NCBI GenBank assembly: GCA_947184155.2
Contig: CAMXCT020003151.1
Span: 1 to 64,000 of the forward strand
Source of the DNA: Cladocopium goreaui
Taxonomy: Eukaryota; Sar; Dinophyceae; Suessiales; Symbiodiniaceae
Direction: 5' to 3'
DNA: 64,000 bases
Positions within the stretch are counted from its first letter, which is position 1, and the number at the start of each line of letters is the position of its first letter. The position numbers and the translations under genes were made by a program. The notes beneath the pieces are model-generated. The model saw nothing but the letters and a program-made list of their open reading frames with translations, had not been told where the DNA came from and made no database searches. Shown here one piece after another: positions 1 to 64,000 of the stretch.

Positions 1-360
1 AGTGCGGTGGCGAAGTCTGGCAAAGGTGCTGTGCAGGGTGCTGTGCAGGGTGCTGTCCAGGGTGCTGGTCCAGGGACTGCGTTTGCGAAGTTTGCAAAGT
101 GCTGTGCAGGGTGCTGTGCAGGTGATGTGCAGGGTGCTGTGCAGGGTGCTGTGCAAGGGGGCTGTGCAGGATGCTGTGCAGGGTGCTGTGCAGGGTGTTG
201 TCCAGACTGCGAGGGCGAAGTCTGGCAAAGGTGCTGTGCAGGGTGCTGTGCAGGGTCTTGTCCAGACTGCGGTCTGGCAAAATTGCTGTGCAGGGTGCTG
301 TGCAGGGTGCTGTGCATGGTGCTGTCCAGACTGCAGTGGCAAAGTCTGGCAAAGATAACA
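1..360. repeat. 12-bp tandem array (GGGTGCTGTGCA)
   Basis: A 12-bp unit GGGTGCTGTGCA repeats throughout, interrupted about every 90 bp by a spacer reading like CCAGACTGCGG..GAAGTCTGGCAAAG. Because 12 is a multiple of three, all frames stay open and give artificial Cys-Arg-Val-Leu repeats; I do not regard these as genes. The array runs off the left edge. Confidence 0.9.
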
Positions 361-2390
361 TAAATTCTAACTTCTGGGAACCGGCAATTCCTTGCAATGG
401 GGTTCCCAGGTTGGGAACCGTAAGTTTCAAGGTCTGGGAACCGGCAGTTCCTTGCCATGGTGGTTCCCACGTTGGGAACCGTCAGTTCCAACTTTAGGAA
501 CCGGAAGTTCTTTGCAATGGTAACCTTTGGTTCCCAGGTTGGGAAGCATGAGTTCCAACCTCTGGTAACCGGCAGTTGCTTGCAATGGTAACCCATGGTT
601 CCCAAGTTGGGAACCAGGAGTTCCAACCTCTGGGAACCGGCAGTTCCTTGCAATGGTAACCTGTGGTTCCCACGTTGGCAACCGTGAGTTCCAACCTTTG
701 GGAACCGGCAGTTCCTTGCCATGAACCAAACGCAAACATTCCGGTACCGGTCCATTAAGCAAAACAAAGCGTTCTGTACCCATTAAGCAAAACCATAAAA
801 TTGTAAAGAAACTGTTTTCATATCATTTTGACATGCACCTTTTTCGTGCAAAAACTTTTTTTTTGCCGGCCCAACAGCCAAACGCAAACATTCCGCTACC
901 GGTCCATTAAGCAAAACAAAAGGTTCTGTTACCGGCTCAGTAAACAAAACAAAACAACATTAAGAACCATGAGTTCTAACTTTTTGCAATCAACAGATCC
1001 TTCCAACTGGGAACGTTACATTTTCAGGCTTGGAACCATGAGTTTCAAGCTTTGGGAACCCGCAGTTCCTTACAATGATAGCCGCTTAGCTTCGAAAACA
1101 TAAATTCTAACTTCTGGGAACCGGCAATTCCTTGCAATGGTAACCTCTGGTTCCCAGGTTGGGAACCGTAAGTTTCACAAGGTCTGGGAACCGGCAGTTC
1201 CTTGCCATGGTAACCTTTGGTTCCCACGTTGGGAACCATCAGTTCCAACCCTTAGGAATTGGAAGTTCTTTGCAATGGTAACCTATGGTTCCCAGGTTGG
1301 GAAGCATGAGTTCCAACCTCTGGGAACCGGCAGTTGCTTGCAATGGTAACCTCTAGTTCCCAGGTTGGGAACCATGACTTCTAATCTGTGGGAACCGGCA
1401 GTTCCTTGCCATGGTAACCTTTGGTTCCCACGTTGGGAACCATCAGTTCCAACCTTTAGGAATTGGAAGTTCTTTGCAATGGTAACCTATGGTTCCCAGG
1501 TTGGGAAGCATGAGTTCCAACCTCTGGTAACCGGCAGTTGCTTGCAATGGTAACCCATGGTTCCCAGGTTGGGAACCAGGAGTTCCAACCTCTGGGAACC
1601 GGCAGTTCCTTGCAATGGTAACCTGTGGTTCCCACGTTGGCAACCGTGAGTTCCAACCTTTGGGAACCAGCAGTTCCTTGCCATGAACCAAACGCAAACA
1701 TTCCGGTACCGGTCCATTAAGCAAAACAAAGCGTTCTGTACCGGTCCATTAAGCAAAACCATAAAATTGTAAAGAAACTGTTTTCGTATCATTTTGACAT
1801 GCACCTTTTTCGTGCAAAAACTTTTTTTATGCCGGCCCAACAGCCAAACGCAAACATTCCGGTACCGGTCCATTAAGCAAATCAAAGCGTTCTGTACCGG
1901 TCCATTAAGCAAAACCATAAACTTGTAACTGTTTTCATATCATTTTGACATGCACCTTTTTCTTGCAAAAACTTTTTTATGCCGGCCCAACAGCCAAACG
2001 CAAACATTCCGCTACCGGTCCATTAAGCACAACAAAAGGTTCTGTTACCGGCTCAGTAAACAAAACAAAACAACATTAAGAACCATGAATTCTAACTTTT
2101 TGCAATCAACAGATCCTTCCACTGGTAACGTATGCTTTTTCAGGTTTGGAACCATGAGTTTCAAACTTTGGGAATCCGCAGTTCCTTACAATGATAGTTG
2201 CTTAGCTTCGAAAGCATAAATTCTAACTTCTGGGAACCGGCAATTCCTTGCAATGGTAACCTCTGGTTCCCAGGTTGGGAACCGTAAGTTTCAAGGTCTG
2301 GGAACCGGCAGTTCCTTGCCATGGTAACCTTTGGTTCCCACGTTGGGAACTGAACCATCAGTTCCAACCTTTCTATCTGGGGTCTATGCC
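361..2390. repeat. Palindromic GGTTCCC/GGGAACC satellite with ~960-bp higher-order repeat
   Basis: Units of about 60-72 bp contain GGAACCGGCAGTTCC, a CCATGGTAACC step and the inverted pair GGTTCCC..GTTGGGAACC. Blocks of several units alternate with a spacer rich in CCGGTACCGGTCCATTAAGC and a T-rich piece. The series at about 490-790 recurs almost unchanged at about 1450-1750, and the spacer at 787-880 recurs at 1757-1850 and 1913-2010, so the region is a higher-order repeat. Open frames on both strands come from the repeat and are not genes. Confidence 0.9.
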
Positions 2391-2820
2391 GGTGTAATTT
2401 TTTTAAATAGGGATCATTCTTGAACACCATCCAATAATTGTATTGTTTTACATGAATCTATGACTAAGAAAACTGGGTAGGACTTGTTTACATATTTAGA
2501 AAAATAGGAATGAAACTCAAAACAAATTGTAACATTTATTTTTAAAGAGTATCTATATAGGGATTCTGACTCCACTAAGTACAGACTTGCAAACTTGATC
2601 TGATCTCGTTCGCAGCTTGAGTTTTTGAATCCATACATCTGTTTTTAAAAGTCTAGAATCAATCTGTCACTCAGGCTTGCTAACCTGCCTATGTAAATCT
2701 TTAGCAAAGCCTCAAGTACACCATGTATCTACAGTTGCTGGGGTGCTTCCAATCAGCTCTTATTTGGAATATGCGATTGGATAGTTATGAAAGTTATGAA
2801 CTATTTAAATATCCAATCAA
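2391..2820. other. Non-coding stretch, no recognised content
   Basis: AT-rich sequence between the satellite and the GATA microsatellite. I see no coding frame, hairpin or repeat relationship to the rest of the window. Confidence 0.5.
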
Positions 2821-2825
2821 TTTGG

Positions 2826-2828
2826 ACG

Positions 2829-2872
<44 letters not shown>

Positions 2873-3060
2873 CGATAGATAGATACGATAAGATAAGAAA
2901 AGAAAAATAGGATAAGATAAGATAGATAGATAGATATAGATAAATAGATAGATAGATAGATAGACAAACAAATAGATCAATATATAGAAACAAAAACACA
3001 TATGTATATATATATATTATATATATAATATCTATATCATAATATATTATAATCATGTAT
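2826..3060. repeat. GATA microsatellite and AT-rich tail
   Basis: Perfect then interrupted GATA units run from 2826 to about 2965, passing into GATAA variants and an AT run with repeated TATATA. Long minus-strand frames here encode only Ile/Tyr/Leu/Ser strings from the repeat. Confidence 0.9.
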
Positions 3061-3127
3061 GATCATGTATCATCTACATCTACCCGATCTGGCTTCTACA
3101 TAATATCAAATACCACTGTTAAAAATT

Positions 3128-3235
3128 TAACGCAGGTCGTGCATCTAGGCGGCTTGGTGGTCGTCTGCTGATGGGATGCGATTCGACACCACGTTCCCGT
3201 CCTGAGCAGGCTGGTACAAACACCTATCAAAAACA
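3128..3235 (+). repeat. Possible tRNA-derived SINE-like segment
   Basis: A unique, GC-richer patch in AT-rich surroundings. It holds TAGGCGGCTTGGTGG, loosely like a pol III A box, and about 30 bases later GCGATTCGACACC, two mismatches from the B box core GGTTCGANTCC. Directly downstream come two tandem copies of a ~65-bp segment (3255-3395). No cloverleaf can be folded convincingly, so this is not called a tRNA. A SINE head is one explanation and chance is another. Confidence 0.25.
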
Positions 3236-3254
3236 CATCTTAAGAAAAATGGAT

Positions 3255-3395
3255 AAAAAGTCAACGTTTAAAAACAACAACAGGCATAAAACACCAAGTG
3301 TTCCATCAATTTAACCGACAAACAACAAAAAGTCAACGTTTAAAAACAACAACAGGCATAAAAAAAACATCAAAACACCAAGTGTTCCATGAATT
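3255..3395. repeat. Tandem duplication, ~65 bp x 2
   Basis: The segment AAAAAGTCAACGTTTAAAAA, followed by CAACAACAGGCATAAAA and CACCAAGTGTTCCAT.AATTTAAC, occurs at about 3255-3316 and again at 3328-3395 with a short insertion in the second copy. Confidence 0.8.
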
Positions 3396-3484
3396 TAACA
3401 GAGAAATTTACATCGCCAAGCGTCATGACCAGTTTACATCTTAAAATCCAAAAGCAACATCGCCAACGTTGCAAAAGTTGCTGG

Positions 3485-3533
3485 TGTCATCATTGCCATG
3501 GCTGATTTCGAACCAGCCATGGCAATGATGACA
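3485..3533. repeat. Perfect 20-bp inverted repeat with 9-nt loop
   Basis: The arm 3485-3504 (TGTCATCATTGCCATGGCTG) is the exact reverse complement of 3514-3533, separated by the loop ATTTCGAAC. This is the cleanest isolated hairpin in the window and belongs to none of the dispersed families. Confidence 0.9.
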
Positions 3534-3539
3534 TCGAGA

Positions 3540-4965
3540 CGGGTATCTCTTATCACCAACAACACATGGTATAGTAATTATGGTAGATATATATCAAACT
3601 AATGGGGTTTATCAACAAACTGTAAACAGCTATGGTACATATATTAAATATTACAAGTACCACAGTTTGAAACGGGGTTTTCTCAACCAACAATCATCAA
3701 ACAGGGCAGCACCGCAGGTACAACCCATGACACCATCGTCAATTCGAGGGTCTTGAAGAACTCCGAGGTGGTGTCTTCGTTCACCGTCAGAACTCCAACG
3801 TGAGTTCCTCGGTTGAGAATCTATGGGCGCATGAGAACTGGCTAGATCTGACGCCCTATTTAATAGTATAATGTACGTTGCTATGATCGGCTACAATTAT
3901 AGGTACACACAACTACACACACATATATATATATATTATATATAGTTATACGTATTGATATGTAAATGACATGTTATAAATACGTTTCACATTTCAAACT
4001 CTATAACAAAGTCATATTCCAAGCCATAAAAAAAAAATCTATGAAAACTGGGGACTATTTTTTTGCTTCACCAAGTGGGAGATGTGAGGCCAAAGAACAA
4101 ACAGAATGACAGCAATGAAAGCAATCACGATCCGAATGTAACATCTAGCAATAGTGATCATAGTATCAATAACATTAAATTAGAACATTTTATAAGTTGT
4201 ATTTCTATGTACTGTATTTCTGTAATCGTAGTTGACATATGATGGTTACATATATGTGTATTATATATAATTATAGCATATTGTTTATAAGTACAGCAGT
4301 GATGATTACAGTAATGAGCAGTGTTCAGTTCATCTGCGATTTTCTCATCCCTCTTGCTGGTTGTTGTTACGATGGGATTCCCAGTTCAAACATGAGTATG
4401 TAACTATCAAAATACTATAACCTCCATATCGCAATAAATCAACGGGGGCTTTGAACACTGATGAACACTGCGAAAGCATAGCAATGAGGATGATGGTGAT
4501 ACGCGCAACAATAGAACTTATCGTATTATTAATATAGATTCAAAGACCTGCATAGCAAGGATACAAAAGACAACACACAAATGATCATACGAGTATTTGA
4601 TACAGTAACAACAGCGATTCATGGTGTCTCTCAGCCACTTTGTAAACCATGAAGCCATGCGACAAGGCCTGCTAGACAGACATAAGCTGCTGAGATGGAA
4701 CACCCAGAAAGTGGCATGATTCTGTCGCTAAAAGTCAGTTGTGAGGACCTACAGCCCGAATCTCTAAAGCTGGAATCATGTTTGACAAGGACACTATATG
4801 AACTATGAACCAGCATGTACGGGTCTTGGTCCAATAAAAAACACTACCCTCCGGGTAATTGAACACAGCTCATGTTTTTTTTGAACATGGCCCATTTAGT
4901 TCCTTGATCATTATGATCATCATGTTTAAACATGGTTTTGAAAAAAATGGATGTTCCACTTCCAT
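3540..4965. other. AT-rich non-coding stretch
   Basis: Contains short TA microsatellites near 3920-3945 and 4240-4275 and a decayed MITE-like end (TACCCTCCGGGTAATTGAAC) near 4846. I see no frame with protein-like composition. Confidence 0.5.
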
Positions 4966-4969
4966 CCAC

Positions 4970-5150
4970 TTCCCCTGGTGAAACGTTCCACGCTTAAAAA
5001 GCCGCAGCGTCGGTTGTGTTTCTCGCAGAAGTCGCAGAGTTCCCCAAAGGTCTCGGGGCTCACGGTGATCGAGGTCCGAATCGCCGGGAAGATCACCTGG
5101 CCCGATCGTCCACCGTGTGGACGGCTCCAAAAGGGGATCGTTGAAGATGC
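4970..5150 (-). CDS. Candidate internal exon, hypothetical protein
   Basis: A GC-rich island within AT-rich DNA is open on the minus strand and reads naturally: SITVSPETFGELCDFCEKHN followed by RRCGFLSVERF. It has two CxxC-like cysteines (CDFC) and a mixed amphipathic composition, unlike the repeat-derived frames nearby. The start may follow the AG of TTTAAG at about 5151; possible donors lie just after the SVERFTRG part. The gene it belongs to is not visible. A second frame on the same strand is also open, so the frame choice is a judgement. Confidence 0.35.
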
Positions 5151-5182
5151 TTAAAGGCATCCCATCATCCCATCATCCATAA

Positions 5183-5255
5183 GGGTTTGTCTGAAAATAG
5201 GGTATATTCCCAAACAAATAGCCATAAAAAATAGGGATAATGATCATTAACCATT
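5183..5255. mobile_element. MITE family C, partial copy
   Basis: Begins GGGTTTGTCTGAAAATAGGG, the terminal motif of family C (complete copy at 41917-42024), and continues through the internal ATAATGATCATTA segment shared with that copy. The mirror-image right end is missing. Confidence 0.6.
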
Positions 5256-5389
5256 GCAGAATTCATAGTTATAAAATGGATTGAACCAGTTATAAAATGA
5301 TTTATTGAAGTGTCATCCATAATTCATCCATAGTTCTAAAATGTTATAAACTCCATTGAAAATCATTATCCACTGATCATCCATTAGTT

Positions 5390-5512
5390 ATTACCATCTG
5401 GTTATGACTAACAGTTCGCCATGGAAAGATCCACCCATTTTTAATATGTGAACTAACCATCTATTTCTATGGGCCATTTTCCATGGCTATGTTAAATAAC
5501 CAGAGCTTAGAC
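5390..5512. mobile_element. MITE family A, diverged copy
   Basis: Runs from TTACCATCTGGTTATGACTA to GGCTATGTTAAATAACCAGAG. The right half matches the reverse complement of the left end of the copy at 19563. Both ends are recognisable but changed, suggesting an old insertion. Confidence 0.5.
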
Positions 5513-8200
5513 CTTCCAAATACCACAAAATACACAAACATGCTAAAAATATTCAAAAAAACCTAAGATGTCAGGTTGAAACAGCAGTTTGACGAACACA
5601 AACAGAGGGTCTAGGAAGCTATTTAGAATCATTTCGAGGCGAATGGAAGACACTCTTATTTTGCATATTTTGTATGCCTGATTTAGACAATTTTAGCACA
5701 TGGGGTGTGGGTCCGGGTGATTTGGAAAGCCACATTGGATTACTCCGTACCATCGTGACATGTCGTGACCTCATACATCTGACGACATCCGGTGATTTCA
5801 ACAAGAAATCACTCTCTGTAGCACGTCGTCACAACCCGAGAAGGGACTGACATGACACATCCAATGACAGGATTTGGTGTTGTGAACATTTTCCACTTCG
5901 ACTTTGGTGTATCTTCAAACACCAAACACGTCTGAAAATAGCATACACCAAAATCCACTGGTTGTTCATCATTCCCAAATTAATATCATGTTTGTGTGGG
6001 GTAATGTTCCATTTTCGCATCCAAATGTGCCTGTTGTCTCAACGCCAACACAAAAACATCCTTTCGGATTGCAGCATCCATGGTCGCAGGGCGCCCAAGG
6101 TAGACTGTAAATGACAGGCTTTTGCTGAAGTATAAAAAATGTCTCTCTGCTAGAGCATTGCTATATCATGCTATATTAAAGTATCTTGCATCATACATGC
6201 GAATGAACATCTAAATGCATACCGGTCCTTCGTTCAAAATCTCAGATTGCGCTGACTTGAAATCACCCAGTGGCCATTGTCATGGTGAAACATTCGCATC
6301 GCATCCCCAGAGATTCCTATCTGGATTTGCATAGACTTTGTTTTCTGAGATGTCCAACATTGTCCAATCAGGTGCCATTTCTATAAAGCTGTGTTCACTC
6401 CGGGTCTAAGCTGTGTTTGAGCCAAGAAAAGCGCAGTCAGAATCATTTTCTCTAGCGCAAGCGAAACCATGCTTCAACACCGTTTCACAGCCGCCAAATG
6501 ATTTTGCGAGGAGCTTCCACAAAACCTGACAGGATCGATAGATGATTTGACCATACCATACGCTGGTTACTGCCATCCCCACCAGGACTGGGACATCCCC
6601 CAAAACGTGCTGCCAGGTCGCAAAGGAGGCTATGAACTTGTCCACTCTTCACCCGTTCTGCCGACGCAATGCGAAATGCTTGTAGCTACACAAAACCCAT
6701 CAATAGAACGAAAGCTGACTGGCTGCGAAACTCAACATATCCTGAAATAGAACGTGTGCCATATGATAAACATTGATAAACATCATACTTTACATGTTTA
6801 TGGTTTGGGGAATCAGGAGTGCTGAGCAGATCCTCCAAAAGAATCCAAAAGCTAGTGGGCTATCCAGGGAGAGGTATGGACCACCACCTCGTCGCCACAT
6901 GGCGTAAGCCCACTTCTTATCTGCAGAATAACACAGCGACCACAACCATCTTTGACTTACAGACATCATCATCCTCATCATCATCATCATCATGATCCAA
7001 TAAATATCTGTCAGATCTACCCGAAATTCTTTGGCGCCTTCGATCCAATTTTGGGTGCAGTCTCTGCAGCAGCCATGATCTGGAGTCATGCACTCCTGAC
7101 TTGGGAGAAGTTGCAACCGGGATATGATGGGGATACAATGGGGAAAATGAATGAAAATGATGATTATCATGGAATGATTATAAACAGGATATGAAAAAAG
7201 GAATGAACATGAATGAACAAATATCGAATGATCAAAGAATCAAAAACCTGGCTGAATGATAAGAATTCACTCACCTGAGAATAGCTGAAACTCAGGCGGC
7301 CATTTGGGGATGATTCTCCACATTCGAATCATTCCAGTGACTAAACATACTAAACCAACGAGCAAGTCCCTAAATCCCATGGGTTTCGGTGAAGCAGTGA
7401 AGCTCCATCCACTGGCTTTGAAGCACAAGACCGGGGGGATATCCTTTATGTCTAGACACATGGCTCAATGACATTCTGCTGTGTCACATCGCTGTACCAT
7501 TGGTTTTTTCATTGCACCCTTTTCATGTCAACCGGTTAACATAGTTAACACACAATAAACCCTGGGATTTTGCGGATTGGGCCTACCCAACCCCGGTGAC
7601 TTCATCCCAATGAGTTCAACGATCCAGGCCGACCCTGGCCCGTGACGTGTCGCCTGAAAAACCACTCGCTCAGGCAAGGGCAAATTCGATAAGCCTCTGC
7701 ATGACGATCTGAGCTGAGCATTGCTTCAAGACGCACAAAAACTGACTGGGCACAAGAAAAAGCCCTCCTGACTCTTAACCACTATAGATAGACAAAAAAC
7801 AAACGACCGAAACTGCGAATACTTGAGATCATCAAATTGACCCGGCCAGTGTTTTGATGTGCTGCCTAACTCTCATTGGGCAGAAAAATTGAAGCACCCC
7901 AGGTGGACAAAAAACTGGGCACCAGGCAGATCTTGCACTGGAAGGTGGGCACCTAAGCTACAACACTGGGATGACTCTCATGGCAACCATAGGATTCTTT
8001 ACCCTTAGAAGTTGATATAACATGATTAATCACCCCTATAACTATGGCCCATGGCTATATTTGTATTATATATATGTGATACTCTCTATATATACTACTG
8101 TGGATGGGCCAGCAAAATCCGATAAACCAGTTGATAGGTGGCAAACATCCCATTATTTATAGGGTTTCAACCATCCAAGGTGGTGCAGGACTTCTTCCAC
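5513..8200. other. Intron or intergenic DNA with short open frames
   Basis: About 2.7 kb without a convincing exon. It includes a CATCATCATC microsatellite at 6960-6995. Several open frames of 60-126 codons exist, but they overlap on both strands, start or end in simple repeats and lack family motifs. A GC-rich patch near 7610-7660 is too short to judge. Confidence 0.4.
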
Positions 8201-8204
8201 CCAC

Positions 8205-8210
8205 CGTATG

Positions 8211-8243
<33 letters not shown>

Positions 8244-8265
8244 CTATATATATATATACATACAT
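8205..8265. repeat. TC/TATC/TA compound microsatellite
   Basis: CT units pass into CTAT units and then TA/CATA units over about 60 bp. Confidence 0.9.
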
Positions 8266-8573
8266 ACACTTGTACATGAAAGTGCACCCCAAGTATGATG
8301 TGTGATTCTCCAAAATAAATTGCACTGAGTTAAATCCAACCATGAATACTCGCGGGTTTAAAAATCACTATATGAGAGCCAGAAAGATATCACCGTTCAA
8401 GGGTTTGCCATGCTTGAAATTCTATAATGAACCACTTTGGGTCACCAATCGTGAACGACACGAAATGTGTTGGCGTTGGCATGCTCAAAACCAAGGACGG
8501 CACGTCCAAATCAACCGGTTTCTACCAAGTTAGAACAGGGTCAGGACTCTTCTTGGGATCTTTAATTTTTTAT

Positions 8574-8645
8574 GGGGGTTTCCATCAACGGGGGTACCCC
8601 AAATGGATCGTTTATGATGGTTTATAAATGGGGGTACCCCAAAGT
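8574..8645. mobile_element. MITE family D, partial copy
   Basis: GGTTTCCATCAACGGGGGTA followed by CCCCAAATGGAT.GTTTATGATGG repeats the internal plan of the complete family D copy at 33107-33219. A second GGGGGTACCCC occurs at its right end. Confidence 0.5.
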
Positions 8646-8889
8646 TCGCTACGTTGGTTTGTAATGTTTATAACCACCTTAAGTAGGCATTATATATGAG
8701 TGTAGTGTAGTTAGATGGATCTTAAAAACCAAAAACGCAACAGGGGCACACGACCTTCTACCACCTAGTATCCATTTTGAGGGGCACCACTTTCGATTCC
8801 ACGGATGTTTGGAAACCTTTCTATATATCCCAAATTTGTCCCCATAGATCATTTCAAAAAGGAAGATTACTGTTTTCCACTAAAAATGG

Positions 8890-9016
8890 CTGCCATCCAG
8901 TAATCAAACATGGCAATTGGACATCCTCCTTTCATATGATGATTTTACTATTTCAACCTCCATGAAAATGGGATTTTTCCATTGCTACCTTTGATTACTA
9001 GAGGGTAATTTGGGGG
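8890..9016. mobile_element. MITE family A-related copy
   Basis: Starts CCATCCAGTAATCAAACATG and ends TTTGATTACTAGAGGGTAA, matching the variant at 26011-26141 that carries ATTACCAGAGGGTAA at its right end. The ends are inverted with respect to each other. Confidence 0.5.
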
Positions 9017-9019
9017 GAT

Positions 9020-10140
9020 GACAGTTCCCCATTAATGTCAACCCTGTATTAATAACCCCCAAACGGCTGTTGAATTGGGGGGATACCATTTAAGTATCAG
9101 ACATGACTATTTGGGGAGTACCCCCCTAATGAAAAAAAACATGGTTTAGTCTCATCCGGGGTGGACATGAAAAAATCCCCATGAACTCTCCCTAAACTGG
9201 TGCGACCCCCAGGTGCCCGCACCGGCACCGCCACCACTCCAAGGGCGCTCAACTGCACAGCATCGCCCACCTAGCCATGGGCTTGGGAGGCGTTGTTTCG
9301 CCCCAAAAAGCGGGCTTTTTTAGTGTCCTAACTCTTCACATCACCCAACAAAAAAGACGATAAACAAACATATGATATATATATATATATATAATATGAC
9401 ATAATCTCCAATAAATATTTGAAGGTAATGTTCAAATCCGGAAAAAGGCACACTTACCAACCCCTTGATTTGAGTTATATGTGTTTTTTTGTTTTATGGG
9501 CAGATAGCTGATGCTTGGCGGACAAAAAAAACAACTGTGGCAAGATATTCAAATAGCAGCATAGCATCTGGTACCCATCCAAGGGTTACCTCTAGGTCTG
9601 TATTCAAACACGGCTACTTGAGAAATCCCCTTTATACATTCAGGTTTTAATGGTAGGCCGCTGAAACTCAATAGGATTTTCCCGCCTGTGGCCATGTCTG
9701 CTCACCGGAGGGAAATCCACTTCCGGCAATAGTTGGGCAGTGTCAAAATCCCATCATATATTGGTCCATATTGTTCATCCTGGGGTACAAATAACCCATT
9801 TTTCAAAGTGATAGTGGCCAACAATCTGCATTGGAATAGCTGACGCATTAGAGATACCCTATCCCATCTCCTGAAATACTGGTTGGGTCATAGGTCAACA
9901 ATGCGAATATGAGTTAATATGGACAACTTCCATGTTAGGTGCAGTTCTTTTAACCCCAACTATGGGTTGTACCAAACAACGAGGGATAGCCAGGGCTATT
10001 TTGAATGACAAACAGCTGACAACCGCCTGGCGTACCAGTTCCCTCCTCCTGGCACGACTTGGGCGCACGAGATTTTAGGAGCCAACTGGGGACTTCAGAA
10101 CCTGAACCAACAAAAGCAGACTGGAAAGCATTAAACAAAA
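9020..10140. other. Mostly non-coding; weak GC-rich island at 9190-9310
   Basis: The 9190-9310 island is open on both strands (plus: a proline-rich VPAPAPPPLQG frame; minus: LSALGVVAVPVRAPGG after a GTGCAG acceptor), so its strand is not decidable here. It could be an exon of a Pro/Ala-rich protein like those at 13.1, 15.3 and 18.8 kb. The rest is AT-rich with a TA run at 9375-9395. Confidence 0.3.
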
Positions 10141-10147
10141 CCACTGA

Positions 10148-10248
10148 CTGGTTGGTGATTTTAACCATCTTGAAAAATATGAAAGTTAATGGAAAGGATT
10201 ATCCCATATATTATGGAAATATAAAAAATGTTCAACACCACCAACCAG
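10148..10248. mobile_element. MITE family B, full copy
   Basis: Begins CTGGTTGGTGATTTTAACCA and ends CACCACCAACCAG, giving inverted ends of about 14 bp. The interior has the family hallmark GAAAAATATGAAAGTTAATG and TATCCCATATATTATGGAAA. It is 101 bp long with no coding capacity. Confidence 0.85.
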
Positions 10249-10620
10249 CACTGAAATCGAGCGCACACAGTGATTTTGCGAAACAAGAACGGATGCAAGA
10301 CATGGATATGAGATGATATGAGAATACACATGTGTGAATCCAAATGAATTCAACATTTGATAAGTTTCCTACGCAAAAGACGCAAAAGGATTGCCATCTT
10401 TGACCCAAACAACCCGAAAGTCCGTTCCAACGATGGTTCCGCAAACAACCTATACTGTATAAACATGTTTTTTCATTGGTAGGGGCATGTTTATTGTTCA
10501 TCCCCATGCTGGCAACCCCCTACCCAGCCTTTGCGGTACCAATCCTGCCGGATTGGTCACAAACCTGCGGCAGCTGGTGACGTTTCTTTTTCGTTTCCGA
10601 AAAAGAGGGTAACCCAAGGA

Positions 10621-10732
10621 ATTACTCCCTGGTAAATTAACATTGACCCTGAAAATCACCAATTTTTAATGGAAACTAGTCTTCCAACCCCTATCTGCCA
10701 GGGTCGAACTGTTAATTTACTGGAGGGTAATC
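10621..10732. mobile_element. MITE family A, diverged copy
   Basis: Left end ATTACTCCCTGGTAAATTAA and right end TTAATTTACTGGAGGGTAAT are inverted copies of each other. The interior shares the AAAATCACCA..TTTTTAATGG segment of family A. Confidence 0.65.
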
Positions 10733-10739
10733 ATCAAAA

Positions 10740-13060
10740 TAAGCGGATTCTTTTTGAAGGGAAACCAATAATCATGGGTTTTGGGGGTACGCCAAGTTTG
10801 ACGAGCCCCCCCAAAAACATGATTTTCTCTACGAGAATGGCCATAAAATGATGTTCTACAACCCATTCTCAAACAGACCCATATCATCCCATATATCAAA
10901 ATCTTGTTGAAATCATCTCATTGAATCCCATGAATATCCCATATACGGCCCTGATGGATTGTTGGGGCGACACGGTGCGTGGGCAAAAATCTTCGCCACG
11001 ATACAGAATTCACAGTGACACGGTGATCTACAAAAAGCACTGGATGGGGCTAGTTGAAACCAAATGCGATGAATAGCACCCAAATAGCATCACTACAAAG
11101 AGAACAAACACATACATAAATAATAATAAATAAATATAAAAGAACACTTTTTTAATCTCTAACCCCGTTGTCACTGACCTTTTCGTAGTGGGTACTTTTC
11201 TTCCAAGTCAACACCTCATTTTGAAGGGCTAAAGTGCTTTCCGTAGCCGGGCACGAGCTCAAAATATGGAGTGTTTCCAAATTGTTTTTTTAAGCGGGGA
11301 ATGCTATTTGTAGCCCACTCTCACAAAATGCATCAAAATGGCACCATTTAAAGATGAACCCTATCTATCCTTAATTATTTCAGTACCATTGACATCTGGA
11401 TCTATCGAACATATTCGGCATCCTCTTGTTTTTGTTTTAAATTCCTGAGGCATCAGAAACTGCTCGTGTTCCTGAACCTTGTGAGAGCGATGGTAAGGCT
11501 GTTGTCATTTGTGAAAGAATCAATGTTGATCTTGCACGGCCAGGGCAGCTGCCCAATTTCTGATTGAAAGCCACATCAAGTGATCAAAAAACCTTGTTGT
11601 AGCAAGGTTTGGACCTGCCAATTTCTAGTGGGGTGCCAAGGACAGCCATGGATTGCTGCTAAGGCGAGGCCTGTTTGGGTTGGTTGGTGTTTCAATTGAT
11701 CTTGGATTCATGATGGGCTGCTGCATTTTACTTCATAAATTCTCACCATGTAATGGCCCAGACGCTTGTATGGCTTGATCAAAGCATGGTTTCACTGCTG
11801 TTTACCGTCAGGAAAACTGTAGACGCAAGTCCTACATTTTTTAATAGGGGGAATAGGAAAGGAGATAGGATCGCTACATTTTTTTAATGGCACGACATTG
11901 CTACAATTAATGTCAAGTGACGATTAATAAACCCCTCCCGATTAATCAACCACCATTGCCCAAAAAAAAAATGTAATTTAAAAACAGGTGGTCCCCCCAG
12001 ATTAATAAACCGGTGGGCCTACCCCCGATTGATCAATCACCAGTGCTGAAATCCATTTTTTTATCCAACTTTTTTTATTTCCAATTCTATTTATTTCCAA
12101 TTGTTTTTACATTTTTTTTAATCATCATTGTTATACTTCAGGTTTAAGTTGATCATTGAAAATTTCAAAAAACAACTATTCCCCAAATGATCGATTTCTA
12201 ATTAAATTCTTCTTAAAAATCATCAGCTTGGATAGCTCCCAAAGGGTACCCCCCATGAGCCCATGTCCCCCATTAATAATAACCAGGGTTTGCCCCTGAT
12301 TAATCTAACAAATCCAATGGAATCCTATTAAGATCTAATTGACGTAAGCCATCTCCAAAGTTTTATGGTTCAGAGTTGCTTATTATTGGGGGATGGTCAA
12401 GGAAACCAGTCAGAAGGTACCCCCCCTACCTTCTGGGGGGGGTTATTAATCCGGTGTTGGCATTACTTGGGAAGAAATGGTCACCAAAGACGTCTGCCAC
12501 GTGCATATGCCGTGCTCGACTGCTCGGGGTTTCCCTCAACTCGATCAAAACACGCTACAAGAAACACGTGGAGATTCAACACAAAGTTCAAGACGTTCAC
12601 TTTTACAAACCAATGACCTGTGCACAACATACCTTGCTACTACTACTTTTTAAGGGTGGAATATGTGTTTTGCAGTGGCAAAAAAAGGCCTAGCCCTATG
12701 TGGATACTGATATATCCCATTAAATCCCATTAACATGCCAGAAATTTCGTATTCTGGGAGACCCTATGCCATAAACCATCCCCAAAATCACCAATATAAT
12801 GGCTGCTATATATAAGCAATCCCCAAAGTTGAGTAGTTGTTGAGGGCATTGGGCTTCCCCATAAAAAAAGGATGATTCAACATGCTTCAACATCGATTCA
12901 CGTTCGATTCAGATCTCATAAATCTCCTCTAAATCTCCCATAAATAATATCTTCCATAAATAATAATGGTTGAATCGATATATCCACCTTTAAATCTGCC
13001 ATAAATATTGGCTTCACCACGGTTGTTGGGCCCCCCCCCATCACTGGCGCCACGGTTTTT
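10740..13060. other. Intron or intergenic DNA, no supported gene
   Basis: About 2.3 kb of AT-rich sequence. The part at 11940-12420 repeats the word ATTAATCAACC/GATTAATAAACC and CCCCC blocks several times, suggesting a decayed inverted repeat. Frames at 12365-12690 overlap and show no family signature. Confidence 0.4.
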
Positions 13061-13061
13061 C

Positions 13062-13205
13062 TCAGATCTTCCGAGGTACCCGGGCAACGCAGCGCCGCGG
13101 TAAACCGCATAGGGCACCGCAGCGCCGGGCACCGCGTATGGTGCGTGGTGCACCGCGTGGTACGGCAGCGCGGGCGCGGGAGTATAGGCTTGGTGCCGGA
13201 CCTGA
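13062..13205 (-). CDS. Candidate exon, Ala/Pro/Tyr-rich protein
   Basis: This is one of the most GC-rich islands in the window. The minus-strand frame reads QAYTPAPALPYHAVHHAPYA then VPGAAVPYAVYRGAALPGYL, a low-complexity Tyr-Ala-Pro-His segment typical of flexible linkers. A CCACCTTCAG acceptor at about 13206 would start it. A second minus frame (Arg/Ala-rich) is also open across the same bases. No domain is recognisable; I infer an internal exon of a larger minus-strand gene. Confidence 0.35.
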   Translation of the reverse strand, partial: SGPAPSLYSRARAAVPRGAPRTIRGARRCGALCGLPRRCVARVPRKI

Positions 13206-13531
13206 AGGTGGCTGTCCAGGCTTGGTCAACTGGAAATTTCGCAGTAAAGCCATGGTAAAACCACCGTTTTCCCATCTCAATTCTAAGTTTAAGGTTAGGT
13301 TAGTTCATAATCAATGTAGTGTGCGAGCACATATTTCTATAGGTAGGTTAGTTCACAATCCCCAATAAGCCAGTCAGTTACACCCTATATTAACCCATCA
13401 ACAGAGGCATGTTACTACTTTTGCAGTAGCTTTCTCCAAAGAAAGCGATGTCACGAATCACTATTGTAAATGATGGGCTTCGCTTGACAGTTGTATACAG
13501 CAAGTATGAGTTTTTTGCTGAAAATTTGGTA

Positions 13532-13639
13532 TACCCTCTGGTAATTTAACATAGCTATTGAAAATGACCGTTTATAGTGGATTTTCCCATTAAAAATGGT
13601 GGATCTTTCCATAGTTATGTAAACGTTTACCAGAGGGTA
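13532..13639. mobile_element. MITE family A, full copy
   Basis: Left end TACCCTCTGGTAATTTAACA and right end TTTACCAGAGGGTA are inverted. The interior contains ATAGCTATTGAAAATG, a central TAGTGGATTTTCCCATTAAA and ATAGTTATGT, itself near-palindromic. It is 108 bp long and non-coding. Confidence 0.9.
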
Positions 13640-15320
13640 ATAGTATACGACCGAACATGTGCCTAAACATCATTTTTTTTGGCGTGCCCCATCTTTAGAC
13701 AAACTCATGTCTAGCAGCTAGTACCAACTGATAACATCTAGCATCACAAATTGCTTTCCCTGCAATCGCTTCCCCGAAAAAGCATTAAGTATCCACAGAA
13801 ACTATGTTGGATGTAGGCCATTGAAAAACCAATTTTGTAACCATTAACCATGGGGCTGTTTATGGCTTTCCAAATATGTTAATGGTCCCAAATATGTTGT
13901 CTGTCTACCATATTAAACATTTACCATAAGTGAAACCATCGCAAACGAGATTATTCACCTGGAATTGGCTTAGCGTTCACCCTACAAACGCGGGAAAAAT
14001 CAGCACCAGCAACTCATTTTTTTCGGTGGAAAGTCCCTGTTCCACCAGCCATCGATGGGTATGTCTGAAAATGGGGTGGTATATCTAATGTCCATCAATA
14101 GTGGGACATATGATGATTCACATTGATTCACCATTAAAGAAAAACTATCCCACTCGTAGCTCTGTAGGTGTCCTGGGCATTTGTGCTGCCAAATAGATTC
14201 CCTGCAAAGAATGAGATACAGTACCTTGTGCAACAAACAACTTCTACCCTCTGGTAATGAATTATAGATCATTTACCCATGAACAACGGCAATGTTCCAT
14301 AGCTAATGAGTTAAAATTAGAGGGTCAATGGGATCTTTTGATGTTCCACCAACAAAAGGACAAAACATCAACCCACGGATTTTCACCTAACAACCCAGCT
14401 TTACCAAAGAGGTTTGCCCCACTCACCATCTCCAAGTGGGCCTGCAAGACCTGTGGTGCTTGTCCCTGGCCATCCGCAATGCTTGGGATGGTATTTCCTA
14501 CTTCAGGGTGCACTTGAGGTTAATTTTATTGGGTATAACCATGCTTACAATCCCGAAAAAGTTGGGATATGGTGCCATATGGTGCCCTATCACTTTATAC
14601 TATAGTCATATATATATATATATATCTATCTATCTACTGAGAACTGGAACTGCACTTCCAAGTATGGATCTCCACGTACTAAAGGGACTGAAGTTACTGA
14701 AGAAGAGGGAACTCACAGAATAATTTTGGGCAACAAACAGTATTGGATCTTGCCAAGTTCGAGTTCCAGCTTGCTTAATCGGCCTGATGTCAGTTGGATG
14801 GATAAACATAGGCCACCACCAATCCTGCCCCTCATGTTGCAATCTTTTTTGGCATCCACTGGGTTCCTATTTTTTTTCATGCGTGTCAACATCATCCAAG
14901 ACATATATGTGCACAGCAAAACCTTGGGATTGTGAATGGTGATACACTTCAACAGCGCAGGAATACAAGTTGCAAATTGTGTGTATATATATATATCTAT
15001 CTGTATATACATACATACATACATATATATATATATATGTATAGAGAGAGAGAGAACCTGCACAAATAGATGTAAAAACACACATATGTACAATACCATA
15101 CTATGATACAATATCGTTCATGCAATCTAGACAGAATGTGTATGTATATAATTATATGGCAGTGTGTCAAAACCTTGTACCCCTGGTGAACATCAAAATA
15201 GCTGGTAAATGGATGTTCATCCCATTAAAAATGGTATTAATAGGTATTGATCCATACCCATATATATACAGGTTTATCATGGTTCTCCCATCATTTTCCC
15301 TATCTGCTGGATCTTTTCCC
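13640..15320. other. Non-coding, with MITE fragments and microsatellites
   Basis: Holds a family C-like start (GTCTGAAAATGGGG) near 14065, a diverged family A copy at 14245-14327, and TA/CATA/GA microsatellites at 14608-14635 and 14985-15055. Overlapping frames at 14325-14723 on both strands are not supported by motifs. Confidence 0.45.
14245..14327. mobile_element. MITE family A, decayed copy
   Basis: TACCCTCTGGTAATGAATTA at the left and AAAATTAGAGGGT at the right are inverted remnants of the family A ends, with ATTTACCCATGAACAA and CCATAGCTAATGAG between them. Confidence 0.5.
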
Positions 15321-15323
15321 CGC

Positions 15324-15390
15324 CTGAGATCGCAGCACCGGAGCAGGGCCAGCAGGGCCAGCAGGGCCCGGCACCACCGAGCAGGGTACC
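15324..15390 (-). CDS. Candidate 67-nt exon with GC donor, Pro/Gly/Ala-rich
   Basis: The minus strand shows an acceptor GCTCCACCAG then an open stretch coding VVPGPAGPAGPAPVLRSQ, ending CTCAG before GCGGGG, a GC-type donor. Nearby exons at 18777-18828 and 13062-13205 have the same Pro/Ala/Gly character, so they may belong to one linker-rich protein. The plus strand is also open here (an EQGQQGQQGPAPP frame); splice signals favour minus. Confidence 0.35.
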
Positions 15391-15486
15391 TGGTGGAGCC
15401 CAGGTGTTTCGTAGCGGTGCAATTGAATTTCATATTGAATATATCATATAATGTATATATAGGCTCGTCCCTGCTACCACATACGA

Positions 15487-15637
15487 TGGGGTGGAGGGGT
15501 GGGGTGGGATGTTAACGTTCATGTGAACTTGCAGAAGCAGTTGATGCTACGCACACGCGGGGTGGGGGGCGGGGGGGGGTGGGATGTTAACGTTCATGTG
15601 AACTTGCAGAAGTAGTTGATGCTACGCACACGCGGGG
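15487..15637. repeat. G-rich dispersed minisatellite, 2 units (~75 bp)
   Basis: Two units of GGGGTGGGATGTTAACGTTC, followed by ATGTGAACTTGCAGAAG.AG and TTGATGCTACGCACACGCGG. The core GTTAACGTTCATGT recurs in arrays at 26579, 32840 and 33961, marking one dispersed family. Confidence 0.85.
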
Positions 15638-15721
15638 AGCTGCTGTGAAGAGACAGAAAAACAAAACTGGTCTCACATGTTTCTCGGAAGATCCTCAAAC
15701 ACCGTGTTCGTGTTCATACTA

Positions 15722-15760
15722 ATGCTGCTGCTGCTGATGATGATGATGATGGTGATGATG

Positions 15761-15795
<35 letters not shown>

Positions 15796-15893
15796 CTGAT
15801 GCTGATGCTGATGATGAGGGTGATGATGATGATGATTATGATGATGATGATGATGATGATGATGATGTGATGATGATGATGATGATGATGACC
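15722..15893. repeat. TGA/TGC trinucleotide microsatellite
   Basis: About 170 bp of GAT/GCT triplets with a few single-base slips. It is followed by AATTCCGCGACTAAATTTCG and CACGGAATGGACAAG, a short imperfect inverted pair. Confidence 0.9.
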
Positions 15894-16012
15894 CTAATGA
15901 AACTTGTCAATTCCGCGACTAAATTTCGTCACGGAATGGACAAGTTTTACCAACCTAACTCAGGTTTGCGCGGTTCCAAGAGCAGGGACGAGGCTATATA
16001 TACTGGTTGGTG

Positions 16013-16085
16013 GTTTTAGCCATCTTGAAAAATATGAAAGTTAATGGGTCGGATTATCCCATATATTATGGGAATATATATATAA
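16013..16085. mobile_element. MITE family B, right-truncated copy
   Basis: Starts CTGGTTGGTGGTTTTAGCCA and continues through the GAAAAATATGAAAGTTAATG segment to TATCCCATATATTATGGGAA, then dissolves into a TA microsatellite that extends to about 16285. Confidence 0.75.
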
Positions 16086-16494
16086 TATACTATGAATCAA
16101 TATAATATAATATTTTTTAGTTCTGATGTAAATTTCTGAACTGATGCATTCGGTATATATATATGTAGATTTGTATAATGTATATATATATATATATACA
16201 CATTATGTAAATAGAATTATGTAATTATATGTGTATATATATATATGTATATGTAAATCTATCTATCTATATATATATATCACTTGTTTTCACTTTATGT
16301 AATATGAATAAGTGTTTCAGAGTCTGGGTCAACCTTCCACGCCAGAAACAGGTTTTTACCCGATTCTCATCCCCGCTTTTTCTGCAAAACGGTTGATGAT
16401 CCGTGTGAAAGTCCAACTTGGAACGGGTCCAAATGGGGGGACGGCCACATTTGGGGAACTTCACCAGGCTTGACCATTGCTGGTTGCATCCTAT

Positions 16495-16594
16495 CAGGTT
16501 GGTGGTATACCTACCCCTCTGAAAAATATTAGTCAATGGGAAGGATTATCCCTTATATTTTGGAAAATTAAACATGTTTGAAACCACCAACCAG
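16495..16594. mobile_element. MITE family B, full copy (variant)
   Basis: Left end CAGGTTGGTGGTATACCTAC, right end TTTGAAACCACCAACCAG. The left arm reads CTACCCCTCTGAAAAATATT, a sub-type shared with copies at 26332 and 49958. Confidence 0.85.
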
Positions 16595-16599
16595 CTATC

Positions 16600-17275
16600 T
16601 TTTGGATTCTTTTGAAGGTCAAAAACTATGGGCCAACCTTGCTGAAATCCAGGTATTTTCATGTGGATCTTCACTTTGGCCCCGATCCAGCAGCACCTGC
16701 TGATATACCACGGATGCAGTTGGGATCAGAATCGGATGCCCCTGGCGTTTGACGTGTGGCTGTCTTGGTTTATTCAAAGCCGGGACCTCAATGATTCATC
16801 TCCCAAAACGGTCTGTTCAAACCCCGAAGTGCCAAGTTTTGAGCATTCCACTAATTCTGAAACGGCCATGCTAGACCATTCCAGTATTTTTATGTATTTT
16901 TTCCAGTTCCCTGCAAGATGGTCATGCTTTTTCAACACGTAAGACACTTCTGAGTACCTCAAAATGCGTGGAAAAAACAGCGACACTTGTCATGGTCAAG
17001 ACATCCCACCTGTAGTATTATGTGGTCATGTGATCTTGGCAAAACCGTTTGAAGGGCGTTTCAAATTTCCGGATGTACATCATCAGCCTGGGATATGAGA
17101 CATAGATTGAGAGATAATCATGATCCTTAAAATGCCTTAAATGCACACTCCGCACATTCCGCCCGTATTTGCATAAAAATGATGGCCGTCTCCCCTGAAA
17201 TATCACCCTGTATCCACATTTTAGAGCACCAAAATCCAGGACACAAATTGGCGGATTTGGGAATCTTCCGAAAAT
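16600..17275. other. No supported gene
   Basis: Moderately AT-rich single-copy sequence. Open frames on both strands overlap each other without recognisable domains. Confidence 0.35.
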
Positions 17276-17279
17276 GCTG

Positions 17280-17368
17280 GCAGATCAACTTGGCAGTTTG
17301 GGATCCTGGTTGATCTGGAATCCCGCCTGCTGGGCCGCTTCTCGTGCATGGCCCTGTCCACGATGCCA
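17280..17368 (-). CDS. Candidate exon, hypothetical protein
   Basis: On the minus strand an acceptor ACGCCAG at 17369 precedes a frame reading GIVDRAMHEKRPSRRDSRST, charged and helix-like, in a GC-rich island. Two other minus frames are also open, so the frame is tentative, and the donor was not resolved. Confidence 0.3.
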
Positions 17369-17790
17369 CTGGCGTGGGTAATCCCATTTCTTTTTCTGGA
17401 AACAAAAAAAATGTTCCTATCGGGAACGACAATTCCTGCTGGAATTTTGTTGCTAATCTTTTTTGAAAAGGATCTCCGAAGCCTCAGGCATAGGCATAGT
17501 TTCTTCTGGGGATACGCAACACCTGAAATGAAATTTGCGGAAATATGCACATAAGGGACAAAACAATAAGGCCAAATCATACTGTTGTCTCTCAGGACGC
17601 TTTGTCTCACAGTCCATTACCATCTACCAGTCAGATGGACAAACAGCAAAATCGGGTGATCTGACAGATAAATTCACGTGCATGAGTTTAAGTTCACAAG
17701 GATCCGAGCTGAGAAGTGCAACACCCCAAAGAAAACTCATTCATGAAAGGACACTTGAGAACCATCAACACATACTGTAAGATTGGTCAA

Positions 17791-17910
17791 ACCTAATAAC
17801 ATCTAATAACATCTAATAACATCTAATAACATCTAATAACATCTAATAACATCTAATAACATCTAATAACATCTAATAACATCTAATAACATCTAATAAC
17901 ATCTAATAAC
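17791..17910. repeat. 10-bp tandem repeat ATCTAATAAC x 12
   Basis: Twelve head-to-tail 10-bp units, eleven identical (ATCTAATAAC) and the first reading ACCTAATAAC. Perfect homogeneity suggests recent expansion. Confidence 0.95.
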
Positions 17911-18770
17911 CCTAAACCAGCACAGACAATTAAGATAAATAAACCTCTCTTGCAGCCGAATTTTCAGCAAGGACAGATGCCTTGGTGTTGTGCAATCCAC
18001 AATGTCATTGCTCAACTATAATATAGATTACTATAAAACATACATAGTATATATATATATATGTATAGATAGACATAGATATATAGATTACTATACTATG
18101 TTTTATATATAGATTATATAGACATATATTATATAGACATAAAAACATATGCATGCTTGAAATACGCCTGTAGGTGTTCACCTTCACATCGTCCCATTGT
18201 TGGGCCACCCCTGGGTGATACCAACGGTGCTGGCTGCATCCCTTGGTTTGTTTGATGGTTTTTATTGGTCAAATTGGTTGAATTGCTACACTGTCTCTGC
18301 TAATTGCATCATGTAGCTATTGCATGCTATTGCTTGGATAGAGCATGATTAATCCCATCATCCTTACCTGAAATAATCCAGAAAAATGGCATGGAATACA
18401 ACACCGAACCAATTTCTTGGGCTACCAAAAACGAATTACGCAACAAATCGCATGAGGAAATTGGAATCCATGGTGCCCATTGGGGGATTCGCATCTCCAT
18501 ATTTACATGGCCATCTGGAGGATACACACACCAAAGCGAAAACATCCATGAATCAAGACCTAGATTGATCCCTAACCATATAATAATTTGGGGATGGGTC
18601 AAAACCCTGGTACCTGGTGAACATCAAAATAGCTGGTAAATGGATGTTCATCCCACTAAAAATGTATCTATAGGTATTGATCCATAGCCATTTAAGACTC
18701 ATCATTTAATATACATAAGATTACCATGATCATAGTCCCATGCTCAGGGGGCATCCGGCATCCTGAAAAC
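17911..18770. other. Non-coding with TA/TATAGA repeats
   Basis: AT-rich microsatellites at 18040-18140. The segment near 18599-18690 (CCTGG..CCTGGTGAACATCAAAAT, GATGTTCATCCCA.TAAAAAT) closely matches 15176-15250, so it is a dispersed repeat of about 80 bp. No exon is supported. Confidence 0.5.
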
Positions 18771-18776
18771 ACATGC

Positions 18777-18828
18777 CTGCGCCGATGAAACCGAGACCGG
18801 GCCAGGAAAGGGCCCTGGTGCCGCGGAG
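18777..18828 (-). CDS. Candidate 52-nt exon with GC donor
   Basis: Minus-strand acceptor TTGTTGGTTAG at 18829, then a frame coding SAAPGPFPGPVSVSSAQ, ending GCGCAG before GCATGT (GC donor). Small size, Pro/Ser/Ala composition and the GC donor resemble the 15.3-kb exon, which would lie downstream in the same transcript. Confidence 0.35.
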
Positions 18829-18829
18829 C

Positions 18830-20220
18830 TAACCAACAAAAAAAGGAAAGGTCTGACCAAAAGCATCCAAAAGCTATATTTTACCAACATAGATTGATGG
18901 TTTAATAATTAAATATCAGTTATTCTCTCTGGATGTATCATGATTTAACCATATTTAACCAAGAAGAATTCGTGGTTTTACAAATCAGCATGAGGATCTA
19001 TCCAATGCTGAATTCACCAAGAGACACCTACTGTCTGGGTTTCACCATTCTTTTCTTCCCCAGACCCTCTAAGTAGCCATAAAAGTTGGCGTCTTTTTTT
19101 TTTTGCAATTTTACCATTCTTGTTGAGGTCTTTGCAGGGTCGCTTTAAAACTGGCATCTGGACAAGATGCAATCAATCCCGAAGCTGATTTGAGACACAC
19201 TGGATTTTTAAATGATGTCTCTAGTGCTAAAAAGACAAATCCTGCAACTGTGATAGATACAGCCACTGAATATGGGATATGATCTATAGCACCAGCAATA
19301 CTTGGTCAAACAAAAACACTAAACATACGGATCCAAACAGAGATTTGCAACAGCCGGGTAGACACAACCAACATATGCAGTCATGTCAAAATGTATTACA
19401 TTAATACATACATTATATACACATGATTGCATGATCACTTGAATTACATGTGTACAATATGCGAATGTGCTCAACTCCAAACTATGGTATATAAAGCTTT
19501 GGTCATCCTTATGTGACTATGTCATTCGGGAATCCGAATACATCATGGATATATAAATCCGTATACCCTCTGGTTATTTAACATAGCCATGGAACATGGC
19601 CCATAGAAATAGATGGTTTACCATGGTTTACCTATTAAAAATGGTGAATTCCCAAGGTTTACGCTGGATGGAATCACCTACAGTTTGTTTCATGGGTGTT
19701 TAAAAAGGTGCCTTTCATGGTGTTTCGTGGTCTGAATCATGGTGTTTAATAAGGTTCAAACACGGAATATGATAGATGATGATAGATGTATGTGTCTGAA
19801 AATCGGATTTAGCCCTATAGGTAAGCACTTTGATGGCGAACTTGATGACAAACCATGGGATTTTGGGGGTAGCCCACACGATTAGGGATAGCAGCCCCAA
19901 AATAGAGAACGGACGGTTGGAAAGCTGCATGAGGTAAATATCATCTGTACCATCCCGGCAAAAATACTCTTCATTTGGGGACCCCTATACATTGTAGCCA
20001 CACATGTGCATGGAGTCTACAGGGTTATGAATGATTTTGATAGCTGAACAACACAAAATCCGGGCATGTCTGCACATGTCTATGTCTCCATCACTTGACC
20101 AATACACAAAAAAAGGGACGTAGTACGAGTACGACCAAACACCAAAATCGACATGTCCCATCTCCAGGGGATTTGTGGATAGTTGGGATGGTGCTTTACC
20201 ACATTAATGACATTCTATAC
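18830..20220. other. Non-coding with MITE half-copy
   Basis: AT-rich. At 19563 a family A left end (TACCCTCTGGTTATTTAACA) runs for about 100 bp without its partner end. No exon is supported. Confidence 0.45.
19563..19665. mobile_element. MITE family A, left part only
   Basis: Carries TACCCTCTGGTTATTTAACA, the ATGGCCCATAGAAATAGATG variant and TATTAAAAATGGTGAATTCC. The right terminus TTACCAGAGGGTA is absent. Confidence 0.6.
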
Positions 20221-20222
20221 AT

Positions 20223-20325
20223 TACCCTCTGGTAATTTAACATAGCTATTGAAAATGGCCATTTATAGTGGATTTTCCCATTGAAAATGGTGGTTTTCCA
20301 AAGTTATGTTAGTTTACCAGAGGGT
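20223..20325. mobile_element. MITE family A, full copy
   Basis: TACCCTCTGGTAATTTAACA to AGTTTACCAGAGGGTA, 103 bp. The first ~60 bp are almost identical to the copy at 13532, suggesting recent common origin. Confidence 0.9.
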
Positions 20326-20329
20326 ACTC

Positions 20330-22965
20330 ATGTTTCGGTATCACCAAACAATGCTGAGCTGTTTTTAGCTGAGGCGCTCATGATGCGAAGCTGGAAGCTG
20401 AGAGGAACACCAGGAGGTTATGGCTTGCACATCGACACGTGTTCTGAAACGTCTCATCCAGATCTCGGAAATCTCTTGTGATTACAGTATGTGTTGCCTC
20501 TATCTTCGTCCGTTGCTTAAATTCCACACACGTTCCATATCTCAAGATATGCTGTCATTGCAGGATTGTCGCATGCTGTCGCACAGACTTGGTAAAGGGG
20601 AAGCCGTTGAAGTATGTTGAAGTCGATTCTGACTACTGAGAAGCACTCTTGTGGTGCCTTTTTTCAGCTGCAAGGCCAAGGATAGCGATTTTTGGCTGAA
20701 TTCCATCCGTTGCGAAAATTGGATGCATCATATCAATCATATGCGGGGTTAGTTTATACGACATACTGCTCCTGCAATGTTGCACCATGTTCTTCCAAAA
20801 GAAGGCTTGTATTCAATTTGTCTGACTAACATCTAGAATGGTTTCTGCTGAATTTGTCTGCACAACTTAAAGCCCTCACACGAATCAGTTTCTCTGGATG
20901 TTGAGATGCTTGGAAAAGGGGAGGGCCGCGCTTCTCAGCACCCTACTAAGAATCTGAGTGCACGAGTCATGACCCACAAAAAAAGGTACCATGACTCAGT
21001 ACTAAGACTCATGGCAAACAACCTTCATGCCAAAGAGCCAATGAACATTTAAGTTCTTGATCGTTTTGGGATGGCATTGGAATGTACTGGGATGGTTTTA
21101 GATGAATTTTTGAACATTGCTGAACCAAGCACAGCTCCTGGAACAGCGACACCAAAAAGAGGAGAACTGCAGCACTGTCTCAGTGCTAGGAGTCAATACT
21201 GGAGAATGAATGAATGAATGGCAACATATAGCCAATAGATCTTGAAACTATGCTCCAATTTTATTGCTTCATCTGCAAGATTCCTGGGTCTTGAAACATC
21301 ATTATAACTATAACTATAACATACTATAACCAAAATCATGGAGTCCCAGGGCGCAGACTCTGTTTTGGTCTTCGGAAGAGCTCTGCCGTCGGGATACCAA
21401 GGAACCAGTTACGATCCAACTTCGGCCAAGCATTGGCAAGGAGATAATGAGATAGGTGTACAAACAAATTGAATGGATAATTTTGATGAGTTTCTGCACT
21501 TCCAAAAAGGTATCTTGAAATTAGTTTCTGCAGTTTCAATCTATGCATTTAGTTCAGCAGAAAGATCGAATTGATCCAAATGACTCAAAACTGGGTTTGA
21601 AAAGGAGCCGGACTAGTAGAGGAATAGGAAACTAGTAGACCTCTCAAACTTTAGGATCGTAGGCCCCACTCTATGGCCCACCGGATCGCGGTCGCCACTG
21701 AATCCCCCTCAAAAAAGTACATGAAAACTCGCCGTTATAGATGATCATCCCGAAAAATATGATGTTCATGGGTGTTGTGGTTGTTGTTGTTGTTGCTGCT
21801 GCTGCTGTTGTTGTCGCCATCATCAAAACATATCTGAGGATGATTTCTTTGTCGTATCAACACATTGATTACACGGTGGATATCGATTTTTCTAAGCATG
21901 GAAGGGTTGTGGGGATCATTTCGGCAGCTGCATTTTTGACAAACATGACGGCTAAATCAAGTGACATCAACCACAATGGCATTCCTGGAATTTCTACCGC
22001 AGATCCGATCCTTCAAAATATCTCGGGGTGGCCATCTCAAAACTAGGCGCTGCAAACTGCGATGACTTCTCCAAGATTGAACATGGATGAAACATGATGA
22101 ACACATATAAGCAACAAGAATTGCAGTTCATGATTGTTTGAAGGAAAAAAACACACGTAGTAAAACAGTGTCAGTCCTGGGGTCCTGGAAGACGTCTCTA
22201 GTTTTGAGACCACCCAGCTTGAAACTTCGACGACGTTCCGCAGGTTCTGCTCGCATCTTTGCCCTGGCAGATGGACGTCTGGGCTAAGCTGGACCCAAAA
22301 GCATGGACAGCAGCATTAATGAGCTTTGTGTTGTTATTAAAGCGGCATGAAGCGACAATAAAGCAACAGTTCCAATGAATAACCTTGGCTACATTCAAGA
22401 CAAGGTGATAGGACATGATTCAAATCCTCCAACTACTGCCTGACCCAAATTGACGAACATCCCAACTCTTTTGTCATTAGTCCGCCAGGCGCCAGTTTCC
22501 TGTTGAATTCTGGTGGCCTTTTTGTTGCATCACATTCCCAAGTCGAAGACTAACTCCTCATCATCATCCAGGTTCAGAATGGTTGGCACAAATTCCTGCA
22601 GCTGCCAGGATTTCAGTGTGGAAAAAGGGCAGGATTTCGGGATGATTCACCAACGCGGGGGATCACCGCGGTGAAGGTGGGATGTCATGGCATGTCATGG
22701 CCCCGGACGGTGTGGTGCCGGTCTCATCCATCAAGGGGCCATCATTTACAGTTTATCTATGATGGACACTCACTTAGAACATCATGTGTTTCCAAGATTT
22801 CCAACCCTTTATTACTTAGAACATAAACGTTCTTTCAGTGCAAGTCCGCCAATATCATAGGGGTACCCCCAGTCATCATCCATTTTATTTTAGGATTTTC
22901 CACTATAAACCATCCAGCTATTGGAGGTACCTCCATTTATGGAAACCCCCAGATGGGCTTAGATC
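20330..22965. other. No firmly supported gene; weak island at 20355-20400
   Basis: At 20355-20400 the plus strand has TTTTTAG then AEALMMRSWKLRGTPGG before GTTATG, a possible small exon on the opposite strand to its neighbours. A plus frame at 21741-22046 reads through a GTT/GCT microsatellite (21776-21815) and is doubtful. The rest is single-copy AT-rich DNA. Confidence 0.3.
22858..22953. mobile_element. MITE family D, reverse-orientation partial copy
   Basis: GGGGTACCCCCAGTCATCAT, an internal TTTTAGGATTTTCCACTATA and AAACCATCCAGCTATTGGAG, ending CCATTTATGGAAACCCCC. It matches the copy at 53954-54052 over most of its length. Confidence 0.6.
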
Positions 22966-22974
22966 AACTCCCTG

Positions 22975-23009
22975 GTTTCGCGCAGCCAGTGCAGCCTCTG
23001 CGTCTTGGC
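22975..23009 (-). CDS. Candidate small exon, helical segment
   Basis: Minus-strand acceptor GACCCACTCCAG at 23010 followed by AKTQRLHWLRETRE, a charged amphipathic helix. The plus strand also reads sensibly (FAQPVQPLRLGLEWVREW), so the strand is uncertain. I prefer minus because of the splice signal and the strand of its neighbours. Confidence 0.25.
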
Positions 23010-23084
23010 CTGGAGTGGGTCAGAGAATGGGCTGATGTGACAGGATCAAAACAAATACATCATATAAGAGGAAAACCATGTAGT

Positions 23085-23220
23085 GTATATATATATATAC
23101 AACTTAAATATAAATATATTATTTAAAATAATATATAATTAATATATGTACAATTGTGTATATCAAATATTGTGTAAAGAATAGTATACAGTAATAAAAA
23201 TATATATATATTATGATGTA
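23085..23220. repeat. AT-rich low-complexity block
   Basis: TATA runs and ATAATATA words over about 130 bp. Downstream, 23240-23320 is a GC-rich island open in two minus frames that I could not resolve. Confidence 0.6.
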
Positions 23221-23817
23221 TTTACATTGTTAACTTATATATGCATGGTGTCGCACACCGCAGGGACTTGGGCGACTTGGGCTGCAAGTCGTTGCCCAAG
23301 ATTTTGGGTCCAACAATCAAGGTGGGTCCGAACCAATTTTTCGGCATTTGTTTTTTTTTTTAATGGTGGTATTCTAAAATAGATGGTTTACAATGGAAAA
23401 TCCATCTATAAATGGATGACTGAGGAAGTGGGACTGGAGTGACTGGAGTATGATGACTAGGGGGTTAGCCGTACCTTCTCACACAGTGTTTGGATTAGGG
23501 GAAGAAAATCATGATGTACCATCAACTATATTGTGTCAATTTTAATTCTAGAGTTGTTCGAACAAAAAACACTTCTATATTTTGCAACGAACAGTATTCC
23601 ATGGCAGGAAAGAAAACAAGAAACAACTACTCAGGATCGAAAAACCCGCATTGACCCATCACATATCGAATGCTCTTTGTGGTTAGGGTTTCAACCCCAA
23701 AATAAATTCAATACATGTCGGATCATTATCATAATTTATCCCAGATCATGTTTGAATATGAAAAGTATCTTAAAGCACCAACTCGTCGTTCGACCTTCAT
23801 GCATCAAACCCTACGAC

Positions 23818-23887
23818 CTGGCATGTTGGCGCCTGTTGGGCTGTTGCCGCTGTTGCCGCTGCCATCATTCACTTCAGCAGTTTCCTC
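23818..23887 (-). CDS. Candidate 70-nt exon, Gly/Asn/Ser-rich
   Basis: Minus-strand acceptor CCACCTGAG at 23888, then EETAEVNDGSGNSGNSPTGA ending ATGCCAG before GTCGTA (GT donor). The composition suggests a disordered linker. Two plus-strand frames (142 and 169 codons) cross the same bases, but they run through obviously non-coding AT-rich DNA. Confidence 0.3.
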
Positions 23888-23889
23888 CT

Positions 23890-25265
23890 CAGGTGGACCC
23901 TTGGCCCACGGTCAAATCATGTCAAATCCCTCATGGGAAATCTCGCCAAAGAGTACGGATCTAAAGGATTCTAAAGGCCCGTTGATTGATCCGTATTATT
24001 CCGTATTCAATCATACAGATACCGATCGACCCTCCGTTTGTACCCAATTAACATGCTGCGGCCTACACCATACTTTGACATACTTTGACCATGTTTTGGG
24101 GGTATTTGAAGGGTCTAGGTACTTGCTGCTTGATGTTGCTGATTGCAGTGAACTTTTGCTCCACATGGCCCAAAAGCGTAAAAGGTTCAACCCCCAAAAT
24201 TGGAAGATACAAGCATCAAGATGATCCTAGAATCAAACATGGCTTGCCGGCCCATTCTCCAGTTATAGATGATTTCCGATTAAAATGCCCATTTTTAGGG
24301 GAAAAAACTTCATTTGTGAAGCACCCCATGGCACCGCCCAACAAAAAGCGACGTCTCGAAACCGTCAAAATGTCACAGCTTCGTCCGAGGGACCGAATCC
24401 GTAGTTTCACCTGGCTGTTGCTATTTGCTACATGATTTTGACCTAGTTTGACTGTTTGACTGACTATTTCTTGGTCTATATGCCTATATATATATATATA
24501 TATCGATTCAGAGGGAATGTTTTGAATGAAGGACACTAATAAGAAAATGAAGAAATTCTGTGTATGTATGCACTGTATGCACGCAATATATCTTCATATG
24601 TAAGTTACACGAATACACATGTGCTAGGGTCAAACCATGTTATATGGGGTATGGTCATCCATCCCATACCAAGTGTAATTCCCACCACACCGTCACCACA
24701 CCACCTCTGAGAGCGGCCCCAGTGGGGGGAAGGGCAAGTGACTCCGCTGGGACACAAATTGTGACATGTCCCATTTGAACATTACCCAACACGTTTATCA
24801 TCTCCAAAGACACTGAATGAAAGATATATTTTATTTCCAAGACATACAGGAAACAAGGTTTCTTTTATTCTATTTGTTGAACCTCCTAATATATGTATCC
24901 AACCATAGTTCCCTGCATCCAATTCGATACTGTACATCTCCAAAGCTTGGCGATAGGGATTGGCTGAAGAAAATGAGGGAAACACCGGAAACAAAACCGT
25001 GTTTCATCATCATTCTCCCCATGCATTGGCATAAGTTGGAAGTATGCCTTATATGTATCATTTTCAGACACAGCTATAATATCAGATTGTTGGTGATTTT
25101 CTGGCTGAAATATGTCATATATGAATATTCCTTTAATATATTTAATATATATATATAAAGGTATATATAATATATGATAATACATATGTATATATATATA
25201 TTAATATATATATATATACACGTATAATACTGTATGAATCTGTATGAATATCCCATAAAAGAGAT
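23890..25265. other. Non-coding; two unresolved GC-rich islands
   Basis: Islands at 24300-24420 (a minus frame reading SCDILTVSRRRFLLGGAMG) and 24640-24775 (a minus frame SLALPPTGAALRGGVVTVWW) look protein-like, but no matching splice pair was found. TA microsatellites occur at 24485-24503 and 25130-25220. Confidence 0.35.
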
Positions 25266-25267
25266 AC

Positions 25268-25395
25268 CGGAACTCCGAGACATGTCCGGCACCTTCAGCG
25301 GCACCTTCAGCGACCAGCGATTGCGCCTTGCCGGAAGCCGCCTGCGCGGCTTGCGCCGGGGGGAGGGGAAGCAATGGGAGCGACCTGGAGGAGGA
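25268..25395 (-). CDS. Candidate exon, Ala-rich segment
   Basis: A GC-rich island with minus-strand acceptor GGCTGCAG at 25396 and a GT donor (CGG then TATCTC, or CCG then GTATCT) at about 25268. The frame codes PPAQAAQAASGKAQSLVAEG then AAEGAGHVSEF, Ala/Gly/Ser-rich and partly helical. It lies in the same orientation as the neighbouring candidate exons. No family is recognised. Confidence 0.45.
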
Positions 25396-25399
25396 CTGC

Positions 25400-26005
25400 A
25401 GCCATAAAAATGTTGCGGAACACGAAAACATCATAAATTGTTACTTTTACTTATTTTACATCAGAAGTATTTTTTGGCATTGTTTTTCGGATCTTTTGGA
25501 GGGAAGAATGAGTCATATGCTCCAATCAACTGGAATATCAACGAGGTTATGAAATGGTGTAAATATGTTGGTGAATATTCCAGCGCTGTGGAGCATATGA
25601 GGAGTATGATAGGATGTTTCATCCTTTGAAGCGTGGACAAAAAAAAGGGTAGAGTAACACCCAAAAAGATGAGTGGTAAATTGAACATTGGATCCACATC
25701 TTTTGGGTGTATCTGAACATGTTCCAGATGTCCAAGTGTTTGTTATTTTTTGGAGTTTGTATACATCTCAAATGATGAGTACTGTAGGTATAGTATGATA
25801 ATGTGTTAGGTTTCCAGATTGTTTCTAAATGAAATGACTCACCAACTTGTAAACAGAGATAAGTATGTGACTTTGATAAGCTTCCCAGCTTTTAATGGAA
25901 CAACAAATTGATACAGTTCATCTATATAATCAAAAAAATTGAGAGACTTGAGAGCCAAGGTTGTCAACTATTTGCTAACTGCGAATAGATGCAAGTATCA
26001 ACAGG
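25400..26005. other. AT-rich single-copy DNA, nothing recognised
   Basis: Short overlapping frames only. I see no repeat or motif. Confidence 0.4.
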
Positions 26006-26010
26006 ATATG

Positions 26011-26141
26011 TACCCTCCAGTGTCATTGACGTGGCAATGGATAATTTTGTTTGAACATTTTCCCGTCCCGTCCCATTAAAATCTCCATTTATAGGGGATT
26101 GAACGGGATTGTTCATTGCCACGTTTGATTACCAGAGGGTA
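26011..26141. mobile_element. MITE family A variant (131 bp)
   Basis: TACCCTCCAGTGTCATTGAC at the left and GATTACCAGAGGGTA at the right. The interior includes CCCGTCCCGTCCCATTAAAA and CCATTTATAGGGGATT. Longer than the typical 103-110 bp, it resembles the sequences at 8890 and 43024, defining a subfamily. Confidence 0.7.
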
Positions 26142-26331
26142 ATTCGCTGACCAATTGGGATATCTCACCCTGGTTCCTTTGTTCTCTGCTAGAACCGTTC
26201 GTGATGTGCAAAATCCATAGAACAAAAATCCACTGACCCGACGAGTAAGACTTTCCGTGAGGCCAAACATGGCCATGTTTGATCCTCAACCAGCTGCATG
26301 ACCACTTTAGGTGCTTGCATGCAATAGAATA

Positions 26332-26431
26332 CTGGTTGGTGGTTTCAACCCCTCTGAAAAATATTAGTCAGTTGAGATGATTATTCCCAATATATGGAAA
26401 TTCATAAAAAATGTTCCAAACCACAAACCAG
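26332..26431. mobile_element. MITE family B, full copy
   Basis: CTGGTTGGTGGTTTCAACCC to CCAAACCACAAACCAG. A second left end (CTGGTTGGTGGTCTTAACCT) follows at 26444, so two copies lie in tandem, the second truncated near 26480. Confidence 0.85.
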
Positions 26432-26578
26432 AATATCTAGTCTGGTTGGTGGTCTTAACCTATCCCAAAAATATGCTCTGGATCTCCAGTAATCATCCCA
26501 GTTGCTCAAATCACGTGAGCCAATTGAGCCACTAAAACCATTCACGCGGGTAAAAACGCGCAATACAAAATGCATATG

Positions 26579-26787
26579 GGTGGGGTGGGGTGGGGTGGGG
26601 TAATAACGTTCATGTTAACTTGCACACCGACGTCATGCTACGCTAGGGTGATCTTCTCTTGCGCTTGCACACACACATGTCATGCTACGCTATGGTGGGG
26701 TAGGGTGGGGTAATAACGTTCATGTTAACTTGCACACCGACGTCATGCTACGCTAGGGTGATCTTCTCTTGCGCTTGCACACACACA
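26579..26787. repeat. G-rich dispersed minisatellite, 2 units (~110 bp)
   Basis: Two units each start with GGGGTGGGGT runs and contain TAATAACGTTCATGTTAACT, TGCACACCGACGTCATGCTA and CGCTAGGGTGATCTTCTCTT. The first unit has an additional CACACATGTCATGCTACGCT stretch. Confidence 0.9.
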
Positions 26788-26789
26788 AA

Positions 26790-27360
26790 AAAGCCGCTTT
26801 CGAGCTGCAGCTTTCCAAGCGATGCCCTGCTTTGCCGCAAGCAAGACATTTGCGCGTCATGCAAGAGGTTGAAACTTTGATGCTCTTGTATATGACAACT
26901 TCACTTCTTCAAAGCTTGTCACTTCTGTAAACATAGATTGATAATTTTGCGGTGCCTGATTTTCACTTTTCTGCACATGAAGTTTGATTTGTTGAAAGCT
27001 GAAATTTGTCTGCATTATGAGGCAAGCTGAAATTATATGGGAAAACACAGGAAAATTAACATGCAAATGGCTGCGGAACATGAATCATAAAATCCAAGCA
27101 ACAAGAAAAAATGCTCTGATGCACGAAACGACGCGGGTTTCTATCCGCGTGAAGCCTAAAAACACCCAGTCTTATCATCTCATGAAATACTAGTTGGTTG
27201 ATCAAGTTGATAGATTAGATAGTATATATGTAAATATGATAATTAATATAGATTTATAGATTATATAGAATATCTATAGTTGATAGATAGTTGATAGTTA
27301 TATAATAATTGATAGATTAGATGGTATATTTATTCACAATTTTTGTTCGCCAACTCATTG
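26790..27360. other. Non-coding, AT-rich
   Basis: Includes a TAGATAGAT/TATAGA low-complexity block at 27210-27330. A 74-codon minus frame at 26857-27081 has no supporting signal. Confidence 0.4.
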
Positions 27361-27363
27361 GGC

Positions 27364-27445
27364 CTGGATGGTCCATCCCTACAGATTCTCGGCCCGCCTT
27401 GAAGAGTTCTTCGGCGACCTCGACAAGCTGTGGGTCTACATCAAC
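27364..27445 (-). CDS. Candidate 82-nt exon with GC donor
   Basis: Minus-strand acceptor CCCGTCGCAG at 27446, then VDVDPQLVEVAEELFKAGRE and SVGMDHP, ending CATCCAG before GCCCAA (GC donor). The acidic amphipathic helix is typical of a structured protein. The plus strand is also open (SARLEEFFGDLDKLWVYINL), which is a serious alternative. The acceptor with a short pyrimidine lead favours minus. Confidence 0.35.
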
Positions 27446-27449
27446 CTGC

Positions 27450-28195
27450 GACGGGTTTCACGGTAGCATGATGTAGCACATCAAAATGGGGATTTAACCA
27501 CTAAAAAATAGGGATGAAAGGGGATGTTGGAGTTATGGTAGGCAAGTTGCTTTGTTGGATTTGAATGGACTTGATGAAGATGTTACAGTTAGATGTGTTA
27601 ACATAAACCGATTCATACCCGGAGTAGAAAATCTTCCGAGTATCCCACATTTACAGTTTCATGAGAAACTTGGGATTGAAATGGGATGGGCCTTAAGGAT
27701 GTCGATACGGTATCTCTAAATCATATACTGCAGAGGATCCAAATGGTAAGCGCAGGCTGGGCCCCATGACCCAAGTTGGGGAGTCATGAGCTTCCGCCAA
27801 ATAGACGTAAAGAAATGGGTAGTTTTGATGTAGCTTCCGACCATTGGGTGAAATCCTGATGCCTCCTTGACATTGCTTGAGGCCCAAAAAAATCCTGGTT
27901 AAATCTGTTGAAACCCCGATCCGAAATATCCATAGAACTTGGTGAAACCAACATAGGGTCAAACATCGATTTGACAAATGCGAAGTTAAACTTCAACATT
28001 GAAGTGTAGGGTATATCATGTATATTTACCATGATATTTATAAGTTTATATAATATAAGTTAAACATCAATATTATTTGCCAAGCCCGTGTTTGGCTTAA
28101 GACTGGTGGGGGGGGGGGTCCGGAGGGGGAAACGGAGGGGGGGTGGTGCACGGCAAGGTGCTAAAATTTCAAAAATAGGTGCTCAAATTTAAGGA
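27450..28195. other. No supported gene
   Basis: Single-copy sequence. A homopolymer-rich GGGGGGGGGG/GGAGGGGG tract lies at 28108-28145. Minus frames of 82-94 codons lack motifs. Confidence 0.4.
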
Positions 28196-28207
28196 AATAG
28201 GTGTTTT

Positions 28208-28585
28208 TTTGAAGAAACCGGGTCGGGATCCAGTCGGGACCCAGTCGGGACCCAGTCGGGACCCAATCGGGCACCAATTTTTGCATTTTTGGGCACCGCT
28301 TTTGGCCAGTCGGGATCCAGTCGGGATCCAGTCGGGATCCAGTCGGGCACCAATTTTCGAATTTTTGGCACCACGTTTGGACCTGTCGGGAAGCAGCCAA
28401 AATCACCGAAAAACATGCAAAAACACTGCAAAAATGCTATTTTTTATGAATTTGGCTGCCTCCCGACATTGGTGCCCGACTGGATCCCGACTGGATCCCG
28501 ACTGGCCCGACTGGCCAAAGCGGTGCCCAAAAATGCAAAAATTGGTGCCCGACTGGGTCCCGACGGGATCCTGACTGGATCCATA
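28208..28585. repeat. Large inverted repeat built of 11-bp units
   Basis: The left arm (28208-28380) has head-to-tail GTCGGGACCCA/GTCGGGATCCA units broken by GGGCACCAATTTTTGCATTT and GGGCACCGCTTTTGGCCA. The right arm (28465-28585) carries the same units and the same interruptions as reverse complement. About 85 bp of A-rich sequence separates the arms. The 243-codon plus frame through here is a by-product of the repeat. Confidence 0.9.
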
Positions 28586-28589
28586 GATT

Positions 28590-29000
28590 GGCAAGAACCC
28601 ACTCCCGCACCTATTTTTCCCTTCCCAGACCCACCCTTGCCCCTATTTTCCTTTTCCGCGCACCAGCCGTGCACCAATACCCCCCCCCTCCTGCACCAAA
28701 ACGGTAAAAGCAGTCTTAAGCCAAACGGGGGTTCTACAAAATATTATCGTATATTTATCATATATCGGAGAAATGCGAGGAGTTCAGTGTGGATTCTTAT
28801 CCCAGATGCGGATGGAAAAAAAACACAAACTGCCCGGGAGGATCATCTCCATCTTTTTTTTGGACATCATCGAAGATCTAAATGCTGCAAAAATAGAACC
28901 TTCACCGGACCATACAAAAATGATGAAAATCATGCAAATTCACAGAAATCATATCAAATCATGCTGAACAAACACATCATTTTTTCCCTTGCATCTTTGA
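28590..29000. other. 3' flank of the TIR-like gene, non-coding
   Basis: Pyrimidine-rich 28600-28700 followed by AT-rich sequence. On the minus strand this is the downstream side of the 29003-30649 gene. No polyadenylation signal is certain. Confidence 0.4.
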
Positions 29001-29002
29001 CG

Positions 29003-30649
29003 TCAAGGTGTTGTACCTGAAACGGCAAAACATCGTGAGGAATGTTGGGCTGGGGTTCTGAAGAAGCAAACCAGGAATGCGCAAAGCTCAATGGCAAAGC
29101 AAGCCACATAGGCTCCCAACCAGATTGCGGAATATTTTATGATGACAAGGACCAACAGCATGTATTGAAGGCTCATGATACATAAACAGGCAGCTAGCAC
29201 CAATCCTGTAAGAGATGCGCCCACGAGTGTCTGCCAAAATCCAGGGGACATGGCTCGGGTTGTCAGGCGGGATGTTCGCAGCACCAGAGGAAATATGAGG
29301 ATCCATGTCAAGGACATTTGTACTCCGCAACCAAACGTATTGGCAATGATGTACTCGGAGACCGAAGCAAACCCCAGCTTGGAGGCTGACATCTCACAAT
29401 CCGCCTGGCCGTCACAGCCAAGCGCCATCATGAAGCCACTCAAAATCACTGGCAAATTAGCTGCGACGCAAGAGCTGAGAGGGAGATAGTCCTCTTTCCC
29501 TATGGATGCTTCAAGGCTTTCATGCAATGGGCCCTTCACATATGCATTGAACTGGTCCAGGATTTCATCACGGCTCGGGTAGCTAGTGATGTCACGGATG
29601 TCCTGAAGCACGTCGGGGGACATCAAAGGAGCATCCGGAGCATCTGCAACAGTTCCGAAAGGGACTTGAACCGGAGGCCCCAAGGCTTCATCAAAAAGGT
29701 TCACAATTTGCTCCTGGATGACAATGCGGTCAGCTTCCACTGTGCACTCTGCACTTCGAACATCGAAGTGCTTCATCTGATCTAGCATCAACTCGTGTTT
29801 CTGCAGTTTGCGCGTGCATAGCCAGAAACAAGGAAAAGCACAGCATCCTCCGCAAAACACATTCGCGGGCACTGCATTCATCATGTAAGAGACCATTAAT
29901 GAAAGCCCTGAATCCAAATCCAGTTGGCCACACCAGCCTTGTCCAACACAACAAAGGCATAGCAAAGTCAACAGAGCGAAGCTCGACAGGACCCACAAAG
30001 GCATCCAGACTGGCACAAAGCGTATGGCCTGTGAGGCTGAGGCTGAAGAGGCTTTCACACAAATAGCGACTTCATAATTGCACCAGAGTCTCTGCCAATA
30101 AGTTTCATCCCAAATCACCAGCATCTGATTGGACTGGGCTATGAAGGCGGGAATCGCCTGCAGGGTCTTCGACTTCACCTCTGCATCGGATGGATGGACA
30201 CAGACCTGATCTATCCAGAACCTGCGTGGATACAGCAGATGTCCAAAGAGATACGTGCCAAGAAACACCCAGCACGGCCACAAGAATGACAGATACTTGA
30301 GTGCTGGATCTTGCTTTGCCACAGCAAGGATGCTACCTGCATGTAGTACCAAGATCAAAATGGCGAGTAGAAAAGCACAGATGCCTGATCCAATGGCCAA
30401 GTTCAGGTTGAGGCAATGGCACAGAGCCAGTCGTTTCATCCAAGATGGACATGACCAAGAATGGCTGATAAAGAAATCCACCTCCGACACCCTCTCCAAA
30501 GAATCATACCTGGAGGTCCGGTCTGGGCTAGCTTGGAAGTACTTGGAGATTGAATTCAACAGAACGAAATTGAACAAAGTATCTGCAGTTGTAGCCCTGA
30601 AAAGTCCATCCTGCTCTGCACGTCGGATTTGCTTATGAACCTGCTGCAT
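29003..30649 (-). CDS. TIR-like domain multi-pass membrane protein
   Basis: A single uninterrupted 548-codon frame, far longer than any neighbour. Near residue 55 it reads VDFFISHSW, the start of a TIR-like fold. Two hydrophobic helices follow (about 80-110 and 117-140), then the fold resumes with FWIDQVCVH, a LVIWDETYWQRLWCNYEVA segment (about 175-198) resembling the late TIR strands and helices, and further helices. A soluble acidic region spans about 280-390, and at least three membrane helices fill the last 150 residues. TIR-like domains act in signalling or NAD cleavage; the position of the usual catalytic glutamate is not certain here. The domain seems interrupted by membrane segments, which is unusual. 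No introns are seen, and a decayed spliced-leader-like motif lies just upstream, suggesting origin by retroposition. Function is unknown. Confidence 0.8.
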   Translation of the reverse strand: MQQVHKQIRRAEQDGLFRATTADTLFNFVLLNSISKYFQASPDRTSRYDSLERVSEVDFFISHSWSCPSWMKRLALCHCLNLNLAIGSGICAFLLAILILVLHAGSILAVAKQDPALKYLSFLWPCWVFLGTYLFGHLLYPRRFWIDQVCVHPSDAEVKSKTLQAIPAFIAQSNQMLVIWDETYWQRLWCNYEVAICVKASSASASQAIRFVPVWMPLWVLSSFALLTLLCLCCVGQGWCGQLDLDSGLSLMVSYMMNAVPANVFCGGCCAFPCFWLCTRKLQKHELMLDQMKHFDVRSAECTVEADRIVIQEQIVNLFDEALGPPVQVPFGTVADAPDAPLMSPDVLQDIRDITSYPSRDEILDQFNAYVKGPLHESLEASIGKEDYLPLSSCVAANLPVILSGFMMALGCDGQADCEMSASKLGFASVSEYIIANTFGCGVQMSLTWILIFPLVLRTSRLTTRAMSPGFWQTLVGASLTGLVLAACLCIMSLQYMLLVLVIIKYSAIWLGAYVACFAIELCAFLVCFFRTPAQHSSRCFAVSGTTP

Positions 30650-30664
30650 TCAAATGGCGTTCGA

Positions 30665-30683
30665 GCTTGAGCCAGGCTTATCA
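30665..30683 (-). promoter_or_regulatory. Possible relict spliced-leader sequence
   Basis: On the minus strand, AAGCCTGGCTCAAG sits about 15-30 bases upstream of the TIR-like gene's start. The dinoflagellate spliced leader ends AGCCATTTTGGCTCAAG; this site keeps AGCC and TGGCTCAAG with four bases missing between. In dinoflagellates, spliced-leader remnants before intronless genes are known to mark copies made from mature mRNA. The match is short, so chance cannot be excluded. Confidence 0.45.
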
Positions 30684-30689
30684 TCCCTC

Positions 30690-31235
30690 AATCTTTGGGA
30701 TATCACAAGGGCCCCCACAATGGTAATCCCCTCTCCTTATTCTCCTTAATATTGAATACCCCCTTCGTGAAACGAAACCCTGGTTTAGTGTTGGATCTAT
30801 TCATTTTTGGGGCCCTTGCTGGGGGTAGATCATGAGCAATGGACTATATAATTCTGTGCTGCTCAGGGAACTGTTCAACTTTGATTTCAGAGATAAAACT
30901 GTGACTGGCCAGTCATTGAACGAATAAATATAATTACAAGTTATGTTACTCAATTTCAGCTCAACAAATCTTGGGCACGTTTGGTAAGCCATCACCGGCG
31001 GTCCAAATTCCGTAGCAGCTTTGGGTGTTTCAGTGGGCAATGGGAAGATGGCAGGAGCATCTGGTTGTTTGTAGCTTGTAGCCACATGTATCCTGGAATT
31101 CTGACAGAACATTCAGAAATCATCATCTGGATTTGTTTGATCTTCACTAACCTGACAGGCCTTCAAGAGGGGATGATTCTGATATATTCTGAGTCCCCCT
31201 GATCCAATTTCCAACTACGACGTGACGTATCCATC
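30690..31235. other. No supported gene
   Basis: Single-copy DNA upstream of the TIR-like gene on its strand. A 103-codon minus frame at 30801-31112 shows no family features. Confidence 0.35.
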
Positions 31236-31239
31236 TTGG

Positions 31240-31286
31240 GGTCGAAAATCGGCCTTCTTGGCCTTCAAGATGGCTTGTTCCAAGTC
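31240..31286 (-). CDS. Candidate helical exon
   Basis: Minus-strand acceptor GCTGAAGCCAG at 31287 followed by DLEQAILKAKKADF. It matches the pattern (L/D)xxAIxxAxxA of helical-hairpin repeats and resembles exons at 33378-33419 and 39499-39594. The donor is unclear (GACCCC or further). Probably part of one large minus-strand gene with small exons. Confidence 0.35.
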
Positions 31287-31784
31287 CTGGCTTCAGCGGC
31301 CCAGGGGCCGGGAGATTCCCTAGGCCCTAGGTCCAAGTAAATGATCCCTTGGATCGTATGGAAAAACCATGTAGAAACTCTATTGATCTTTAAAGACATC
31401 CCAAAGATCGAGGTTTGTCAAAACATGGTTCCAGCTAAAGTGTGGGGCTGTTTGATCATGGCGACTGGCCGAGAATTTTGAAGCGTCCTGGGTGGCAGTG
31501 ATGTGGTTAGGCCTGAAACAGGCGATAAACCAGTGCTTGGCTTTCAATCCAGTGTTTCAGTGCTTGAAATACAGCGGATCATCCACAGTATGCATTCCGG
31601 GGTATGGAATAGGAAAAAAAACGCATCCCCCTACTTTTTGCCTACATTCCATCTTTCCAACCCCGCTAACTAGGCGTGTTTCAATCGCTCTCACCATGTT
31701 CATGTCAACCTTACTCCAACATGTGGATCCCTTTGGGGAAGCTGAAGACTAGTCAACCATCAGCATTTTTTTGGTGACATTTTT

Positions 31785-31903
31785 GGGTTCGTCTGAAAAA
31801 TAACGGGAGACCCGCCAAAACCCACTGGCCCACTGGATTATCATCATTTTTCTCGCGAAAAATCTGTTTATTTGGGGCGTATACCCCATTTTCAGACACA
31901 CCC
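31785..31903. mobile_element. MITE family C, full copy
   Basis: GGGTTCGTCTGAAAAATAAC at the left, GTATACCCCATTTTCAGACA then CACCC at the right, inverted ends of about 15 bp, 119 bp total. Confidence 0.75.
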
Positions 31904-32070
31904 AAATATCATATTGTTGGTGGAATATCCCGTTTAATCCACATAAAAAATCCCAGTTAAATCTGATCCAAATCCAAAAATCCCGAGAGAGATCTCCAAA
32001 AATACCGAGAGAGATCTCCATGAATATCCCATCAATTAAATATCCATATCCCAATGATTGGATGAGCAGC

Positions 32071-32125
32071 CCCTGGTTGTCTCCAGGCCCAGCCATGGCG
32101 ACTAAGTCCGCCACTCCGACAGCTC
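32071..32125 (-). CDS. Weak candidate exon
   Basis: A GC-richer patch, minus-strand frame AVGVADLVAMAGPGDNQG after CCAATGGAAG. A GC donor (GGGCTGCT) is possible. Only the composition and strand support it; a plus frame is also open. Confidence 0.25.
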
Positions 32126-32189
32126 CTTCCATTGGCGAAGAAAATGGACAAAAAAGGGAAGTAATTGGGCCGCAAACGGCTTACATGAT

Positions 32190-32400
32190 GTTATATATAT
32201 ATACATATGTGTATATATATATACACATATGTATATATATATACACATATTGTACATACATAGTATATTCATATGTACATGATTCAGCGAATATGTATAT
32301 AATTTGACATAATTTGGACATATATAAATATAAGCGATTATATATACCTATGATATCATATAGTTATGATATATATATATACATACATACATAATATATG
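32190..32400. repeat. TA/CATA microsatellite block
   Basis: Three alternating TATATATATACACATATGTA units at 32195-32255 followed by looser AT repeats. Confidence 0.85.
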
Positions 32401-32835
32401 TACACACAAACATCCCGGCGGAATTTTCACCGTCCGCATATTTATTACTAAATTATCGTTTCGCCATAGCGAAACGTCAATTTTGACTGAAAAAAAAGGG
32501 GTCTCCGAACTTGAGGGTTTAACTTTTCCATCGACAACCATGTCAGCGTTTTTTCTTCTTCAAGAGGCCCGAAGTCGAATCAAGACAGTTGCTTGATGAA
32601 TGTCGCAGTTGTCTTCAACAACTCGCGTGGGTTTTCCCACCGCCATTGGAACGATCTCACATATCGAAATATTTTCCGATTCACTTTCATGGAACCTTTT
32701 GTTGTAGTAGGGATACTGTTGGGGACATCCTAGCAGCGGTGTCTCCACGTCGACATAAACAAACTATCTGTAAATATATCTATATGATACTATATGTAAA
32801 TATATACATATATATATAAATATATATATATATAT

Positions 32836-33004
32836 ACAACCACCCCAGCGTAGCATCACGTATGTGTGGAAGTTGCAGAAGAACGTGCAGTAGCGTAGCA
32901 TCACGTATGTGTGGGAGTTGCAGAAGAACGGGCAGTGGCGGCATCACGTATGTGTGTAAGTGGCAATGAACGTTATTGCCCCACCCCACCCCACCCCACC
33001 CCAT
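32836..33004. repeat. Dispersed minisatellite, reverse orientation, ~3 units
   Basis: Three ~48-bp units of GTAGCATCACGTATGTGTGG plus AGTTGCAGAAGAACG.GCAGT end in AATGAACGTTATTGCCCCAC and CCCACCCC repeats: the reverse complement of the GGGGTGGGG..AACGTTCAT head of the arrays at 26579 and 33961. Confidence 0.85.
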
Positions 33005-33106
33005 CAAAATCTATGCGTTTTGCTGGACGGTAAAAAGTCCGTCAGCACAAACATGAAGTTCACACTCAAATACACGCAGAATCTACTGACACATGAACAT
33101 ATGATA

Positions 33107-33219
33107 TCATATGGTGGTTTCCATAAATGGGGGATCCCCAAAATGGATGGTTTATGAGGGAAAATCCTACTAAAATGGATGATATGGGGGTACCTCTATT
33201 TTAGGAAACCACCATATGA
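33107..33219. mobile_element. MITE family D, full copy with perfect 16-bp ends
   Basis: TCATATGGTGGTTTCC at the left is exactly mirrored by GGAAACCACCATATGA at the right, 113 bp overall. The interior has AAATGGGGGATCCCCAAAAT and GGGGGTACCTCTATTTTA. A family A copy starts 13 bp further right. Confidence 0.9.
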
Positions 33220-33231
33220 TGATTTCATATG

Positions 33232-33348
33232 TACCCTCTGGTAAACTAGCATAACTATGGAAAATCATCATACTATCAATGGGTAAATCAACTATAAATC
33301 ACAATTTTCAATAGCTAGTACAGCTATGTAACAAATTACCAGAGGGTA
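33232..33348. mobile_element. MITE family A, full copy
   Basis: TACCCTCTGGTAAACTAGCA to AACAAATTACCAGAGGGTA, 117 bp, with the interior inverted relative to the 13532 copy. Confidence 0.9.
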
Positions 33349-33377
33349 AACCAATGTAAACGATCCCAATCCCAATC

Positions 33378-33419
33378 CTCCAAGGCTCGGATGGCGTCAA
33401 TGGCTTCAGCGAGGGCAGC
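33378..33419 (-). CDS. Candidate 42-nt helical exon with GA donor
   Basis: Minus-strand acceptor CACGATCCAG at 33420, then AALAEAIDAIRALE, ending TTGGAG before GATTGG, a GA-type donor (known in dinoflagellates alongside GC). The exon is exactly 14 codons, phase 0 at both ends. The peptide fits the same AIxxAxxxL helix pattern as the 31.2- and 39.5-kb exons. Confidence 0.4.
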
Positions 33420-33424
33420 CTGGA

Positions 33425-33900
33425 TCGTGAAAAAAAAACACTTTCACTGGTGAGATATCACCTTTCCCAGGCAAACAAAAACGTCTCCGGCCCTGAAAAT
33501 ATGCAGATTTTAGAAATGTTTATAGATCTTTTAAGTAAAAATCAATGTATATAATGATGGTTTAGAATAGTTTAGATTCAGATCCTTTAACTTACAATCG
33601 ATGTATAGTTGAAACTAACGATTTCTGGTACAGCTATAGCAACACCTAAAAAAGAGGGACAGGTGAAGCCTCCCGTTGCCAACTCTCTTCACAGTCTGTG
33701 GGGTGAGCCCGGCCCAGTGACTAAAGATCGTTCTGTAACAACATGGTTCTGCAAGTTGCAGGTTTCTCCAACAAGTAAGGTACCTGTATCAACCAAACAT
33801 GGATACCTTGTCCTGAATTTTTCCGTGACATGCTTCTGCAAGTTGCAGGTGTTGCAGGTTTTGAAGATCAAATTATGTTCGGCAAAGGAGACCTGGAGGG
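33425..33900. other. No supported gene; GCAAGTTGCAGG repeats
   Basis: CTGCAAGTTGCAGG occurs at 33750 and 33836, with a nearby TTGCAGGTTTT, giving small palindromes just outside the transposon's left end. Confidence 0.4.
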
Positions 33901-33906
33901 GGATGG

Positions 33907-33945
33907 TTGCAGCATGTTGGCTGGACGGGGGGGGTTAGCCCCGTT
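33907..33945 (+). repeat. Left inverted end of the transposon
   Basis: Matches 38246-38284 in reverse complement with six differences. The inner GACGGGGGGGGTTAGCCCCG is identical in both ends. Confidence 0.75.
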
Positions 33946-33960
33946 TTTACTGGGTTGCTT

Positions 33961-34320
33961 TTGGGGTTGGGGGGGGTGGGGTGGGATGTCAACGTTCATG
34001 TTACGCTGATGATGTTACGCTGATCATCTGGGGTTGGGGTGGGGTGGGGTGGGATGTTAACGTTCATGTTACGCTGATGATGTTACGCTGATCATCTGGG
34101 GTTGGGGAGGGGTGGGGTGGGATGTTAACGTTCATGTTACGCTGATGATGTTACGCTGATCATCTGGGGTTGGGGTGGGGTGGGGTGGGATGTTAACGTT
34201 CATGTTACGCTGATGATGTTACGCTGATCATCTGGGGTTGGGGAGGGGTGGGGTGGGATGTTAACGTTCATGTTACGCTGATGATGTTACGCTGATCATC
34301 TGGGGTTGGGGGGGTTGCTA
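33961..34320. repeat. 68-bp G-rich tandem array, 5 units
   Basis: Units contain GGGTGGGATGTTAACGTTCA, TGTTACGCTGATGATGTTAC and GCTGATCATCTGGGGTTGGG. Units with GGGGTGGGGTGGGG alternate with units with GGGAGGGGTGGGG, so the real period is a 136-bp pair. The runs of G could form quadruplexes. Related arrays lie at 15487, 26579 and 32836. Confidence 0.95.
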
Positions 34321-34763
34321 CGCTCAGAAGGTCTTGGGGGCAGTGTGTGTGCACTTGCTTTCGATGTTGATGGTACGCGAAGAACGTATTTGGGGTTGGG
34401 GGGGTTGGGTCTGTGTTAACTGTATGATATATTTACTGTATTATATAATTATATATTTACTGAATAATATATACTTGTCAGGATGATTTGTTTATGTAAA
34501 TTTCACCGGTCATGTCTGCCTGCTACCTGCGCTGCAGGTACGCATCTCAGATGTTGGGGCTGGGCTGCATTGGTGTGTCAGGGCTGGTTGGAGTTCTTGG
34601 TTGCGTGAGAGTTCGTCAAGTTTGCTTAGACATATAAGTTTCCAAAAGTAGTTCGTAGTTACATGGTTCAAACGCAAGAAAGGGTTTAACGCGAATATCA
34701 TGGGAATGTCATGCTTGTCTAGCACAGCTTTGCTTGTGTAGCTCGCTGCTGTGCTCTGTTTCC

Positions 34764-35231
34764 ATGGATCCGCTTCTGTATGGTGTTACATTGTTAATTC
34801 TCCTCCGCGCAGCTCATGAAAAGTTTCCACCTGTCTGTGTTCTTTGTTCCTTTTTGAGCACGGAAGAACTGTGGGATGTTCACTACATCTTAGCGTTGAA
34901 ATGGCATGGGGATGCTGGAGCTGAGACCACCTTTGCTGCAGTGGAACGAGTGTATCATTGGACGAGCCTTCGCCAGGGTTTGTCGGTTCTCAAGGAAATT
35001 TGGTTTCGTTATGTGAAAGAACATGGGCCTCTGCCAGTGAAAGTTCTTCAACAAGGTGAATGGTTGCAGAAGCGGCTACGTGGAACAATGCCGCAGAGCT
35101 TTCCTGACTCAGAGTTGGCTGAACCTTGGGACTTTCAATGTGAAATGATGTTGCAAAATTTGCTGGAATCTGGGCAGCCCATTGAGCCGCTTTCGACTGC
35201 AGGACGCAGAACTCTTGAACATCCACCCTCC
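34764..35231 (+). CDS. Transposase-like gene, exon 1 (N-terminal region)
   Basis: An open frame from the ATG at 34764 (open upstream to 34734) codes about 156 residues, including CVLCSFLSTEELWDVHYILA, a Trp/His-rich helical region and WLQKRLRGTMPQSFPD. It ends at a GT donor after CACCCTCC (phase 0). The next exon opens in phase 0 at 35386. I recognise no domain in this part. As the first exon of a transposon gene it may hold a DNA-binding or partner-binding region. The start could lie in an earlier exon. Confidence 0.5.
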
Positions 35232-35385
35232 GTGATTCCTGTTTCTGAGTTCGGTTTTAGTTTGTTTCTTGACATCTTACTTTTCTTCCTTAGATGACCT
35301 CGTTATCATTTCTTGTCGGATGCCGAAATAGACGAAATAGACTTTGTACTGTCATGTTCGTGACGTTCAAACTGTTGTATCCTAG

Positions 35386-35633
35386 GTCTGTGAGAGCCCG
35401 GAGATTCGAAGAATGTTGGCTCCTACGTTGACTTTGGAATCGGAATCCGAAAGTCAAGATGCTGAAGGAGATGCATCGTCAGCTAAATCGGAAAGTTTGT
35501 CGCCACCGCGCTTCCAAGGTGGAAAGATTATCGATAGTCCTATAGCTTTGCGACAAAAACTCGATTATCTTTTGAAGCACTCTGTGAATGCCCCGCTTCT
35601 TGGTTTGTTTTTCGAATTGTTTTCCAAGGATTT
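35386..35633 (+). CDS. Transposase-like gene, exon 2
   Basis: Follows a TATCCTAG acceptor (intron 35232-35385, 154 nt). It codes a Ser/Glu-rich stretch (TLTLESESESQDAEGDASSA) and a helical part with ALRQKLDYLLKHSVNAPLLG. The best phase-compatible donor is GTACTG at 35634 (phase 2), joining the next exon at 35691. An alternative donor (CTTCTTG then GTTTGT) does not keep frame. Confidence 0.45.
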
Positions 35634-35690
35634 GTACTGTCAATTCTTTCCCTGATGCATTCATTTGCATTTGAGAATGATGAATCTCAG

Positions 35691-36087
35691 GTTGCCCTCA
35701 GCTTCTGCTGCCGAGCTCACTCACTCATCTTCGGCTGCGTCTTCGTCTGGCGGCCCTATGTCGATGCTGCAGCGGGCTGCGCTCTTTGAGGACCGTGTCA
35801 AACCGGTCGCAGATGAAGATGGAGCGACCTCCCTGCCTGACACAAAATGGGGTAGATGCATGCGGGCAGACTGTGGATATGCTTTGTCGCCGCACCTTTA
35901 TGCTTCTGGTCAATTTGCAGGACAGATTCGCTTGCTTTGCAATAGGTTCAAGAAAGTGCAAGATGGTAAAAGAATGTGTTTTTTTTCCGCTCCTGTTCCG
36001 AAAGACAAATGGTCGGAGCTGCCCAAGTTCATGAGAAACAAGTATGCAGAACTCCCTGCCAGTTTGCGCCGAAACACTGAGCGCGAT
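35691..36087 (+). CDS. Transposase-like gene, exon 3 with Cys-rich segment
   Basis: Starts after GAATCTCAG. It codes a Ser/Ala linker, then GRCMRADCGYAL, further IRLLCNRFKK and KRMCFF, four cysteines spaced like a small zinc-binding fold, and ends in a basic part. A GT donor at 36088 (CGCGAT then GTGTGA) closes in phase 0 right before an in-frame stop, and the next exon resumes in phase 0. Confidence 0.5.
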
Positions 36088-36414
36088 GTGTGAAGAACTT
36101 TGTGCCAATCGGAAAAAGAGCTGCTGCTGCGGTTTGTTTGCTGAGAGATCTTTGCACCTGATGAAGAATGAAGCATGAAGTTTCCGCAGAATGAAATGGC
36201 CTGTCAATCGCGAATATCATGGGAATCAATTCAAACCACTTGGCCATGACTCTGATACCTTGACTGCAGACACACCTTGCACGTTTCTCCCAGTCGCCAG
36301 AATTTGGTTGGTGAAGTTGTGGGTGCCATGTGTTTCACTAGGTGTGAGGTTTTTTTGAGCAAGCCAGTGGCCATTTTCCACTCATGTCACGTCTTTTTTG
36401 CAAAGCCTTTTTAG

Positions 36415-36671
36415 GTCCGAGTTTCACACAGGGAACGTCCAATGAAAAAATCCCTCGGACATGATAGATATCCCTCTGGGCGCAAACGACCTCCGAGTCG
36501 CACCATCGCTACGAGTTCTGGTGTCAACAGAGAATTTCACAAGAAGGGTCTCAGCTATTCTCCCGGAATCCGTGGGAAATTCAAAAAGTACCGTGCTTTG
36601 CGAGGTCTCAAGCAGATTGACTTTGCATCCTTAGCCTTGTGGTCTGAAATGCGGTGCAAAAAATACCTGGA
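36415..36671 (+). CDS. Transposase-like gene, exon 4 (basic region)
   Basis: Follows a CCTTTTTAG acceptor (intron 36088-36414, 327 nt) and codes a strongly basic segment with GHDRYPSGRKRPPS and GIRGKFKKYRALRGLKQIDF. The frame is open to a stop at 36730. To reach the zinc-ribbon frame beyond, a shift is needed between about 36671 and 36707. GT..AG borders that would remove 17 nt in frame exist at 36672-36688, but so short an intron is doubtful; a frameshift mutation is equally possible. Confidence 0.45.
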
Positions 36672-36688
36672 AGCCAAAGGTTTCTTCG

Positions 36689-36806
36689 GGGTGCAGTGGG
36701 GACGCAGTGCTGGAGATGTCAAGCATCCTTGAACCAGCTTCAACAAGATCCTGCCTTACTGCGTTGTTCGAACCGTTCTTGTCCAGCACTGCGACCTCGC
36801 ATCTTG
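36689..36806 (+). CDS. Transposase-like gene, exon 5 (zinc ribbon)
   Basis: Codes TQCWRCQASLNQLQQ then LLRCSNRSCPALRPRIL, a CxxC..CxxxxC ribbon as found before the catalytic domain in IS1595-type transposases. It ends at TCTTG before GTATGG (GT donor, phase 0), with an intron of 77 nt (36807-36883). Confidence 0.55.
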
Positions 36807-36883
36807 GTATGGTTTCATTTTTTTGGATCCATCGCAAATGATATACGCATGTTCACCTAGTCTTCGACTTGTGCGTTTTTCAG

Positions 36884-37867
36884 TTGTGGCCGTTCTTGCC
36901 TGTAGGTATCAATTGGAAATTTGGCTACACACCCTTCATCAACCGACTGAGAGGTGGACATGAACCAGACATGCAAGGCTTCGTACGTACGGTTTATTGT
37001 GTCAGTGCTAAGATTCCTCAAGATGCAGCTGCGCACATTGTTGGGCGATCCCATGACTATGTCGATTCCATTTACAAGCAAGCTCGCATGGTGACAGGTT
37101 GGGCTGAGTTTCAGAAAAACAAATCCATGACCTTTGACGCCGGAATCCTGGAGGTAGATTCGTGTCGTACGGCAACCAGAAAAAACAAGGTGGGGTCAAA
37201 GAAACGAAAAATGACAAAGAAGCCAGCCGGGAACACGGTTGCCAAGAAACCAACTTCCAAAGTGGCAGTGCATGGTGGTCGGTTTCTAGTGGCTGTCAGC
37301 AGAAAAAACAAACAAAGCGCTTTCTATCCTTTGCCTGACCGCTTCACGGCTACATCTGCTCCTGGCCCGCCAGAGACTTTAGACGAAGTTGTGCCGCTCT
37401 TGCAACACAAAGTGAACCCCAGCAAACACATCCTGGGCTCCGATGCCTCCAAAGGATTGAAGGGAGCTAGAAAAAAATTGAACTTGGAAGCAGTCACTGC
37501 TAGACATAGCTTGTCAGAATACACACCTGTACAGTCCCTCAAAAAGAGAAAGGTTTCCACAACAGCCTTGAAAGCCATTGGCTGCAAAGCAGCTCAAACT
37601 GGCCGGCATAAAGTAACCATGGTCGGAGGAGACCAGGTCGCAGAATCTCACACAGCTCTGCTGAAAAAGCAGCTGAGACGAAACAATAAGCTTGGAGGCC
37701 TCTCATTGAAAACTGCACACGTGGATGGTTTGTCAGCACTTTACATTCACAAGAACTTAGGCCTGGAAGCGACTATGATGGCGTTCGCTCAATTCATTGC
37801 CCACATGACTGACAAAGTCAGTCATGTGAAATGTTTTGAAGATGTCTCGTGGATGGAAGACAAGTGA
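36884..37867 (+). CDS. IS1595/ISXO2-like DDE transposase domain, last exon
   Basis: After a GTTTTTCAG acceptor the frame runs 328 codons to a stop. Order of motifs: FVRTVYCVSAKIPQDAAAHI and GRSHDYVDSIYKQARM (helix-turn-helix-like, as in aa..LG.S..tv); ILEVDSC with the first Asp; a basic insert; GGRFLVAVSR; HILGSDASKGL with the second Asp; ARHSLSEYTP like the NHS..EY segment; and DQVAESHTALLKKQLRRNN, which gives a candidate third acidic residue. This order is that of IS1595/ISXO2 transposases, related to eukaryotic Merlin elements. A basic insert after the first Asp and a long helical spacer before the Glu are additions. Whether it is active is unknown. Confidence 0.6.
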   Translation: MWPFLPVGINWKFGYTPFINRLRGGHEPDMQGFVRTVYCVSAKIPQDAAAHIVGRSHDYVDSIYKQARMVTGWAEFQKNKSMTFDAGILEVDSCRTATRKNKVGSKKRKMTKKPAGNTVAKKPTSKVAVHGGRFLVAVSRKNKQSAFYPLPDRFTATSAPGPPETLDEVVPLLQHKVNPSKHILGSDASKGLKGARKKLNLEAVTARHSLSEYTPVQSLKKRKVSTTALKAIGCKAAQTGRHKVTMVGGDQVAESHTALLKKQLRRNNKLGGLSLKTAHVDGLSALYIHKNLGLEATMMAFAQFIAHMTDKVSHVKCFEDVSWMEDK

Positions 37868-38200
37868 AAAAAAGGGCTCAACATGCAAATGTGTCGCCGC
37901 AACAAACCCCTGTAAAAGTCAATGACACAACATAACCATGTTTGAAAATTGTCATTTCGCCACGGCGAAACACTCCTTTTTGATCATGTGACTTTGCCTT
38001 TGACACATCAATGAAAAAAAGAGCTCAAAATGCAAATGTATCGCGGCAACAAACCCCTGTAAGGGTTGCTCCCAACATCCATTTTTTTGAAAAAATGAAA
38101 GTTATGTTGACACTGCTAAGCAGAACTCAAGTCAATGACACATCATAAGCATGTTTGAAAACTGCCATTTCGCCACAGCGAAACACTAATTTTTGATGAT
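37868..38200. repeat. Duplicated 3' segment of the transposon with TTTCGCC palindromes
   Basis: TGAAAAAAAGGGCTCAACAT at 37866 recurs as TGAAAAAAAGAGCTCAAAAT at about 38010 with the following ~130 bases. Each copy carries CATTTCGCCACGGCGAAACA (or CACAGCGAAACA), a 16-bp palindrome. A further copy of the palindrome lies outside the element at 32457. Confidence 0.85.
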
Positions 38201-38245
38201 ATGCACTTTGCCTTTGACAGACAGACGAACCAAAACAATTGGAAG

Positions 38246-38284
38246 CGGGGCTAACCCCCCCCGTCAACCCAGCATGTTGCAGCA
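38246..38284 (-). repeat. Right inverted end of the transposon
   Basis: CGGGGCTAACCCCCCCCGTC then AACCCAGCATGTTGCAGC, reverse complement of 33907-33945 with six differences. Confidence 0.75.
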
Positions 38285-38289
38285 AAAAT

Positions 38290-39080
38290 GCAATCTAGAA
38301 ACAAGACCGTCAAACCGCTCATTCTCGGACTTTATCTTCAATTCAAGGGCCCACTGCACGTCAAACTTTCGATTTTCACTGAAACAACTCGAACCCATCA
38401 ACAAAAAATAAAGTTGCTCGGCATTGTCCTTGATCCAATGAGTAGGCTTTTTTGTTGAGCCCTTCCCAGGTGGAAAACTGTTGGCTTTCCAAATGGAATA
38501 GTATGAGACTAGCGCAGATTCATCTCAAACCAAAAGTCTCTCGAATGGGCACATTGCCCTAGAGCATAGCCATTAAGACCAAACACCGCCCCTGAGAATG
38601 TTGTCTACCCAGCCCCTTGTTCCCCCCCAAAGATGTTGTCATTCAACAAGTTCATGAAAAAACACGATGAACAAATTCAAAATCACAGAAGAACATCTGT
38701 ATAGATATGCTTCAAGCTGAGTGGTGGATCCACTCAAAGAAAAAAAAACTGCAGAATTCAGATCAGCATCCAACTTGTAAAATCATCCTTCCATCATCAT
38801 CATCTTCCATCATCATCATCATCATCATCATCACCACATCAAAACTTTCTTGAAATCACCTTGAACAAAAGACAATCCAAGTTCAAAACAAAAACACTCT
38901 ATGATCCACTAAAACAATCGTTCCATCATGTTCCATCCAAAAAAAACTGGTGATTTTTTGATCCATCCCCTCTTGGAGGATCATCTAAATGTGTTCCGCA
39001 AAAATATGTTTTTTCTGTTGAAATTCCGGCTTGGTTTCTCGGGCCCCAGAGTTTCTATGAAAATATACTTTCCATATAAA
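38290..39080. other. Non-coding, with CATCAT microsatellite
   Basis: A CATCATCAT run at 38793-38833. Otherwise single-copy AT-rich DNA without supported exons. Confidence 0.45.
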
Positions 39081-39084
39081 CATT

Positions 39085-39443
39085 TCCATGGTTTTTCCAT
39101 GGTTTTTCCATGGTTTTTCCATGGTTTTCCATGGTTTTTCCATGGTTTTTCCATGGTTTTTCCATGGTTTTTCCATGGTTTTTCCATGGTTTTTCCATTG
39201 TTTTTCCATGGTTTTTCCATGATTTTTCCATGGTTTTTCCATGGTTTTTCCATGGTTTTCCATGGTTTTTCCATGGTTTTTCCATTGTTTTTCCATGGTT
39301 TTTCCATGGTTTTTCCATGGTTTTTCCATGGTTTTTCCATGGTTTTTCCATGGTTTTCCCATGGTTTTTCCATGGTTTTTCCATGGTTTTTCCATGGTTT
39401 TTCCATGGTTTTTCCATGGTTTTTCCATGGTTTTTCCATGGTG
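39085..39443. repeat. 11-bp tandem array CCATGGTTTTT, ~32 units
   Basis: About 360 bp of CCATGGTTTTT with occasional 10-bp units and single substitutions (CCATTG, CCATGA). Since 11 is not a multiple of three, three units (33 bp) give the same 11-residue peptide in every frame and no stops, producing five long false ORFs. It lies just downstream of the 39.5-kb exon on that exon's strand. Confidence 0.95.
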
Positions 39444-39498
39444 TTGTCCCATTTTTCGCCACGTTGTTCGCCACGTTTTTCGCCATGGACCGGGGCGC

Positions 39499-39594
39499 CT
39501 GGGCCTCGCCTTGGCGCCAGCGTTTCAGCAGCCGCTGGGCGCTTTGGAGCTGCTCAAACGTGGCGCCCATGGACACCGCGGCGTTGAGCAGGTC
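39499..39594 (-). CDS. Candidate 96-nt helical exon with GC donor
   Basis: Minus-strand acceptor TTTGATGTCAG at 39595, then DLLNAAVSMGATFEQLQSAQ and RLLKRWRQGEAQ, ending GCCCAG before GCGCCC (GC donor). It is 32 codons exactly, phase 0 on both sides. The pattern LxxAxxxxxxxxxLxxAxxLLxxW is a helical hairpin; similar short helices are coded by exons at 31.2, 33.4 and 45.2 kb on the same strand, suggesting one alpha-solenoid-like protein. Confidence 0.55.
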
Positions 39595-39789
39595 CTGACA
39601 TCAAAGACCATCATCATATAATCATATAATATAATATGATACTATATGATGGTCGTGGTGGAAGTTTCAGAACCATAAAACCGCTATGTTCATGGGATAA
39701 ATCCATGGTAAATCCACTATAAAATGGAACTCTAGTTCAGTGGCTGAATTCTATGGTTTATGCTGGATAGAACTATAGTTAATGGGAAA

Positions 39790-39897
39790 TACCCTCTGGT
39801 AAACTAATAGTTTGTTATGGAAAATGGCCATAGACATAGTGGATTTTCCCATCAAACATGGTGATTTTCCATAGCCATGTTAAATTACCAGAGGGTA
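39790..39897. mobile_element. MITE family A, full copy (left arm of composite)
   Basis: TACCCTCTGGTAAACTAATA to AAATTACCAGAGGGTA, 108 bp. A family B copy starts 17 bp to the right. Confidence 0.9.
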
Positions 39898-39913
39898 ACC
39901 CTAATAAATAATA

Positions 39914-40020
39914 CTGGTTGGTGGTTTTAACATGTTTTAACCATCTTGAAAAATATGAAAGTCAATGGGAAGATGATTATCCCATATATTATGGAAAAAC
40001 ATGTTCCAAACCACCAACTA
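39914..40020. mobile_element. MITE family B, full copy
   Basis: CTGGTTGGTGGTTTTAACAT to TTCCAAACCACCAACTA, with a duplicated TTTTAACATG step near the left end that is shared with the copy at 47628. Confidence 0.85.
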
Positions 40021-40349
40021 GATAATATATATATAATGTTATGGGTGTGTATATATATATATATGTTAATTAATATGTATAACTTATAGCTCTTATACAT
40101 ATATTTATACATATAGATGTTTTTTATATATAATATACAGTAATACTGTATTGTTGTTTTTGTATAGATTTATAGATCTATGGATGTATACTATTTATAT
40201 ATAACATAGATTATGTATAATAGTTGTATAGATGTAGATGTGTAATTATATGTAATGATCATAATTGTATAGGTGTATGTATGTATGGATGTAAGGATGT
40301 TTTTGAATGTATACTATGATATATGATATATTTATGTGAAACATCTACA

Positions 40350-40459
40350 TACCCTCTGGTAAACTAACATAGCTATGGAAAATCACTTTTTTTAATAGGT
40401 AAATCCACTATGTCTATGGCCATTTTCAAGTTCGCAAACTGTTAGTTTACCAGAGGGTA
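40350..40459. mobile_element. MITE family A, full copy (right arm of composite)
   Basis: TACCCTCTGGTAAACTAACA to GTTAGTTTACCAGAGGGTA, 110 bp, with long inverted ends (about 19 bp). Confidence 0.9.
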
Positions 40460-40829
40460 TTTCCCATTAACTATAGTTCTATCCAGCATAAACCATAGAA
40501 TTCAGCCACTGAACTATAGTTCCATTTATAGTGGATTTACCATGGATTTACCATGAACATAGCGGTTTTATGGTTCTGATCCACCAAGCTATGGTTAGAC
40601 CGGTGATTTTTCGGCTCCAGCGGCTCCTCCAAGCCGCGCACATCTACGTGAGGCCCCTGGGTGCGACCAGAAAGCACCAAGAACTGACTTCCCGAGAATT
40701 CCAATTGTACGTCATATACCCAATAAATACCATATATGTAGTACATAACATGTAATACTTATAATTTAGATATTTATAGATATACCCCATTTCAAGTCAT
40801 TCCAATAAATTCATTTTTTTGAATAACAG

Positions 40830-40946
40830 AGGGACTGCCACCACCTGAGCTGTTTTCCCGTGGATTGCCTCACTCTGCATTGCTTGATTTTCGAAGTCCT
40901 GGCGGCATCAACCCAGCGGATTTCTTCAACAGCGGTGGAGGTGCAG
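40830..40946 (+). CDS. Candidate exon, plus-strand gene (part 1)
   Basis: Plus-strand acceptor GAATAACAG, then GLPPPELFSRGLPHSALLDF and RSPGGINPADFFNSGGGAG, ending GGTGCAG before GTATCT (GT donor, phase 1). The composition is Pro/Gly/Phe-rich. The next exon candidate (43623) starts in the matching phase with similar composition. Other frames, including one on the minus strand, are also open, so this is moderate evidence. Confidence 0.45.
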
Positions 40947-40949
40947 GTA

Positions 40950-42510
40950 TCTGTTGTCCAAGTACCAAGTCACAGGCATGTGGTACCCTGTATGCCAAGC
41001 AACCACAGGCCACTTCTTGCACAAAATAAATTGGATTATGTCAAATTCCACGCAGCGGTGTTACCCTCAATTGGAGCCAAAGTCAAGCGAGATCAAAAGA
41101 AAACCGACCCCCTTGTTCTTGGAATGCTGGGCAAACGTTGGTAGGCTCGGCAAGCTACTTGTGAAGCCGTTAGTCATGCAATGTCATGCATCTTGCATAC
41201 CTGGGTTACCTGAGTCCTGAACATATTTGTATCATGATCTCAAACCCAAAGAACCCAAAGAAGCAAATCAAGAAATCCGATAGATGGACCTGTTTATGTC
41301 TTCGATAAAAAACAATGTCATGATATGTCGGAATATCTTCATGACGATCCCAAGCATCCAAAAAAGCATCCCTGACCTGGAACCATCCCTGTAGGGTACT
41401 TGCTCTATTTACATCTATTTACCTCCAAAGAATCAACATGAATCAACTATCAATTTGGGTTTACCCAACATCTGTGGATGATTTTCCCACATTTTCCAGC
41501 CATGGGGTGTTCCAGCCATGGTTCCAGCTACCTGTGTCGATTACCCATCGCCTGTAGCCACATCAAGGCCATATTGAGACGCCGCCGCCGCTCCTGGCAC
41601 TGAAGTGCTGGCGAGCCATATGCACAGGGGGTGTTTTGAAAGATCTGCGTGTATCTATATGGTAGTTTCCATTAATAATAGGGGTCTACACCAATTTTCA
41701 AACATCCCAAACTTAAAAATCCCATTTATGGTTAGAACATGTTAGAACCAAAGTGACGTCCATGAATTCTGCACAAAAAATCGCTTTGAGGTTTTCGAGG
41801 CCGACGGAATCCTGGGGACTTGGCCGTCGACTTCCTTTGGGGATCATCGGAGATGGAGAACCCAACCGTGGGAAAAACTGGGGACCCATCTCTGGTCAAC
41901 CAAAGTGGAGATCAATATGGGTGTGTCTGAAAATAGTGTACCCCTAAACCCAATGGTTTTGCTGATCATTATCCCTATTAAATGGCTATAATTGGGAATA
42001 TACCCTATTTTCAGACAAACCCATATGGATAACAGCCAAGTGGCCGTATAAATAAGCACCGATCCCTGATCCGGAGATCCAAAAAATGCCAAACTTTGGG
42101 TACCATTTGGGATGCAGAAATTTTAGCCATCCCATGCCATGCAGGTTGTTGAGACATACCATGGACATCAAGATGTGGATCTTGCATGGCAAGGCTGCAA
42201 GTCAAGTGGCTAACGTAGCCCACAGATGGGATTCTCCAAGCATGGCATACACTGAGTCCCAAAGATGGTTGAAACATGTTGTAACATGCGGGATTCTCCA
42301 AACACGGCGTACAATGAGTCCCAAAAAACAACAACACATGCGTACGTTCGATGAGGAAAGTGATCAATCATCAACTTTTGGGGCCCCAGGGATGGAAACC
42401 GAGAAACCCATGTTGCCAATGGTAAGATGATACCAAAATATACCAAAGCTATGCTAGCAGTGCTTCGCGTCTCAGCACAGGTGTTTTTCAAGACAAGTCA
42501 GAGTGGCTTG
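40950..42510. other. Intron-like DNA, with one full family C copy
   Basis: Contains GC-rich CGCCGCCGCCGCTCC near 41580 without a clear exon, and the repeated phrase GCATG..ATTCTCCAA.CA.GGC (42218-42310, two copies of about 70 bp). Otherwise nothing supported. Confidence 0.4.
41917..42024. mobile_element. MITE family C, full copy
   Basis: ATGGGTGTGTCTGAAAATAG at the left is mirrored by CTATTTTCAGACAAACCCAT at the right. The interior has GATCATTATCCCTATTAAAT. 108 bp. Confidence 0.85.
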
Positions 42511-42513
42511 CTC

Positions 42514-42537
42514 ACGTGATTCCTGAGCTTCTCGAAC
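42514..42537 (-). CDS. Weak candidate small exon
   Basis: Minus-strand acceptor TCTCAAACAG at 42538 followed by VREAQESREQATLTCLEK, charged and coiled-coil-like. A good GTGAGC donor appears after 22 nt, or the exon may be longer. It fits the helical gene on this strand. Confidence 0.25.
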
Positions 42538-42801
42538 CTGTTTGAGAACTGCGTTTGTTACGAGGTCGTGCCCCCGTCATGGAAACAGCCAAATTGTTTA
42601 TTCTCATCCCATTAACTATAGTTGATAATATATCATAAACCTGACAGTTATTGGACTTATCATGGGAAGTTGGTTGACACGCAGGGACGTTGGTGCTTCC
42701 ATTCAACAGCCAACTTTCCGAGAATGGGGACCGCCAGTCAGGCTTGGAGGACCACTGTGAATGCTTTGACAAAGTCGGTGAAAGATAACTGGCCCTACGT
42801 A

Positions 42802-42905
42802 TACCCTTCGGTAATTTAACAGTTTGCCACGAAAAACGACCCATTTAACTCGATGATATACCGGTAAAAGAGGTGAATTTACATAGCAATGTTCAATTAC
42901 CATAT
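42802..42905. mobile_element. MITE family A, diverged copy
   Basis: TACCCTTCGGTAATTTAACA at the left, and ATGTTCAATTACCATATAAT at the right where GAGGGTA has decayed. Confidence 0.55.
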
Positions 42906-43023
42906 AATGCGGTTTCCGATCCATCCATGATTGCTTTGGGATTCAACATCCCAATTTTCCAGACCATGATCTGCTCTTTCCGTGACTACATATTGACATA
43001 TTGCAAATCAATGTTTTTTGCAA

Positions 43024-43122
43024 TGTATCCTCCAGTAATCAACAGGGGCAATTGAACATCCACCATTTATAGATGATTTTCCTATTAAAACCTCCATCCA
43101 TGTTTGATGACACCAGAGATAA
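43024..43122. mobile_element. MITE family A variant, decayed
   Basis: TATCCTCCAGTAATCAACAG at the left and ATGTTTGATGACACCAGAGA at the right, similar to the 131-bp variant at 26011. Confidence 0.45.
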
Positions 43123-43454
43123 AATTATGCTGATGCAGCCCTGAAGTAATGTTCACGATTCCCGTGCTTTGTGAACCATTCACATGTTTGTATCACGTCG
43201 TCAGACTTGTTATTACCCGACCTGAAAACAATCTGCATTTTTTTGTGGAATTGCTGACACAATTTTCTTGATGTGTTTCTTATCCAATAATTTTGGTTTT
43301 CCACTTCCAGCCTGGTGAAAAGCACAATGACCATATCACCAGATCACGTTGCGTGGTGAAAAATACCCCATCAACCATCATCAACCACCCCAACAAAACA
43401 ACTCAGAAACCATGGGTACCCTGAGGTATTCATCACATATTGTCCCATGACACT

Positions 43455-43600
43455 ATGTATATATATAACACATATATAAGTATAAATATATATGTATACT
43501 GATATATATATATATGTATACTGTACATAAATATATATATATGTATGATTGTATATGTACATGTATATGTATACTATATACTGAATATAAATATATTCCA
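43455..43600. repeat. TA/TGTATA microsatellite
   Basis: Alternating TATATA, TGTATA and AAATATA words over about 145 bp. Tyr/Ile-rich frames on both strands here are artefacts. Confidence 0.85.
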
Positions 43601-43622
43601 TTATATTCCCATTTAACGACAG

Positions 43623-43709
43623 GTAGAAACCCAGCTATGACCCCTGCGGAACCAGGTCTCACGCCTTTCCCAATTCACTCTGCAGCTTTTGCTCAAGGAG
43701 TTCCTACAG
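43623..43709 (+). CDS. Candidate exon, plus-strand gene (part 2)
   Basis: Plus-strand acceptor TTAACGACAG, then RNPAMTPAEPGLTPFPIHSA and AFAQGVPT, ending CCTACAG before GTCGTC. It starts with the two bases needed after exon 40830-40946 and ends in phase 1. Like that exon it is Pro/Gly/Ala/Phe-rich. No domain is recognised. Confidence 0.4.
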
Positions 43710-44174
43710 GTCGTCCCTCTGGTAACGCTTTTTGGTAACGGAACTCATCAACTCACCAATGTTACAAAAAAACAGTAAACCTGTGGGATGGCGGCGAACG
43801 CCATTAAAAGGATGATCGAAGCATTTCATATCTTTGTTGAAGTTGGGATTGCAATACGGTATATACTCAATTATATATATATACACACACGTATATATAC
43901 CTACCATGTTCATACTTGTTGACTACAGCCCTATAGGTATTGCCAGCAACTAATAGCTACATGACTAAGAACAAGTGTGTTCCATCAAATGGTGTGGTCG
44001 TTCCCAGAAACAAAAAAAACATTGGTGATTTACATTGTCCCCATTAGTTGGATAATATGATTCTAATATCCAAAAACAATAGGATAGTCATATCATATAT
44101 ATATATTCATATATCATATTCCTAATATTCCCTAATAACATCCCCACATAATCCCCACATAACATTCCCATCAG

Positions 44175-44323
44175 GTGGTAAACGAATAGAAATGAGAGCT
44201 ATTGTCGAACTATGTCCCGGGCGGAAAAACCAAGAAACGCTGGGAGACACCAGCAGGGAAACATCACTGGAGGCTGGTTTGGAAGTAACCTCAGGCCCAT
44301 ATAATCCCCATAGATTCTACTAA
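44175..44323 (+). CDS. Candidate terminal exon, plus-strand gene (part 3)
   Basis: Plus-strand acceptor TTCCCATCAG in the phase required by the previous exon, then MRAIVELCPGRKNQETLGDT and SRETSLEAGLEVTSG, with a stop at 44321. The chain 40830-44323 is built only on phase and composition and could be wrong. Other frames here are also open for shorter stretches. Confidence 0.3.
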
Positions 44324-44329
44324 CATCCG

Positions 44330-45140
44330 AAAAAAAAAACTATTCCCAAAAACAACTTCGCCAGAATTTATATCCCCTGTGGTGATTTCTTTCTCGGCCG
44401 CCAAAGTCATGTTTTTGTTGCATGATGTCCTTTTTACGTGCCTGAATTGAGCTTTAACTCCCCTCCCAACATTTGGGTACGTTTCTTCAAACTCTGCGAG
44501 CAGAGGCAGGACCATCATGTGGTTACGTTTTTTGAATGTGCGTTCGGTTGCACTTTGCGGATTGAACGTGCATCACGTTTGCAACAGGGATGAAGTGCAA
44601 ACAACCAACACAGGCTCAAATCAACGATTTCTACTCGGGACGTGTTGTTTGTTTTTGTTTTTCAACATTACGCACAGCACAGTAGGTTGACATGATCATA
44701 TGTTGATATCCCCATCCGATCCCCATTAGCTCCAGTATAATATAATTCCCTATAAAGGGAGGGCATTATCGTTAAATAATTCCCCGGTAGAAAAAAATAA
44801 AAACCATCGTTACTATTCTGCATTTGATCAGGTTCACAATATATTTAAAATACAGACATAATATCCCAATATATTTATATATCTGTGATGGTTCACACGT
44901 GGGTCCAAAATGAGGTTTGAAAACCGTATGTTTTTCTTTAACCGTGGAATATTTTAAAAAAATAATCGGGGGTAAAAAAAATCAAGTCTTTGGAAACCTT
45001 ATAAATAAACATGGTAAATCCCATTACAACATCTTTTATGATAAAACCTTAAAAATAAACATGGTAAAGACACGGTAAATAAGAAAAGACTTGGTAAATT
45101 CTGACCACAACAATGGTTCAATCATAGTAAATCCACAACA
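44330..45140. other. Non-coding, AT-rich
   Basis: A short minus frame at 44291-44518 has no features. No repeat family is present. Confidence 0.4.
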
Positions 45141-45145
45141 TCTCC

Positions 45146-45230
45146 CATGGCATCTTCGCTTAAACCGCGCCTGTCGCTTCAGCTCCCATCTTTTGGCCTT
45201 CTCTTGATGCTCCGCCAAGCGCTCCTCCAC
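45146..45230 (-). CDS. Candidate exon, charged coiled-coil helix
   Basis: Minus-strand acceptor TTTGTTTCAG at 45231 with a good pyrimidine lead, then VEERLAEHQEKAKRWELKRQ and ARFKRRCHG, a long basic/acidic helix. A GA donor (CCATGG then GAGATG) may end it. It is the first (5'-most) of the helical exons on this strand between 31 and 45 kb. Confidence 0.5.
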
Positions 45231-45311
45231 CTGAAACAAACGACGTGGCGAGGGGAAAAAAACAAATTACTTTACTTCGTGTGATCCCCACCATGACATT
45301 TATACATTTTC

Positions 45312-45790
45312 TTACTGGCAAATCTTCTGGCATTCTATCTGACATATCTTCTGACATTCTATTTGGCATTCTATCTGGCATATCTTCTGGCATATGATAT
45401 GGCATATCTTCTGGCATTCTATCTGGCAAATCTTCTGGCATTCTATCTGGCATATCTCCTGGCACTCTATCTGACATATCTTCTGGCATTCAATCTGGCA
45501 TTCTATCTGGCATATCTTCTGGCATATATTCTGACATATCTTCTGGCATTCTATCTGACATATCTTCTGGCATATATTCTGACATATCTTCTGGCATATC
45601 TTCTGGCATATCTTCTGGCATATCTTCTGACATATCTATCTGGCATATCTTCTGGCATATTTTCTGGCATTCTATCTGGCATATTTCTTCTGGCATTCTA
45701 TCTGGCATTCTATCTGGCATCTTCTTCTGGCATTCTATCTGGCATTCTATCATTCTATCTGGCATATCTTCTGGCATATCTGACATTCTT
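45312..45790. repeat. 12-bp tandem array CTGGCATATCTT/CTGGCATTCTAT
   Basis: About 40 units of two alternating 12-bp forms, with a few 3-nt insertions. As 12 bp is in codon phase, both strands give long open frames (Asp-Met-Pro-Glu on minus, Leu-Ala-Tyr on plus), which I treat as by-products. The minus frame is acidic, regular and Met-rich, so translation cannot be fully excluded. Confidence 0.9.
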
Positions 45791-45836
45791 TCTTTCTCTT
45801 TCTTCTGCACATTCTTTGTCCCATATCTTCCTACAT

Positions 45837-46060
45837 GAGGTCCGGCAGGGAACACTTGGCGTGGATACTCGCGGTTGAGGTCAGGGAACACTGGGATGGT
45901 CGTGGTTGAGGTCCGGCAGGGAACACTTGGCATGGATACTCGCAGTTGAGGTCCGGCAGGGAACACTGGGCGTGGATGGTCGTGGTTGAGGTCCGGCAGG
46001 GAACACTGGGCGTGGGTGGTCGTGGTTGAGGTCCGGCAGAGAACACTGTGGATCGCGGGT
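45837..46060. repeat. 40-bp minisatellite, ~6 units
   Basis: GAGGTCCGGCAGGGAACACT, then .GGCGTGGATGGTCGTGGTT, starts at 45837, 45908, 45948, 45988 and 46028, with a shortened 31-bp unit at about 45877. Confidence 0.95.
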
Positions 46061-46065
46061 CGCAG

Positions 46066-46215
46066 TTGAGCAAGGACGACGAGGACGACGAGGACGACGA
46101 GGACGACGAGGACGACGAGGACGACAGGACGACAAGGATGACAAGGAGGACGAGGAGGAGGAGGAGAGGAGGACGAGGCAGGAGGAGGCGGAGGAGGAGG
46201 AGGAGGAGGAGGCAA
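46066..46215. repeat. GACGACGAG/GGAGGA purine-rich array
   Basis: Regular GAGGACGAC units pass into GGAGGAGGA. The strand bias (purines on plus) extends about 150 bp and directly abuts the 40-bp minisatellite. Confidence 0.95.
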
Positions 46216-46219
46216 CTGA

Positions 46220-47310
46220 CATAAAATCTAACAACCCTCACCTGGCAGGTGGGGAATAAATTGGATTTGACCAACAAACCTTGGGGAATATTGGGGAATA
46301 TTGGGCATGTAGCCAGTAGAACTAATGCGGATTTGACTTAAAATCGAAGTGATTGGTTCACAAACCGCTCATGAGGATCTTAAGCTATACATAGCTATAC
46401 AGGGCTGTTGCCGTTGAACATCCACATGAGCATCTCACAGAAGACTTGCTTTTTCTGACGCAACGAGACAATTAACAAAGCGCATTAAACTCACTTTCCC
46501 AATTGGATTTGGGATTTAAGTATCACAAACTGGGATTTGACCAGCCGAAGTTGTGATGATATAACCCAAAAGTCTTGCTGCAACAGCTACTGCGCGATTT
46601 AAGCCACATGGGATTTCACTCGGGGGATATCATCATGAGCAAACCGACATGTATCATTGAAGTATTTTTCAAGTGAGGGGTTGCAGCCACGAAGGACATG
46701 TTCTCAAACACAAATGCTATGCTATCCAAAGCACATAAATGTGGATATTTTTCCAATCACCGCGTGCAATGAGCAAATCTAAGACCCGGAATGCAAACAG
46801 GGCCTCGCAACAAATGGACAAGACTTGGAGGTTGAGCGAAACATAAAAAAACAAATCCAACTGACACAGCTGATATTCAACATAGTTTCTCAGCAAAGTT
46901 AAGCATTGCAATGTGCTGTCTACGACTATCACTCGAGCATTGGATCCAAATTGACTGGTTGATGGGTGAATGGGGGTTGTCTTCATCCAGAAATACTCAT
47001 AGCTTCCAAAACCCATGGTACATTGAATCCACTGGGTATCATTGGCTTTATTTAAGGCAGGTGAAAGTCACAGAAAATCACGGCGCTTCCGAGAAAACTG
47101 AGGGATTTCTTGTGGAACAAAAATATCGTAAGTAAGTTCTCTCTCCACGACAATTTATTGTTTTAGTTCATAAACCGAAAACCCATCCATTTTGGGGGGT
47201 ACTTATAGCCTAAATAGCAAACACTAGGATTGCCAAGTTTTCAATGGGAGTAAAACGCAAGACACAGCCCAAAAAAGCACCACAAAACGGTCGACCATCA
47301 CCCCGCGAAA
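46220..47310. other. No supported gene
   Basis: Single-copy AT-rich DNA. A 99-codon minus frame at 46717-47016 is hydrophobic in part but has no splice or family support. Confidence 0.35.
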
Positions 47311-47350
47311 ACACCTCATCGATGGTGGCTGGAACATCAGAGGTGTTCAC
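47270..47350 (-). CDS. Candidate exon, hypothetical protein
   Basis: Minus-strand acceptor GTCTTTTCCAG at 47351, then VNTSDVPATIDEVFSRGDGR and PFCGAFLGC. A GT donor (GATGAG then GTGTTT) could end the exon at 47315, or the longer reading may hold. A plus-strand basic frame is also open. Confidence 0.35.
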
Positions 47351-47627
47351 CTGGAAAAGACGGCCAACTCAAAACAGTGCAATCATACAAGGAAACATAT
47401 GGAAAAATGCCATGACAATATGTATATATATATACACACATATATATATATATAAATATGCCTATATATATAAGTCTATATAGATGTGTATATGTCTCTG
47501 TATATATATATGTCTATCATCTATAAAACTGATAATCCCATGAAACATCGATGGATCCACTGGATGACAATCCGATGTTAGTCTGCTGGCTGCCAGACTA
47601 GGAGAGTTTCGTAGGGGAAGAACGAGA

Positions 47628-47733
47628 CTGGTTGGTGGTTTTAACATGTTTTAACCATCTTGAAAAATATGAAAGTCAATGGGACGGATTATCCCATATA
47701 TTATGGAACAAAATGATTGAAACCAGCAACCAG
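47628..47733. mobile_element. MITE family B, full copy
   Basis: CTGGTTGGTGGTTTTAACAT to ATTGAAACCAGCAACCAG, 106 bp, with the family's TATCCCATATATTATGGAAC interior. Confidence 0.85.
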
Positions 47734-47739
47734 GAGAAT

Positions 47740-49825
47740 ATTTGAAGGCATGGAGAGCAAGAAGGAGCAAAAATAAACAACGGGCAAGAGGAAAAGCAGA
47801 TGATGAATACCAGCTGTATGTAAACCAATATCTACACGATGTGTCTGATATCTTGATACACATACTATATATCAACAATTTCGAACTATGGATATGTATG
47901 GATCAAACAGATTCGACTTCCTGGCTTTTGTTCACTCCAAACTGTGGGAATACACAAAAATCCAGTCGCGTGAGTCGAAGTATGTCGAAGTCAACTTGAC
48001 CTCCCGCGCAGATAGACCACTAGCCATTTCGAAAAACATCTGTAGTGACAAAGTCGCGGACTTTCGAAAGTTTGGGTTTGGACATGAACAAACGATTTTT
48101 ACATGTATTTCTACTTAATGATCATTTTCGCCATCAAATCAATTGGGATTTTTACTCGGTGTTAAATCACCCAGTTTAAAACACTGCAAAAATAAAACAT
48201 ATGTATATCCCATCATAAACCATTGATATATATATATATATGTATATTATCCCAATAATCTATATATATGTATACCCAACATAATATTACCCAAAATATA
48301 TCATATATATATATATATATCCCACTGATCCCATCCTCCATTCAGATTCAACACCTACTCGGTTGGTGTTGTTGAATATGGACGGGGGGGGAGGGATTCA
48401 TATCCATATCCAAGAAATCCCATTATCCATTCAATCCCTTAAAATGTCATATCCCACTAGTATCCTACAGGGATGTGCCTTGCCTTAAGTTGGACTTAGG
48501 GGCTTAATAAAAGGACTTAAGGAAGTTAACTTAAAGTTATGTTAAGTTATGTTATAGGTTTTGTAAGTTAAGTTATATCTTTTGTATTTGTTTTTCTCTA
48601 ATCTGTACTATGTTGTTCAATTCCTCATGTGTGCCTGGCCGGTTGTGTTGTTTTTCCATTGCGTGTCTTTTCTGTGGCTTGTGACCTCGAAATGCGAACA
48701 GATTATGGTAAAAACATGACCATGTTGCCTTTGGCAGTGGTCCATGCAGGCACATGCATGTTTGTCATGCATCTGTATTCAACAACATCTTTTTGTTTTT
48801 TGTTTTGGAAGGTTTTGAAAGAGTCCTTCGCAGTTTTTAGGAAACACCAAAAAACACATGTTTAACACCTACGCGTTTACAAATGCAATTGGTCTGAGAC
48901 GTGGTTACACCATCGCGTTCCCTTCTATTGTTAATCTTTTCATGAGGATACACAAGTGCGTTCTCTTCTTTTTGTGGAAACACATCCCAAACATTTACAT
49001 ATTTCACCGTCATGTGATTGTAGGTGGAAACACATTTTTAATACATTCGCGTTTACAATCTCTGTTTGGTTTATATGTTGGGAAACACATACGTATTTAT
49101 TATGTATTATCTACATACAGTCGGGAAACACACGCGCATATCTATGCTTTTATTGGCTAATCAAGAGGCGACACATGCGCGTTCCTTTGTTTTCTGGTCT
49201 ATTCTATTGGATATACTCATGCGTTTCCAGATGCAGCTTCTCTCATCCCTCCACACTAGGCCAGCCATTGTTTTCTCCCGGGAACACTGCGTCAGTGATA
49301 TCTTCTGCAAGGCTGTATAAGGAAAAAAGGCCTGTAGGCCACGAGACTCTGTTCCAGCTGTCAAAGTGTTCCAAACTTCTTGCGATAAAAAAGAACTGCA
49401 AGATTTGAAATCCTGCAATGTCGCTCTCTGCGCGACAGCAGTTCCTGGTTCTGCCATGCTTTCAAGGAGTTAGCGCTTCACTTGGGAAAAAAAATGGCTA
49501 CCATTAAAAACATCGTTCTAGACGACAAAAAACGCTATCTTTGCTAACTTTTTTGTATTTTTTTTGACGTATGTGCTATCTCATGTTATATTTCCCTATC
49601 TATTGATATAAATCCCACATGACTTATACAAGATACCACCATTTATAAATATATATACTTGAACCATGCTATAAAATTAAATATACAACATATAAAATGA
49701 TTTGGATGTCAAGGCACATCATTGTATGATTATCCCATTCATATCCTATGATTGTTCCACTAATATCCTATGATTATCTGATTCTCCCAATACTTGGAGG
49801 AACCACCGGAACCACATAAGTTTTC
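47740..49825. other. Non-coding, with repeat blocks
   Basis: Holds TA microsatellites at 48225-48320, a GTTAAGTTATGTTA-type block at 48520-48580, and a degenerate repeat at 48850-49215 in which GAAACACA and GCGTTTAC/GCGTTC alternate about every 60-80 bp. No exon is supported. Confidence 0.5.
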
Positions 49826-49827
49826 TC

Positions 49828-49894
49828 AAGGCGCGGGTGGGACGATTCGCAGTTCTTCGAAGAGCTTCAGCGACAAAGGTGTGTGCAAGAGCAC
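49828..49894 (-). CDS. Candidate exon, hypothetical protein
   Basis: Minus-strand acceptor GTCCGCACAG at 49895, then VLLHTPLSLKLFEELRIVPP. Two other frames across 49800-49950 (one plus, Ser/Glu-rich; one minus, Arg-rich) are open as well, so this is tentative. Confidence 0.3.
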
Positions 49895-49957
49895 CTGTGC
49901 GGACATCGAAACGGTGGTGATCTCCGGTGGTGAAACGTTTCGTAGCATCCACCATTT

Positions 49958-50068
49958 CTGGTTGGTGGTTGAGCCTACCCCTCTGAAAAATGATGGAGTG
50001 AGTAACAGTTGGGATGATTCTTCGCAATATATGGAAAAATAAAAGCCATGTTCCAAACCACCAACCAG
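49958..50068. mobile_element. MITE family B, full copy (variant)
   Basis: CTGGTTGGTGGTTGAGCCTA to TTCCAAACCACCAACCAG. It shares CTACCCCTCTGAAAAAT with the copy at 16495. Confidence 0.85.
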
Positions 50069-50069
50069 C

Positions 50070-52215
50070 GAAGTTTACTAACTTCGATGATTTGATATGA
50101 ATTCCATTGATGTCCCAATTTAAAGACATAAAAGCTCCATCTGGCATTTCCGCCACGATTCTTGGGGCAAATATTAGCATCAATGGAATTTTTTCATGGG
50201 TTTGTTTGCTTGTTTTTTTATATAATATGTTGATGATTCAATGCAGATAACAATGGGATATTGAAACGTACGTATATCACGGAGAACAATAGGAAATACT
50301 AGTGCTGAATTCACCCATTTTAGATTATTTTAGGATATCAATGGATATATATGGAGATTAATTAATGGGATATTAATCAGAATTAAAGGGATACAGTTCA
50401 CCGTCAGTGTGATAGTTGACATTTGAAGACAGCATGTCTGGGACTGTCTACAAATGGAATAATTATACCACCAAATGGAACCAAATGGGTATTTTCCCCA
50501 AGGTCTAGCAGGGCGAAGGGATTAAATCTGGGACATGGTCAAGGGATCTTCATTTAAAAGGGCTAAACCTGGGTGGTGTCCCCTTCTAAGGTGCAACAAA
50601 ATGTGAGATGATGTGAAAGAACATTGGCCCTGGACGATTTAGATGTTTGGCGCCCTTGTTCCCAAAGGCGGTCAGTGACGGTCAAATGTGTCATGTTCTT
50701 GGCTTTTCTTTGACATCAAGCTGCCAGGCACTTTGGCTGAGCATTGTGACAGCACGTTGGCTTGTCATGTTCCTTTCCCACCAACACATTGGTTGGTGGG
50801 CTTTGACACATTGGTCGCTAGTGGTTTAACGGTTTGGACTCAACAACATCAGCATGTATCCTCTGAATTGGGGGAGCTAGCAACCGGCGAGTAATTTTTG
50901 ATCTGCATCCAAATTGGTCCCATTCGCCTTCCATCTATTTGAAGATAACTCTGCTTTTCAGAATCAATAATAGCAATGTCCAACGAACATGTGCTTGCTA
51001 TTTTGAATGTTTCCAGGACCGGGCAGTCCCTGCAGGATATGATTCTTGGTTTCAACATACTAGACACTTGGGATGTTTTCAAAAAATCGAAAGGTAAAAA
51101 CTGCCAAATCAGCCACTTCTTTTTCCAATGTAGCAATCGGACGTCAAGCAATGTTTCCAAACCACCGCAGCCAAGGTCCATTTCCATCTCACTGTACACC
51201 TTTCCTGAGCCCGTGGAGCCATACATGACCATACACTTATATGAAATCCTTTGGCTTTGGGGCTTCAACATGGAATGATTGTCCAAGTCAACCAAGTTTG
51301 GGAGAAAGACTGAATTTATTGCATTTTGATGGGTGCCTTAAAAGTCCTTAAAATACATTTGGTCGGGTAAGAGCTCGCTTGAAAAAAGTGCCCTTTGCTT
51401 TGAGGAAATTCTGCAAAATATCCGCGCCATTCTTTCATTGCTATGCCCAAGTGGTCGTGGTGTCTATGTTGTGTATCTCGTTGCTGGACTATCATTCACC
51501 TGATATGAGGTCTTTGCAGGAACATCCTGGATTTTTGGCGTTGACATAAATAACAGATGTTGCTCATTCTCAGATTTTCTCATCCCTTTTCGTATCCGTC
51601 AACCTTCCCTTGAAACCCACGTCCCTGAAACAACGCACCCAGCGTTGGATCCGAATCGTAGCGGCAACTCCAACAGCCTCGAAATCTCATGGTAGTTCTT
51701 GTGAGTTCGTAGCTCATGGCGCCTTGCTCATCACTGAATGGATGGGAAAATTCACGTCGGACATGCCCGTATTTCATGGGAAAAGCCATGGGAAAAGCTG
51801 TAGATTTTCGCCTGAAGCAACACATTGAGTCACTAACCATACACTGTTCCCTGCGGGTGGAAAATCTTTCAAAGTGGGGTGCAAAATGATGTGGACAACA
51901 ACAAATCTGTTCAACAAATGTTGGAAACCATCTAAAATCGTGATTTCCCACATAAACAAATGCAATTTTGGGGGTACACCTCATTTTTCAGACCCATTTG
52001 GGCATCATTTTCTGTTCCAGCCAACATCCGTGTGTCGAGGGTTTCTTCCCGATGAGTACCCACATCAAAATCGCTGGTAGATCCTCCCCCAGATCAGCCG
52101 AGAGACGCCATCATTGCCTCAAAATCAGACAGCAGCATGCAAAAGTGAAACATGTCGGACCTGAAGAATGGCAATGATGCATTTGTTCCCAATATGCCAA
52201 AACGCCCCCCCCTTG
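50070..52215. other. No firmly supported gene
   Basis: A family C right end (GGGGGTACACCTCATTTTTC then AGACCC) lies at 51969-51996. A GC-richer island at 51600-51680 reads LLELPLRFGSNAGCVV on minus but without clear splice sites. A 148-codon minus frame (50849-51295) and a 100-codon plus frame overlap each other and are unconvincing. Confidence 0.35.
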
Positions 52216-52231
52216 ACCCCCCCCTTAATCT

Positions 52232-52412
52232 GGTACGGTACGGTGGTACGGTTATGTACGGTTCACTGGTACGGTTGGTACGGTCGGTACGGTTGGTAAG
52301 CGTACCAAACGTACCTTACTAAGCGTACCAAGCGTACCTACCCAAAGCGTACCAAGCGTACTAAGCGCACCAAGCGTACCGTACCAAGCGTACCAAGCGT
52401 AGCGTACCTATC
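52232..52412. repeat. GGTACGGT / AGCGTACC inverted tandem arrays
   Basis: The left half repeats GGTACGGTTGGTACGG; the right half repeats AGCGTACCAAGCGTACC. GGTACG and CGTACC are reverse complements, so the two arrays face each other and can pair, meeting near 52297. Confidence 0.9.
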
Positions 52413-52414
52413 TT

Positions 52415-53320
52415 ATAGCTGGATACCAAGCACCTATCTTGAACTTAGATAAGTTTAAACTGTTAAACACACCCACAAGCAAAAGAAAAAATGATCATCC
52501 TGTGCCTCTCCAATGAAAACCTATGTGGATGAGAAGTCTCATTGGCCAAACACAATAAAGTTATATAAAGTTTAACAATGTGGAATGGAGGTGGAAACAA
52601 CACGCCAAGACAGTTACCAGACTCAGCTGATTTGAGACGGAAAGGGAAACCTCTGCCAGTTGCAATGGATTTATGATTTGTGGTGATACCTCCGCTTGTG
52701 GTTATGGGATGTTATGGCTATCCCGGAGATTGGAGACCCAACACGCAAGCGTTTTTCGCCACGGTGGAATCCGTTGCCAAGCCACGGTTGTCTTACCCCT
52801 CTTGTTGCCTCATCGGATAAGACACCTCTATTGGGGATGGTGAGCCGGTTAGCCCCTTTTGGACACTAAAAGCCACGCATTGATAAAACAAAGAGCTGCC
52901 ACTAAACAAATCACGTGGTCGAGACGAAATGGATACCGTGAAACTATGCATTGAGGTGTTGAACATTCCAAAACTAAACTAAAACTGTGATCCGCGCGCC
53001 TTTTTTAACACGGAAAACCCACTTCTGCAGCCAACAACAGTGTGGCATGACTGCCATGACTGCCATGATTAAGAAACTGTTGGTACCATTCATTGTCCTG
53101 CAGGATGCCTTCATCAAAATGGCACTGCATGAGTTCATGGAAACCAACACATGTGTTGAACCAAATCATAAACATTACCTATCCCTATTACTAATATACA
53201 AGTTGGGATTTTTATGTTACACAATGTTATATATATATGTATATATATATATACACATATCTTTACACATCCCTATATCTATATATATAGAGAGAGAGAG
53301 ATCCTCCTGAACATGGGCAG
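52415..53320. other. No supported gene
   Basis: Single-copy DNA. A TA/GA microsatellite lies at 53230-53302. Confidence 0.4.
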
Positions 53321-53324
53321 GAAA

Positions 53325-53456
53325 ATAATAACCCCATGATGACCTGTGGAGCCAAGCATCGCATCGGAAGGTGCGACAGACTTTGGCACTTTCCACGACA
53401 GCCTCCAAAGAACCTGCGGACGGGGCCTTCCCGTGGAGGGGTTATCTCCTGCAGCT
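53325..53456 (-). CDS. Weak candidate exon downstream of ankyrin exons
   Basis: Minus-strand acceptor GACAGCTGCAG at 53457, opening in the phase left by exon 53775-53823. It reads GDNPSTGRPRPQVLWRLSWK. Another minus frame (AGSLEAVVESAKVCRTF) is more ankyrin-like but does not fit the phase. Confidence 0.25.
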
Positions 53457-53475
53457 GTCCATATCTGGAATGATA

Positions 53476-53579
53476 TACCCTCTGATAAACTAACATAGCT
53501 ATGGAAAATCACCATTTGTGATGGGTAATTTAACTATAAATGGCCATGTTCAATAGCTATGTTAAATTATCAGAGGGTA
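53476..53579. mobile_element. MITE family A, full copy
   Basis: TACCCTCTGATAAACTAACA to TTAAATTATCAGAGGGTA. Both ends carry the matching change (GATAA/TTATC), a compensated variant. Confidence 0.9.
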
Positions 53580-53774
53580 ACGATATATCAAGATCCAATC
53601 TGAATCCCAAACATTGAAAGAGCTAGGAACCAACAGGATTTGCAGGCACCAGAAACTCTGGGATGAACATCCGGCTTCAATTGGATGCCTCCCAGCATCC
53701 ACAGCTGCTTTCAGTGCGGCACCACTCAAGCCAGCGCAAACCAAGCACTTGGAGTTCAGCAAATAGCGACAAAC

Positions 53775-53823
53775 CTGAAGCCGCAGGGCAAGCCAGACAT
53801 GCCGCGATGGTGAGGCCATTTTT
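53775..53823 (-). CDS. Ankyrin-like exon (part 4)
   Basis: Minus-strand acceptor ATCTCTTTCAG at 53824, then KNGLTIAACLACPAAS, ending GCTTCAG before GTTTGT (GT donor). The peptide NGLTIAACLA matches the DGxTPLHxAA helix start of an ankyrin repeat. It is 49 nt, phase 0 in and phase 1 out, and follows exon 54649-54720 in phase. Confidence 0.5.
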
Positions 53824-53953
53824 CTGAAAGAGATACCACAGTGCCATGGCCATGGCCATAGTTGGATGAAGAACACAATATATATAATATATAATATATG
53901 TATATTATAAATATATATGTATATATAATATAATATATATATAATTATATAGA

Positions 53954-54052
53954 GGTCTCCTAAAATGGAAGTACCCCCAAATCATCCATCGTTTTTTAGA
54001 ATTTTCCATAACCATCCAGCTATTGGGGTACCCCCATGTATGGAATCCCCAT
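53954..54052. mobile_element. MITE family D copy
   Basis: GTCTCCTAAAATGGAAGTAC at the left, GGGGTACCCCCATGTATGGA at the right, with TTTTCCATAACCATCCAGCT inside. Nearly the same as 22858-22953. Confidence 0.65.
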
Positions 54053-54278
54053 AAGCAGAAGGATGACCCAGGATATCTTGGGTTAGATCTACATTCCTGG
54101 CAGTTGACTCTGTCAGAAGACCAGCCAAACTGAAGCAAACTACAACAGACTGGAATGCACATGTTACATTTGCAATCATTTACACATATGCATAGAATCT
54201 GCAAAACTACGTGTATATATAGCAAGTGTATTCACATAGTATACATTCACATAATCATATAAACTATATAATATATCA

Positions 54279-54404
54279 TACCCTCTAGTTATTTAGCAGT
54301 TCGCGTTCTTCAAACCATGGCCCATAGAAATCGAGGATTTTTCATGATTTACCTATATTAAAACTGGTGATTTTCTAGTTCGCTACGTTCAATAACCAAG
54401 GGTT
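54279..54404. mobile_element. MITE family A, diverged copy
   Basis: TACCCTCTAGTTATTTAGCA at the left and TTCAATAACCAAGGGTTGAA at the right, resembling the 19563 half-copy internally (GGCCCATAGAAATCGAGG). Confidence 0.6.
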
Positions 54405-54648
54405 GAATCCTAGGAAATTATCTTAAATCTGATTAAAAAAACAATTCCATTTTATCCCCATATAATATCTATTAATATCCCATTAAATATGGAATAATAT
54501 ATATATATATATTTATTTATTTATATATATGATATAATATCTATATATATATATATATGATATAATATCTATTAATATCCCATTAAATCCCATCCCATTA
54601 AATGTCCATATAAAATCTTAATATTTTCTACGAACAAAAGCTACACAC

Positions 54649-54720
54649 CTTCTCCTTAACGCCTCGGCTGGCCTCATAGTGGCCGCCCGCAGCTGCCAGC
54701 ATCAGCAGGTTACAGCCGTC
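54649..54720 (-). CDS. Ankyrin repeat exon (part 3)
   Basis: Minus-strand acceptor GTTCTCTCAG at 54721, then DGCNLLMLAAAGGHYEASRG and VKEK, ending GAGAAG before GTGTGT (GT donor). This is a plain ankyrin motif (DGxTxLmxAAxxGH.ea). The exon is exactly 24 codons, phase 0 at both ends, and joins upstream exon 55276-55317 to restore a full repeat. Ankyrin repeats bind proteins; the partner is unknown. Confidence 0.7.
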
Positions 54721-55100
54721 CTGAGAGAACCAAAAACGATGGGTATTGGGTATAAAATTCTCTGACATAACCATATTAGACCATATTATTGGGGATTTTT
54801 GATATCCTTGGGATGAGTTTACAAATCAACTTCTGTGGGATGCATCCCACTTGGTAAAGTAAGTGGTAAAACATGTAAGTGTATATTATATAATTCAAAT
54901 TATATAATTCCAACCCAATCATACATGTACATATATTAAATATCCCGAGCCCAAGTTATACATATAGATATGTATATATATATATATATATATATGGGAC
55001 TCAAATCGTCTCAGGAAGAGTTTCCATCCTCCCAAGTTCCCAAGGCCACTCATGGATGGTGTCAGCATTTCCGTGGCCAAGGCAAGTCGAAAATAGATCT

Positions 55101-55200
55101 GGTTTTGTCTGAAAATAAGGCACCCCCAAATCGGATAGTGATCATTTTCTCTCTTAACAATTTCCATTTGGGAGTATATACCTCATCTTCAGCCAAACCT
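55101..55200. mobile_element. MITE family C copy
   Basis: GGTTTTGTCTGAAAATAAGG to ACCTCATCTTCAGCCAAACC, inverted ends with a few changes, lying in the intron between two ankyrin exons. Confidence 0.7.
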
Positions 55201-55275
55201 AGATATTACATATCTAATCAAAATACAAATGAACATAGTACCAACATCGAAGACCGACCCCATGTATCCAGATGC

Positions 55276-55317
55276 CTCTCGACGTGCATCGATGTTGGCC
55301 TTGTACTTCACCAAGAT
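55276..55317 (-). CDS. Ankyrin repeat exon (part 2) with GC donor
   Basis: Minus-strand acceptor CCCCCCAG at 55318, then ILVKYKANIDARRE, ending CGAGAG before GCATCT (GC donor). This is the second helix and loop of an ankyrin repeat (LL..gANid...e), and the join with DGCNLLMLAA of the next exon gives the canonical repeat boundary. Exactly 14 codons, phase 0 on both sides. Confidence 0.65.
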
Positions 55318-55622
55318 CTGGGGGGAAGACATTTTGCTGTGGTCACCGCTGGGTACAAAAGGAACCTGGTTTTTATGTTTTTTTTGCGACAGGAAAACAT
55401 GCTCCTTTTACCCCAAGTATAGCGTCTCAGTGCTGATATAGACATGTCAAGCCAAGCAACATATTACAACCTGATCTTCACCCCACTACATCTCGGATGT
55501 ACATGATGTATTCCTTAAAAAAATGGACACAAACCATCGACTCATCATTGTTGAGTAGAACCCCCAAATGTTTGATTCTGAATAGAATCCAAAGATCCTC
55601 TCTGTTAAGGATATGTCTCAAC

Positions 55623-55709
55623 GTTGCTCTCTGACGGTGCCGGTGCCGCCGGTGCCGCCTTCAATGACTGCAAATTGCCTCCCTGTGCTGCGATGATGGC
55701 AGGAGTGCT
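55623..55709 (-). CDS. Ankyrin-like exon (part 1b)
   Basis: The minus strand reads STPAIIAAQGGNLQSLKAAP, then an Ala/Pro linker (AAPAPSES). TPAIIAAQGGNLQSLKA is close to the ankyrin motif TPLxxAAxxGhlevvk. A GT donor (GAGCAAC then GTTGAG) lies at 55623. The acceptor (possibly GGCAAAG) is not resolved, and two other minus frames are open. Confidence 0.45.
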
Positions 55710-55714
55710 TTGCC

Positions 55715-58060
55715 AAAAATACCTCGAGAACAGCAAGGCACTGTGCGCTGCCCCAAACACCCAAGTTTTTGAGATGGAATCATAAGTTGTTTCTTCCTGG
55801 TTGGTTCCATTTCTTCAAAAAATTGAGATTCAGTGCAATCAGCGGTTTCCAACCATCAAATAGACCAACAGAAGCGACGTGGAAAACCACTATGAAGTTC
55901 GGATATCATCGAACTATAGCTTGGTTATAGCCTTCAGTTCGCAATCCTGATCGTTAAATCCCCGAAACTCTAAATCGTTTCTGGGTAAACCCAGTTTTAT
56001 ATCAAATATCCGAAATCACCCGTGTCTATTCCCAGCTCATGGCAACAAAAATGTCATATTATATAGTTGGAGGGACAGTATAATCACGTATAATCCCACT
56101 AGAATCCCACTCAACCAATCATCATTACACATATATCCCCATGTTTACTCGCCACTTTTGATGGAGATTTTGCATCTCCCTGTCTCACGGCCTGCTTGAA
56201 TAGTTGATATCGTAGAAAGTGACCCAAATCAGCAGCTTTACCGGCATGGTATTATATCTGGCCCGCTAAACATGACCATAATTGCAACCCCAAAATAAAT
56301 ACATACCTGGGAAATGTAAATACCATCTGTATTATCCGGGAAACACTGATCGTCATCTTTTGGGAATCATGACGAAAACGGATACAACTCGAAAACAAAG
56401 GCCTGAACCGGCTGGTGTTCAGATAACCTTTGCGGGCCTTCCCATATGTTTCCCTTTCAATTATATCACCATATCATTGAAGGTCTGTACCCAATGTTCT
56501 CGATGGTCAAGTTTGTTAGTGGAATGCAACTCTCTCATTTGGTTAAGTTATATCTCCACCATATACATAACAATGGAAATTACGGCTCTATGGATTAATG
56601 ATTATGTAAATGCACATACATATATATATAATATGATAATTCATTGATTGCTATTCTACAACAAAAATGGTTATATAATGATATATACCTAGCTATATCT
56701 ATCTATCTATCTATCTATCTACTTATTTATCTATTCTTTTCTTTTCTATTCTAATCTAATCTAACCTAACCTAATCTAATCTATCTATCTTTCTATCTAT
56801 CTATATATATATATATATCAATGATTATATCTCATAATAGGCATATTACCATACTTATTAGCTGATTACGAACTACAAACTAATGATGTCAAATCGGTTG
56901 CAACAATTTTTATGGACTGATAGTTAAGAACTTATTGACAAAACTGTTTGTTAACATAACTATTTCTCTATCAGTATTGTGAACTGCTGATTAAGATAAC
57001 TCATATTAGTTCTTTGATAATACCATAGCGATAATACTGAGTTAAACTAGTGGTGATGTTACCATAGAAATCGATTACCAGAGTTATCAACTAAAATAAC
57101 ACACATTAACTCACATTTCCACAATAACTCTTATGTTTCAATAATCATGGTTATATATATATGTTTGTTTTTAACATTATGACAAATACTATATATATAT
57201 ATATCAACGGTTATCCCCTAAATAGTTATATTACCAAAGCTATTTGCTGACTATATTTTTAAGAGATACAACTACTGACTATGGTAATCTAACTAGTTAA
57301 TTGCCATAGTTTATTCACATCTAGCTCAAGGTTATATCAGTATGTTATGTTAAGTTAATGTCAAAATGGGTATAGTATCTCTACTATGGTAATATAGCTA
57401 ATCAGATATCAGTTCCATCAGCGATGGTTATGTTATGTAACTATGTTACCAGTATGTTGGTTTCCTAATCTGGTCATGTTAAATAACATTATAAGCTAGG
57501 AGATCTGACATGATATAACATACCAATACTATGGTAATATCTGGTAATATCACTGGTACACAACATATAGTAGTATCTGGTTAATCACTCGTTCTACTAT
57601 GGTAATATATGGTAATATCACTTCATTAATATCAGCAGGTAATGACCATAGTTTATATCTACCATCACTAGTGATAACATATCTACTGGATTATAGTTTA
57701 TATATGGTTCATATTATATCTACTAGTGATATTATTATAATATATCTCTATGGTAATTGTTCATAGTATATGGTAATAGTTATGATAGTTAAATATCTAC
57801 CGTAATGGGTTGTTAAACCAGTATACGTGAGCTATGGTCATTCACTGGTCACATTCACCAGTAGTAATTTACCGTTAATTTAACATACTAATATACCATT
57901 GGAATATTGATTTAATAAACCATTTATATAAATATATATATATACACCTTACACCATAATACATTCTTATACTACAATATAAAGTTCATATTCATATGGC
58001 AACAAGCAACATTATTTATCTGCTCCAAGGCACTGCTCCCTGCGGCCACAGCGTGCATCG
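55715..58060. other. Long AT-rich intron-like region
   Basis: A TATC/CTAATC microsatellite lies at 56695-56815. From 56850 to 57960 the sequence is dominated by scattered ATGGTAATAT, ACTAGTGAT and TAACCATAG words on both strands, a degenerate repeat field rather than a clean array. No exon is supported. Confidence 0.5.
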
Positions 58061-58067
58061 ACGATAC

Positions 58068-58128
58068 CTCGATCTTTCTGCGAGTCTAACAGCAGCTCCA
58101 CCGTGCCGGCGCGGCCCAGGCGGGCCGC
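58068..58128 (-). CDS. Ankyrin-like exon (part 1a)
   Basis: Minus-strand acceptor GTTCACCGCAG at 58129, then AARLGRAGTVELLLDSQKDR, ending GATCGAG before GTATCG (GT donor). The pattern AARLGRAGTVELLLDS is the second half of an ankyrin repeat (aarxGhxevvxlLLd). Phase 0 in, phase 1 out. The frame stays open past the donor (GIVDARCGRREQCLG), which is also ankyrin-like, so the exon could be longer. Confidence 0.5.
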
Positions 58129-58697
58129 CTGCGGTGAACGGTTCGGGGGACCGTTTTTGGGACAACGGAGTTCTTGGGAAAAGCATGGGAAAACTGTGGA
58201 AAATTAAAGAAACATGTGGAAAATATGGACAACTTGGGAAAACTATGTGACAACCCGATGCGAAAATTATGGAACAAAGTGAGCCAACCAAAAACTGAAA
58301 CAAAATGGATGGAAATGGATGGAACCAAACTAAAAAGGTGAGAAAACTTACCAGGAAGCATGAGGATGACCTTGCTGAAAATTGGTATCTCACCCACAAT
58401 AAGAAATGGGCATAGATTGCGGGATAGTAGGGTCACATCACATGTGCCATGGTGAAAACAAGGTACTACCGTACACTGTTATGGTCACCCATACCATATT
58501 GGACATCCTTATCATAGGCATAGAAATCCCCTTGAAAATGCATGAATATTCCCATCCCCCTTTCTGGGAAAACATCCCATCTTTTGACAGGCAGCATGCG
58601 AACCGAATCCACTGTCTCATACTCCATGCACAGGTGGCGGAGGTAGGAGGTTGAAACTTGCAATAGTCTGCACACAGCAGACATGAATTAAGACTAA

Positions 58698-59831
58698 TTA
58701 ATTCCCACGTCGCTTCTTCTTCATGAAGGCCATATACTTCTGAAATCTTGTCGGGACATCGTCTTCTTCGATCTGTGGAATCTCAATCTGTGCAACAACT
58801 TCTTTTTGGAAGATTGGATTTGCAAGTGCTCTCACTCCACCAAGTCTCTCAAGATATTGCTGGATGAATGTCATCGTTTTGGAATTATTCGGCAGGACAG
58901 GTCTTCTTGTAATACCTGCACATTCATTCCTCCATCCAAGGCGATACATTGAACTGCATTTTGAGCCATCAAAGGTGGGAAAAAACCGTTCTCCCAATAA
59001 AGTGGTTAAATTCTGAATGATATTGCGAAAACACAATGCCTGTAGTGCACCCGCACGTTTTGATGGTGGCAGTAGAGTTGCCTCATCCGAGTGGTATGAA
59101 ATGTATTTTGCTCGAGCACCTGCTCCAGAAACTTTGATTGGAAATAACATCCCTGAAAAAAGGTAAAATGAGATCATCATCTCAAACCATGAAATGCCCC
59201 AGTCATTTGGGTCCTTGTTATCAATGTCACTGGGCCAGCGCAACGTCTCCACCCACTGCTTGATTGCAATTCCCAATCTGGGTCCTTGTAAAATCATCTG
59301 AAACACTTGTAACTCACATTCAACCGGGGTCCACGAAGTGTATCCCTCAGGTTCAAAATTGCAAAGCCATTTCAGTGCCTCATGTCCATAGGCATGTGAG
59401 TCAAAAACTCCAATTATTCTTCCTTGTTCCTGTCGTGGCAATTGCAATTTTGTGGTATGGCCTTTTCCTGTTGACGCGGATTGATTGAGCTGTTCGCACC
59501 GCATCTTGTTGAGTTGTGCCATGTACTTTAGTACACATATCAACATCTCTTCCTCATTTTTTTGAAATTTCACTGCATCATCAGCGCACTGACGTATACA
59601 TGTTGGTATTGTTTGAAACGTCAACCCAACCACCATGTCCGCACAAAAATTTCCTGCAATATACCATAGGTCATCAAGATCCCTAGCATCTTCAAAACGT
59701 CGATGACTTTTGACTTTCCTGACCTTGAAGACTTCCGGTCGCCAAATCTGATGCAACTGCAGTATGAGATCCGAATTGGGTAGTTTATGAAGACAGTGTG
59801 AAAAAAGTTCCAATTCGATCAATCTGACCAC
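58698..59831 (-). CDS. LINE: RNase H end and C-terminal tail
   Basis: Continues the RNase H domain after a frame change. Its first ~85 residues hold FKVRKVKSHRRFEDARDLDD and YIAGNFCADMVV, the His and final Asp (N..AD) motifs of RNase H. The rest (about 290 residues) is an unassigned tail with charged stretches, ending EDDVPTRFQKYMAFMKKKRR before the stop. It would normally be fused to the reverse-transcriptase ORF. No ATG start exists at the junction (GTG is the first listed codon), so this is a broken or recoded part rather than a separate gene. Confidence 0.8.
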   Translation of the reverse strand: MVRLIELELFSHCLHKLPNSDLILQLHQIWRPEVFKVRKVKSHRRFEDARDLDDLWYIAGNFCADMVVGLTFQTIPTCIRQCADDAVKFQKNEEEMLICVLKYMAQLNKMRCEQLNQSASTGKGHTTKLQLPRQEQGRIIGVFDSHAYGHEALKWLCNFEPEGYTSWTPVECELQVFQMILQGPRLGIAIKQWVETLRWPSDIDNKDPNDWGISWFEMMISFYLFSGMLFPIKVSGAGARAKYISYHSDEATLLPPSKRAGALQALCFRNIIQNLTTLLGERFFPTFDGSKCSSMYRLGWRNECAGITRRPVLPNNSKTMTFIQQYLERLGGVRALANPIFQKEVVAQIEIPQIEEDDVPTRFQKYMAFMKKKRRGN

Positions 59832-62815
59832 CGCACAACGTAGCTGGCGTCTGTTACAAACTCTGCAGTAACCATACTCGGGGATTTAAGTGCAATTTCA
59901 CATGCACAGACCAAGGCTTGCAATTCTCCCCTGGCTACCGTTTGGTCACCTGACACCAGACCCATTGCAGCCACTCTAAAAAAAGGCAGTCTCGGTGGTT
60001 CTAAAAATAGAAAATCCACACTCATCCTTCGTGCCGTGTCTGATGTCGAAAGATCTTGGATAACCGCCCATGCCGCCAGTCTTCCCACATGATATGTGGG
60101 ATGGATGGCTCCCCCATCCATAAAGAAACGCAGATGTGTCAGGCCCGTTTCATATGGTGGTTCCACCTCCTGTAGTTTGATCGTTGTCGTAAATGCACGC
60201 AGGATATTGGCATCATCAAACATTCTTGGAAGCGGCATGTAACACCATTCTGGTCTGACATGTTGCAAGGTTTCACAAGCCTCTTTGTGCCTTTGTCTCA
60301 CCTCCTGCAATGGAGCACATGTCAAAAGTCTGTGTTCACGTGTGTCAGGTTCACCACATAATTGACACATTGGGGTAACGTTCTCATCCCAAATTGCCTT
60401 CTGTTGCATGGTCTGAAAACCTCCAACCATGTTGAGTTTAACCAGTTGTTGTTCCGTTTCATTCAAGCAGGAAAAAGCCTTGAGGGAAAGCTTGAGGTCA
60501 ACGAAAAAATCTCCAACCCCTTTGCGTGTCATCAGTGTCACTAAATGGCATTCCCACATTGCAGCGATGGTGTTTCGTATCTTCTTAGTGGAGTCACGTA
60601 GGATGTTGCACTTTAACATCTCAGGTCCTGAAAGTGTACCCTCCTCAGCAAGATGCCAATCCACATGATTGAGATAACATCTCAAAGCTCCTGCTGGACC
60701 AAATGGTCGAGTCCCCTCATATTGTACTGCAAAACGTACTGCAGAGGTGGCAACGTCAACATCAAAATTGCTCAAGCGTCGTATTGTCCTTGCACAGTGG
60801 CAAAGTACAAATACAAACGGGTCTTGCATGTACTTTGTCAAACCGCAACATGAAATCAGAGGAGATGCATTGTGCCAATTTCCAACCAGTGCTTGTGTAA
60901 TTGCCCTGCGTATAGCAGTAAAATGTACTTGTCCAATGTAGACTGCGTCCGCACTGTAAAAAGCCATTGGAAAAACTGCCGTTTGAATAAAAAGAGCCTT
61001 TTTTTGCAGAGTACAAGGCAAATGTTCAATCCGTCCAATCCGAGTGATAGCCTCTGCGATTTTATCCTTGACAAAACCCAGTGACATAGATTTGTTGTAA
61101 TGAACCACTTCACCAAGATCCTTCACAACGGATTTGATCACCACTTCACCATCATCCACCTGTATGTTTTCCACACAGAACTTTCGGAACTCTTTTGTGG
61201 TCCCCCAATGCCAGCTCTTTGCATGATCGATCTGCAGTCGTAAAACGTTTGTTAAACGTTTGACCGTTTCCAGAGCTTCCAGGTGTGACCTCTGATGCTT
61301 CGTCAGCCAACTCCAGTTGTCCGCATAGGCAAAAGGAAAAACCTGTTGGTTGTAAATTCCATAGTAAAAAAATGCCGATGTACCTAACATGGACAAAACA
61401 CTGATTGAGCAACCTTCAGGCACCCCTGAAGTCGAAAAAATTCCTTGACCAACAAGTCCGTTGAGTGTAGGAAAACGCACCATTCTGTCAAGACTCATGG
61501 TCCAAGCTGTCACAATTGCCAGAGGAATACCTAACTGTGTCATAATCTTGGCCACAGCAAAGCGTCCAAACGTGTTAAAGGCTTTGATTAGGTCCAGTGA
61601 GTATCCTCCACAAGTCTGAGATTGGCTGAGGGCGTCCTCAATAAATCTCTTCTGAACATATGCAATCTCTTTGACTCCCCTACCGGGCAGTCCGCCTGAA
61701 ATAGCTGATGGAAAAAAACCTTTCCAAGCATGTGCAACTGTCTGAAAAACCATCTTCCCAAAAAGTCTGTAAAGACAGCTCAGAATTGTCACCGGTCTTG
61801 CATCGTGCATCGATTGTGGTGATTCTTTTTTGGAAAGTAAAATGGTTTTGGCCATCATCATGTTGGTAGAAAAACCATCCTGAAGTACCAGGTTGTAAAT
61901 CCTGACCAGGTCAATGATGCATCTTTTTGGCAAGCATTTCAACTCCTCATTCGACCATCCGCATGGACCCACAGCCTTGTTGGATGGCAACTTCCGTATC
62001 AAAGACATCCATCTGTCAATATCATCCATATCAAAAGTGATCGCTGGAAGTTTGGGCAAGTTGCTTGATTCGAGCATCGTAAGGAAGTCACCCCATGTAT
62101 CCTCTTGAAATTGTTTCTCTCTACGATCTCGTTGCCAAAAAGGTCGCCAAAAACGATCGAATTCATGTAAAATTTCACCTTCCGTAACAGCATTGAATGT
62201 AACGTGAAGCGTTCCACATGTCTCCAATGTCCCCGATGCATGCCTGAAAAAAACTTTTCTGCCTTTTTGTCCAACGAACTGCAGCAAAGCATCATTAAAT
62301 CGCAACACTGAATGGCTTGGAATGTCCAACTGTTCATTCATGAGAAGTGCCGTAGCGCCCACAGTCGATCTAAGCAATTGAGCCTCAACCTTTCTGTGAA
62401 TCGGCACATCGGCAAGTTGTGGCGTTTTTTTGGATTTGATGATACGGTAGCTCAACTTTGAAAAATCATGTTCCTGATCAAACTGCATCGTTGCCTGAAA
62501 TTTGTTCCTCCTGCATCTGCTTTCCTCGAGGCAAGCACAATTACAATCATGTTCAGTGATTTGTGTCACCGTATCAATGATGTCCATCTCCGGCACTGTT
62601 GTTGGCAAGTAGGCCACCACTTCAAACGCAAGAATCCAGTTAGACCATTTGTTTCCATATCCCTTTGCAGAAAGAATAGCATTCCATTCACGTTGTGCTG
62701 CAGCCACGGCATGCTCATCAGAGTGATTGTCCATGGGATTCCAATCCATGCTTTTCAATCTCCGCACCAATGACTTAAGTCTGCGGACTTGTCGGATTTT
62801 CAATCTTGATTTCAA
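59819..62815 (-). CDS. LINE reverse transcriptase with zinc knuckle and first half of RNase H
   Basis: 998 codons. The first ~260 residues link endonuclease and polymerase. The RT spans about 270-550: NKAVGPCGWSNEELK, AKTILLSKK, ARPVTILSCLYRLFGKM, catalytic SLDLIKAFN (first Asp about 408), GVPEGCSISVLSM, and PFAYADNWSW, where the usual YADD is YADN. Later comes CQLCGEPDTREHRLLTC (CCHC-type zinc site). RNase H begins with FMDGGA, ARGELQAL and EFVTDASYVV and is cut by the stop at 59819. The first codon is TTG, four bases overlapping the upstream stop, so translation must come by frameshift or reinitiation, or the copy is damaged. RT copies the element's RNA at a nicked target. Confidence 0.85.
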   Translation of the reverse strand: MKSRLKIRQVRRLKSLVRRLKSMDWNPMDNHSDEHAVAAAQREWNAILSAKGYGNKWSNWILAFEVVAYLPTTVPEMDIIDTVTQITEHDCNCACLEESRCRRNKFQATMQFDQEHDFSKLSYRIIKSKKTPQLADVPIHRKVEAQLLRSTVGATALLMNEQLDIPSHSVLRFNDALLQFVGQKGRKVFFRHASGTLETCGTLHVTFNAVTEGEILHEFDRFWRPFWQRDRREKQFQEDTWGDFLTMLESSNLPKLPAITFDMDDIDRWMSLIRKLPSNKAVGPCGWSNEELKCLPKRCIIDLVRIYNLVLQDGFSTNMMMAKTILLSKKESPQSMHDARPVTILSCLYRLFGKMVFQTVAHAWKGFFPSAISGGLPGRGVKEIAYVQKRFIEDALSQSQTCGGYSLDLIKAFNTFGRFAVAKIMTQLGIPLAIVTAWTMSLDRMVRFPTLNGLVGQGIFSTSGVPEGCSISVLSMLGTSAFFYYGIYNQQVFPFAYADNWSWLTKHQRSHLEALETVKRLTNVLRLQIDHAKSWHWGTTKEFRKFCVENIQVDDGEVVIKSVVKDLGEVVHYNKSMSLGFVKDKIAEAITRIGRIEHLPCTLQKKALFIQTAVFPMAFYSADAVYIGQVHFTAIRRAITQALVGNWHNASPLISCCGLTKYMQDPFVFVLCHCARTIRRLSNFDVDVATSAVRFAVQYEGTRPFGPAGALRCYLNHVDWHLAEEGTLSGPEMLKCNILRDSTKKIRNTIAAMWECHLVTLMTRKGVGDFFVDLKLSLKAFSCLNETEQQLVKLNMVGGFQTMQQKAIWDENVTPMCQLCGEPDTREHRLLTCAPLQEVRQRHKEACETLQHVRPEWCYMPLPRMFDDANILRAFTTTIKLQEVEPPYETGLTHLRFFMDGGAIHPTYHVGRLAAWAVIQDLSTSDTARRMSVDFLFLEPPRLPFFRVAAMGLVSGDQTVARGELQALVCACEIALKSPSMVTAEFVTDASYVVRWSD

Positions 62816-64000
62816 TGTAAAGACTTCACTGGAGGTGTATAGCCTCCATGTCTGTCAGACTTCACACCCGATGTCTTCTTTTCAACAAAGTTTTTCCGAA
62901 AGGAACAGCGTCCTTTGTATGAGGCATGTAGTGAAGAAACAGCATGTCTTGTAGGATCCCTGAGCCGTGCTTTGTTCAATGCTTTGTCAACCGCACTCTC
63001 AACTTCCTGTGACCATGACAAGAACGCTGCGTCCACAAGTTCCTCAGGTTTTTCCAAAAATTGTTGTTGCAGTGTTTCAAAATCCACCGCTCTATATTCA
63101 CCAGAAATCAGGTCGCCATCTGGAGCGAACGAAGCCCAAGACTTGGGAAGGTTCCACGTGAATTGACTGTCTACCGTCCCATCGAATTTAAAAGTAATGC
63201 ATAAAGGTGAATGTGGTTCAAAAACAACTTCCGTTGAAACTTCCATGTTCTGAATATACTTCAAAAGCCATGGATGGAGAATAGCCGTATCATTCCTTGT
63301 TGAACCAGCACATGTTGCAGGCAATGTGACACCAAATCTTGACTGATACCAAGAGAAAGCTTCACACGCACCCAGATCCCGAAAATACTGGCAGGAATTA
63401 AGCTTCGTCGGAGGTTCATTAAAATCCCCAAGAATACAAAAGGGTAATCCAATTTCCGTAATAGCCGGAATCAGGCTAGCAAGCATGAGGTCGTTTGGCC
63501 TTTTGCCTTCCCTGCAACGGTTTGCAAAACCATAAATGGACACAAACAACACTTCACGCCCGCCCAAACGAATGATAGCCATAGCAATCCTTTGTGTTTC
63601 CCAAAGCAAATCACTGAAACCAGACCGTGGTCTTCTTGATGGAAGGTTAGTAAAAATAGCAGCACCCAAAGCTTCACCACGTAAAGATGGCCTGTTATCT
63701 GCAGAAGTCTTCTTGGCAGAAACATTTGATGACCAAAACGCATGAAATCCACAACCCTTCAAATCGTGATTAACCTGGTTCTGTACAGCATGTGTTGCAC
63801 TAGTTTCAGATAACGCTACAATATTGGCCTCCAGTTGCATGATCTTTCCAACCTTTTGATGCACCGCTGTGGGATTTACAATTGCGATCTTAATTTGTTG
63901 CTCTGAAACTGGACCAGGGTTCGATGCCTCTCCAACACAACATGCAAAAAACATGGCATAAATGAGATGTGAGCTCAATTGACAATACCATTTGATAGTA
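62812..64000 (-). CDS. LINE endonuclease (EEP) ORF with 2A-like motif, partial
   Basis: The frame is open from the right edge of the window. Near its visible start stands FFACCVGEASNPGP, whose NPGP end is the hallmark of 2A-like ribosome-skipping peptides (here preceded by GEAS instead of the common DVEx). After it come the endonuclease/exonuclease/phosphatase motifs: IAIVNPTAV, NIVALSET (catalytic Glu), VSIYGFANRC, ILGDFNEPP (Asp and Asn), AGSTRNDTAI, and FEPHSPLCITF with the final His. The C-terminal part is basic and ends in a stop at 62812. The enzyme nicks target DNA to prime reverse transcription. The beginning of the ORF lies outside the window. Confidence 0.85.
   Translation of the reverse strand, partial: TIKWYCQLSSHLIYAMFFACCVGEASNPGPVSEQQIKIAIVNPTAVHQKVGKIMQLEANIVALSETSATHAVQNQVNHDLKGCGFHAFWSSNVSAKKTSADNRPSLRGEALGAAIFTNLPSRRPRSGFSDLLWETQRIAMAIIRLGGREVLFVSIYGFANRCREGKRPNDLMLASLIPAITEIGLPFCILGDFNEPPTKLNSCQYFRDLGACEAFSWYQSRFGVTLPATCAGSTRNDTAILHPWLLKYIQNMEVSTEVVFEPHSPLCITFKFDGTVDSQFTWNLPKSWASFAPDGDLISGEYRAVDFETLQQQFLEKPEELVDAAFLSWSQEVESAVDKALNKARLRDPTRHAVSSLHASYKGRCSFRKNFVEKKTSGVKSDRHGGYTPPVKSLH

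Follow-up and report, generated by a model that had tools for sequence, protein, structure and literature searches.

A recently mobile cut-and-paste transposon family, very probably of the IS1595/Merlin superfamily, in the dinoflagellate Cladocopium goreaui

The element, its ends and its gene

The window, that is, the whole stretch of 64,000 nucleotides that was analysed, comes from a 1.17-Gb dinoflagellate genome with exact dinoflagellate spliced-leader sequences (n=172). It carries a transposon of 4352 bp at positions 33919–38270, with the following features:

33911–33918, unstranded: left target-site duplication AGCATGTT, with the same letters at 38271–38278; other copies have their duplication at this 8-bp position too
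33919–33946, + strand: left terminal inverted repeat of 28 bp, starting with GG; 25 of 28 positions match the right end
33962–34311, + strand: subterminal tandem array of 5.2 units of 68 bp, rich in GGGG runs; about 2–20 units in other copies
34764–35240, + strand: exon 1, N-terminal extension, with a predicted ATG start at 34764; open frame with GT donor, part of the whole open gene of 10 of 21 copies
35386–35602, + strand: predicted exon 2, with AG/GT borders and a consistent frame
35702–36087, + strand: exon 3, second Cys cluster (GRCMRADC...LLCN...RMCF), placed by its frame and by Cys clusters that look alike by eye in the relatives L053 and L051
36415–36798, + strand: exon 4, its 3' end encoding the zinc ribbon, with a frameshift near 36691–36707 in the window copy; comparison with the relatives L051, L053 and L055 puts a GC donor at 36799
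36708–36782, + strand: zinc ribbon, CxxC-15-CxxxxC, recognised by sequence and aligned with the IS1595 zinc ribbon
36906–37867, + strand: exon 5, DDE domain, with the stop at 37865–37867; open frame, comparison with relatives and IS1595 profile alignment
37865–38219, + strand: a pair of imperfect direct repeats towards the 3' end (37865–38005 and 38012–38219), with self-comparison matches of 92% and 89%
38243–38270, − strand: right terminal inverted repeat of 28 bp, starting with GG; 25 of 28 positions match the left end
38271–38278, unstranded: right target-site duplication AGCATGTT, with the same letters as the left one

The initial annotation had described inverted ends of 39 bp. Such a pair is real and is the first listed for the region (33908–33946 and 38243–38281, 34 of 39 positions matching), and the inner 20 bases, whose match had also been pointed out, are found at these two places only in the window with up to three mismatches permitted. 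The true ends, however, are 28 bp long, and the outer part of the pair is not inverted repeat but includes the near-palindromic 8-bp target duplication, which had gone unnoticed within it. A shorter duplication of 6 bp (TTGCAG) was dropped because the GG ends and the other copies fixed the border. The tandem array, previously considered as cargo, is present, but it was rejected as such since it is a variable subterminal repeat whose unit number differs by copy.

A transposase gene with zinc ribbon and DDE motifs split by several short introns had been proposed, and the five-exon model on the + strand is supported by relatives. The region in front of the zinc ribbon, put earlier at 400 residues, exists and measures about 450 residues. 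A whole open gene of five exons, encoding 807–808 amino acids, was found in 10 of 21 copies. The catalytic codons lie in exon 5 (D 37157–37159, D 37442–37444 and E 37643–37645), and the Cys cluster of exon 3 matched Zn_ribbon_16 below the cut-off (E 0.039). The zinc ribbon is likewise present in the relatives L051, L053, L055 and L061, and a clear one was not found in the partial piece examined of L060. The fourth intron is predicted to be of the GC-AG type. The splice model tried first had a GT donor at 36807 and its acceptor before 36884; it was superseded by the GC donor at 36799 with the acceptor before 36906, because L051, L053 and L055 show a phase-1 intron there as read by eye, and because the copies L014 and L026 are broken in the first model and open in the second.

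The frameshift of the window copy in its zinc-ribbon exon, not mentioned in the initial annotation, is common to two (L013 and L021) of the 19 other copies covering this stretch, which L028 lacks. AlphaFold2, run on the last exon alone from a single sequence, gave no usable fold (mean pLDDT 36.4). Variable positions among the copies (37 of 2426 in exons, 8 of 678 in introns) are uninformative on selection. Compared with L053, dN was 0.25 with saturated dS for exon 5, 0.20 with a dS of 1.43 for the exon 4 piece, and 0.48 with saturated dS for the zinc-ribbon piece.

Copies, target sites and mobility

The element belongs to a cut-and-paste family that was mobile recently. Near-identical matches to the last exon mark at least 22 copies in the host genome, two of them partial, and among 18 near full-length copies the mean difference is 0.23% and the maximum 0.49% (array excluded). 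Genome-wide, the left-end 25-mer is exact at 19 places and the right-end 25-mer is found at 17 (16 exact and one with one mismatch), with none for either reversed control; other copies with the same ends, whose absence the initial annotation had named as grounds for giving up its proposal, thus exist. From these numbers of exact left ends and of right ends, no burst of short non-autonomous copies was seen. Alignment of the copies, suggested earlier together with the 8–9 bp duplication typical for Merlin and IS1595, yielded a duplication of 8 bp that is perfect in 19 of the 23 copies whose two ends were both read (17 of 21, plus L048 and L074) and not in L014, L017, L019 and L021. Of the insertions, 21 look independent. 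An empty site is visible for L011, which sits in a roughly 200-bp satellite: two adjoining units match its joined flanks at 97% and contain one AACATGTT.

The family strongly prefers sites near a single short palindrome, CAACATGTTG, centred on AACATGTT, and the flanking C and G are invariant in all 19 sites used. In the host, this 12-bp target is over-represented about 45-fold (714 versus 16). This palindrome had not been noticed before. For a cut-and-paste element it is unusual to choose targets this strictly, and a strong palindromic target for this superfamily was not found in the literature searched.

The spliced transposase would bind the GG-starting ends via the zinc ribbon and the helical part, and DDE chemistry would excise the element. 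Insertion would follow with an 8-base stagger, with the transposase acting as a symmetric dimer on the palindrome. The window copy and those with internal deletions most likely owed their movement to intact copies acting in trans, as L028 and L048 share the same internal deletion at different sites.

Assignment to a superfamily

The element very probably is a cut-and-paste DNA transposon of the IS1595/Merlin superfamily, with bacterial IS1595 and animal Merlin elements as distant relatives; the profile comparison used bacterial IS1595 proteins. By hhalign, seven aligned relatives, with this family represented by the first splice model (about 10 residues longer), matched 10 plasmid IS1595 transposases with a score of 75.5 and a probability of 96.5 (E 9.4e-10 as a single comparison), colinear over 242 columns, with the zinc ribbon followed by D, D and E in order. 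By comparison, 100 column shuffles reached at most 24.3 and the reversed profile 14.6, which bears out the earlier reading of an IS1595/Merlin-like transposase, although single-sequence hits stay below cut-off. Single proteins of IS1380, IS6 and ISAs1, partly cut, scored 13.0–14.2, and single IS1595 proteins 19.6–39.3, five of the 10 at or below the shuffle maximum. Most of the signal comes from the zinc ribbon and helical part, which alone gave E 1.5e-6, whereas the DDE part alone was weak (E 0.011).

In NCBIfam, NF033547 (IS1595) was the sole match of three of six proteins, all relatives, at 13.4–18.3 bits with a cut-off of 75, and was absent for the window exon, L061 and L062. PF12762 did not match the element's transposase; its one match elsewhere in the genome (L059, above cut-off) is not of this lineage. 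This shortfall lowers the certainty but does not exclude membership, because a library cut-off is not a biological trait. For the last exon, nothing in Pfam was above cut-off (best PF05318, E 1), and the best PHROG match, in a library without cut-offs, had E 0.16. Single-exon and spliced-protein searches of Pfam, NCBIfam and PDB gave nothing above cut-off for the element's protein, nor did Pfam zinc-ribbon models. Weak unrelated matches, all below cut-off, included PHD_NSD (E 0.0065, over the L055 zinc ribbon), DNA_ligase_ZBD (E 0.016) and TIGR04469 (E 0.017, in L062); the last exon did not score above cut-off with an unrelated family, the other outcome named beforehand as speaking against the proposal. 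The host genome contains 100 matching stretches, counting own copies and several exons per gene; no relatives were found in viral contigs, and the pieces examined around L051, L053 and L055 showed no convincing inverted ends.

Regarding the traits of the superfamily, the DDE motifs align in IS1595 order and the duplication has one of the two expected lengths, 8 or 9 bp. The 28-bp ends fit Merlin, whose hallmarks are an 8-bp duplication and GG ends of 24–462 bp (PMC8101967); duplications of 8 bp are also reported for IS1595 elements (PMC8101967). The ribbon corresponds to the N-terminal zinc finger Zn_Tnp_IS1595, a feature of IS1595 and not of IS1016/Merlin, and its presence in this family and in L051, L053, L055 and L061 departs from Merlin in the narrow sense. 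According to PMC8101967, none of the described Merlin members carries this domain, and a zinc ribbon in a Merlin was not found in the literature searched.

A separate, unnamed DDE superfamily, sharing the 8-bp duplications, GG ends and zinc ribbon by chance or very remote ancestry, would explain why single-sequence searches of Pfam, NCBIfam, PHROGs and PDB produced no hit above cut-off and why the DDE-only match is weak. It is nevertheless unlikely in view of the colinear profile match far above shuffled and reversed controls, the NF033547 matches of three relatives and the two Merlin hallmarks. Even less likely is a hAT- or P-like element. Both superfamilies make 8-bp duplications and tend to a 14-bp target motif (PMC3706591), reminiscent of the duplication and palindromic target seen here, but Pfam, searched up to E 10, revealed neither a hAT nor a P domain, and the zinc ribbon and motif order fit IS1595.

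Least credible of all is that segmental duplication spread a host gene family, or a domesticated transposase, whose ends are inverted by chance. The relatives L055 and L056 do lie on one contig, 3.6 kb apart, and flanks are shared by L074 with L019 and by L014 with L017 and L026; apart from these and the L011 satellite, flanks share stretches of only 27–109 bp at most, and the perfect duplications and the empty site contradict this explanation.

Comparison with known transposons

To our knowledge, few DNA transposons of dinoflagellates have been delimited with single-base precision. This element is well delimited and recently mobile, and its open natural genes, its empty site and its derivatives with internal deletions make it possible to test activity and targeting directly. 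The zinc ribbon bears on whether the domain was lost in Merlin or whether IS1595-type elements entered eukaryotes more than once. Tentatively, IS1595-type transposons may form an old and diverse lineage in dinoflagellates in which the ribbon was kept, introns and an N-terminal Cys-cluster extension were gained and, in this family, CAACATGTTG specificity evolved; the same tentative reading would make this family the superfamily's first sequence-specific member within the literature searched.

The initial annotation had counted few such elements as known in protists; Merlin elements with internal tandem repeats were already described in two Symbiodinium species in 2021 (PMC8101967). The families Sy.m_F1 (Symbiodinium microadriaticum) and Sy.k_F1/F2 (S. 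kawagutii) are alike in their dinoflagellate host, GG ends and internal tandem repeats (PMC8101967). Sy.m_F1 also has 8-bp duplications and a poorly conserved DDE domain (E 0.2), but differs, as compared by description, in its length of 2.57 kb, its 51-bp ends and the lack of a clear duplication consensus (PMC8101967). A word search of the text of PMC8101967 gave no mention of introns for the Symbiodinium Merlin families.

Dada, described as having a distant similarity to MuDR, hAT, P and Kolobok, is also a DNA transposon with introns that carries a CCCC zinc finger at the N-terminus and chooses its targets strictly, but makes 6–7 bp duplications and targets snRNA and tRNA genes (PMC3706591). 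Within the IS1595 family, ISEc69 uses AT-rich 8-bp targets (PMC7835479), which differ from the palindrome of the element; a word search of the text of PMC7835479 found no palindrome mentioned. Bacterial and archaeal IS1595 elements with an N-terminal zinc ribbon have the same order of zinc ribbon, helical part, D, D and E. The ten compared, however, encode 197–365 residues in one uninterrupted gene, whereas the dinoflagellate element spreads 807–808 residues, among them a long N-terminal extension, over five exons.

Borders, copies and insertion sites

The element occupies positions 33919-38270 of the window and ends in terminal inverted repeats of 28 bp (25/28 identical, with GG first at both ends), which are flanked by a perfect 8-bp target duplication (AGCATGTT). 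The 39-bp inverted ends described in the initial annotation are present (34/39 matching), but the true inverted repeats are shorter; they seemed longer because AGCATGTT is almost its own reverse complement. The same borders were found in other copies.

In the genome of Cladocopium goreaui (1,165,616,438 bases, 6202 contigs), the last exon of the transposase gene gave 20 near full-length places, the window counted, and two partial ones (contigs C6064 and C47) at about 100% identity, besides older fragments. Of the 21 near-identical places besides the window, 20 were taken as 7-kb pieces and, with the window, made up a set of 21 copies, in all of which both ends could be placed. Two further copies were L048 (C47) and L074 (contig C3). 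Perfect 8-bp duplications were found in 17/21 copies, or 19/23 with these two. As fits a dinoflagellate, the same genome contains 172 exact occurrences of the 21-base spliced-leader sequence (reversed control 0); it was not found in the window with up to three mismatches allowed.

Imperfect duplications were scored in the copies L014 (4/8), L017 (4/8), L019 (3/8) and L021 (6/8). By eye, the duplication of L019 becomes perfect when the loss of one end base is assumed, and that of L017 is out by about one base. To judge from its flanks, L014 is either a recombinant between copies (ectopic recombination) or an assembly join, because its 5' flank is that of L017 (99.5% over 597 bp) and its 3' flank that of L026 (100% over 600 bp). 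L074 has flanks in common with L019 (95% over 201 bp and 98% over 148 bp) and was left out of the independent insertions; by these flank comparisons, 21 insertions look independent. Among the remaining copies, the satellite of copy L011 aside, only short stretches of 27-109 bp are shared. An additional left end (L075, contig C307) was read in part only. The right 8-mer of L021 is ATCACGTT, against AACATGTT on the left, and ATCACGTT also precedes the left end of L075; the flanks compared do not match, which leaves an exchange between L021 and L075 unsupported.

Insertion is demonstrated by L011, which lies within an approximately 200-bp satellite. When joined, its flanks match two adjacent uninterrupted satellite units at 97% (over 118 and 122 bp), with one AACATGTT in either unit, so that the empty site is visible in the adjoining units.

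For the target alignment, 19 sites were used (L014 and L017 excluded, border of L019 shifted by one base). The base preceding the duplication is C and the base following it is G in 19/19 sites; inside the duplication, 17-19 of the 19 agree with AACATGTT, position by position. The resulting consensus, CAACATGTTG, is a perfect palindrome, matched exactly by 10/19 sites and with one mismatch by the window's site. In the whole genome, GCAACATGTTGC occurs 714 times and its reversed control 16 times; the element thus uses an over-represented motif, which nevertheless makes up a tiny fraction of the genome. Several listed places of this palindromic motif lie 10 bp apart.

Transposase gene and condition of the copies

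Exons of the transposase gene in the window
34764-35240, exon 1, start codon predicted
35386-35602, exon 2, flanking introns predicted
35702-36087, exon 3, flanking introns predicted
36415-36798, exon 4, GC donor at the last intron
36906-37867, exon 5, last intron backed by three relatives

The start codon and introns 1-3 are predictions. By eye, three relatives have a phase-1 intron at the place equivalent to the last intron, with a GT donor in L053 and L055 and a GC donor in L051 and the window element. Counted from the codons, 94 residues separate the two D residues and 66 the second D from E; for three sequences of S. microadriaticum, a distance of about 110 residues between motif blocks one and two is noted (PMC8101967).

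Divergence among 18 near full-length copies (L023, L027 and L028 left out, array excluded) is 0.23% on average (0.03-0.49%, 153 pairs), and the number of 68-bp array units per copy ranges between about 2 and 20 by exact-motif count. The five-exon frame of 807-808 amino acids is open in 10/21 copies and interrupted by stops in 6/21; the other five (L013, L022, L023, L027 and L028) were unscored, their border motif being altered or absent. L022, L023, L027 and L028 miss parts of the gene, and L013 has the frameshift of the window copy. This frameshift in exon 4 is common to the window copy, L013 and L021 (3/20 copies covering the site), which differ in insertion site. From these sequences a common origin is likely, though not certain, because the three have no other private substitution in common. 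Likewise, one internal deletion is common to L028 and L048, which differ in insertion site and are each flanked by a perfect duplication of their own. Since such damage recurs at different sites, frameshifted and deleted copies have probably moved in trans.

Other features of the window
58698-62854, minus strand, pair of long open frames that overlap, with a reverse transcriptase domain in the upstream frame (PF00078, E 2.5e-12); by sequence a probable non-LTR retrotransposon
29003-30649, minus strand, 548-residue open frame with a weak TIR-domain match below cut-off (PF13676, E 0.0035)
39083-39442, 11-bp repeat TTTCCATGGTT, 33 units, 96% matching

A dispersed repeat may be the source of the 68-bp array, because other window repeats (15487-15637, 26573-26787 and 32966-33002) have G-rich and GATGTTAACGTTCATG-like stretches in common with it.

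Relationship to IS1595 and Merlin transposases

Searching the genome with the transposase gave at least 100 matching stretches (E up to 0.001, identity down to 27%), a count that includes the copies of the element itself and more than one piece of a gene. A profile of seven sequences (the element family, L051, L053, L055, L060, L061 and L062) was compared with ten IS1595 plasmid records, from 11 picked among 40 of 318 (the eleventh, L070, was dropped as a split gene). They aligned over 242 columns, beginning at the zinc ribbon and ending at the E residue, with a probability of 96.5, a score of 75.5 and an E of 9.4e-10 for a single comparison. One hundred column shuffles reached at most 24.3, the reversed profile 14.6, and single control transposases (IS1380, IS6 and ISAs1, two incomplete) 13.0-14.2. 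Single IS1595 proteins scored 19.6 to 39.3, with 5/10 at or below the shuffle maximum. The zinc ribbon and helical part alone gave an E of 1.5e-6, and the DDE part alone only 0.011.

The IS1595 family NF033547 was the sole NCBIfam match of L051 (E 0.013), L060 (E 0.052) and L055 (E 0.0017), all far below cut-off; L062 weakly matched another family, and the window exon and L061 had no NCBIfam match. In Pfam, the relatives matched nothing but unrelated families, below cut-off. The Merlin/IS1595 family PF12762 had a single match in the genome, at C6116:243281-243472 (E 3.1e-6); this is the broken remnant of another Merlin/IS1595 element, one of a more typical kind. The related transposase-like genes L055 and L056 (contig C733) have the same orientation, with 3.6 kb between them, and may have arisen by tandem duplication of an old or domesticated copy; no inverted pair was found in L055.

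Proposed mechanism and comparison with known elements

Together with the ends, duplications, empty site, target and open genes observed here, a mechanism can be proposed in which the zinc ribbon and helical part would bind the element ends, and the DDE core would excise the element and insert it with an 8-base stagger. The transposase might sit on its palindromic target as a symmetric dimer, and the N-terminal Cys cluster would, as a guess, be a putative reader of the target.

Merlin elements with internal tandem repeats were published for Symbiodinium in 2021 (PMC8101967), and therefore this kind of element is already known. According to the introduction of that paper, all described Merlin and IS1016 elements are without a zinc ribbon, whereas the present element has one. 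Zinc ribbons may be hidden by introns in those families, because open reading frames were searched there. The duplication consensus of the S. microadriaticum family Sy.m_F1 is described as not clear (PMC8101967), and targets of ISEc69 are reported as AT-rich and 8 bp long (PMC7835479); among the titles and abstract openings listed in literature searches, none names a palindromic target for either Merlin or IS1595. What is new, as far as searched, is the strict choice of a palindromic target, the zinc ribbon, and an extended transposase gene in five exons.
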